Shown here: piece by piece, positions 1 through 37,256 of the stretch | Layout of the letters: each line of letters begins with the position of its first letter | Numbering within the stretch: the first letter of the stretch is position 1 | Origin: Caldifarciminota bacterium | GTDB taxonomy: Bacteria > Hydrothermota > Tepidihabitantia > Tepidihabitantales > Tepidihabitantaceae | Reading direction: 5' to 3' | NCBI GenBank assembly: GCA_020352555.1 | Contig: CP070680.1 | Span: 2,958,449-2,995,704 of the forward strand | Length of the DNA: 37,256 nt | Program-made: the position numbers and the translations under genes | Notes under the pieces: model-generated | Told to the model about the DNA's origin: nothing | What the model saw: only the letters and a program-made list of their open reading frames with translations | Databases searched by the model: none

Positions 1-11
1 GTTGCCCCCTG

Positions 12-998
12 ATGCCAGTGATGTCCGAGCGGAAGAAGAAACACCACATCGACTACACCGACAAGAAAGTCAGACAGGAAGTCCTGGTCCGGCAGCGCCG
101 AGAGCTGTGGAGCCCGGAGCAGGTCAGAAGCCTGGCGAAACACTTCCGGCTCAGGCCTGGCATGCACATGCTCGACTGCGGGTGCGGGCTGGGGTACGCG
201 ATGCAGACCTGGGGACCGTACGTGATGCCGGGCGGCAGACTGACCGGCCTGGACCCGGTGCCGGATCTGCTCAACAAGGCGCGCCGCAACCTGGACAGGG
301 ACAGGCTCGGCAAAGCTGCCGGATTCGTCCAGGGCGACATCCGAGACATGCCGTTCGATGACGGCACTTTCGACATCACTATCGCTCATGTCGTGTTCTG
401 CCACCTCGCCGAACAGAAGCAGGCGCTCGACGAGATGATAAGGGTGACGAAACCCGGAGGCTGCGTTGCGGTATTCGACAACGCTGTCAGCGGCGGGCCG
501 CAGGGCGGCTGGAGCAGCATCCACAAGCCGACGGTCGAGAGCGAGTTGTTCGACCTTGAGATGGGCCTGCGCGCGCTCGAAGGCATCCGCAGGCTCGGGC
601 AAGGCGATTTCCGGGTCGGATGCTACCTGCCGTTGTGGATGGAGGCACGCGGGCTTGAGGATGTCGATGTCCGCTGCAACGATAGGGTCCGCTGGGTGGC
701 CCCGCCCTACCGGTCTGCTGCCCAGCAGACCGACTGGAGCAACACCAGAGAAAGAATCAGGGCCCGTATCACCCGGCCCAGACCCGAACGTGTCTACTAC
801 AAGCAGCTCCGCGCCGGAGGCGCGGACGAGAAATCAATACGCCGCATGCAGAACAGGAACCGACGGTCCTTCGAGCGACTCCGCAAGTCGGCTCGGAACA
901 GGACCCTTGCCTACGCCTGGTCTTCCCAGTTCTGGTGCATCTGGGGCTTCTGCCCAGAAGGCGGGCAGAGAACCAAGCCCTGGGGAAAGAAGACATGA
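12..998 (+). CDS. Class I SAM-dependent methyltransferase
   Basis: A 328-residue protein of the Rossmann-fold class I methyltransferase type, which moves a methyl group from S-adenosylmethionine to an unidentified substrate. The SAM-binding motif I LDCGCGLGYA lies at residues 54-63, the acidic end of beta-2 is at D81 (GLDP), an acidic GDI lies near 108-110, and the post-motif III region reads TKPGG near 146-150. The C-terminal 130 residues are Arg-rich and unassigned. The frame stays open to the left window edge, so translation may begin further upstream; ATG at 12 or ATG at 21 are the visible choices. The stop overlaps the start of the next gene, which suggests coupled translation. The substrate cannot be read from sequence: small molecules such as quinones, sterols or arsenite-type acceptors are all possible. 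Confidence 0.85.
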   Translation: MPVMSERKKKHHIDYTDKKVRQEVLVRQRRELWSPEQVRSLAKHFRLRPGMHMLDCGCGLGYAMQTWGPYVMPGGRLTGLDPVPDLLNKARRNLDRDRLGKAAGFVQGDIRDMPFDDGTFDITIAHVVFCHLAEQKQALDEMIRVTKPGGCVAVFDNAVSGGPQGGWSSIHKPTVESELFDLEMGLRALEGIRRLGQGDFRVGCYLPLWMEARGLEDVDVRCNDRVRWVAPPYRSAAQQTDWSNTRERIRARITRPRPERVYYKQLRAGGADEKSIRRMQNRNRRSFERLRKSARNRTLAYAWSSQFWCIWGFCPEGGQRTKPWGKKT

Positions 999-1354
999 AC
1001 CAAGAACTCATCGCCTGCTGTGGCCTCGACTGCAACGAATGCGACATGCGCGCGGCGGCCTCAGACCCGGAAATGCAGCAGGAGTTCGCCCAGTGGTTCA
1101 GGACCAACCTGAACCAGAATGTCGACCCGGAAGACATCGGCTGTACCTGGTGCCGGGGCGAACGTGAAGGCCACTGGTCTGCCGACTGCTGGATACTGGA
1201 GTGCTGCGTGGACAAGCACGGCCGGGAGCACTGTTCCGAATGCCCGGACTTCCCCTGCTCGAAACTGAGGGACTGGGCAGCCCAGAACGACCGCTACGCC
1301 GCGGCCCTCGAGCGCCTGCGCGGCATGAAGGCCGCGGCAATAGCCAGTTTCTAG
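995..1354 (+). CDS. Cys-rich DUF3795-like protein
   Basis: A 119-residue soluble protein with the DUF3795 pattern: ACCGLDCNECDMRAA near the N-terminus, then a CTWCRG cluster, a CWILECCVDK segment and a final HCSECPDFPCSKL cluster. About a dozen cysteines imply metal (zinc or iron-sulfur) binding, but the family has no settled function that I know. ATG at 995 was chosen because a purine-rich GGGGAAAGA lies just upstream, the start overlaps the methyltransferase stop (ATGA arrangement), and family similarity begins there; a longer frame from 935 would add residues from the methyltransferase C-terminus. The stop codon shares three bases with the stop of the oppositely oriented hydrolase gene. 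Confidence 0.8.
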   Translation: MNQELIACCGLDCNECDMRAAASDPEMQQEFAQWFRTNLNQNVDPEDIGCTWCRGEREGHWSADCWILECCVDKHGREHCSECPDFPCSKLRDWAAQNDRYAAALERLRGMKAAAIASF

Positions 1355-2241
1355 TCCGGTACGTTCAACGGCCCCGGACGCAGACACCCGGCCACGAAGT
1401 CGCGGACCGTGGCGTAGTACTCCGTGCCCATGACCTCAGGAATGTCGTCGTGGACTGCGCCTTCGACCTTGACCACCGTCATGTCGGTCCATGGACTGCC
1501 CTTCTCGACAAGGACTTCGGCGTTCCGCTCCGGCACCGCGGTCTCGTCCGCAGTTCCGTAGACGATCAGCGTCCTGGTCTTCACCCGGCCGATCCTGTTC
1601 TCGTTGTCGAAGTCCAGGTCCGTCACGAAGCTGCCCGGTATGTCGAGCAGCGCCCCTTCGCGGACCACTGCTGACACCGATGCCATCGGCGCTTCGAGGA
1701 TGAGCCCGAGCGGGCGTACCGAATCCGCGGCCAGATAGGTGGCCATGAAGCTGCCCAGCGACCAGCCGTAGTAGACGATGAGCTCCGGGTTGACTGCCCG
1801 GTGGCCCTGGCAGAACTCGAGCGCGGCCCTGGTGTCGGCGTAGCAGGCATCGCCCGATGGACTTCCTTCGCTCTTCCCGTACCCTTGATAGTCGAAGATG
1901 AACACGTGGTAGCCGAGTTCCCACAGGTACTCGACCCGGCCCCAATACCGGTTGATGTACTCGGACCGGCCATGGCAGTAGAGCATCGTCACGATGCTGT
2001 CCTGGTTGCGGACCCTGGCCGGCTGCCGGGCGAGGAATCCGTAGATACGGTTTCCGCCGGACGAGGTCAGCACCGCCGGCTCGACCAGCGAATCCGGAAT
2101 CACGTCGCCTCGCACACGCCAGTTCTCGTGAAAGTACTCGAGGTACTCGTCCGACCTCGTAGGTTCGAACAGGAACGAATCCAGGGTCAGGCAGGACACT
2201 GCCGCCAGGCCGGCAAGCGGCAGAAGCAGCAGCCTATTCAT
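1351..2241 (-). CDS. Alpha/beta hydrolase lipoprotein
   Basis: A 296-residue exported alpha/beta-fold hydrolase. The N-terminus is a short hydrophobic signal ending in a lipobox-like AVSC with the modifiable cysteine at residue 17. The fold is shown by a YCHGRSEY oxyanion-hole strand near 88, the FDYQGYGKSEG segment near 117, the nucleophile elbow GWSLG with S161, the acid D232 in YGTADE, and the histidine H264 in GAVHDD. It resembles the serine aminopeptidase/BEM46-like group; the substrate is probably an ester but is unknown. ATG at 2241 was preferred over the longer frame because the signal peptide starts there and a GGGGGG ribosome-binding stretch precedes it. It overlaps the upstream lipoprotein gene by 8 nt, so both are probably one transcript. 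Confidence 0.85.
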   Translation of the reverse strand: MNRLLLLPLAGLAAVSCLTLDSFLFEPTRSDEYLEYFHENWRVRGDVIPDSLVEPAVLTSSGGNRIYGFLARQPARVRNQDSIVTMLYCHGRSEYINRYWGRVEYLWELGYHVFIFDYQGYGKSEGSPSGDACYADTRAALEFCQGHRAVNPELIVYYGWSLGSFMATYLAADSVRPLGLILEAPMASVSAVVREGALLDIPGSFVTDLDFDNENRIGRVKTRTLIVYGTADETAVPERNAEVLVEKGSPWTDMTVVKVEGAVHDDIPEVMGTEYYATVRDFVAGCLRPGPLNVPD

Positions 2242-2896
2242 ACCAGCCCCCCATGTGATAGTTGGCGCCCAGAACGAACCCGAGCGCGCCTTTGCCCGCA
2301 ATCGGTATCCGGTAGTCGATGTTGCGGGGCTTGGTTTCGTGCCCCGGCGCATACCATTTCGACTCCAGGCTCAAGGAGAACCTGCGACCCAGTCGCAACT
2401 CCTCGCCGATGAACGGCGCGAGCACGAAGTATGGATCCCGGCTGGTCTGGAACATGCTCTGGACCCCGAAATAGGTCAGGGAGCGCCCGCCGATGAGGTA
2501 GCTGCCGACCAGTTCTGCTTGGGGCAGAAGAAGTGATTCGCCGCCCGGCTCGATCAGCCCGCACAGCCCTGCGCCGACCCCGACCGCAGGCAGCGCTCCT
2601 CGCTGTCCGATGAGCTGGTGGGTCACCCCGGCGTCGAACCCGAGTACGCCGAACGCCGCCATCAACAGGTGCCCGCCCGCGTAGACGGATGTGTTGTCGC
2701 TCAGACCATGCCGGTACCTGACTACCGCGTACGGCATCGGCATGTCCGCGCCCGCCACCTCGGCAACCGGACCGCCCAACGAGAACGCGATTGAAGACCG
2801 ACCTTTGGCAAGGGGCCGGACCGCATTGACCGTGCCGCAGCCTGTTGCGAGCAGCACTGCCAGCAAAGCCGGGACCCAGAGAGTTCTGACCGTCAT
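2234..2896 (-). CDS. Lipoprotein, probable small beta-rich outer-membrane protein
   Basis: A 220-residue lipoprotein that I do not recognise by family. The signal peptide runs MTVRTLWVPALLAVLLATGC with a canonical LATGC lipobox, the lipidated cysteine being residue 20. The rest is rich in alternating Gly/aromatic strands (for example YAVVRYRHGLSDNTSVYAGG and FVLGANYHMGGWYE), the look of a small beta-barrel or beta-sandwich of the outer membrane. ATG at 2896 was chosen over an upstream ATG at 2938 because the signal peptide begins there and AAGGGGGAA precedes it. It heads a two-gene unit with the hydrolase lipoprotein, read from a promoter at 2948-2975. Confidence 0.75.
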   Translation of the reverse strand: MTVRTLWVPALLAVLLATGCGTVNAVRPLAKGRSSIAFSLGGPVAEVAGADMPMPYAVVRYRHGLSDNTSVYAGGHLLMAAFGVLGFDAGVTHQLIGQRGALPAVGVGAGLCGLIEPGGESLLLPQAELVGSYLIGGRSLTYFGVQSMFQTSRDPYFVLAPFIGEELRLGRRFSLSLESKWYAPGHETKPRNIDYRIPIAGKGALGFVLGANYHMGGWYE

Positions 2897-2947
2897 TGGT
2901 TCCCCCTTCGGTTTTGAGCAACGGTACTCTGCTGTCATCGTCGAGAC

Positions 2948-2975
2948 AGCCTAGCGGTATCCTCCGAACCGTCAA
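2948..2975 (-). promoter_or_regulatory. Promoter of the lipoprotein pair
   Basis: On the minus strand TTGACG (2975-2970) and TAGGCT (2953-2948) are 16 bp apart, about 50 bp upstream of the start at 2896. It lies back to back with the plus-strand promoter at 2985-3012. Confidence 0.45.
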
Positions 2976-2984
2976 GCTCCTGTT

Positions 2985-3012
2985 TTGACTGATGCCTGAA
3001 TCCCCCTATCCT
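2985..3012 (+). promoter_or_regulatory. Promoter of the ferritin-like gene
   Basis: TTGACT (2985-2990), a 16-bp spacer and TATCCT (3007-3012), about 35 bp upstream of the start at 3048. The same spacing and -10 box recur upstream of the gene at 19819. Confidence 0.5.
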
Positions 3013-3047
3013 TTTTGCCGTCTGAACCCAGAGAATCCGGAGGTATG

Positions 3048-3563
3048 ATGAACCCTGAGAACAGAAACAGGATTCTGGCCGGGCTCAAGGACGCGATCCT
3101 GACCGAGCAGACCGGCAACAACTTCTACACCGTGGCGTCCCAGAACACCGCCGATGAACAGGGCAAGGAGGTGTTCCTGATGCTGGCGGCCGAGGAGGCC
3201 CTGCATCAGAAATGGCTCAAAGAGCAGTACGGACTGCTGCAGCAGGGCAAGAGCCCCGAGCCGCTGATTTCGACCGACTCGGGCGCCATCCTGGACGACC
3301 AGAGCCCGATATTCTCCCCGGAGCTCAGGCAGCGGATTGCCGAAGCCCACTGGGAGATGACGGCTCTGTCGGTCGGGCTCCAGCTCGAGCACGCGACAAT
3401 CGCCCGGTACCGCGACCTTGCGGCAGAATCCGACTCGCCTGAGCTCAAGCATTTCTTCGAGAAGCTCATGCACTGGGAGGAAGGACACGCCCGGGCGCTG
3501 GAGCAGCAGTCGAAGCTGCTGCGCGAAGCCTACTGGAGCGAAGCCCGCTTCGCCCCGTTCTAG
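3048..3563 (+). CDS. Ferritin-like (rubrerythrin-type) diiron protein
   Basis: A 171-residue four-helix-bundle protein of the rubrerythrin/ferritin-like superfamily. Candidate iron ligands are the first-helix Glu in ILTEQTGNNFY, the second-helix AAEEALHQKW (EExxH), a third-helix LQLEHATIARY and the fourth-helix HWEEGHARALE (EExxH). There is no C-terminal rubredoxin domain, so it is the erythrin-only form. A peroxide- or oxygen-handling role or iron handling is the usual family inference. The frame opens at a TTG at 3015 and has ATG codons at 3045 and 3048; GGAGG at 3039-3043 gives usable spacing only to 3048. It is probably monocistronic, with its own promoter and a strong hairpin after the stop. 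Confidence 0.85.
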   Translation: MNPENRNRILAGLKDAILTEQTGNNFYTVASQNTADEQGKEVFLMLAAEEALHQKWLKEQYGLLQQGKSPEPLISTDSGAILDDQSPIFSPELRQRIAEAHWEMTALSVGLQLEHATIARYRDLAAESDSPELKHFFEKLMHWEEGHARALEQQSKLLREAYWSEARFAPF

Positions 3564-3583
3564 CAACGCTCCGCGCAAAGAGA

Positions 3584-3608
3584 AGAAGGCCGTCATCGAC
3601 GGCCTTCT
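3584..3608. terminator. Hairpin between convergent genes
   Basis: Perfect 11-bp stem AGAAGGCCGTC / GACGGCCTTCT around a 3-nt ATC loop, between the stop of the ferritin-like gene and the stop of the convergent zinc-ribbon gene. Neither side has a good T tract, so it is a hairpin-only, possibly bidirectional, terminator candidate. Confidence 0.5.
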
Positions 3609-3626
3609 CGGTTGCTGGGGCAGCCG

Positions 3627-4187
3627 CTACTTGGTCTTCCCCGACCGGCTCAGGTCGGATATCAGCGAACGAACCTGGCGCTCGCCAATCCGGATCGTGT
3701 CCGCGTATGGCTTGCGTTTCTCTTCGGTCATCGAATTCGCTCTCTGCGCCATGGCTTTCAGTCTGGCCAGCTCACCCTGTATCTGGTTGACCAGCCGCTG
3801 CTGCTCCGCACTCGGCTGCTTGCCGACGACCTGGCCCTTGACCGCAAGGTACCTGGACTCGAGCTTCTCCAGTTCAGCAGTCAACCGGTCCACCTTCTTA
3901 TCCTCACGTGTCTGGGACATCCGCTCCCGGTTGGCCCTGCGCACTGAATCGCGTACCCGCTCCTCCTCGGCCATCTTGGCTTTGTTCTGGGCCTCTCGCC
4001 CGGCCTTGGGAAGCAGAATGATGGCCGCGACCAGGGCGATCAGCATCACCGCACCGGCGATGACGAACACGACCGCGTTCACCGGCGACTTCCTGCCTGC
4101 GGCGCGCGCTGACACTCTCTGTCCGCAGGCATAGCAGCGCTCCTGCCCTCTCCGAAAGGGCTCACCGCAATGTGGACACTTAGGCAT
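3627..4187 (-). CDS. Zinc-ribbon, single-pass membrane, coiled-coil protein
   Basis: A 186-residue protein with three visible parts. Residues 1-21 form a zinc ribbon (CPHCGEPFRRGQERCYACGQ, two CxxC pairs). Residues about 36-60 form one hydrophobic membrane segment (AVVFVIAGAVMLIALVAAIILL). The remainder is highly charged heptad-like sequence expected to form a coiled coil. This layout is common in bacterial proteins of unknown role; the ribbon should be cytoplasmic and the coiled coil outside if the positive-inside rule holds. The start overlaps the pheT stop by 8 nt, so it is probably translated from the pheST transcript, but nothing ties it to tRNA charging. Confidence 0.75.
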   Translation of the reverse strand: MPKCPHCGEPFRRGQERCYACGQRVSARAAGRKSPVNAVVFVIAGAVMLIALVAAIILLPKAGREAQNKAKMAEEERVRDSVRRANRERMSQTREDKKVDRLTAELEKLESRYLAVKGQVVGKQPSAEQQRLVNQIQGELARLKAMAQRANSMTEEKRKPYADTIRIGERQVRSLISDLSRSGKTK

Positions 4188-5976
4188 AGGCTTTGATGAA
4201 GTGGTCTAGTTCGAACTCGAACACCGCTACCGGCTGCCCGAGCCCGAATCTCTCAAGCACCTCGGGATGCATCTCACCGAGGATTCCTGTATCTTCTCCT
4301 CGTGTATCTATCCGGGCGCAGCGCCCGGTGATGAATGAATGATGGTTCGCTGCGGTGAATGCCGCCTCGGCATTCAGTTCCCTGGCCAGCGCGCTGGCCA
4401 GGGCCCGGACATCGGCAAAACCGACCTTGGGCCCGGTCAGGCCGACCGCGACCCGACGTCTGGTCCTGACCCCGGTCTCGGCTCCAGAGTCCAGAAAGAA
4501 TACGTCCTGGCATTCGAATATCTGCTGCGGCATTTCGCGCGTCGAGTTCGCACGGAAGGTGCTCAGCAATCCCGGGATCAGGCTGGTCCTCAGCATCGTC
4601 TGCTCCACGCTCACCGGGTTCTCGAGCGTCACATGCGGGGTCACGGGCAGCCGCATCAGCTCAAACTGCTCCTTCTCGCTGACCAGGACACTGGTCATCA
4701 CCTCGAACAGCCCGAACCCGGTCATCACCCGGCGTACCGCCTCCGAGATCTCCTCGACCGGCAGAGCCCGGCTGACTGTCATCGTCGGAACCAGTCGGGG
4801 CTCAATGTTGTGGTATCCGTACCCGATGGCGATGTCCTCGATGATGTCCTGCTCGTGCAGTATGTCGGAGCGGTAGGCCGGTATGTCGACCACGACCTTG
4901 CTCCCTTCCGTCTTCGCGCCGTAGCGCATCTTCCTGAGCAGTTCCGCGATCTTCCCGGCATCCAGGTCCAGGCCGAGTACCCGCCTGGCTTCTGCCGGGT
5001 CAAGTTCGCACCGGGCCGGAGTCAGGTCCGGCGTGGTTTCGGACGTGCCGTCCGGATACTTGATTTCGACCTTTCCGACATTGCCGCCCATGTCGGCGAG
5101 CGCGGCGACCAGCACGTTGAGCGACCGGGTGATGGCGTTCCGGTCCGGCCCGGTCACGTCGATGAACACATCGGTGGTCTCGGGCGTCATCTTGGTGTCG
5201 TCGCTGTTGATGATCGGCGGCATCGACAGCACCTTGCCCGCGGAGTCTGTCAGCAGTGGGTAGGTCGACATGCCGGCCAGCAGATGCGCGTAGCCGATGC
5301 CCTTCGGGTGCTTCTTGAGAATCTGCTTCGGGGTCAGCTCAGCCCTCGGGCTGTCCGGCAAGCCGAAGAGAGGCACGAACTTCAGTTCATCGGGTTTGAC
5401 CGGCCGGAACACGAATCCCGGCTCGATGGTCCCAAGGTCGTACACCCCGATCGACGCCCGTCGGCGGTTTCTGCCCAGCGCCCAGTGCAGATTCTCCTGC
5501 ATCTTCATCACCATGCGCAGTCCCTCGTCGCCCAGTCTCAGGCCGCGGACAATCGCGCCGACGATGTAGGGTCGGATCTCGTCCATCCCGGATTTCACTT
5601 CAACCCTGAATCCTGAGTCCGAGAGCTTGAATTCCGGCAACCCGGTTTCGATGCCCAGGAAACCGCGCAGCGCCCTGGCCAGCCCTGCCGCACTGAGCAT
5701 GTCGGGGCGGACCGGCAGCAGGTCGATGCGTACGACCTCGGCCGACCCGATCTCAACCAGGTCGCCGCCCGCGCAACCTGCGCACAGGTCGTTGAAATCC
5801 TCGTGCTCCAGCACCTCGGTGATTTCCCCGCACCGGTCGCACCGGAAACGCTTCACCACTGCATAACCGTCCACGTCGTTGCCAAGGTTCTCGAGCGCAA
5901 CCTGCAGATCGTCCCGGTCCAGGTCCTTGCCGAGCAATTGTTTCAGACGACTGACCGGAATCCCGACTAGCGGCAC
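4180..5976 (-). CDS. pheT: Phenylalanyl-tRNA synthetase beta subunit, archaeal/eukaryotic type
   Basis: The 598-residue beta subunit pairs with PheS to attach phenylalanine to tRNA-Phe, and in this family carries the editing (B3/B4) domain. It has the short archaeal/eukaryotic layout, lacking the N-terminal tRNA-binding domain of typical bacterial PheT (about 800 residues). The RPDMLSAAGLARALRGFLG segment near 90-108 matches the family N-terminal region. An oddity is a four-cysteine insertion, CDRC at 46-49 and CAGC at 65-68, which looks like a zinc ribbon and is not part of the usual archaeal core that I recall. Translation starts at GTG (5976), overlapping the pheS stop by 10 nt. The gene lies between pheS and the zinc-ribbon membrane protein in one transcript. 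Confidence 0.92.
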   Translation of the reverse strand: MPLVGIPVSRLKQLLGKDLDRDDLQVALENLGNDVDGYAVVKRFRCDRCGEITEVLEHEDFNDLCAGCAGGDLVEIGSAEVVRIDLLPVRPDMLSAAGLARALRGFLGIETGLPEFKLSDSGFRVEVKSGMDEIRPYIVGAIVRGLRLGDEGLRMVMKMQENLHWALGRNRRRASIGVYDLGTIEPGFVFRPVKPDELKFVPLFGLPDSPRAELTPKQILKKHPKGIGYAHLLAGMSTYPLLTDSAGKVLSMPPIINSDDTKMTPETTDVFIDVTGPDRNAITRSLNVLVAALADMGGNVGKVEIKYPDGTSETTPDLTPARCELDPAEARRVLGLDLDAGKIAELLRKMRYGAKTEGSKVVVDIPAYRSDILHEQDIIEDIAIGYGYHNIEPRLVPTMTVSRALPVEEISEAVRRVMTGFGLFEVMTSVLVSEKEQFELMRLPVTPHVTLENPVSVEQTMLRTSLIPGLLSTFRANSTREMPQQIFECQDVFFLDSGAETGVRTRRRVAVGLTGPKVGFADVRALASALARELNAEAAFTAANHHSFITGRCARIDTRGEDTGILGEMHPEVLERFGLGQPVAVFEFELDHFIKAYA

Positions 5977-7484
5977 AGCGCCGCCTCCTTCAGCCAGTCG
6001 ATGTCGCTGAGGTACAGCTTGCGGATGTCATCGAGGCCGAAGCGCATCATCGCGATACGCTCCACCCCACCGCCCCAGGCCAGCACCGGCACGTCGCAAC
6101 CGAGCGGCTCTGTAACCTCAGGCCTGAATACGCCGGAACCGCACATTTCGACCCAGCCGAGGCTCCCGAGTTTGGCGAATACCTCGGCGCTCGGCTCGGT
6201 GTACGGAAAGAACGACGGCCTGAACCTGACATCCTCGGCTCCCATCTTGCGATAGAACTCGGCCAGGGTCCCGAACAGGCTCGCCAGGTCAGCCCTCTGG
6301 TCGATGATGATGCCGTCGATCTGGATGAACTCCGGCAGGTGGGTCTGGTCCACGTTCTCCCGCCGGAACGTCCTGCCTATCGAGAATACTTTGCGGGGCG
6401 GCTTCGGGTCCTGAGCCAGGGCGCGGATAGTAGCAGCAGTGGTGTGGGTCCTCAGCACCAGCTTCTCGGCCTTGGCCCGGCTCCATTTGTACCGCCAACC
6501 GGTCGAGCCGGTATCTCCTCCGTCTTCGTGCGTCCGGCCGACACTCTGAACCAGTTCGTCCGCAGGCAGCAGGCCTCGTTCCGGGTCCGCCACGTAGAAA
6601 GTATCCTGCATCTCGCGCGCAGGATGGTCTTGCGGCTGGAAAAGCGCGTCGAACACCCAGAACGCGGTGTCGACCGTCGGCGACTCGACCTCCTCGAACC
6701 CCATCTCGAGAAAAGCACGGCGCGTCTGCTGGATGACGCGCTGCAGAGGATGGGCTTTGCCCGGCTGAAGCACTGCTGTCTCGAGCCGCGGATCGTATTC
6801 CTTGAAGGCCACGTCTCGCCATTCGCCCGAGACGATGAGTTCGGGTGTGAGCTGTGTTACCTCCTGCGCCGGCTCGATACCCTCGTTCTTCAGCCTGCTG
6901 CCGGCATCGGTCAGACTGATGCTCCGGGCGGTACGCTGCTTGCGTTTGAATAGTCCAGACCTGCCTTTGAGCGCGGCCAGACCGGCCTCGACATCAGTGC
7001 CGAGGGAAGCAAGGTCGTCCGAGAACGCCCGCCCCATCTGCGCCAGCCGGCATACGAATACCTCATCAGGTCCCGCGTCGCTGAGTGCCGCCCTGCCCTT
7101 GTCGGTCGCCACAAGTCGCCCGGCCACACGGCTGCACCAACCCTTCTTGGTCAGCCACTTGACCTCGGCCCGGACATCTTCCCTGCCCAGCGATGCGGGC
7201 AGATCCTGAAACGCAACCTCCCCGCCTTGGTCGATGATGGCCTGCAGAGCGCGCTTCTCGGGCAGACCTTCCCTGCTGACCTTCAGGCCCTGCTCAGTGA
7301 TCGCGTATTCTTCCCGGACCTGCTCGTGGATCTCAATCAAGCCCCTGTCCGACAGCGACCTGGCTGCCGCCATAACCAGCGACTGATCCAACCCGGATTC
7401 CTTCACCAGACCCTCAACTCCGACCGGGACACCCGGCGCGAGCGCCGAAAGCAGCTTGTATTCGATCTCAGGCAGTCGTGTCAT
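5967..7484 (-). CDS. pheS: Phenylalanyl-tRNA synthetase alpha subunit, archaeal/eukaryotic type
   Basis: The 505-residue catalytic subunit makes Phe-AMP and charges tRNA-Phe. The N-terminal 200 residues are stacked winged-helix-like DNA/tRNA-binding modules, as in archaeal and eukaryotic PheS and unlike the N-terminal coiled coil of bacterial PheS. Class II motifs are clear: motif 1 around 247-270 (QTRRAFLEMGFEEVESP), motif 2 around 365-390 (IGRTFRRENVDQTHLPEF) and motif 3 around 466-482 (VLAWGGGVERIAMMRFG). The length matches the archaeal family. ATG at 7484 has no clear ribosome-binding site, but a good promoter lies at 7511-7540, giving a leader of only about 20 nt. It heads the pheST transcript. 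Confidence 0.95.
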   Translation of the reverse strand: MTRLPEIEYKLLSALAPGVPVGVEGLVKESGLDQSLVMAAARSLSDRGLIEIHEQVREEYAITEQGLKVSREGLPEKRALQAIIDQGGEVAFQDLPASLGREDVRAEVKWLTKKGWCSRVAGRLVATDKGRAALSDAGPDEVFVCRLAQMGRAFSDDLASLGTDVEAGLAALKGRSGLFKRKQRTARSISLTDAGSRLKNEGIEPAQEVTQLTPELIVSGEWRDVAFKEYDPRLETAVLQPGKAHPLQRVIQQTRRAFLEMGFEEVESPTVDTAFWVFDALFQPQDHPAREMQDTFYVADPERGLLPADELVQSVGRTHEDGGDTGSTGWRYKWSRAKAEKLVLRTHTTAATIRALAQDPKPPRKVFSIGRTFRRENVDQTHLPEFIQIDGIIIDQRADLASLFGTLAEFYRKMGAEDVRFRPSFFPYTEPSAEVFAKLGSLGWVEMCGSGVFRPEVTEPLGCDVPVLAWGGGVERIAMMRFGLDDIRKLYLSDIDWLKEAALCR

Positions 7485-7510
7485 GGTTGAGCGTTACGAA
7501 AGATTCTGGC

Positions 7511-7540
7511 ACAATATCGCCGAAAACCCACTCATGTCAA
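7511..7540 (-). promoter_or_regulatory. pheS promoter
   Basis: TTGACA (7540-7535), an 18-bp spacer and TATTGT (7516-7511) on the minus strand, 26 nt before the pheS ATG. This is a near-consensus sigma-70-type promoter. The short leader leaves no room for a T-box or attenuator after the start point. Confidence 0.6.
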
Positions 7541-7552
7541 GGGTTTGCCTGT

Positions 7553-7569
7553 TCAGGACTCTGTCCTGA
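7553..7569. terminator. Small hairpin upstream of the pheS promoter
   Basis: Perfect 7-bp stem TCAGGAC / GTCCTGA around a TCT loop, in the 189-bp gap between the cDPG-synthetase-like gene stop and pheS. It may help stop transcription from the upstream operon. It lacks a T tract. Confidence 0.3.
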
Positions 7570-7633
7570 GAAACGGCTGAAGACACCGCAAAGCACATGG
7601 TCCGCCACAACTACCGGGACCGACGTGGCAGCA

Positions 7634-7660
7634 CGGCTGCCAGCAGACCGGCGGCAGCCG
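7634..7660 (-). terminator. Hairpin after the cDPG-synthetase-like gene
   Basis: 8-bp stem CGGCTGCC / GGCAGCCG with an 11-nt loop, starting 14 nt past the stop at 7674. Position suits a terminator for the minus-strand operon, but no T tract follows. Confidence 0.35.
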
Positions 7661-7673
7661 CTCGCCGCATTGG

Positions 7674-9026
7674 CTAGGAGAGTGCGCCGAGCTCCTTCAG
7701 CTTTGCCGTAATCAGCTCATCGAGACCCGGCCGGCTGGTCACCTTCAGGCTGTATCTGACACGAACCAGCGGCTTGTTTGTCTTTATCAGCCGGCTGAGG
7801 TCGATCGGCGTACCGCTCACCACCAGGTCGCAGTCGGCGCGGTTGACCGCGTCCTCCAGTTCCTTGAGCTGGTCCGCGCTGTAGCCCATCGCGGGCAGTA
7901 CGCGGTCGAGGTGCGTGCTGTGTTCAAGTTCCCGGGCGAGCGAACCGGTGGCGTACGGCTTGGGGTCGACTATCTCTGCTGCCCCGAACCGGTCGGCGGC
8001 GATACGCCCGGCTCCCCACGGCATTCCGCCGTGGGTCACAGTCGGTCCGTCCTCGATCACCAGTACCCGCTTGCCGCGGATGGCGTCCGGGTCCGCGACT
8101 TCGAGCGGTGACTCGGCATCGACAATGACCGCGGTCGGATTCACCGACCTCGTTGTCTCGCGCACCTTGCCGACCTGCTCGGCCGACGCCGAATCCTCCT
8201 TGTTGATGACCACTACGTCCGCCATCCTGAGATTGACCTCGCCCGGGTGGTATTCGACACCGTGGCCGGCCCGGAGCGGGTCGGTGACCACGATCAGCAG
8301 GTCCGGTTTGTAGAACGACAGCTCGTTGTTGCCGCCGTCGAACACGATGACATCAGCTTCTTCCTCCGCGTGCCTGAGTATCTCGGCGTAGTCAACGCCC
8401 GCGTAGATGACCATCCCGTTCTCGATATAGGGCTCGTATTCCTCGCGTTCCTCAATCGTCGAGTCTGCCCGATCGAGGTCCTCGTAGCTGGCAAACCGCT
8501 GCCACACCATCTTTTCGAGGTCCCCATACGGCATCGGCTCGCGGACCGCAACGACCTTCAGCCCCTTTGACTTCACCACCTCGTACGCCCGACGCGAAGT
8601 CTGCGACTTGCCGCAGCCGGTCCGGACAGCGCATACCGCGACCACCGGCTTCTTCGCCTTGAGCTGGGTGAAACGAGGCGAAACGAGCCGCCAGTCTGCG
8701 CCCGCGGCCAGTGCCTTGGCTGCCAGGTTCATCAGCTGCCGGTAGTTGACATCTGAATACGCAAACACGACTTCGTCGACGTCCAGCTCCTTCACCTTCT
8801 CGCCCAGCTCGTGCTCGAAAAAGGTCGGAATGCCGCTCGGGTAGAGGCTGCCGGCCAAGGCTGCCGGGTAGGGGCGCCCTCCGGCGACGGTCCCGAGGTT
8901 CTGCTCGGCCGCCATTGTGAACCCGACCACTTCGTAGGAATCATTGTCGCGGAACACGGTGTTGAAGACGTGATAGTCCATTCCGACCGCGCCGACGATG
9001 ATGACCCGTTTCCTTGTTGTGCTCAT
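7674..9026 (-). CDS. Cyclic 2,3-diphosphoglycerate synthetase-like P-loop protein
   Basis: A 450-residue soluble protein of the family named after archaeal cyclic 2,3-diphosphoglycerate synthetase, which closes 2,3-diphosphoglycerate into its cyclic form with ATP. An N-terminal Rossmann-like region (VIIVGAVGMDYHVFN) is followed by a variant Walker A, CAVRTGCGKS, and a Walker B-like VIVFDGGNNE. Bacterial members are usually labelled by similarity only, and cyclic DPG is known mainly as an osmolyte/thermoprotectant of methanogens, so the actual product here is uncertain. The open frame runs upstream through the preceding gene, but ATG at 9026 begins the recognisable protein and has GAGGCGGGAC upstream. 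It lies 35 nt after the P5C dehydrogenase stop, in one operon. Confidence 0.75.
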   Translation of the reverse strand: MSTTRKRVIIVGAVGMDYHVFNTVFRDNDSYEVVGFTMAAEQNLGTVAGGRPYPAALAGSLYPSGIPTFFEHELGEKVKELDVDEVVFAYSDVNYRQLMNLAAKALAAGADWRLVSPRFTQLKAKKPVVAVCAVRTGCGKSQTSRRAYEVVKSKGLKVVAVREPMPYGDLEKMVWQRFASYEDLDRADSTIEEREEYEPYIENGMVIYAGVDYAEILRHAEEEADVIVFDGGNNELSFYKPDLLIVVTDPLRAGHGVEYHPGEVNLRMADVVVINKEDSASAEQVGKVRETTRSVNPTAVIVDAESPLEVADPDAIRGKRVLVIEDGPTVTHGGMPWGAGRIAADRFGAAEIVDPKPYATGSLARELEHSTHLDRVLPAMGYSADQLKELEDAVNRADCDLVVSGTPIDLSRLIKTNKPLVRVRYSLKVTSRPGLDELITAKLKELGALS

Positions 9027-9061
9027 CTGTCCCGCCTCGTCGCCCCGGCTCGTCGGAGCGT

Positions 9062-10609
9062 CTAGAACCGTTCGGTCATCGACTTGGCCTGCAGGAACAG
9101 CAGCAGATAGTCGCGGCCTCCGGCCTTGGAATCGGTGCCCGACATGTTGAAGCCGCCGAAAGGCTGGACGTCGACAAGGGCACCCGTGCACTTCCGGTTG
9201 ATGTACATGTTGCCGACGTGGAACTCCTGCTTTGCCCGGTAGATCTTCTCCCGGTTGCGGGTGTAGACAGCGCCGGTCAGCCCGTACTCGGTGCCGTTGG
9301 CGATCGCCAGCGCGTCGCCGTAGTTGCGTGCCCTGATGACCGCCAGTACCGGCCCGAATATCTCCTCCTGAGCAATCCGGGCGTTGCGCCTGACGTCGGC
9401 GATGATCGTGGGTTCGATGAAGTATCCCTTGCCCGGCCTCTTCTTGCCGCCGAGCAGCAACCTGCCTTCCCTCTTGCCGACCTCGATGTACTCGAGAATC
9501 TGCTCGAATGCCCGCCTGTTGATGACCGGTCCCATCCAGTTCTTCGGGTCCTCGGGCGGTCCCACCTTGACCATCTCCTTGGTCTTGGCGACCACCCTCT
9601 TGCAGAACTCGCCGTACACCTTGGCGTCGACGATCGCCCGCGAGCAGGCCGAGCATTTCTGGCCCTGGAACCCGTATGCGCTGACCACCACACCTTCGAC
9701 CGCGGCGTCCAGATCGGCTTCTGAGTCGACGATGATGCAGTCCTTGCCGCCCATCTCTGCAACGACCCGCTTCACCCAGACCTGGCCCTTGCTCACTTTC
9801 GACGCCTTCCCGAAAATCCGTAGTCCGACCTCCTTCGAGCCGGTGAAGCTGATGAAGCGAGTCTCCGGATGCTCGACAAGGTGGTCGCCGATTCCGCTGC
9901 CCGGCCCGGTGAGCAGATTGACCACTCCGGCGGGCAGTCCGGCTTCTTCGAGCGCCTCGGCGAATAACGTTGCCAGCAGCGGTGCATCTGTCGCCGGCTT
10001 GAGAACAACGGCGTTGCCCGAGACCGCGGCCGCCGATGTCATTCCGGCCATGATCGCGCACGGAAAATTCCACGGCGGGATCACGACCCCGACACCGAGC
10101 GGGATGTAGCGGACCTCGTTCGACTCACCCGGGTAGGGTGTCACCGGTGCCGCCTGGTCGTAGCGGATCGCCTCCCGGCCGTAGAACTCGAGGAAATCCA
10201 CTGCTTCAGCGAAGTCGGCATCCGCCTCAAGCCAGCGCTTGCCTTCTTCCAGCACCATCGCGGCGTCGAACAGGTAGCGTCGGCTGCGCATGACCCGAGC
10301 CGCCCGGAAGAACACCCCTGCCCGCTCGATCGCCGGCACCTTCCTCCATGTCTCGAAAGCCTTGAGTCCGGCCTTCATTGCCTTCTCGGCGTCCGGAATA
10401 GCGCCTTTCTGGAAAATACCGACTGACTCCTCTGTGGCCGGGTTCAGCGACTCAAAGACCTCTTTGGCCTTGGTCCACCGACCGCCGACGTACAGCATGT
10501 TGGGTGTTGACGCGCGTTTTCTGAGCTGGACAAAGGCCTCCTGCATCCCTCTGATATGCTTCTCGTCCGAGAAGTCCAAGTATGGCTCGTTGGCAAACTT
10601 CGGAAGCAT
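9062..10609 (-). CDS. 1-pyrroline-5-carboxylate dehydrogenase
   Basis: A 515-residue NAD(P)-dependent aldehyde dehydrogenase of the RocA/PruA type, expected to oxidise glutamate semialdehyde (from P5C) to glutamate in proline or arginine breakdown. Catalytic features are the PPWNFP segment with N181, the general base E285 in VAEMGGKD, and the nucleophile C319 in GQKCSACS. The N-terminal extension (ANEPYLDFSDEKHIRGMQEA) and the C-terminal NMYINRKCTGALV and PFGGFNMSGTDSKAGG segments are characteristic of the P5C branch. ATG at 10609 has an ideal AGGAGG six bases upstream. There is no proline dehydrogenase in the window; its operon partner is the cDPG-synthetase-like gene, an unusual pairing. 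Confidence 0.92.
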   Translation of the reverse strand: MLPKFANEPYLDFSDEKHIRGMQEAFVQLRKRASTPNMLYVGGRWTKAKEVFESLNPATEESVGIFQKGAIPDAEKAMKAGLKAFETWRKVPAIERAGVFFRAARVMRSRRYLFDAAMVLEEGKRWLEADADFAEAVDFLEFYGREAIRYDQAAPVTPYPGESNEVRYIPLGVGVVIPPWNFPCAIMAGMTSAAAVSGNAVVLKPATDAPLLATLFAEALEEAGLPAGVVNLLTGPGSGIGDHLVEHPETRFISFTGSKEVGLRIFGKASKVSKGQVWVKRVVAEMGGKDCIIVDSEADLDAAVEGVVVSAYGFQGQKCSACSRAIVDAKVYGEFCKRVVAKTKEMVKVGPPEDPKNWMGPVINRRAFEQILEYIEVGKREGRLLLGGKKRPGKGYFIEPTIIADVRRNARIAQEEIFGPVLAVIRARNYGDALAIANGTEYGLTGAVYTRNREKIYRAKQEFHVGNMYINRKCTGALVDVQPFGGFNMSGTDSKAGGRDYLLLFLQAKSMTERF

Positions 10610-10757
10610 TGCTCCTCCTGTGGTGTTAGTCCGATATGCAGGTCATCTGTAGCCTGGTGTTTAGGATTGCCGACCGCAGGCACACCCCGACGGACGGACC
10701 ACGCCGAGTGCGCAAGAGGATAGTCAGGAGGCCAACCAAGTCAACGGCCCTGGGGCC

Positions 10758-10997
10758 CTACTGGCCCAGACCCGGAATCGAGTCTGGGCTGACGAGACGC
10801 TGCCAGTAGCCCGAGAGACCTCCCCAATTGCTGAAGACGGCTACGACGATGACCAGCAGCAGCAAGGCGAACAACATCCACGGCAGATAGCCCAGGACGT
10901 TGGGTGACCTCCGGCGTCGCTCCAGTCTCTCCATTTCGTGGAGTATCTTCCTACCTCGGAGTTGCTCTGGATCAGGCAAGTCCTGCGTTGGCGGCAT
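10758..10997 (-). CDS. Small single-pass membrane protein, caspase-like cassette
   Basis: A 79-residue unrecognised protein. The first 38 residues are polar and basic (MERLERRRRSPN), followed by one long hydrophobic span (YLPWMLFALLLLVIVVAVF) and a short tail. The arginine cluster before the span predicts a cytoplasmic N-terminus. It begins 5 nt after the stop of the DUF6642-like gene, so the two are almost certainly co-translated. No catalytic motif is visible. A membrane anchor, partner or target for the upstream protease-like protein would fit, but this is inference. Confidence 0.6.
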   Translation of the reverse strand: MPPTQDLPDPEQLRGRKILHEMERLERRRRSPNVLGYLPWMLFALLLLVIVVAVFSNWGGLSGYWQRLVSPDSIPGLGQ

Positions 10998-11002
10998 CCG
11001 CG

Positions 11003-11581
11003 TCAGGCGTATACCATGCGGAACCCGAGACGACCTGCCAGACGACGTGTGTTGCTGCGGATGCTCTTTTCGGCCGCCTCCATGCCCTGCTGGGTCGTCG
11101 AGAACCGCTGGAGTTCGTTCATGGCGATGAGGTCAAGGGCGGTGGACGGTATCCAGTCGACATCAGTGGTGTATCCGCAAACGACCCTGACCCCGGCCGT
11201 TCTCATGAACCTCTTGACGACGCGCATGTCGATCCGCAGTACCGAGCAGGCTCCGAAGTAGATGATGCGGCGGTGGGTACGGCAGCAAAGGTGCTCGCCG
11301 AGTTGGTCGAGAGAAATCTTGTGCCTGGTGTCGATCAGGATCCGTCCGGGCTCACCATGGAACGCCAGGTAGAGGATCTTGTAGTCGGCATAGGCTTTCT
11401 GTTGCCACCGTTCGAACAGGTAGTAAAGCTCCTCCTCGGTCGAGCAATCCTTGTAGATGTAGCCTATGTCAGAATTGATCTCGAGCAGCTCAAGCACGGG
11501 CCGGACCGAGGCCCGATCGCTCAACCGCGGGTTCCAGTTCCCCTCAATACAGAAAATCTTCTTCCTGTGCTTCCGCTCCAT
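11003..11581 (-). CDS. DUF6642-like protein with caspase-type HG/AC motifs
   Basis: A 192-residue protein matching, as I recall it, the DUF6642 family (IFCIEGNWN at the start, YIYKDCSTEEELYYL, YLAFHGEPG). Two strand-plus-motif blocks have the clan CD (caspase/CHAT) signature: ILYLAFHG with H75-G76 and IIYFGAC with C112. These would form a His-Cys protease dyad. A later VVCGYTTDVDW may shape the substrate pocket. No signal peptide or membrane span, so cytoplasmic. Its start lies one base after the stop of the upstream 72-residue gene, and the small membrane protein follows after 5 nt: a tight three-gene unit. Protease activity and substrate are inferred, not shown. Confidence 0.75.
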   Translation of the reverse strand: MERKHRKKIFCIEGNWNPRLSDRASVRPVLELLEINSDIGYIYKDCSTEEELYYLFERWQQKAYADYKILYLAFHGEPGRILIDTRHKISLDQLGEHLCCRTHRRIIYFGACSVLRIDMRVVKRFMRTAGVRVVCGYTTDVDWIPSTALDLIAMNELQRFSTTQQGMEAAEKSIRSNTRRLAGRLGFRMVYA

Positions 11582-11582
11582 G

Positions 11583-11801
11583 TCATACGCCGCATGTTGT
11601 CAGCCGCGGCTGCCCGGTCTGCCGCCAGAGAACGTCAACGCCGTCAGCACACTCCACCAAGCCCAGCATCTCGTACTCCTCGGGGCTGACCAGCAGTGTC
11701 GCCACAAAGGCCGTTTTGCGCCGCCTGAACCGAGCGAAGCGACGGGCGTCATCCGGTGCCGCCTCGAGCGCCAGGGCTAGTAGCAGAGCGCCGGCGTTCA
11801 T
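11583..11801 (-). CDS. Small protein heading the caspase-like cassette
   Basis: A 72-residue unrecognised protein. The start is hydrophobic (MNAGALLLALALEAAPDD), the middle is very basic (ARRFARFRRRKTAF) and the rest includes VSPEEYEMLGLVE and DGVDVLWRQTG. Support comes from position: its stop is one base from the start of the DUF6642-like gene, and it has a promoter whose -10 box lies 6 nt before the ATG, implying a leaderless mRNA. It could be a regulator, inhibitor or substrate of the caspase-like protein. It may also be a chance frame, hence the modest confidence. Confidence 0.5.
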   Translation of the reverse strand: MNAGALLLALALEAAPDDARRFARFRRRKTAFVATLLVSPEEYEMLGLVECADGVDVLWRQTGQPRLTTCGV

Positions 11802-11807
11802 CAGGTG

Positions 11808-11835
11808 ATTGTCCCATACTCATCTCTCGTGTCAA
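11808..11835 (-). promoter_or_regulatory. Leaderless promoter of the caspase-like cassette
   Basis: TTGACA (11835-11830), a 16-bp spacer and GACAAT (11813-11808) on the minus strand. Only 6 nt separate the -10 box from the ATG at 11801, so the transcript should start at or next to the start codon. Confidence 0.4.
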
Positions 11836-11843
11836 CCTGACAC
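11829..11843. promoter_or_regulatory. Inverted repeat over the -35 box (possible operator)
   Basis: Perfect inverted repeat GTGTCA-ACC-TGACAC that covers the -35 hexamer of the cassette promoter. A regulator bound here would block RNA polymerase. No regulator gene is adjacent. Confidence 0.35.
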
Positions 11844-11897
11844 GCCAGGCAGAAGGAGACGGAGGGTCATTCAGCCGTCATGCGTGGCAATGACACC

Positions 11898-12950
11898 CTA
11901 GTACTGCATCTCGTAGTATAGTCTGAGCTGCGAAATCCTGGTGCTCTCGCCGTCGGGCTTCTGCTGTGTCGACGTGTGGAAGTTCAGGCCCAATCGGGAA
12001 GCGTAGCTGCTGAAGTAGTAGTTCAGGCCGGCCTCGATGACGGTCTTGGCGTCATCGTCGTCATCAACGTCCGGGTCGATGACCGAGAAGCGTGCGATCG
12101 GCTCAAGCCTGCCCTCGATCGCGTACCCGGCCTGTACCGTCAGCCCGCTCGATGTCAACACGCGCTCGCGGAGCTGGTAGTCCAGATCGCTCAAGTAGTA
12201 GGCCGCGTCCAGGGCGAAGTAATCCCAGCGCAGCGCCGCGTGCACGCCATATGCTGTCATCAACGAGTCCACACGCATCTCGCCCGACACGACCTTCATC
12301 GGATTCACATAGCCACCAGGCGCAACTGCAAACACGGGACTGTCGTAGCCTTCGTGCGCGGACTCGCCCAAGGGCACCGGACCGAGTGGCGCGATGTGGA
12401 CGCAGCCGGTGTACATGAAGTACGGGTCCGGATTGGCTGGGACGTTGCGCCCGTTGCCGTTGTACACACCCGCATGGACCGAGATCTTGTTGTCGAGCAA
12501 CTCAAGCTCCGGCCTCACGCCGATCTGGTATTGAGGGGCGAACCCCGCGGCCAGCGGGTTGCGCTCCTTGAACAGCAGACGTGCGGCCGAGGAGTTGTAC
12601 ACCCGGCCGAACGGAGCCTTGGACTGCCCGGCGGTCAGCGAAAACAGCCTGAATGCCTGCCAGCGGACGTAGCACTCGTAGATGGTGTACCTGCCGTCTG
12701 TAAACGAGTGATGAAAGAAGTAGTCGAGCCTCGGTGCCGCTTTGCCGGTCAGGAACATGCTGATGCTGCCGTTGCTGAAGCTGAGGAATGGCTCCATTTC
12801 TTCGGCTTCGAGATCGTAGTCTGTACCGAACTTCGCCTGTCCGGCAACGTTGAGATACGGCGGTTCAGGACCGCCCAGCGTGAACTTGGCACGCGTCGCT
12901 GTCGGCAGCAGCAGGGAAGCAACGGCAAAAACCGGCAGATACTTCTTCAC
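11898..12950 (-). CDS. Phosphate-selective porin O/P-like outer-membrane barrel
   Basis: A 350-residue exported protein resembling the OprO/OprP porin group. A signal peptide (MKKYLPVFAVASLLLPTATRA) is followed by long alternating aromatic strands, such as YTIYECYVRWQAFRLFSLTA and GQSKAPFGRV, the latter a typical porin O/P segment. The chain ends LRLYYEMQY, with the terminal aromatic expected for barrel insertion. An acidic DPDVDDDDDAK loop near residue 300 is likely surface-exposed. GTG at 12950 was chosen since AGGAGG lies 4 nt upstream and the signal peptide begins there; the long upstream part of the frame is not coding. A promoter lies at 12983-13010. Phosphate selectivity is only a family name here. 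Confidence 0.8.
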   Translation of the reverse strand: MKKYLPVFAVASLLLPTATRAKFTLGGPEPPYLNVAGQAKFGTDYDLEAEEMEPFLSFSNGSISMFLTGKAAPRLDYFFHHSFTDGRYTIYECYVRWQAFRLFSLTAGQSKAPFGRVYNSSAARLLFKERNPLAAGFAPQYQIGVRPELELLDNKISVHAGVYNGNGRNVPANPDPYFMYTGCVHIAPLGPVPLGESAHEGYDSPVFAVAPGGYVNPMKVVSGEMRVDSLMTAYGVHAALRWDYFALDAAYYLSDLDYQLRERVLTSSGLTVQAGYAIEGRLEPIARFSVIDPDVDDDDDAKTVIEAGLNYYFSSYASRLGLNFHTSTQQKPDGESTRISQLRLYYEMQY

Positions 12951-12982
12951 AGCGCCTCCTTTGGCTTCGGTCTTCGGGGCGA

Positions 12983-13010
12983 ATCCTAACCGGCCGCCTT
13001 CTGATGTCAA
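12983..13010 (-). promoter_or_regulatory. Porin promoter
   Basis: TTGACA (13010-13005), a 16-bp spacer and TAGGAT (12988-12983) on the minus strand, 32 nt before the GTG start at 12950. Confidence 0.55.
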
Positions 13011-13815
13011 CGCGGCAAAGGAGCCGACGCGGAACCGCGCGACCAGTGCGTTGCGGAAAGAGCCGACTGCCGCAAACAGGAGCGCGCCCGATGGTTCGAT
13101 TCCGGACGCAGAGAATGGCCCTTCCCGTTCTCCCGGGCCTGACCGCTCCCGTTTCCCGCAGGCAGCAGCCATCGCCTTGGCTTCCCCAGAAAACTGCAGG
13201 CGGCATCAGCCAAGTCCGGAGGTGAGCGGCGCCCTGATCTCACCCGGCATCAGTCCGAGGAAGTCGGCGAGATGCCCTAGAACCTTTGACCCTGGCACCT
13301 CGAGCAGGCGGCATACGACCCCCAGCAAGCCGCAGTCAAGCCAGCGCCGCCGGGGATGCCGGCGACGGTCCCACTGCTCACGGATGAACAGCACGCAATG
13401 GCGCACCGGCTCTCGGCCGCCAGCTCCGGAATGCTGACCGCTTCCTCGGACAAGTACCTGATGATACCGTTCTTCGGCGACCTCCGACGGCCCGGCACGA
13501 GTCCGGTCCGGTCAGTCTGCACCAGCCGACTCCCGGCAGCGATCGGATGAGCAACCGCGCGCAGATTCCCTGGGAAGCCACTTCAGCTCGCTACAGCTCG
13601 CGTGAAGCCGCGGGTCTGGATTTCAATCAGGGCCTTGCGGCGAACGCTGCCGATCAAGAAGACCTGTCCGCATCAACTTCGACCCGATCCCAGGTTGCGT
13701 GAACAGACTCTCAGTGCCGCACGGCACTCTTTCGTCCGGCGCGCCTATCGTGAACGCGACGCAAAGCCAACAAACATGCTGCCAGGGCGCCGTGTCGAAT
13801 AGGCTTACTGCGGGA
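13011..13815. other. Gene-poor interval between porin and propeller gene
   Basis: About 800 bp between two divergent promoters with no frame I can support as a gene. Short minus-strand frames between 13206 and 13522 contain protein-like stretches (for example IRYLSEEAVSIPELAAESR) that change frame. This could be a decayed gene, but no family is recognisable. No RNA gene was seen. Confidence 0.5.
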
Positions 13816-13844
13816 TTGACAGACTGCGGCACCCGCCGTATAGT
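13816..13844 (+). promoter_or_regulatory. Promoter of the propeller-like exported gene
   Basis: TTGACA (13816-13821), a 17-bp spacer and TATAGT (13839-13844), nearly a perfect sigma-70 consensus and the best promoter in the window. The predicted leader to the ATG at 13959 is about 108 nt and includes the small stem CGACA / TGTCG. Confidence 0.65.
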
Positions 13845-13958
13845 CAATATCGTCCTCCGCCGGCGGCTGCTGGACGGCTTGTTTACACCGCTCCTGCGAC
13901 ACTAGGCTGTCGGTGACGCAAATCAAGGCATGAAGGGAAGAACCCTCAAGGAGGCCGA

Positions 13959-15398
13959 ATGAAGAAAGCGAAGTTTGTGGTGCTGGCGGCAACCCTATTT
14001 GCGGTCACCGTCGCACTGGCCCAGGGTCCGGACACCATCTGGACCAAGCAGTTCGGCGGCGAACAGGAAGACCAAGGCAGGGCGGTGGCTCGCGCAGATG
14101 GCGGCGAATGCTATTTTGCCGGCTACACCTATTCCTCTGGCAGTGGCCTGTCCGACATGCTGCTTGTCAAGCTCGATGCTGAGGGAGACACGGCATGGAC
14201 CAAAACTGTCGGCGGTACCCAGAACGACGGAGCCTACTCGGCAGTCTTCACGCCTGAAGGTACGATGTTCGCAGGCTACACCGAATCCGAAGGTGCCGGC
14301 GGCAAGGACTTCTATGTCGTGGCGGTGAATCCCGAAGGCGAAACCACAAGAACCCGCACGTACGGTGGTGCACAAGACGATGTCGCCTACTCCGCTTCCC
14401 AATCGATTGACGCCGTGGTTCTAGCAGGCTACACCGAATCCTACGGCAGCGGCCAGAAGGACATGTGGTTCACCCGTATCGGTCCTGACGGTGAAAGCCT
14501 ATGGACCAGAGCCTACGGCAGTTCGGGTGACGACGTAGCCTACGGCGTTGTCGGGACCCACACCGGGGAGATCGTCGCTGTCGGCCACCGCGGTGGTAAC
14601 CTCCATCTCCTCAAGCTCGATATGGAAGGCAATCGCATGTGGGAGAAGACCATCGGCGGGTCCAATGACGACATCGGGTATGACATCATCCAAACCATGG
14701 ACGATGCCTATGCAGTCGCGGGGATGACCAAGTCTTTCTGCAATGGGATCTCCGACGTCTGGGTACTCAAGTTCAACACCGAAGGCGAGACCCTCTGGAC
14801 CAGGTCCTTGGGCGGCGAGGGCGCAGAGGAAGGATACTCGATCTTTGAGACCCAAGAGGGGGGCATGATCATTGCCGGCATGTCGATTGCGGCGACCGAT
14901 GGCGACACCGGCGCCTTCATCGCCAGACTCGACGCGCAGGGGACGGTGATGTGGTCACACGTCTATGGCGAGGACGGCGTGCCCGAGATAGCCTACAGCA
15001 TCATCCAGGGCGATGACGAGAACTTCACGTTCGGAGGGGTGAAATGCGGCGTCAGCGACGACGCATGGCTGGTCAGGATTCTGCCTGTCCCCAGTAGTAT
15101 CGTTGCCCCCGGGCCTGATCAGATGTTCTTGGCCGACCGCGTGGTCCCGAATCCGTTCATCACCCACACCAGCATCAGCTACCAGTTGTCGCATCCCGGA
15201 CGCATCAGGCTGGCTGTCTACGACATGCTCGGGCAGGAAGTGACATCGCTGGCGAGCGGCTCGCGCGAAGCCGGGTCGTACGAGGCAGTATGGAACGGCA
15301 CCGATGCCCTCGGCAACGAGGTTGCCAGCGGCCTGTATTTCATCAGGCTGGAAGCCGGCGACCAGGCCAGTACCACCAAGGTGCTGCTCGGGCGCTAG
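13959..15398 (+). CDS. Exported beta-propeller-like repeat protein with C-terminal sorting-like domain
   Basis: A 479-residue exported protein. The signal peptide is MKKAKFVVLAATLFAVTVALA. Residues about 25-375 hold roughly seven degenerate repeats of about 50 residues, each with a WTK/WTR-x-x-GG start (for example TIWTKQFGGEQEDQG, AWTKTVGGTQNDGA) and an AGYTES-like strand, which suggests a beta propeller. The last 85 residues form a FlgD-Ig/type-IX-like domain: VVPNPF, LAVYDMLGQEV, AGSYEAVWNGTDALG, ASGLYFIRLEAG and a basic end. That domain directs secretion or surface anchoring in the FCB group. ATG at 13959 has AAGGAGG upstream. It is monocistronic: strong promoter before, strong terminator after. 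Its ligand is unknown. Confidence 0.85.
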   Translation: MKKAKFVVLAATLFAVTVALAQGPDTIWTKQFGGEQEDQGRAVARADGGECYFAGYTYSSGSGLSDMLLVKLDAEGDTAWTKTVGGTQNDGAYSAVFTPEGTMFAGYTESEGAGGKDFYVVAVNPEGETTRTRTYGGAQDDVAYSASQSIDAVVLAGYTESYGSGQKDMWFTRIGPDGESLWTRAYGSSGDDVAYGVVGTHTGEIVAVGHRGGNLHLLKLDMEGNRMWEKTIGGSNDDIGYDIIQTMDDAYAVAGMTKSFCNGISDVWVLKFNTEGETLWTRSLGGEGAEEGYSIFETQEGGMIIAGMSIAATDGDTGAFIARLDAQGTVMWSHVYGEDGVPEIAYSIIQGDDENFTFGGVKCGVSDDAWLVRILPVPSSIVAPGPDQMFLADRVVPNPFITHTSISYQLSHPGRIRLAVYDMLGQEVTSLASGSREAGSYEAVWNGTDALGNEVASGLYFIRLEAGDQASTTKVLLGR

Positions 15399-15415
15399 CT
15401 GGACATACACAATCA

Positions 15416-15447
15416 AGACCGGCCGGCCTTGCGCCGGCCGGTTTCTT
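15416..15447 (+). terminator. Strong intrinsic terminator
   Basis: 10-bp GC-rich stem ACCGGCCGGC (15418-15427) / GCCGGCCGGT (15433-15442), a 5-nt CTTGC loop and a TTTCTT tract, 18 nt after the stop of the propeller-like gene. This is the clearest terminator in the window. Confidence 0.9.
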
Positions 15448-15457
15448 CCCTGTCCCC

Positions 15458-15486
15458 TTGCATGCTGCAGGAGACTGCGCTACATT
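15458..15486 (+). promoter_or_regulatory. Weak promoter candidate for the short FG-GAP-like gene
   Basis: TTGCAT (15458-15463), a 17-bp spacer and TACATT (15481-15486), 22 nt before the ATG at 15509 and directly after the strong terminator. The -35 match is poor; position is the main argument. Confidence 0.3.
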
Positions 15487-15508
15487 GTCGCGACCCAAGG
15501 AGGACTAA

Positions 15509-16285
15509 ATGGACCGGAATCCGGTCATCGTCGGTCTGCTGTCCGGCCTTGCTTGCGCCAGTATCACGTCCGCGGACCTTGCCGAAGTGGCGTCAGAAGC
15601 AGGTGGAATTGAGTTGCCGTCAAAGCCCGTACCGCTCACGCCGTTCCAGATCCCCCTTAATCCCAACCCCTACTGGACTGCGCCCGCCCAGTCTGGCTCC
15701 ATCTGGGGTACCGGCCTGCTCGACGTGACCAGCGACGGCTACCCCGACATTGTGACGGTACTTGAGAGCGGCAAATGCCACCTGTACAAGAACGCCGAAG
15801 GCGAAGTCAACGCGACCCCGGGATACGACGGCGACCCAGAAATGGCGGTCTCCTGCTGCCAGTTTCTCGGCGGCCGCACCGAGGGTCACGCTAACCTCGG
15901 CGGCACCCTCGACCCAGACCCGACCTGGACCGCAACCACTGGCGGCAACACCCTGCTCTGCGAATGCTGGTATTCGAGCGACCTTGAATTGCTGCTCTCC
16001 GCGTATCCCGGCGCCCGGGCCCAACTGTTTCTCAACGAACCCGCTGCCATCAGCGACCGGGCAATCGGGCCTCCGCCGCTGCCCGCGCTTGGCGTCCTGT
16101 CCTACCCGTTCGCCAGCCGGGCGCGTGCGCTCAACGCAGACGGCCCGTTCACGATCCGCGGCCCTTCCGGCCGCCTTGCCCGGATGTCAAACGGCAATGG
16201 GATTGGGCCTGACGTGGCGGCCGGGGTCTACTTCGTATCAGCCAGCGGCAGTCACCCGGTCCGGGTCACGAAGCTCGCCAACTAG
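15509..16285 (+). CDS. Short exported protein with VCBS-like remnant and sorting-like end
   Basis: A 258-residue protein with a plausible signal peptide (VIVGLLSGLACASITSA). It contains a single VCBS/FG-GAP-like unit, LLDVTSDGYPDIVTV, near residues 70-85, followed by unstructured-looking sequence. The end (VLSYPFASRARALN, IRGPSGRLARM, VAAGVYFVSASGSHPVRVTK) matches the C-terminal sorting-like domain of its neighbours. FG-GAP proteins normally hold several repeats, so this looks like an internally shortened relative of the next gene. ATG at 15509 has AGGAGG upstream, so expression signals are intact. It lies 23 nt ahead of the FG-GAP/UnbV gene, probably in one operon. Confidence 0.65.
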   Translation: MDRNPVIVGLLSGLACASITSADLAEVASEAGGIELPSKPVPLTPFQIPLNPNPYWTAPAQSGSIWGTGLLDVTSDGYPDIVTVLESGKCHLYKNAEGEVNATPGYDGDPEMAVSCCQFLGGRTEGHANLGGTLDPDPTWTATTGGNTLLCECWYSSDLELLLSAYPGARAQLFLNEPAAISDRAIGPPPLPALGVLSYPFASRARALNADGPFTIRGPSGRLARMSNGNGIGPDVAAGVYFVSASGSHPVRVTKLAN

Positions 16286-16308
16286 TTGTGTTCAAGGGAG
16301 GCTCAACC

Positions 16309-18081
16309 ATGGCTCTGCAAAGGATCATCTTCTTCACAACCCTTCTGGCCGGCATCGTGTCGGCCCAGGTGACCTTCACCCTGCGTACCCCGCAGGAGCT
16401 CGGTATCGATTCTGTTTTCGGCTACAACCGCTGCTCGTTCGTCGACTACAACCAGGACGGCTGGCTCGACTTCTTCACCAATGTCGTCTACCTCAACGAC
16501 GGCACCGGCAACTTCACCCGGCTCGACTCGACCCGCATCACGAACTCTGAAGTCGTGGACTGGGGCGACTTCGACGGCGACGCGCTGCCTGACCTAGTCA
16601 CCAACCGGAAATGGGGCGGCAACACCGAGGACACCAACTACATCTTCGTCTACCGCAACGAAGGTGCGCCGCACTGGACCCTGCGAGATGTCTCGGACTC
16701 GGTCGGCCTCGGCTTCTCCTACCCGATCTACAACCGCGACCTCGTCGACCCGGCCTGGTTCGATTACGACGGAGACGGCTGGCTCGACTTCTTTCTGACC
16801 AGCTACGAATACCCGGTCAACTCGGCCCAGGCTCATCCTGACCACCTGTTCCACAACCACGGCGGTCGGTGCTTCGCAGAGACCTCGGACTCATCCTGTG
16901 TTGACTGGGTCTGGCGTTGCTCTCGTGGTGCCGGCCTGTTCGACTATGACGAGGATGGCGACATCGACATCTTCGTCTCGGTCTACCGGCTCCAGGCCAA
17001 CATCCTGTTCGAGAACCAGGGCGACGGCACTTTCTTCGATGTCGCCGGCGCCAAGGGGGTCACCGGGCTCTACATCTCCGGCTACTACGGTCACAACATC
17101 GGCGCCGCGCTCGCCGACTATGACAACGACGGCCACATCGACATCTTCACCCCGATAACCCACCACGCCGGATACCCCGGCGACTCGACCGGTCACCTCT
17201 GGATATCCAACGGCCCGCCCGACTGGGACTTTACCTGTCGGTTCCCGGGCTCCGGGCTACGCAACTCTGAGATCGGGTCCAGCCCCAGCTGTGCGGACTT
17301 CGACAACGACGGCGACGTCGACCTCATGTACGTCAACCTGTACGGCGCTCCCCGACCCGACGCCTGGCTGTTCCGCAACGATGGCGACTGCCGGTTCGTC
17401 GACGTCACCGACTCGGTCGGGCTCGGTGTCCACCAGCGGCTCAACTATGCTCTCTGGGCCGACTACAACCACGACGGTCTCATCGACATCTTCTGGGCCC
17501 GGCACGACGGCTCGGCCTACCACTACGAGTTCTACGAAAACCAGGGCGGCACCGGCAATCATTGGCTCGAGATCGACCTCGCCGCCACCCTGCCCAACCA
17601 CTTCGGCATCGGTGCCCGCATCGACGCGTTTGCCGGCAACCTGCGGGTCACCCGCGAAGTGCTTCATAACCAGGGTCACCACTACGGCTCGATGTTCGTC
17701 GCACGCCAGCATCTCGGGCTCGGCCAGCACCGCATTGTCGACTCGGTCATTGTCCGCTGGCCTGACGGCGGACGCGACGTGTTCCTCGGGCTCCCGGCCG
17801 ACACAACCATAACCCTGGTCCAGTCCTCGCCCGGCATCTCCGGCAGGTCCGCGAACTCGAAGCCCCGCTCAGCCACGCCCAGGCTCAGAGCCTGTCCCAA
17901 CCCGTTCGCCCACTCGACCAAGGTGACAAATGCCCGTGGCCGGTTCCGGGTCTTTGATCCCACCGGACGCCTAGTCCAAGTCGTCAGAAAGACGTCGTTC
18001 GGCGCCGATCTCGCACCCGGAGTCTACTATCTGTCAACTCCCGGCTGCCGGTCGCTGCTGATCACCAAGACCCCAGACTAG
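16309..18081 (+). CDS. Exported FG-GAP/VCBS and ASPIC-UnbV domain protein
   Basis: A 590-residue exported protein. The signal peptide is MALQRIIFFTTLLAGIVSA. At least seven calcium-binding FG-GAP/VCBS loops follow: DYNQDGWLDFF, DFDGDALPDLV, DYDGDGWLDFF, DYDEDGDIDIF, DYDNDGHIDIF, DFDNDGDVDLM and DYNHDGLIDIF, which make a seven-bladed integrin-like propeller. An ASPIC/UnbV-type domain follows (NHWLEIDLA, GIGARIDAFAG, EVLHNQGHHYGSM, DSVIVRWPDGG). The final 65 residues are the CPNPFAHST...LAPGVYYLST sorting-like domain. ATG at 16309 was chosen over GTG at 16288 because GGGAGG sits 8 nt upstream and the signal peptide starts there. A surface adhesin or scaffold role is likely from the folds. Confidence 0.9.
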   Translation: MALQRIIFFTTLLAGIVSAQVTFTLRTPQELGIDSVFGYNRCSFVDYNQDGWLDFFTNVVYLNDGTGNFTRLDSTRITNSEVVDWGDFDGDALPDLVTNRKWGGNTEDTNYIFVYRNEGAPHWTLRDVSDSVGLGFSYPIYNRDLVDPAWFDYDGDGWLDFFLTSYEYPVNSAQAHPDHLFHNHGGRCFAETSDSSCVDWVWRCSRGAGLFDYDEDGDIDIFVSVYRLQANILFENQGDGTFFDVAGAKGVTGLYISGYYGHNIGAALADYDNDGHIDIFTPITHHAGYPGDSTGHLWISNGPPDWDFTCRFPGSGLRNSEIGSSPSCADFDNDGDVDLMYVNLYGAPRPDAWLFRNDGDCRFVDVTDSVGLGVHQRLNYALWADYNHDGLIDIFWARHDGSAYHYEFYENQGGTGNHWLEIDLAATLPNHFGIGARIDAFAGNLRVTREVLHNQGHHYGSMFVARQHLGLGQHRIVDSVIVRWPDGGRDVFLGLPADTTITLVQSSPGISGRSANSKPRSATPRLRACPNPFAHSTKVTNARGRFRVFDPTGRLVQVVRKTSFGADLAPGVYYLSTPGCRSLLITKTPD

Positions 18082-18152
18082 CGCCTCCAGGTACGGACAC
18101 ATCGAGTCGGCCTCCAGGCATACATCAGCCCAGCACCGTGCCGTGCTGCCAT

Positions 18153-18180
18153 TTGACTCTCAGCACCTTTCGACTAGGTG
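18153..18180 (+). promoter_or_regulatory. Promoter candidate of the TPR-propeller gene
   Basis: TTGACT (18153-18158), a 16-bp spacer and TAGGTG (18175-18180), 21 nt before the GTG at 18202. The -10 box is weak, but the spacing equals that of other promoters here. Confidence 0.35.
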
Positions 18181-18201
18181 TTGGATAGACCAGGAGGATA
18201 T

Positions 18202-19701
18202 GTGAGATACCTGAATCTGATTGCGTTGCTGCTTGTCCTGGCAGCGGTCGCAGCCGATGAAACCGATAGCCGGTCTGTGAAGGAAATCCTGAACCAGGCG
18301 ACCGAGTTTTATCGGGACAGGGAATACGGCAGGGCGGTCGAGCTGTACGAGACAGTGCTGGATTCGATCAAGGACGATGCCCACCAGCTGTACAACGCGG
18401 CCTGCACCTACTCGCTGGCCGGCGAGAAACAGCGAGCCATCGAACTCCTCAAGCTGACAATCGAAGCGGGCTGGGACGACTACGACCACATGGCTCGCGA
18501 CACCGACCTCGACAACATCCGCGACGAGCCCGAGTACAAGGCGTTGGTCGCCGACCTGAAACAGAAGGCCGAGGAACGCGAACGCGGCTACAAGTTCTGG
18601 CTCAACCCGGGCGAGACAAAGGTCGTCAATGGCCACGAGTTCGAGCTGGTAGGCCTCCCGACCGATACCGTACCCGAAAGTGCCAGGTCGATCCGCGACC
18701 TGCATCCGTTCAACGGTGAGCTTTACCTGGGCTATGGCGACGGTATGGCCAACAAGGGACCGGTTGCCATCGTCTCTTTCCAGCCCGGCGAGCTGGACTG
18801 GTGCTACCATTTCATGGCCCAGGAGCATCTGGTGGCCCGGTTCCGCGATATCGGCGACGAGCTCTTCATCCCTGGCGCCGAGCCTTTCGAAGGCATCCCG
18901 GGCCGCAACTATCTCAAGAACTACGACTTCGGCAACATCTTCAGGCTCTTCCCCAGCGGTGGGTTCGTGAAGTACCGGACCGTGCCGGTCGCACTCCATA
19001 TCCAGGACATCGCCAAGCTCGGCCCGGACTACTTCTGCACCGCCGGGACTGCGAGCGAAGGATGGCAGAAAGCCTGGGGCGCCATATTCAGGAGCACCGA
19101 CGGCTGCGTCACCTGGACCTCGGCCCATGACCTGGAAGGACCTGAGGAAGCGGTCACCCGGCTCGGTATCATCCGGCCTTTCCGCGACAGGCTCTGGGCA
19201 TTCGGCTTCGCATTCACGGTCGATGCGGACAACCGGTTCCTGTTCACCCCGGACGCATTCGGCAAGGAGGAGGCCATCGTCTACGACGGCAAGGCCTGGT
19301 CAACTCAGGACCTGATCCAAGAAGAGGGACTGCTCACCGTGCTCGACGCCGAGGAGTTCGACGGCCGGCTGGTGATCAACGCCGGGTTCTACGACCCTGA
19401 GGTCGATACCTCGCCGCCTGCGGTCTTTTCGAAGCTCTACGCCTACAGCGGTCAAGGCAAGGCGGACAAAGTCCTGGACCGGGAACTGCTGAGAATCAGC
19501 GATATGTTCGTGGACGGCGAATGGCTCTACCTGCTGATCAGACAGGGCGATGGACGACGGGTGCTGCGTACCCGAGACCTGGCCGAGTTCGAGACCGAGG
19601 TCGAGCTGAGCGAGGAGCTCGGCGCCGGTCGCATCGCGGTCCTGGACGGCTTTCTCTACCTAGGCGGCAGAAAAGGCGAAGTCTACCGGGTCAGGCTCTA
19701 G
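18202..19701 (+). CDS. Exported TPR and propeller-like protein
   Basis: A 499-residue exported protein that I cannot name. After the signal peptide (MRYLNLIALLLVLAAVAA), residues about 30-120 form TPR-like helices (ATEFYRDREYGRAVELYETV, LYNAACTYSLAGEKQRAIEL). The rest is beta-rich, with repeated motifs such as IRDLHPFNGELYLGYGDG, FRDIGDELFIPGAE and IAVLDGFLYLGGRKGEVYRV, suggesting a propeller that reads like a kelch/NHL-type fold. It lacks the C-terminal sorting-like domain of its neighbours, so it is probably periplasmic. GTG at 18202 is preferred because AGGAGG lies 4 nt upstream and hydrophobic sequence begins there; the frame itself is open from 18178. Confidence 0.75.
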   Translation: MRYLNLIALLLVLAAVAADETDSRSVKEILNQATEFYRDREYGRAVELYETVLDSIKDDAHQLYNAACTYSLAGEKQRAIELLKLTIEAGWDDYDHMARDTDLDNIRDEPEYKALVADLKQKAEERERGYKFWLNPGETKVVNGHEFELVGLPTDTVPESARSIRDLHPFNGELYLGYGDGMANKGPVAIVSFQPGELDWCYHFMAQEHLVARFRDIGDELFIPGAEPFEGIPGRNYLKNYDFGNIFRLFPSGGFVKYRTVPVALHIQDIAKLGPDYFCTAGTASEGWQKAWGAIFRSTDGCVTWTSAHDLEGPEEAVTRLGIIRPFRDRLWAFGFAFTVDADNRFLFTPDAFGKEEAIVYDGKAWSTQDLIQEEGLLTVLDAEEFDGRLVINAGFYDPEVDTSPPAVFSKLYAYSGQGKADKVLDRELLRISDMFVDGEWLYLLIRQGDGRRVLRTRDLAEFETEVELSEELGAGRIAVLDGFLYLGGRKGEVYRVRL

Positions 19702-19744
19702 CCCGCATCAGACTCAGACAGATCCGGACCCCGGCAAGGGCCAC

Positions 19745-19772
19745 TTGACCCAAGTCGCCTGCCCCATATCCT
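19745..19772 (+). promoter_or_regulatory. Promoter of the flavoprotein gene
   Basis: TTGACC (19745-19750), a 16-bp spacer and TATCCT (19767-19772). Same geometry and -10 box as the promoter at 2985-3012. The leader to GTG 19819 would be about 40 nt. Confidence 0.5.
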
Positions 19773-19818
19773 CACACAGATTGAGGCAGTCTCGGATATC
19801 GCAGCCCGATCAAACAAC

Positions 19819-21432
19819 GTGACCACCGACACAGCCCAGAATGACGTGCTAATCGTCGGCGCAGGGATGGCCGGCCTGACCGCTGCAGCCTACCTGGCAA
19901 AGGCCGGGCTCAAGGTGCTGCTGTGCGAGAAGGAAAAGCGCTCCGGCGGGCTGGTCAATTCGTTCGAGTACAGGGGCTTTGTATTCGACGGAGGCATTCG
20001 GGCCACCGAGAACTCAGGCACCTTGCTGCCGATGCTGAGACAGCTCGGCATCGATGTCCACTTCATGCCCAACCCGGTCTCCATCGGCATCGGCAAGGAC
20101 GTGGCCACGATATCGTCCAAGGACAGCCTGGCCGACTACCAAGCGCTGCTGGAGAGGCAGTTCCCTGAGAACAAGTCCGACATCAGAGCCATCATCCAGG
20201 AGATCGAGAGAGTCATGGGCTACCTAGATGTGCTCTACGGCATCGATAACCCGCTGTTCCTTGACCTCAAGGCCAATCCCGGCTACATGTTCAAGACTAT
20301 ACTTCCCTGGCTGCTTAAGTACCGTTTGACCGTTCCCAAGATTGCGAAACTGAGCACACCGGTCGCCGAATACCTGCCCAGATTCACCGACAACCGGGCG
20401 CTGGTCGACATCATTGCACAGCACTTCTTCCAGAAGACACCTGCGTTCTTTGCTCTCAGCTACTTCAGCATCTACCTTGACTACCGGTATCCGAAAGGCG
20501 GCACCGGCGTCCTCCCCCAGGCGATCGAGCGGTTCGTGCTCGAGCGCGGCGGCAGCATCCAAACCGAGACCGAAATAACGAGCGTCGACCCCGCAAGGAG
20601 ACAGGCATCCGACACTGCCGGCAATTCGTACCGATACCGGAAACTGGTCTGGGCCGCGGACATGAACACCCTGTACCGGGTCATCGACCTTTCGTCCCTG
20701 GGCGACAGCGCAGCGGTCCGGAGCATTCAGGCCCAGCAGCAGGCCATGTCGGGCAAGACCGGCGGCGATTCAGTCTTCACCCTCTATCTCGCCGTGAACC
20801 AGGACCATTCACACTTCGCCAAGATATCCACCGGCCACTTCTTCTATACCCCCTCCACCACCGGGCTATCCCGCGCCGGTTTGGCCGAACTGACCGGAAG
20901 CAGCCCTGACAGATTCATCTCGGACAAGGCACAGATTGTCGACTGGCTGAAGCGCCACCTGGAGCTCAACACATTCGAGATATCGATTCCGGCTCTCCGG
21001 GACCCGAGCCTCGCGCCTGCAGGCAAGACCGGGCTGATTGTCAGCCTGCTGTTCGACTACCGACTGACCAGGCACATCCGGGAAATGGGCTGGTACGACG
21101 AGTTCAGGGAACTCATGTCCGACCGCATCATCGAAGTGCTCGACGCAAGCATCTACCCCGGGCTCAAGACCGCAGTATTCGACAGCTTCACCTCAACACC
21201 GCTGACCATAGAGCGGATCGCAGGCACCCACCAGGGCGCGATAACCGGCTGGGCCTACACCAACGATTTCATCCCGGCGGAAAGCCGGATGCCGAAGATC
21301 GCAAAGTCAGTGCTTACCCCAATACCCGACACCCTTCAGGCCGGACAGTGGACGTACAGCCCGTCCGGCCTACCCGTCTCGATCCTGACCGGCAAGCTCG
21401 CCGCAGACAGGGTCGTCAGGGACCTGTCTTAG
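19819..21432 (+). CDS. Phytoene desaturase/RetSat-like FAD oxidoreductase
   Basis: A 537-residue flavoprotein of the CrtI/CrtISO/retinol-saturase superfamily, acting on isoprenoid or other lipid double bonds. The N-terminal dinucleotide fold is clear: DVLIVGAGMAGLTAAAYLA (GxGxxG, residues about 9-27) followed by the acidic CEKEKRSGG. A YPKGGTGVLPQAIERFV segment near 232 is typical of the CrtI group, and the C-terminal FAD-binding part includes GTHQGAITGWAYTNDF. Translation must start near GTG 19819, since the next candidate would cut into the FAD fold; no clear ribosome-binding site precedes it. It ends tail to tail with the SDR gene, overlapping by 17 nt. The substrate is unknown; no phytoene synthase is present in the window. 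Confidence 0.85.
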   Translation: MTTDTAQNDVLIVGAGMAGLTAAAYLAKAGLKVLLCEKEKRSGGLVNSFEYRGFVFDGGIRATENSGTLLPMLRQLGIDVHFMPNPVSIGIGKDVATISSKDSLADYQALLERQFPENKSDIRAIIQEIERVMGYLDVLYGIDNPLFLDLKANPGYMFKTILPWLLKYRLTVPKIAKLSTPVAEYLPRFTDNRALVDIIAQHFFQKTPAFFALSYFSIYLDYRYPKGGTGVLPQAIERFVLERGGSIQTETEITSVDPARRQASDTAGNSYRYRKLVWAADMNTLYRVIDLSSLGDSAAVRSIQAQQQAMSGKTGGDSVFTLYLAVNQDHSHFAKISTGHFFYTPSTTGLSRAGLAELTGSSPDRFISDKAQIVDWLKRHLELNTFEISIPALRDPSLAPAGKTGLIVSLLFDYRLTRHIREMGWYDEFRELMSDRIIEVLDASIYPGLKTAVFDSFTSTPLTIERIAGTHQGAITGWAYTNDFIPAESRMPKIAKSVLTPIPDTLQAGQWTYSPSGLPVSILTGKLAADRVVRDLS

Positions 21433-22345
21433 GCCCGGTCAGCTTCAGACTCGCTTCCCAGACCTTGCGCCCCAGTTCGCGGTCCAGGGCGTGCTTTGCC
21501 GGCTTCTCGTCAATGGTCAGGTGGAAGAAACGGCCGCTAACATCCGCCATCTCGGGCGCTGCCGCCAGGTAGTATAGCGCCTCGCCTGATATGCTCGGGT
21601 CCCGGAGAAAATGCCAGGTCACGTTGTGCAGCCACCACCTGTACAGCCAGCCGTTGTTGTTGCCGATGTTGGTCCGCACGTCACCGGGGTGCATCGCGTT
21701 GATGGTCACGCCCGTGCCCTCTAGCCGGTCGGCGAACTCCCACACGGTCAGCAGCTGGGCGACCTTGGACGCGCCGTAGCTCTTCAGTCCCTTGTACCGG
21801 CGGCGTTTCCAGTCCAGGTCATCCAGGTCCAGACCGCCGAACCGGTGTCCTTCGGAGTTCACCTGGATGATCCGGGACGGCGCGCTCTGCTTCATGCGCT
21901 CGAGCAGCAGCCGGGTAAGCAGGAACGCGCCGAGGTGATTGACACAGAACACGGTCTCAAGACCGTCTCTGGTGACCATGCGCTTGGTCGAGTGCAGCCC
22001 GACCGAGTTGATGAGCACATCTATCCTGGGATAGTCCTCGAGCAGAGTGTCCGCAGCCCTGCGCACCGAACTGAGGTCGGTGAAATCCGCTAGCACCATG
22101 CCGACCCTGGCATCGTGCTGGGCCACGAGCTCTTTGCGAACAGACTCGGCCTTGTCCCGGTTCCGACAGACCAGCACGATGTCTGCGCCGGCTCGGGCAA
22201 GCCGCCTCACCCCGGCCAGACCCACTCCTGACGTTGACCCGGAGACCACGCAGGTCTTTCCCTTCATCGAGACATCAGTCGTCTTCTGCAGTGCGTTCCT
22301 GTTCACGAGGAACATCAGCTCGTCGGGCATCCGGCGCTTGGCCAT
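21416..22345 (-). CDS. Short-chain dehydrogenase/reductase, retinol-dehydrogenase-like
   Basis: A 309-residue classical SDR that oxidises or reduces an alcohol/ketone with NAD(P). Visible are the cofactor loop SGSTSGVG (residues 35-42), an INSVG variant of the NNAG motif near 112, catalytic S164 (VNSEGH), Y190 and K194 (YGASK), and NAMHPGDVRTNI after them. CRNRDKAE after beta-2 suggests NADP. The overall pattern resembles retinol dehydrogenase/WW-domain oxidoreductase relatives acting on lipids. It follows the NTF2-like gene by 9 nt and ends against the CrtI-like flavoprotein, so the three could serve one lipid pathway (inference). Confidence 0.88.
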   Translation of the reverse strand: MAKRRMPDELMFLVNRNALQKTTDVSMKGKTCVVSGSTSGVGLAGVRRLARAGADIVLVCRNRDKAESVRKELVAQHDARVGMVLADFTDLSSVRRAADTLLEDYPRIDVLINSVGLHSTKRMVTRDGLETVFCVNHLGAFLLTRLLLERMKQSAPSRIIQVNSEGHRFGGLDLDDLDWKRRRYKGLKSYGASKVAQLLTVWEFADRLEGTGVTINAMHPGDVRTNIGNNNGWLYRWWLHNVTWHFLRDPSISGEALYYLAAAPEMADVSGRFFHLTIDEKPAKHALDRELGRKVWEASLKLTGPKTGP

Positions 22346-22354
22346 CGGCTCCGG

Positions 22355-22849
22355 CTATCCGAAGAACCGGCGCATGAACTTCCGGTAAGCTTTCCTGAAG
22401 AACGGGACCCCGTTGAAGATGTCGCCCCACAGGTCGTAGAAGTCGCGCTGCTCGACTATCCGTCCGTCCGCGTGCAGCGTGAGCTTCGTACTTCCGTAGA
22501 TCGGCGTACTCGGAAATTTCCTGAACACCATCGTCATCTTCCAGTCCATGAAGATGAAGTTCCCGTGCCGGGCGACGGCGCGAATGTCCATCTCCAGCCT
22601 CTCGCACCGCCTGGTCAGGCGCCGGCACATGGCAACGAACTCCTTCTTGCCCTCGATCCGCTGGATCGAATCCTGGAACACCACGTCGGGGTGATAGTAC
22701 GGGAAGATGTGGGCCCAGTCCGGCTTCCCGGCCTGGTTGTAGGTCTTGGACCACAACTCTCTGACCGAGTCGACATCCAGCGGCCTGAGCCAGTCGGCCC
22801 GAATGCCTTCCGCAGGCGAGGAATTCGGATGCTCTTCTCTATTCTCCAT
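22355..22849 (-). CDS. NTF2/SnoaL-like fold protein
   Basis: A 164-residue protein of the NTF2-like/SnoaL-like superfamily, a cone-shaped fold used by isomerases, cyclases and small-molecule-binding proteins. Family hallmarks are the helix VRELWSKTYNQAGKPDWAHI, then YHPDVVFQDSIQRIEGKKEF, the strand NFIFMDWKMTMVF and the final GRIVEQRDFYDLWGDIF. No signal peptide. It precedes the SDR gene by 9 nt. A proposed role is isomerase or binding protein for the lipid substrate of the SDR, but catalytic residues cannot be assigned. No ribosome-binding site is evident at ATG 22849; a TAGGAT lies 5 nt before it, though with a poor -35 box. Confidence 0.78.
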   Translation of the reverse strand: MENREEHPNSSPAEGIRADWLRPLDVDSVRELWSKTYNQAGKPDWAHIFPYYHPDVVFQDSIQRIEGKKEFVAMCRRLTRRCERLEMDIRAVARHGNFIFMDWKMTMVFRKFPSTPIYGSTKLTLHADGRIVEQRDFYDLWGDIFNGVPFFRKAYRKFMRRFFG

Positions 22850-23112
22850 CGGGTATCCTACAGCCTACAGATTGTTGCTGGGCAGTTCCAGACTCAACAG
22901 GACAGAGACGACCCCCCCCGCCACGCCGCAAGCTTCGTCACTCGGCCACTTCTGGCTACTAGATTCTCCGGTTCGCTGCTCTGACGCGAATCACTCCATC
23001 TCACAGTCTCTTTCTCACTTTCCTCGCCTAGGTCTGACGCGGTTCACCACAGCCGGAAGGCCACACACAGCCCTGCTGCGGCTGCCGAAAGTCTCCTACC
23101 GCGTCGCCGGTT
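22850..23112. other. Intergenic gap between NTF2-like and peptidase genes
   Basis: About 260 bp holding no supported gene or RNA. The only signal noted is TAGGAT on the minus strand (22860-22855) just upstream of the NTF2-like start. Confidence 0.4.
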
Positions 23113-24840
23113 CTAACCCGGCTCCCCAGGGAGCTTGGACTCGACCAGGTCGACCACCTCGGCCAGGGTGTCGGCATCGAATGCGAACTTCGCACCTGCA
23201 GCCCGGTACAGCTCAGGCAGGGATTTCGTACCTCCGAGCGCCAGCGCCTGCCTGTAGGCACTGACTGCGGCTGCCTTGTCCTTCATCGAGTTCGCCCAGA
23301 CCTGACAGGCTCCGACCATCCCGACCCCGTAGTCGATGTAGTACAGGGGGTCTACAAGTATGTGCGACTGGTCCCGCCACCAGCCGGTCTTGAGCACGTG
23401 CTCCAGCCCGGTCCAGTCCACTCCTGGCTCGAACCGCTCCATCAACCCGAGCCACTGCTCGTCCATCCGGTCCGGGTCCTGGGCATCCTTAGGGTTCTCG
23501 TAGGCCCAGTGCTGTAGCGCGTCGACGGCCGCGACCCTTGGCAGGAAACGCAGGACGTACTCTAGGTGCTCGGTCGCCACCCGCCGGGCCTCCTCCTCGG
23601 TGTGGAACCCGCCTTGCTCCTTTGCCAGGTGCGAAAGAACGAGCAGCTCCATGCTCTGCGAGGCAAGCTCCCCGGCTTCGTGGCCGGTTTCCCGTTGCTG
23701 GTACCATGGCAGCCGGCTCTTTTCGAACACATGGCAGGCGTGGCCGAACTCGTGAGCAAGGCCCCCGACTATGTTGTCTGACTCCCACTCACGGCTCGCC
23801 ATAATGAACGCCTGCCTCGCCGCGGCAAAGGGCACGCAGCATGTGTACGTCACCTTGTTCTTGCGAGACTCCAGGTCCAGCAGGTCCTCGTCGACCATCG
23901 CCTGAAAGTACCGCCCCAGGTCCTCGTCCACGTGCGCAAACAGCCTGGCTGCCCCGGCCTTGAGCTCGCCGACGTCGGCGAACGGCTTGAGCGGGGGACG
24001 GAAGAGCACGTCCGCGTGAACATCCCACGGCCGCAGCGAGTCGAGACCTAGCATCCGGCGCCGCCGCTCGCGCGCGCGTCCGGCAGCCGGAACCGCGGCC
24101 TGCTCCACCGCCCGGTGGAACCGCTTGCAGTCCTCCGGGGTGTAGTCGAACCGCTTCAGCAACTGCCAGCCGTAGTCACGGAAGCTGCGGGACCCGGCGT
24201 TGGCGGCCAGTTTGAGCCGATTCTCCAGCAGCCGCTGCCAGAGCGAGTTGATCGCTGTCCGGTCCTCGAGTTCCCGGGTCGCCCTCACTCGCCAGGCCGC
24301 CTCGCGCCGCTCTCGGTCGGGGCCGCCGAGAACCGGCCAAAGCGCGGCACGCGGGACCTCCTTGCCCTCCCACACCACCGTCCTCGCCGTGCTGACCTGT
24401 TCGTACTCCCTGTGCAGCCGCTCCTCTTCCACCTCCAGCTCCAGGTTCTCTTCCCTGAACAGCGCGGCATCGGTCCTCATCCTGCGGAGCGGCAGCTCGA
24501 GCCCGGCCGGCTGCAGACCGCTCTCCAGCAGCTTCGTCCTCAGCTTCTGCTCTTCCTCGTGCCACTTCGGGAGGATGTCCCTGAGGAACTGGTCGAACCG
24601 CTGCCCCAGCTTCGCGTCTGCGGTATTGCGCCAGCTCGCGACCTGGAGCCGGTTGCGTACCTCGGAAACACGGTCGTGCAGCCAAGTCCAGTCGGTCAGG
24701 AACTTCTCGACCGTGTCCGCGGTCAGTCTCCGCGAAGCCAAATCCCGGAACTGCGGCTCGAAATCCGGCCACTTCCAGTCCAACATCTCGGTCGCTTTGT
24801 CAGGCAGGGGCCTATGGGCATTCGGAAACTCGATGTTCAC
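23113..24840 (-). CDS. M3-family oligoendopeptidase
   Basis: A 575-residue cytoplasmic zinc metallopeptidase of the M3 (PepF/thimet-like) family that trims short peptides. The zinc motif HEFGH is at residues 363-367, with E364 as general base, and a downstream GELASQSMELL supplies the third ligand, probably E391. The C-terminal LYYIDYGVGMVGACQVW and SLPELYRAAGAKFAFD match the family end, as does the overall length. GTG at 24840 was chosen because family-like sequence (PLPDKATEMLDWKWPDFEPQF) begins just after it; an AAGGAG lies upstream but only about 1 nt away, so the exact start is uncertain. ATG at 24786 is the fallback. Confidence 0.9.
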   Translation of the reverse strand: MNIEFPNAHRPLPDKATEMLDWKWPDFEPQFRDLASRRLTADTVEKFLTDWTWLHDRVSEVRNRLQVASWRNTADAKLGQRFDQFLRDILPKWHEEEQKLRTKLLESGLQPAGLELPLRRMRTDAALFREENLELEVEEERLHREYEQVSTARTVVWEGKEVPRAALWPVLGGPDRERREAAWRVRATRELEDRTAINSLWQRLLENRLKLAANAGSRSFRDYGWQLLKRFDYTPEDCKRFHRAVEQAAVPAAGRARERRRRMLGLDSLRPWDVHADVLFRPPLKPFADVGELKAGAARLFAHVDEDLGRYFQAMVDEDLLDLESRKNKVTYTCCVPFAAARQAFIMASREWESDNIVGGLAHEFGHACHVFEKSRLPWYQQRETGHEAGELASQSMELLVLSHLAKEQGGFHTEEEARRVATEHLEYVLRFLPRVAAVDALQHWAYENPKDAQDPDRMDEQWLGLMERFEPGVDWTGLEHVLKTGWWRDQSHILVDPLYYIDYGVGMVGACQVWANSMKDKAAAVSAYRQALALGGTKSLPELYRAAGAKFAFDADTLAEVVDLVESKLPGEPG

Positions 24841-25322
24841 ACTCCTTCCGCGAAAGCACCACCCTTGGCCTAGGACGCGCCCCTGTACTTCTGGATGACC
24901 TCCCGCCGGTCGCACGCTTCCACGCCCGAGTGTAGTTCCGTACCCGGAATCAGTCAATGCCCGCCGACACACCTCCTTGCTGCACCAACGTCCTTCCTCT
25001 CACTCGATGACTCGGTCACTAGATCATGCGGTCACTTCCTTGTTCACATCCACCTGGCTTTCTACAAAGCCTGGGAAGCCGGAGAGCAGGAAGGGGAGGG
25101 CCTGGCGAGGTGGGGGCGGGCTGCGGAGCTGACACAGAAAGGTGGCGCGCAGCCCAGGTTCGAATTCGTCAGCGAAACGGTATCAGGACTTCGATTCGGA
25201 CAGGCAACTCCAGGGGCTCCCGAGAACCGGAGTTGTGCCTCGGCTGTCCCGTGTCGGACCGCCTGTCCGACAGCCCCGGCTTCGGTAGCCGCATCCCTTC
25301 TGTACGAGCGCGGCTTGCGGCC
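24841..25322. other. Gap between peptidase and sialidase-like genes
   Basis: About 480 bp with no supported coding frame. It holds one hairpin (25253-25271) just past the stop of the sialidase-like gene. A T-loop-like GGTTCGAATTC at 25157 was checked and is not part of a tRNA. Confidence 0.45.
25253..25271 (-). terminator. Hairpin after the sialidase-like gene
   Basis: 7-bp stem GTCGGAC / GTCCGAC around CGCCT. The flanking GGCTGTC at 25242 can compete for the 3-prime arm (GACAGCC), giving two alternative folds. No T tract follows on the minus strand. Confidence 0.35.
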
Positions 25323-26708
25323 CTACCTGACAATCAGCACTCGACCTGCCTTGGCACCGCGTTCGGTTCTGACGAAGTACACCCCCGGCGCCAAATGCCG
25401 GACGTCGTTCTCGCCGGGGCAGAGATCCATAACCCTCCGGCCAGAGATGTCGAGAAGCTCTGCTGCCTGGGTCTGACGTAACTGAAGCACGGCACGGACA
25501 GCTGAAGCAGGCCTGCGGGTGTGCGAAGCGCCCTTAGCACCGATTTCGCCTATCCCCGAACTCCCGTTCGGGTTCTGCTTGTAGTAGATCTCAGAATTGC
25601 CATCCCTGTATTCCTCCCAGACTACGTGCACGATTGGCACGGATAGCGCAATGAACGGGCATATCGACGTCGCGGAGTCGTCTGGAGTGAGCACATATTC
25701 GGGCTCCCAGCTGCTGCCTCGGTCTGTCGAGAGCCAGTAGTAGAGCTCTTCAGAGGGACGGCAGAGGTTTGTGACAATGTGGACGAAACCGCCTGAAGCT
25801 GCGATTGTCGGACGCATCCATTGCGTGGGCACTGTCGTGAGCTGAGCTGATGCTTGCCACGTCGTACCGCGGTCCGTCGAAACAGCGTGACGCAGGTGAC
25901 TCTGGCCGGGCGTGCAGACATACTGCCAGACGATGTGGACGTCAGTGCCAGTGGAAGCGACCGCCACATTGACGCTGGGGGCTGTGTCAGATGTAATCCG
26001 GACGCCTTCTCCCCAGGATTCCCCATGGTCAGTAGACCGCCGGTAGTAGACCTCTTGATCGCCATCCTGGTCACTTGACCACACAACGTGTACGTCTGCG
26101 CCAGAAACAGCAATGCTCGCTATCCAGGAACTGATGCTGTCCGGTGAAAGCTCCAGAGGACTGCTCCAGGTCGACCCACGATCCTCCGAACGTCGGTAGC
26201 AGATTCGATTCACCTCGTTGTCAAACCTGTGGCAAACCAAGTGAACGGCCCTCTCGGTTGCAGCAAGTGCCGGGTTCCCGGTCAGGATCAAGGTGTCGGA
26301 GAGGCATTGCGTCTCGGACCAACTCTGCCCACCATCGGTCGAACATCGATGGTAGATCAGACGTGTTCCGGTCCGATCGTCCTTCCAGATGACGTGTACA
26401 TCATTGCCCGTAGCCGCTACGGCCGGGTACCATGAACTGCCTGTGGCATTGGACAGCCTCACGTCGGCCTGCCAGTCGCGGCCCGCGTTGTTCGACCGCT
26501 TATAGTAGATTTCCTCGTTGCCGTCGCGCGTGTCGGACCAGACGACATGCAGCGTCTCGCCGCCAGCTGCCAGGTTGCGCGCATTGTTGTAGCCGAGACG
26601 TGAGGCACTGCCGTCGTTTGTAAGCCTAATGTCCGGTCCCCACTGGCCCACTGACAGAGAAGTCAGCAGGAAGACACCCACGGTCAGTACAAGTGCGGGT
26701 CTGCGCAT
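25323..26708 (-). CDS. Exported sialidase-like BNR-repeat protein with sorting-like end
   Basis: A 461-residue exported protein. The signal peptide is RPALVLTVGVFLLTSLSVG. Six or more BNR/Asp-box-like units follow, each with a STDGGQSW-type turn (for example RSNNAGRDWQ, STDGGQSWSE, SEDRGSTWSS, STDHGESWGE, STDRGTTWQA, STDRGSSWEP) after an HVVWSD/HVIWKD strand, giving a six-bladed sialidase-like propeller. Sialidase catalytic residues are not evident, so binding rather than hydrolysis is likely. The last 60 residues (LLDISGRRVMDL, APGVYFVRTE) match the end of the protein at 35229-36704. Two ATGs (26711, 26708) are possible; the second has better spacing to GAGAGG. It follows a 49-residue exported peptide in one transcript. 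Confidence 0.85.
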   Translation of the reverse strand: MRRPALVLTVGVFLLTSLSVGQWGPDIRLTNDGSASRLGYNNARNLAAGGETLHVVWSDTRDGNEEIYYKRSNNAGRDWQADVRLSNATGSSWYPAVAATGNDVHVIWKDDRTGTRLIYHRCSTDGGQSWSETQCLSDTLILTGNPALAATERAVHLVCHRFDNEVNRICYRRSEDRGSTWSSPLELSPDSISSWIASIAVSGADVHVVWSSDQDGDQEVYYRRSTDHGESWGEGVRITSDTAPSVNVAVASTGTDVHIVWQYVCTPGQSHLRHAVSTDRGTTWQASAQLTTVPTQWMRPTIAASGGFVHIVTNLCRPSEELYYWLSTDRGSSWEPEYVLTPDDSATSICPFIALSVPIVHVVWEEYRDGNSEIYYKQNPNGSSGIGEIGAKGASHTRRPASAVRAVLQLRQTQAAELLDISGRRVMDLCPGENDVRHLAPGVYFVRTERGAKAGRVLIVR

Positions 26709-26721
26709 CATCGTCCTCTCT

Positions 26722-26871
26722 TCATATCCGCACGTCACTGCGGCGCCAATGAGTCTCACCGATCCAGCCGAACTCATTCATGTAGTCCTGTTCGCAGCTG
26801 GTCGGGGAGACAGTCAGAATCGTGCCGACTGTCAGGACCACGAACCCAGGCGATGCCATTCTGCTCTTCAC
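26722..26871 (-). CDS. 49-residue exported peptide upstream of the sialidase-like gene
   Basis: A short frame starting at GTG 26871 with an excellent AAGGAGG six bases upstream. Residues 1-26 resemble a signal peptide (SPGFVVLTVGTILTVSPTSC) and the remaining 23 residues are polar (EQDYMNEFGWIGE). The cysteine could be a lipidation site, but the lipobox is poor. Its stop is 13 nt before the next gene start. It could be a true small exported peptide, a leader for coupled translation, or the stub of a lost gene. The strong ribosome-binding site and the promoter at 26967-26995 favour real translation. Confidence 0.45.
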   Translation of the reverse strand: MKSRMASPGFVVLTVGTILTVSPTSCEQDYMNEFGWIGETHWRRSDVRI

Positions 26872-26966
26872 TGCATACCTCCTTGGGCGGCAGGGATGGC
26901 ACGTCCGGCTGTTGCACGCTGGGATGCGAGAACAACCCAAGTCCATCCTCTGTCTCTCTCGACGTA

Positions 26967-26995
26967 ATGTTACATGCTATCTCGGAGGATGTCAA
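26967..26995 (-). promoter_or_regulatory. Promoter of the sialidase-like unit
   Basis: TTGACA (26995-26990), a 17-bp spacer and TAACAT (26972-26967) on the minus strand. The -35 box is only 9 bp from the first terminal repeat of the insertion sequence at 27005, so the insertion separates it from any older upstream control region. Confidence 0.55.
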
Positions 26996-27004
26996 GGTTG
27001 CGCA

Positions 27005-27063
27005 TTGCCTCACCTGAAATCTACTCGAAGGCCCCCGTTGCCTCACGTAAGGAATCTACTCGA
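27005..27063. repeat. Left terminal repeats of the IS, two 33-bp units
   Basis: Two units with the pattern TTGCCTCA then TCTACTCGA: TTGCCTCA at 27005 and 27038, TCTACTCGA at 27020 and 27055. The period is 33 bp. The right ends carry the reverse complement (CGAGT...TGAGGCAA). Confidence 0.8.
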
Positions 27064-27111
27064 ACAGGAGGTATGGTCTGACCGTCTCTTGCTCTGAAAG
27101 GAGCCGGTCAG

Positions 27112-27738
27112 ATGGCATTGACGATACGTGAGAAACAGGCTGTGACCAAAGAACTGGCCCGCCGCCATGCGCGGGCAGACAGAAGGTCCAAGGCCGCAAT
27201 CATCACCCAGACCATAGGGCTGACAGGCTGCAACCGTTCCTCCGCCGCCTGGCTGCTGCGGACCTGCGGACGGCCCGTCTCGCTGCCCGCTGCCAGAGGA
27301 CAAGTCGTTGTCTGTGAGGCAGATAGCAACAGAGGAACCCGCAGGCGGGCGCGGCCGGGCGTCTACGATGAGCAGGTGTTTGCTGCGCTGAGGCGGGTCT
27401 GGCAGATCGAGGACTGCATCTGCGGCAAACGGTTGGCCCCGTTCCTTGGCGAGCCGGTGCCGGTACTGGAGCGCCATGAGGAGCTGGTGCTTGACACCGA
27501 GACCCGGGCCAAGCTGCTGGCCATCGGTCCGGCGACGATCGACCGGCTGTTGTCCGAGGAGAAACGGCAGCAGCGGCTGATCGATCCTGCTCGGCCCAAG
27601 CCGAACAGACTGCTGCTGCGGCAGATACCGATCGTGACTCATGCCGAGCGTCGGAGCGGCTACTGCTCGAGGAAGTCGAAGGACAGGCGGTACCAGTCCG
27701 CCTGTCCCGAGCTGGACAAGGCTGATGCTTGGAGTTGA
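27112..27738 (+). CDS. Transposase lacking its DDE domain (IS copy 1)
   Basis: A 208-residue product with a good AAAGGAG ribosome-binding site. Residues 1-180 hold the helix-turn-helix-rich DNA-binding part of a large integrase-core transposase (ITQTIGLTGCNRSSAAWLL, ALRRVWQIEDCICGKRLAPF, TRAKLLAIGPATIDRLL). Right after VTHAERRSG the frame jumps to the C-terminal tail YCSRKSKD...PELDKADA. Comparison with copy 2 shows that exactly 627 bp (209 codons) including all three catalytic acidic residues are missing, and the reading frame is kept. The product therefore cannot transpose DNA but should still bind IS ends; it may act as a repressor of related elements. IS family placement (rve/IS481-like) is uncertain. 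Confidence 0.75.
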   Translation: MALTIREKQAVTKELARRHARADRRSKAAIITQTIGLTGCNRSSAAWLLRTCGRPVSLPAARGQVVVCEADSNRGTRRRARPGVYDEQVFAALRRVWQIEDCICGKRLAPFLGEPVPVLERHEELVLDTETRAKLLAIGPATIDRLLSEEKRQQRLIDPARPKPNRLLLRQIPIVTHAERRSGYCSRKSKDRRYQSACPELDKADAWS

Positions 27739-27796
27739 AATCTGTTTTGAGGCGACGGGACCCGTTCGAGTGGAACCATATCCATATATGAGGCGA
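27732..27796. repeat. Right terminal repeats of IS copy 1
   Basis: Two units ending TGAGGCGA (27748-27755 and 27789-27796), inverted relative to the left end. The period is 41 rather than 33 bp, apparently through a local duplication in CCATATCCATAT. Confidence 0.7.
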
Positions 27797-27999
27797 CAGG
27801 TAGTCTCGCTGTGTCCCCAGGTTTGCCCGGGACTGATGCTGACCTCTTGCGTTCTCAGCGGGCGCGGTTGTCCGGCATCGCTGCCTCAAGTGCCGGCCCT
27901 CTTGTCCTCATATACTATCCGCTTCTGACCCCTGATTTATTGCACTTGAGGGACCAGAATCGCGTAAGTGACGCAAATCGCAAGCCCCCCCACTGCTCC

Positions 28000-28299
28000 C
28001 TGAGCGGCTTGCTGGGCCGCTCCCTGAGCCGCTCAGATGGTTGCTCACCGAGCAGCCCGGTACGCAGCTCTCCGAGCCGCTCTACAAGTCGCCCTCCGAG
28101 CCGCCCGGATTGTGGCTCTATGGGTCGCTCTGCTCCTGGCCCAGACCGCAGCTCTGTCAGTCGTCGGGTCCCCGGCTCTCCCAGCCGTTCTGTCAGCAGC
28201 TCTGTCCGCCGCTCTCCCTCCTGCCTGCCCTGCCGCCCTGTCTCCTGCTTCCTGACCCGCTCTCCACACCGCTCTCTGGCCCGCTCACCCAGCAGGAGG
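28000..28299. repeat. Degenerate 12-bp-period tandem repeat, about 25 units
   Basis: Reading in steps of 12 from 28000 gives units such as CTGAGCGGCTTG, CTGGGCCGCTCC, CCGAGCCGCTCT, GTCCGCCGCTCT and CTGGCCCGCTCA, with an approximate consensus CCGAGCCGCTCT. The third and fourth triplets (CGC TCT) are best kept. The period divides by three, so every frame stays open and would encode tetrapeptide repeats such as PSRS. Confidence 0.75.
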
Positions 28300-28572
28300 A
28301 CGATGGGGGATAGTGGGGACGTTGCCCGCTTTGCGAACGACGGCGAGTTCAGCAATGAAGCGCAACACCTGGGGCTGAGAAGAGCGAGGCGGATGTCAGA
28401 TCCAGGATTGGTGATCCTGATTGCGTGCCGCGGTCGAGCCGTTCGACAGCACGCTGGGCACAGACCGCCCGCATCACTTGCTCGGAACGGCTTCCGCCGG
28501 GAAGCACTGACCGCACACGGCTGACTAGAGGACAAAGCGGCAGCGGAGCTTGCCCCGAGCCCGCGTCCAGAA

Positions 28573-28607
28573 GAGATTGCCACGGCCGCAGACGGCCTCG
28601 CAATGAC
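28573..28607. repeat. REP-like palindromic repeat
   Basis: GAGATTGC ... CGCAATGAC flanks with an inner stem GGCCG / CGGCC around CAGA; the outer stem is ATTGC / GCAAT. Sequences of this GAGATTGC...GCAATGAC form occur as dispersed palindromic repeats in several bacterial genomes. Only one copy was seen in this window. Confidence 0.45.
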
Positions 28608-28676
28608 GCGGGCGTGGGGGCTGCCGCAGTCCAAAGAGCCAATACACTTCCCATATTTCTCTCGCGTTCGCCCGGG

Positions 28677-29495
28677 GAGAAACGGCAGCAGCGGCTGATC
28701 GATTCTGCTCGGCCCAGGCCGGACAGACTGCTGCTGCGGCAGATACCGGTTGTGACGCATGCCGAGCGCCGGAGCGGGCAGTCCGGCTACGTCCAGGTCG
28801 ACCTGGTGGGTCACGACGGTGGCTGCGCCGCAGGCGAGTACTGCCAGACGCTGGATGTGACCGATCTGTACAGCGGATGGACCGAGACCCAGGTGGTACG
28901 CAACAAGGCGCAATGCTGGACCTTTGCCGCGCTGCGCGACATTCGGGCGCGGCTGCCGTTTCCCCTGCTTGGCATCCACTCGGACAATGGCGGCGAGTTC
29001 ATCAACGAAGCGCTGTACCAATACTGCCAGGACGAAAGGCTGGAGTTCAGTCGTTCGCGGCCGTACCAGAAGAACGACAACTGCTGCGTGGAGCAGAAGA
29101 ACTACTCGGTGGTACGGCGGGCGGTAGGCTATCTGCGCTACGAGACCGAGCAGCACCTGACGTTACTCAACCGGCTGTATACGGTGCTGCGGCCTTACAC
29201 CAACTTCTTCCAGCCGGTAGTGAAGCTTCTGGAGAAGACCCGGGTCGGCAGCCGGGTCCACAAGCGGTACGACCCGGCCAAGACCCCGAATCAGCGCTTG
29301 CAGACCTGGAAGGGATGGGGACAGGCGGACCAGGCCCGCTTAGCGACATTGTACCACGAGCTGAACCCGGCAGACCTGAAACGCCAATGCGAGCGGCTGA
29401 GCGGTTACTGCTCAAGTAAGTCGAAGAACAGGCTGCACCGATCCGCCCGGCCCGAGCTGGACAAGGCTGATGCTACGAGTAGAAATCTATTTTGA
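28677..29495 (+). pseudogene. Transposase fragment with intact DDE core (IS copy 2)
   Basis: A fragment of 272 codons beginning in the middle of the transposase (EKRQQRLIDSARPRP). It contains the full rve/DDE-type integrase core: first Asp in GYVQVDLVGHDGG, second Asp in IHSDNGGEFINEAL, and Glu in CVEQKNYSVVRR. This is followed by the PYTNFFQPVVKLLEKTR segment and the same C-terminal tail as copy 1. The N-terminal DNA-binding part is missing and no start codon with a ribosome-binding site lies at the junction; the open frame upstream is unrelated sequence. It is best read as a dead remnant. Confidence 0.8.
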
Positions 29496-29533
29496 GGCAA
29501 CGGGACCCGCTCGAGTAGACCCATATGAGGCAA
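29476..29533. repeat. Right terminal repeats of IS copy 2
   Basis: Two units CGAGTAGA...TGAGGCAA, with TGAGGCAA at 29493-29500 and 29526-29533. The period is exactly 33 bp, equal to the left end of copy 1 and inverted relative to it. Confidence 0.78.
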
Positions 29534-29604
29534 CAGGCCCCAGCCCTCGCCAGCCCCCAGTCCGGCCGGGAAATGGAACTGGGCGTCGGCAGATCAGGGT
29601 TCTC

Positions 29605-30111
29605 CTAGGTCTTGACCCAGGAGAAAAGCGTAGTGGCAATGAAGCCAGCTATCGGCGGGAAGAAGAACGTGCAGGCCAGGCGGATGAGCGAGAACTTCCA
29701 GCCCAGCAGACCGAACTCCAAAGGCAGCCTGCTCACTCCCCAAAGCGACCAGCCGGTCAGGAAGGCAACCATCGTGCCGATGCCGGCCCCGGAACGCAGC
29801 AGCATTGCCGCAATCGGCAAGCTCACATACGGCCCGCCTGGCGCCACAGCACCGGCCAGGGTGCCGATGAAGATTCCCCGTGAGCCGGACTGCGCACCCA
29901 CCCACTTGGCGATGAGTCCCTGAGGCAGCAGCGCGGGAATCATGCCCGCGGCGATGAAGGCGAAGACGAGCAAAGGCAGTGTCTGCAGGGTGATATTCAG
30001 GGAAGCCTTCAGCCCGGCAACGTGCTCGCCCTGGCCCCTGAAAAGGCCGACGCCCACCAGCCCGAGCGCCACCACAGCCATGACTGCCGTCGGTATCACC
30101 ATACTGGACAT
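29605..30111 (-). CDS. Half-size permease, ArsP/DUF318-like
   Basis: A 168-residue integral membrane protein with about five hydrophobic spans. The segment GAVAPGGPYVSLPIAAMLL followed by MVAFLTGWSLWG is typical of the permease family PF03773 (ArsP/YraQ-like), proposed to export organoarsenicals or other small molecules. Full-size members are about 300-350 residues with two such halves; this one carries a single half, so it may work as a dimer. ATG at 30111 was chosen over 30186 because AGGAGG lies 6 nt upstream. Its stop is about 70 bp from the right end of IS copy 2. A promoter lies at 30185-30212. Confidence 0.75.
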   Translation of the reverse strand: MSSMVIPTAVMAVVALGLVGVGLFRGQGEHVAGLKASLNITLQTLPLLVFAFIAAGMIPALLPQGLIAKWVGAQSGSRGIFIGTLAGAVAPGGPYVSLPIAAMLLRSGAGIGTMVAFLTGWSLWGVSRLPLEFGLLGWKFSLIRLACTFFFPPIAGFIATTLFSWVKT

Positions 30112-30184
30112 GCTCCACCTCCTGCGCTTTGGGGATTGCCTGGATTCGGCTCTCGCGCCGGTCGAACGGTTCATCCGGTGGGGC

Positions 30185-30212
30185 AAGATATCGGTCAGCG
30201 GCTATGTGTCAA
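30185..30212 (-). promoter_or_regulatory. Permease promoter
   Basis: TTGACA (30212-30207), a 16-bp spacer and TATCTT (30190-30185) on the minus strand, about 75 nt before the ATG at 30111. A short inverted repeat GTGT-CAATC-ACAC (30206-30218) covers the -35 box. Confidence 0.55.
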
Positions 30213-30319
30213 TCACACGGATTGGACACCGCCTCCAGATCAGCCTAGAGCAGACTAGTGGTGGTGGCCCACCCGCAGAGGCTGGCTTTCCGAATGCGTC
30301 GCCTTCGTTCGCCTGGCAG

Positions 30320-30339
30320 TCCTCGTCAGCGGACGAGGA
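30320..30339. terminator. Hairpin between the degV-like gene and permease
   Basis: 8-bp perfect stem TCCTCGTC / GACGAGGA around AGCG, in the 355-bp gap that otherwise holds only the permease promoter. It may end the fakA-degV transcript. No T tract. Confidence 0.4.
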
Positions 30340-30466
30340 ATGGCTCGTGCTTGCTGGCTTTCGGCCTGACAGCCCGAGGGTCTTCAGAGGCGTCCCCGTG
30401 CCGATTCCCGCACACCCTAGCGCTCCCGAAAAACGGCTGACGTCCGCCTTTGTCGTTGGGATGAAG

Positions 30467-31303
30467 CTAGCTGTCACCCAGCACAGCAACCACCAGGAGG
30501 CCAGGGCCGGTGTGCGTGCCGATAACCGGCGTCGTGTGGGAACGGTGGATGCGGACCCCAGGGAAGGCAGAACCCAGTCTTTGGGCCAACGCTTCCGCCT
30601 CGTCAGGGCAGGCGGCATCCTCGACTGCGAGTTCCTCGACTCGCGAATAGGCCGCGGCATATTCGAACAGGCGGTCAAGCGCCTTGCGCCTGGAACGTGC
30701 CCTGCCCGCGGGTACGACCACGCCGTCCTTGAGGGCAATGATCGGGTTCACCTTGAGCACCGAGCCGAGCAGGGCCTGGGCCGCGCCGATGCGCCCGCCT
30801 TTCCTGAGATACTCGAGGGTCTCGAACGCCGCAAAGATGCTGGCCCGCGGCACGGTCCGACAGGCCGTCTCGGCTACCTCATCAAGGCCGGCTCCGGCCC
30901 GGCCTGCTTCTGCGGCCTTGATGGCCACGAATCCCTCGGCCATCGCGCCACACCTCGAGTCGACCACTTCTACCCGGCACCGCCGTTTCATCAGTTCGAC
31001 GCCTTGGCGCGCTACATCACGGGTCGCGCTCAGCCTGGAGCTGACAGTGATGATGGCTATCTCATCGGTTTCTTCGGCGAGCCGGTCGCAGGTCTCGGCA
31101 AAAGCCCCGGGCGTCGGCGCTGATGTGACCGGCAGGACCGGACTGTTCTTCAGGCGCTCGTAGAACTGCTCGTTGGTCAGGTCGACGCCGTCTTGAAAGG
31201 ACTCGGTTCCGAAGCGGACGATGAGCGGAACAACAGCGATTCCCAGATCCTCAGCCACCTCTGGCGCCAGGTCGCTGACGCTGTCGGTGATTATTCTGAC
31301 CAC
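30467..31303 (-). CDS. DegV family fatty-acid-binding protein (FakB-like)
   Basis: A 278-residue DegV/FakB protein, which holds a fatty acid so that FakA can phosphorylate its carboxylate. Family features are the start VRIITDSVSDLAPEVAEDLGI, the conserved LPVTSAPTPGAF with the T-S-x-P motif near residues 60-63, the ITVSSRLSATRDVA segment and EYLRKGGRIGAAQALLGS. GTG at 31303 overlaps the last base of the fakA-like stop (TAGTG), so translation is coupled. The pair forms a fatty acid kinase that activates free fatty acids, best known in Firmicutes. Confidence 0.9.
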   Translation of the reverse strand: MVRIITDSVSDLAPEVAEDLGIAVVPLIVRFGTESFQDGVDLTNEQFYERLKNSPVLPVTSAPTPGAFAETCDRLAEETDEIAIITVSSRLSATRDVARQGVELMKRRCRVEVVDSRCGAMAEGFVAIKAAEAGRAGAGLDEVAETACRTVPRASIFAAFETLEYLRKGGRIGAAQALLGSVLKVNPIIALKDGVVVPAGRARSRRKALDRLFEYAAAYSRVEELAVEDAACPDEAEALAQRLGSAFPGVRIHRSHTTPVIGTHTGPGLLVVAVLGDS

Positions 31304-32928
31304 TACTCGACCGAGACGATGTAGCCGTAGTGCGGTTGCCCGCCGCGAACCACGTCAACCTGAAGCCCGGCGTGACGGTCCTGGATCCTGGCCCCGACCT
31401 GCCGCGCGTCGTCTGGGTCAGTGTCAGCCCCGTAGTAGACAGTGACCAATGTGGCAGCTGCCATGTCCAGACCTGCCATCGCCTGGTCAAGGGCAGTGTC
31501 GGTGCGGTCGGCAACCGCTACCAGGCTCCGGTCCAGGAATCCGACCGCCTGGCCTTTCTTGATTGTCCTGCCTCCGAGCCTGGTCGCCCGGGCCGCACGG
31601 GTGACCGCAATCGTCTTTACCGCAGACCTGGCCCGGTTCATGAGGCTCAGGTTGGTCTCGAAGTCAGCCTGGTAGTCAAACGCCAGGAGCGCTGCCACGC
31701 CTTGCGCAACGGTCTCGGTGGGCACGACCGCCACGGTCTTTCTCGACAGCGGCCGGACCTGTTCTGCGGCGAGTACAACGTCCGGGTTGTTGCAGAGAAT
31801 GGCGACGCTCTGTGCAGGCGCCGACTCAACCGCCCTGAGCAAGTCGCCGGTGCTCGGATTCATGGTCTCACCGCCGTCGACGATTGCCACGGCTCCCAGG
31901 CTTCTGAAGACATCCTGAATCCCGTCTCCGGATGCGACCGCGATGACAGCGGCACCGGTCGCCGCTGTCGTTTGGCTCCTCTTCTGCGCAGAACCTTGGT
32001 GCTGGGCGTCCATGTCTCGGACCGAAACCCGGTCCACGTTGCCCAGTGCACGGGCAAGGCGAAGAACTCCATCCGGGTCTTGGGTGTGGATGTGGACCCG
32101 GATGGCCGAGTCATCACCAGCCACAATCAGCGATTGTCCGCAGGACGTGAGTTCTGACTTGACTCGGTCCGAATCGAGTTCCTGTCCGCTGAGCATGAAC
32201 TCGGTGCAGTACCCGTAGCGCTTACCTTCGGGTGCCTGGGTCAAGTGAGCCTGCGGGACGGCCGCAGTGACCAGCCAGGGCCTGCGCAGTTGCATCTGGT
32301 CAGCTTCGCCCTGGAGGTACTGGAGCGCACCCTCGAGAATGGTATACAAGCCCTGGCCGCCGGCATCCACCACTCCGGCATCCATCAGGACCGGGAGCAG
32401 CAATGGCGTGTTGGCCACCGACTCCCGGGCCGCGTCCACTGCTGCTGTCATTACAGATACGAGGTCGCTCTGCCCCCTCGATGCCTGGGCCTGGGCAGCG
32501 TCCGACGCGTCGCGCACCACAGTCAGGATCGTGCCTTCGACCGGATCGCTCAGAGCCTGATAGGCCCTTGCCGAAGAGTGCTGCAGCGCTTCTGCCAGGC
32601 CCCTGCCAGCGACCGTGTCCTGACCAGCCAGGCGTTGGGCCAGACCGTGCAGGATCTGGGACAGAATCACCCCGCTGTTGCCCCGCGCTCCGGTCAGCGC
32701 CCCGCTGGCCGCTGCATGAGCCACGGCTGATGCGCTGCCGTCTGCGGTACGACCCGCCTGCTCCACCGCCGCGTTCATGGTGAGCAACATGTTGGTGCCG
32801 GTGTCGCCATCCGGCACCGGAAAGACGTTGAGCGCGTCGATGTCCGAGGCGCTCTTTTCGAGCCAGGCGGTCGCGCAGCCGAGCATCGCGTGCAAGCCAC
32901 GGCCGTCGAGGGTCTCAACCTGTTTCAT
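31303..32928 (-). CDS. fakA: Fatty acid kinase catalytic subunit, DAK2-domain (FakA-like)
   Basis: A 541-residue protein with an N-terminal DAK2 (dihydroxyacetone-kinase L-like) nucleotide domain marked by ALNVFPVPDGDTGTNM near 33-48, GALTGARGNSGVILSQI and the SDPVEGTILTVVRDA segment. The middle and C-terminal halves match the FakA substrate and FakB-binding regions, ending GGQPHYGYIVSVE. Length agrees with the family (about 550). It transfers phosphate from ATP to a fatty acid held by FakB. ATG at 32928 is preferred; GTG at 32940 is an alternative, and neither has a strong ribosome-binding site. A promoter at 33003-33031 drives fakA-degV. Confidence 0.9.
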   Translation of the reverse strand: MKQVETLDGRGLHAMLGCATAWLEKSASDIDALNVFPVPDGDTGTNMLLTMNAAVEQAGRTADGSASAVAHAAASGALTGARGNSGVILSQILHGLAQRLAGQDTVAGRGLAEALQHSSARAYQALSDPVEGTILTVVRDASDAAQAQASRGQSDLVSVMTAAVDAARESVANTPLLLPVLMDAGVVDAGGQGLYTILEGALQYLQGEADQMQLRRPWLVTAAVPQAHLTQAPEGKRYGYCTEFMLSGQELDSDRVKSELTSCGQSLIVAGDDSAIRVHIHTQDPDGVLRLARALGNVDRVSVRDMDAQHQGSAQKRSQTTAATGAAVIAVASGDGIQDVFRSLGAVAIVDGGETMNPSTGDLLRAVESAPAQSVAILCNNPDVVLAAEQVRPLSRKTVAVVPTETVAQGVAALLAFDYQADFETNLSLMNRARSAVKTIAVTRAARATRLGGRTIKKGQAVGFLDRSLVAVADRTDTALDQAMAGLDMAAATLVTVYYGADTDPDDARQVGARIQDRHAGLQVDVVRGGQPHYGYIVSVE

Positions 32929-33002
32929 AGCCAAATCCACGACCGGGGTCCACGATTCCTCTTGGGAGGAACCCGGGCGTACTCACTCCCCGGTCTGCCC
33001 CG

Positions 33003-33031
33003 AGCATAGGCAATAGCCAGACGACTGTCAA
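33003..33031 (-). promoter_or_regulatory. fakA-degV promoter
   Basis: TTGACA (33031-33026), a 17-bp spacer and TATGCT (33008-33003) on the minus strand. The leader of about 70 nt contains a perfect 6-bp hairpin, TTCCTC / GAGGAA around a 4-nt loop (32956-32971). Confidence 0.6.
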
Positions 33032-33124
33032 ACGGCTGGAGGTTCTCAGAGAATGTCCTCGCCCAATCCCTCACGCCCTCGCGCGTCCCCGTTTTCGCTC
33101 AGCTGGTGTTGGGCTTGCCTGGGT

Positions 33125-33874
33125 CTACACGATCCTCCGCAGTGCTCGGCGCAGCCACCCGACCGGTCGGACGTCAACCTGCCACGTCGGGTCGTCCTCA
33201 AGATGGATGTTGTTCACCTGCAGCCAGTGCATGCCGCCGTGCAGCGGCCTCGTCAGCCCGACCGACAGAACCGTCCTCACCCCGGCTTCGATCCGCTGCC
33301 CGACCCGCTCGATGACCAGGCGAAGCGGGGTCTGCTGGTCTGGTTCGTACAGCCGCAGGTCGGTGACCGGCAGCCACCCGGCAACCGACCCGTCGGACAC
33401 GAACATCGACAGGCGCAGCCTAGACCTTCCGTCGCGCTCGAAATGCTGAAACTCAGGACTGCGCACCTCGTATGGGACCAGGCATCCGAGCGACGCAGCG
33501 CCGCCTCGCCGTCGCACAGCATATGTCTCTCCCTGCGGCTGCAGGCCGTGCCCGAAGATGTCATGCAGAGAACTCTGAGAGATGGCCACGAGCATCTTCC
33601 AGAAGTGGCCAGCCGGGACATCTCCGAGCTTATGGGCATTCCTGCGCTGGAACACTGCGTCCTCGACCGCAGGCGGCCTGTGTCTGACCCGCGCATCCCC
33701 GATGTCAGCCAGGCACCCCATGTTGAACGGCGCGCCTGGCTCGTCCACCAGCCAGCGCCGCAGCTGGCCGCGTCTGAACACCGGCCGCACGTGGACCATA
33801 CGCTCGGTGTCCACTCCCGCCGCGCACACGAAGCCCGGCCTCATCCGGGTCACGTGATTGATGACAATTCTCAA
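33125..33874 (-). CDS. Dual OB-fold domain protein, partner of DUF488
   Basis: A 249-residue protein resembling what I recall as the dual OB-containing domain family. Typical is the N-terminal RIVINHVTRMRPGFVCAAGVD followed by VHVRPVFRRGQL and FNMGCLADIGD, strands of an OB-type barrel that usually binds nucleic acid. Later strands include LRLSMFVSDGSVAGWLPVTD and GVRTVLSVGLTRP. Translation most likely starts at TTG 33874, which overlaps the DUF488 stop (TTGA) and begins exactly where the family similarity begins; the longer frame to 34048 only runs across the DUF488 gene. Nucleic-acid binding is a fold-based inference. Confidence 0.72.
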   Translation of the reverse strand: MRIVINHVTRMRPGFVCAAGVDTERMVHVRPVFRRGQLRRWLVDEPGAPFNMGCLADIGDARVRHRPPAVEDAVFQRRNAHKLGDVPAGHFWKMLVAISQSSLHDIFGHGLQPQGETYAVRRRGGAASLGCLVPYEVRSPEFQHFERDGRSRLRLSMFVSDGSVAGWLPVTDLRLYEPDQQTPLRLVIERVGQRIEAGVRTVLSVGLTRPLHGGMHWLQVNNIHLEDDPTWQVDVRPVGWLRRALRRIV

Positions 33875-34386
33875 GCCGGTTCTCCGAACTCGAACGTCTC
33901 CTGTCCGCCAGTGCTTTCGCGCTGCAACTCCTCTTCGGTCTGAATCCTGCCGTCCCCACGGATATGAAGAAGGCTGACACCGCTCGCAGCCAACGCCGGC
34001 CCGATCAGATTCCGGCGGTGGCAATGCGCCGGGTCCTCCTCTCCGCACATTACGGCCAGGCGCCTTCGCCTGGCCATGCCGACAAGCCGTTCAATCCCTG
34101 CGCGAAACTCGGGCAGCACGGCAATCCGGCTGAACGGCATCGGCGTTTCCCGCTTCCCGCCCAGTTCCTTGCCCATGAACGCGTAGTCGATACCCACGTC
34201 TGTCACTGCCGGTTCCAGCGACTCCCGGTTGAAGTGCGGGACATACGTCGAATGCGGCGCAGACCGAACATCGACAAGGACCTCGATGCTGCTCTGCTTC
34301 AGCAGGCCAAGGAATCCCTCAAGAGACTGATTGGAGTGACCGATTGTGAAGACGAAGAGTGTAGCCTTCGAACTCGCGCCGCTCAT
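33871..34386 (-). CDS. DUF488 family protein
   Basis: A 171-residue DUF488 protein. The hallmarks are TIGHSNQSLEGFLGLL (residues 14-29), VDVRSAPHS (38-46), YAFMGKELGG (68-77) and AVMCGEEDPAHCHRRNLIG with C114 and C122-H123-R124. The conserved Cys/His/Arg set suggests an enzyme active site, possibly acting on nucleic acids, but no activity is established to my knowledge. The stop overlaps the start of the dual-OB gene, so the two proteins are made together. The mRNA looks leaderless: TAGAAT lies 6 nt before the ATG. Confidence 0.85.
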   Translation of the reverse strand: MSGASSKATLFVFTIGHSNQSLEGFLGLLKQSSIEVLVDVRSAPHSTYVPHFNRESLEPAVTDVGIDYAFMGKELGGKRETPMPFSRIAVLPEFRAGIERLVGMARRRRLAVMCGEEDPAHCHRRNLIGPALAASGVSLLHIRGDGRIQTEEELQRESTGGQETFEFGEPA

Positions 34387-34392
34387 CGCGCC

Positions 34393-34421
34393 ATTCTATT
34401 CTGACGAACCCACTGAGTCTA
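34393..34421 (-). promoter_or_regulatory. Leaderless promoter of the DUF488/dual-OB pair
   Basis: TAGACT (34421-34416), a 17-bp spacer and TAGAAT (34398-34393) on the minus strand. Six nt separate the -10 box from the ATG at 34386, and no ribosome-binding site is present. Confidence 0.45.
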
Positions 34422-34626
34422 TCCGTCTCACTGTTCAAGGACCCGGATTGTGCTTGGCGTCAGGACGTCGTAACGTCAAGGCGTCGAGGGCCGTGGGGTA
34501 CGTGGTGAGGGGGGCGAGCTTCGCTCTGGAGGAAGGAGGCTGTGGACTTGCGGGCGGAAGGTTTTCAGAGATGTGTCCCTGGCTGTTCCCGCACGTTTTG
34601 ACAAGCCCGAGCGACCTAGGCCGGTT

Positions 34627-34842
34627 CTACAGCTCGTCGATAGTCAGGTCGGCGTCGGCCGGGATGCGCTTCAGTATCTTCGGGTGGACCGTCTTCCCGG
34701 CATGCGCCGGCTAGGTAGTTCTCACGCCGGCATCGTTCCGGTATACCTGGTGGCTGCCCGACTGCCTCACCAGCCGGAATTTCTTCTTCTCAATCGCCCT
34801 GCGGACTTCGGCGGCGGTTCTGCGTAGTGGCTTGGGGCTCAT
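34627..34842 (-). pseudogene. hicA: HicA-like mRNA interferase broken by an amber codon
   Basis: Reading from ATG 34842 gives MSPKPLRRTAAEVRR, KFRLVRQSGSHQVYR, then NDAGVRTT and an in-frame TAG at 34713-34711. The frame then resumes PAHAGKTVHPKILKRI to a final TAG at 34629-34627. Both halves match HicA (double-stranded-RNA-binding-like fold; catalytic His in GSH, conserved HAGK region). Without the amber the protein would be 71 residues, normal for HicA; with it only 43 are made. The ATG overlaps the hicB stop (ATGA), so the operon order is hicB-hicA. TAG ends most genes nearby, so it should be a true stop. Confidence 0.8.
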
Positions 34843-35063
34843 ACCGCCACTTCCAGAGTGGCGATATTCAGGATCTCCGGTTGCGGGACGGTCTCGCCCT
34901 GCGCCAGCAGGTGCTGGATATGCAGGGCCATGGCGTCCTTCAGGTTGGACAGGGCTTCCTCATAGGTCTCGCCCTGGGTGTAGCAGCCCTGAAGTTCGGG
35001 ACAATAGGCGTAGTACCAATCCTCGTCCTTCTGGATGACTATCGGCAGGTTGTACCTTTCCAC
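34839..35063 (-). CDS. hicB: HicB family antitoxin
   Basis: A 74-residue HicB-type antitoxin with the partial RNase H fold: YNLPIVIQKDEDWYYAYCPELQGCYTQG (in pieces: strand, DEDWYYAYCPELQGC, TQGETYEEALSNLKDAM) followed by a helix and a short C-terminal tail. There is no added helix-turn-helix or ribbon-helix-helix domain, so autoregulation may be weak or need HicA. GTG at 35063 is preferred to GTG at 35069 because the -10 box TAGGCT lies exactly 6 nt before it, as at two other genes here; either is possible. It precedes the disrupted hicA. Confidence 0.82.
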   Translation of the reverse strand: MERYNLPIVIQKDEDWYYAYCPELQGCYTQGETYEEALSNLKDAMALHIQHLLAQGETVPQPEILNIATLEVAV

Positions 35064-35069
35064 GTCCAC

Positions 35070-35098
35070 AGCCTAGCCGCGGACCCGGAATCAGTCAA
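35070..35098 (-). promoter_or_regulatory. Leaderless promoter of hicB
   Basis: TTGACT (35098-35093), a 17-bp spacer and TAGGCT (35075-35070) on the minus strand, ending 6 nt before GTG 35063. No ribosome-binding site. Confidence 0.5.
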
Positions 35099-35179
35099 CG
35101 GCCGACACAGGGGAAACAGAGATGTTTCCCGGCTATCGACCGGGTGGGAGGAGGATTGTCAGTGATGTCTCCCCGCCCC

Positions 35180-35207
35180 TTTACTTCCCCCGGTATTTTC
35201 CTACCCT
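35180..35207 (+). promoter_or_regulatory. Promoter of the exported protein at 35229
   Basis: TTTACT (35180-35185), a 16-bp spacer and TACCCT (35202-35207), 21 nt before GTG 35229. Confidence 0.4.
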
Positions 35208-35228
35208 GAACCGAACAAAGGAGGAAAA

Positions 35229-36704
35229 GTGAATTGCACCATCGTTCTTGCGCTCGTTGTCGGTATCGCGCTCGGCGCCGGCTCCCCCTGGTCCGGCCCG
35301 GACTACGCCGTGGTCGAGGGACTCGAAGAGCAGTCGCCAGCCCCGGAGGCCGAGCTCGACTGGGGCGATGACGACCTGATCCGAGACGTCGACTCGGTCG
35401 TCCAGGTACGGCTCGACTACCACGACAGCCTCGACTACCTCTACTGCCTGGTGAAGTACGAGGGCGACGGCAGCACCGTCAACATCAAACCGCTATACTC
35501 CGTCAACGGGGGCACGGCCTGGGGCGGTCCCCACACCTACTCCAGCGTCAACCCGATTCCCGGACTGGACTTCGGGATACGCTTTGACCACGTGTATATG
35601 GTGACGGGCCACAACCTGCCGTCGCGCCAGGTGTACCTCCGGCGCTTCCATGCGCACAACATGCGGCAGGACACGTTCCCGAGGGGCGAGAGCATCATCG
35701 AGGTCGGCGAGTTCGACAGCGACATCGTGGATTGTCGACTCGAAACCAACCATGGACCCGCCAGCGGCAACGTATACGTCGGGGTCATCACCGCGGACAA
35801 CAGAATTCACTTCCGCCGCGCCGCGTTCAACGACTTCTTGTTTCACGACCTAGGCGTGGGCAACTACCCGGACGACGCGCGAAACGGGCTCAATATATGC
35901 TGGAACGAGGAACGCAGCGGGGACTACTTCCTGCTCTTTTCCTACATCAACACTTCGGGACAGGCCCAGGTGTACGGATTCACCTATATCGGGGCCGACA
36001 CCCACCGGTTCAATGTCTCTCCTCCGACCAACGGCTCATACACCGGGCTCGCGGCGTGGCAGGACACATTCATGGTCACCTATGACCATGTCTCGACCGA
36101 CGGCATCCAGGCGCGGTACATGACCAGCTACGACGACGGCGCGACCTGGCGCTGGGGCTTCTTCGGGGACACGACCACGCCCACGGTCAGGTCAGCGGAC
36201 ATCACGGGCCGAAACGGCTACGGCCAGGCGGTTTCATACTGGCAGTATCCACAGCAGACAGCCGGGATTTCCTTCACCCACCGGAGGTACACGGGCCCCT
36301 GGTCCACGCCGGTCCGCGTCCAGGACCACAATTCCTACTCCAACCGGCTCTCGGACATCGAGCATATCGGGACCGGGGTCTATGGAGTTGTCTACATCCG
36401 CGGCACGCGCAACGGCGTGGCCTACTTCGACCGCAGCGACTGGACCGGGGTGCACGAACCGGTACCAATCGGCCTACCCGTCCCGAACGACACCCGGCCG
36501 ACCATCCTCCACGACGTCCTGTTCCTGCCGTCAGCGGAAAGCGGTCAGCAACAAGCAGGCGGTGTCCTGCTCGACGCCTCCGGTCGCAGGGTCCTCGACC
36601 TCCTCCCGGGCACAAATGACATCAGCAAGGTCCTGCCCGGCGTCTACTTCGTCCGTTCGGAGGGTATGCCGGCACGGAATCAGAAGTTGGTTATATCCAG
36701 GTAG
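35229..36704 (+). CDS. Exported propeller-like protein with sorting-like end
   Basis: A 491-residue exported protein. A short signal (MNCTIVLALVVGIALGAG) precedes beta-rich repeats with sialidase-like turns (SVNGGTAWGG, SYDDGATWRW) and HFRRAAFND/VYLRRFHA strands, suggesting a propeller. The end, LLDASGRRVLDLLPGTND then LPGVYFVRSEG, is closely similar to that of the sialidase-like protein at 25323-26708, so the two are paralogous at least in this domain. GTG at 35229 has an ideal AAAGGAGG upstream. No catalytic residues are recognised; a surface-binding role is inferred. Confidence 0.8.
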   Translation: MNCTIVLALVVGIALGAGSPWSGPDYAVVEGLEEQSPAPEAELDWGDDDLIRDVDSVVQVRLDYHDSLDYLYCLVKYEGDGSTVNIKPLYSVNGGTAWGGPHTYSSVNPIPGLDFGIRFDHVYMVTGHNLPSRQVYLRRFHAHNMRQDTFPRGESIIEVGEFDSDIVDCRLETNHGPASGNVYVGVITADNRIHFRRAAFNDFLFHDLGVGNYPDDARNGLNICWNEERSGDYFLLFSYINTSGQAQVYGFTYIGADTHRFNVSPPTNGSYTGLAAWQDTFMVTYDHVSTDGIQARYMTSYDDGATWRWGFFGDTTTPTVRSADITGRNGYGQAVSYWQYPQQTAGISFTHRRYTGPWSTPVRVQDHNSYSNRLSDIEHIGTGVYGVVYIRGTRNGVAYFDRSDWTGVHEPVPIGLPVPNDTRPTILHDVLFLPSAESGQQQAGGVLLDASGRRVLDLLPGTNDISKVLPGVYFVRSEGMPARNQKLVISR

Positions 36705-36713
36705 GACTGGCTG

Positions 36714-36731
36714 CCGGCCTCGGCTGGCCGG
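36714..36731 (+). terminator. Hairpin after the exported gene
   Basis: 6-bp stem CCGGCC / GGCCGG with a 6-nt loop, 10 nt past the stop at 36704. No T tract, so only a candidate. Confidence 0.35.
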
Positions 36732-36917
36732 TGGCCGTCCACAGGACCTGATCGCCGGAACCGGGTCCAAACGACGACCCGGCTCACCGGCAGCAGTCTT
36801 GTGTTTCCGACTATCGACCTGCCGCCGGAGGGTCTTCAGAGTGTATCCTCGCCTACTCCAGCACGCCTTGACACCCCCGAAGAGGGTGGGCGTTCCGCTC
36901 TCATCCCGGGCGGAAAC

Positions 36918-37256
36918 TCAGGCCTTGGGCGTCGCCAGCCTCAGCCTTATCCCGTCCCGGGTTATGATGACGAGCCGGCCACGGACCTGGTCCTCGGTCA
37001 GTGATTCGAATCGGCGCCGGAACAGAGCCGTTGTCTCTGCCACAGTCATCCCGTGGAGCTTGGCGACGATGATGTCACCGCACCGCGCCGGCGGGAATCT
37101 CATCGACCGGGTGAAGTCCTTGTCCATGGTCAGGATGACCAGTCCTTCCTTGACCGCTCTCTCGTAGACCGCGTCGTCGGACGCTCCGGCCAGTTCGGTG
37201 CGTTTGGTGTCGAAGACCGAGTGGCCTGCGGCCCGGAGATACTCTACGATCGGGTC
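36918..37256 (-). CDS. DUF5615 PIN-like protein, partial
   Basis: The C-terminal 112 residues of a PIN-like (VapC-related) protein whose start lies beyond the right window edge. The frame is open from the edge: YLRAAGHSVFDTKRTELAGA, SDDAVYERAVKEGLVILT, then MDKDFTR, the usual DUF5615 pattern with acidic residues of the nuclease-like fold (D in MDKDF, the SDD). Members are often paired with a DUF433 antitoxin-like gene, which would lie outside the window. Starting at the internal ATG (37127) would lose the first half of the fold, so it is not the true start. Confidence 0.75.
   Translation of the reverse strand, partial: DPIVEYLRAAGHSVFDTKRTELAGASDDAVYERAVKEGLVILTMDKDFTRSMRFPPARCGDIIVAKLHGMTVAETTALFRRRFESLTEDQVRGRLVIITRDGIRLRLATPKA

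Follow-up and report, generated by a model that had tools for sequence, protein, structure and literature searches.

A small DUF6642 protein with a predicted caspase-like fold, encoded within an independent two-gene operon of a WOR-3 family

A 192-residue protein of the DUF6642 family is probably a small single-domain clan CD cysteine peptidase, the gene for which is an accessory carried by the promoter of an independent two-gene operon. The gene lies in a window of 37,256 nucleotides (the whole stretch of DNA analyzed) from the 3.26-Mb, single-contig genome of a Caldifarciminota bacterium. In our best reading, DUF6642 would be a clan CD cysteine peptidase in minimal, stand-alone form, patchily spread among bacteria and sometimes plasmid-borne. 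An earlier note on this DNA had interpreted the gene and its two small neighbors as a three-gene protease unit; the protease part of that interpretation held up well and the unit did not, as described below.

The DUF6642 gene occupies positions 11003–11581 of the minus strand, which also encodes its two small neighbors. The protein matched the Pfam model PF20347 with an E-value of 2.6e-24 and a score of 86.3 bits (cut-off, 27) over positions 2–182 of 182. Among named genomes, the closest relative of the window's genome was a candidate division WOR-3 MAG (67% identity in DUF6642). A literature search on DUF6642 found no paper. Two motifs pointed out previously were confirmed: ILYLAFHG leads to H75 (codon at 11357–11359), the predicted catalytic His of an HG motif just after strand β3, and IIYFGAC leads to C112 (codon at 11246–11248), the predicted catalytic Cys just after strand β4, with a spacing of 37 residues. 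The tight packing was also as described, with the 72-aa gene (11583–11801) ending 1 nt before DUF6642 and the 79-aa gene (10758–10997) starting 5 nt after it. When each of the three genes was compared with two relatives, codon position 2 had the lowest number of mismatches and position 3 the highest; this is a coding pattern, and we therefore consider all three genes to be real. Elsewhere in this genome, a 769-aa open frame contains a canonical Peptidase_C14 domain (L111, G000:C1:315115-315852).

The AlphaFold2 model of the protein, built from eight sequences, had a pLDDT of 89.0 and a pTM of 0.88. Its layout was caspase-like, with six strands and five helices in the order β1-α1-β2-α2-β3 (H75)-three short strands-α3-β4 (C112)-α4-β5-α5-further helices-β6. 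In the predicted model, β3 (residues 69–73) precedes H75, the short strands span residues 75–77, 80–82, and 88–90, and β4 (residues 106–109) precedes C112. Clan CD is described as having a core of four parallel strands in the order 2-1-3-4 with helices α1–α3, the catalytic His at the end of β3 and the Cys at the end of β4, a Gly beside the catalytic His, a small three-stranded section after β3, and an aromatic residue on the loop after β5 (PMC4357240). In the DUF6642 model, the strands and helices succeed one another along the chain as in this description, the His follows β3 and the Cys follows β4, and the last three features were also found: G76 is invariant, the three-stranded section is present, and two aromatic positions, Y137 (Y/F) and W143 (W/F), are conserved among homologues that bear the His–Cys dyad.

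The fold predicted for 11003–11581 compared best with SAVED-CHAT and then with caspases, to which Foldseek aligned it over nearly its full length. The top match in the PDB was SAVED-CHAT (8tl0; E 8.3e-7, TM-score 0.63 on the query), followed by many caspases and Csx29 (probability 1.00). In a viral structure library, the Foldseek matches were an uncharacterised Myoviridae protein and viral caspase domains. At the level of family models, CHAT (PF12770) and Peptidase_C14 (PF00656) matched neither the window protein nor any of 21 relatives at E-values up to 1, and none of the CHAT, C14, C25, and C11 models matched by sequence; the sole clan CD match was C13, in one member (E 0.023). A profile search of the PDB gave three non-significant matches, two of which were clan CD peptide asparaginyl ligases (legumain-type), and in those weak alignments the HG and Cys-strand regions coincided with those of DUF6642. 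The hhalign probabilities, for which the CHAT and C14 alignments came from the same phylum, were moderate (56–58% for CHAT and 28–69% for C14, with reversed decoys at <2%), and the HG and Cys were in register in these alignments. The model layout, the Foldseek matches, and the conserved dyad thus support well the caspase/CHAT-like reading given in the earlier note. Judged by predicted fold and active site, DUF6642 appears to be a real branch of clan CD, and this placement had not been made before, as far as the literature search and the family models show.

Homologues were collected from 147 WOR-3-phylum, 395 Bacteroidota, 396 Actinomycetota, 297 Acidobacteriota, and 385 further genomes, together with genome contigs and plasmids, each genome set being labeled with the phylum of the named locus used to draw it. 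Just over 50 distinct DUF6642 homologues were obtained, and these split into two sharply distinct sets. Outside one Bacteroidota clade, the H and C were present in all 24 homologues in which both positions could be read, and also in the later L151 (25 in total); the sources were WOR-3, Acidobacteriota, Actinomycetota, proteobacterial lineages, and three Bacteroidota. In the partial sequence L064, the C is visible. Within the Bacteroidota clade, both residues were replaced in 28 of 28 members, by P/Q/K/E/T/A at the His position and A/S/L/K/T/E at the Cys position. Loss of conservation in the family, which the earlier note had named as evidence against its reading, therefore applies to this clade only, and the dyad is kept in all 25 others. 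The dyad-less set formed a single clade in the tree (support 100/100) on a long stem, and the WOR-3 set was likewise a single clade (100/100). Among 22 diverse dyad-bearing sequences, the only invariant columns were H75, G76, C112, and G136. PF20347 scores the dyad-less proteins at 277–308 bits and the dyad-bearing ones at 41–119 bits, so the model mostly depicts the dyad-less form. The dyad-less clade showed no general conserved neighborhood, with one downstream gene family common to nine loci. In one locus (L060, 89–1111), the DUF6642 frame runs approximately 150 residues beyond the usual end, as a possible fusion or a frame run-on.

Several known systems resemble DUF6642 in part. The SAVED-CHAT protease of type III CRISPR was the best fold match, and in the profile alignment the HG and [SG]AC motifs of DUF6642 are in register with CHAT, but DUF6642 has no SAVED or other sensor domain, is only 192 aa long, and is not matched by the Pfam CHAT model. 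The Craspase system pairs Csx29 with Cas7-11. Csx29 (TPR-CHAT) matched the DUF6642 fold with an E-value of 3.4e-5, whereas DUF6642 lacks the TPR region and was not seen next to a Cas7-11 gene. With caspases and other C14 peptidases, the model shares the strand and helix order and the positions of the His after β3 and the Cys after β4, but DUF6642 has no significant PF00656 match and no long prodomain or linker. Furthermore, the residue two before the Cys is Gln in caspases and Asp in metacaspases (PMC4357240), whereas it is Gly in DUF6642 (Ser in two relatives). The dyad loss in Bacteroidota parallels that of the pseudo-orthocaspases, prokaryotic clan CD proteins whose branch has likewise lost the His and Cys (PMC6426788), although those proteins have Tyr and Ser in place of the varied residues found here. 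Finally, the orthocaspase MaOC1 adjoins a toxin–antitoxin module and its cleavage of the antitoxin has been demonstrated (PMC7935541); like DUF6642, it is a caspase homologue with small neighboring genes, but the neighbors of DUF6642 also pair without the protease.

As a peptidase, DUF6642 would have the complete caspase layout packed into approximately 190 residues, with H75, ending strand 3, and C112, ending strand 4, as the putative catalytic dyad. The S1 pocket may be shaped jointly by E13/W16 near strand 1 and the post-strand-5 loop GYTTDVDW (conserved D/E140, D/N142, and W/F143). The acidic character of this loop weakly hints at a basic P1 residue (PMC4357240 and our alignment). We assume that the enzyme acts in the cytosol, most likely, because a signal peptide was not evident by eye. 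The gene would be a mobile or easily lost accessory, which in the window appears to ride the constitutive-looking promoter of the 72-aa/79-aa operon. For the dyad-bearing forms, an accessory role in stress or defence is more likely than a housekeeping one.

The 72-aa and 79-aa genes are an independent conserved two-gene operon in one WOR-3 family (including L136–L142 and L144–L150). The first gene was found in 11 genomes, all of one family-level group, and the single-sequence fold of its product was unusable (pLDDT 53). The second encodes a protein with a single predicted membrane span and a basic N-terminal side, as judged by reading the sequence rather than with a predictor. The order 72 aa–DUF6642–79 aa was found in the window's genome (G000) and in G119, G120, and G105, i.e., in four of the six DUF6642-carrying WOR-3 genomes of this family, one of the remaining genomes being cut by a contig end. 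The neighborhood survey found this order in no other phylum. The junctions were tight or overlapping in three of the four loci, and in G120 the gap between DUF6642 and the 79-aa gene was approximately 190 nt. Directly upstream of the arrangement in G120 is a papain-family (C1) peptidase gene (L066, 11976–12836). The flanking genes do not occur only with DUF6642 between them: the pair stood bare in seven genomes (G109, G113, G114, G115, G116, G117, and G118), and in the five junctions inspected (G109 and G114–G117) the second gene starts a few bases from the stop of the first. Three of these genomes (G115, G116, and G117) have the bare pair, on the same strand, upstream of the aldehyde dehydrogenase gene and next gene that also follow the filled pair in G000 and G119. 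The DUF6642 gene of G115 is on another contig, beside a peroxiredoxin-like gene, and is the sister of the window's copy in the tree (99/99).

A sigma70-type promoter, TTGACA-N16-GACAAT (11808–11835, minus strand; second hexamer within TGxGACAAT), precedes the 72-aa gene, the start codon of which comes 6 nt downstream of the second hexamer, a spacing that makes a near-leaderless transcript probable. TTGACA, 16–18 bases, GACAAT or a close variant, and a start codon a few bases on were found at all 10 loci with sequence upstream of the 72-aa gene, whether DUF6642 was present or absent. The promoter that the earlier note had assigned to the protease is therefore real and conserved, but it is a property of the pair. 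Given that both the promoter and the neighbors belong to an independent pair, DUF6642 joined, or was lost from, a two-gene operon. The perfect 7-bp inverted repeat CGTGTCA-3-TGACACG (11828–11844), previously called operator-like, does exist and overlaps the -35 box. However, the 3.26-Mb genome has a single copy and five relatives have none, and approximately 9% of window shuffles yield one match at ≤ 2 mismatches; we therefore rejected the operator reading, for which only the position of the repeat speaks.

These observations bear on two other explanations. If the three genes formed a unit, DUF6642 might cleave the 79-aa membrane protein (or be held by it), so that stress or phage attack would release a fragment acting on the membrane, with the 72-aa protein as a regulator. 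The shared order and close junctions in WOR-3 are consistent with such a unit, but the bare pairs, of which three occupy the corresponding chromosomal site, the G115 genome with its DUF6642 gene elsewhere, the ownership of the promoter, and the absence of such partners in other phyla make it quite improbable. It is also unlikely that the protein uses its caspase fold for binding or as a scaffold and its H and C for another purpose. The 28 Bacteroidota members without both residues are near the dyad-bearing set in profile (hhalign 99.8%), and because the dyad is missing from their whole clade, the fold does something other than His–Cys catalysis there. Elsewhere, neither residue changes in any of 25 members from several phyla, although most of the sequence varies, and both are in register with the clan CD catalytic residues, which speaks against this alternative for the dyad-bearing proteins.

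A further explanation, compatible with the peptidase reading, is an anti-phage or other defence effector protease that has a host or phage target and moves between genomes as an accessory; we regard this as possible but tentative. The distribution of DUF6642 is patchy (8 of 147 WOR-3-phylum genomes, 7 of them over the cut-off; 3 of 396 Actinomycetota; 8 of 297 Acidobacteriota; and 3 of 385 genomes in the phylum set of G148). Dyad-bearing forms are rare and were carried by two plasmids, on one of which an Abi_C gene lies nearby. At individual loci, the neighbors were of defence type, namely an AriA/OLD-like AAA ATPase (L014), a type II methyltransferase (L077), DUF5131 (L067), a Cas4-like DUF2779 (L012), Abi_C (L025), and HsdR (L066). 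Against this, other loci had transporter or metabolic neighbors, the PADLOC models matched none of the three proteins of the window, and no DUF6642 copy was found in the phages and IMG/VR contigs searched. Given these transporter and metabolic loci and the uncontrolled tally, a phage-defence role is a possible lead only. Other neighbors were a dynamin-family GTPase gene directly downstream on the same strand (L076, 7114–8850) and, in the related genomes of L013 and L151, a gene downstream on the opposite strand that the two seem to share (DUF4922/Ap4A phosphorylase-like in L013). Upstream of DUF6642 in L012 is a 191-aa protein (2471–3046) that looks papain-like by eye (CW...HSI...D) and has no Pfam match. 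A recurrent papain-like partner was rejected, as this protein and the C1 peptidase of L066 showed no mutual phmmer match.

DUF6642 is ordinary in kind, and its interest lies in its small size, the clean split into dyad-bearing and dyad-less forms, and an apparent unit that is two things overlaid. A Pfam family of unknown function gains a predicted fold, a predicted active site, and a testable activity; judged from the dyad-less clade that the Pfam model favors, its enzyme signature would stay hidden. In our judgment, 192 aa is among the smaller complete caspase-like domains, which makes the protein useful for asking what a clan CD peptidase minimally needs. Additionally, tight gene packing alone is no proof of a functional unit, since the relatives show the neighbors paired without DUF6642. 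More speculatively, DUF6642 may be an undescribed family whose members, as minimal stand-alone proteases of caspase type, act as mobile accessory effectors, possibly in defence, in several phyla, with one Bacteroidota branch as a vertically kept pseudo-protease. If this is true, the effectors and the pseudo-protease branch would form a natural before-and-after pair for the repurposing of the caspase fold.
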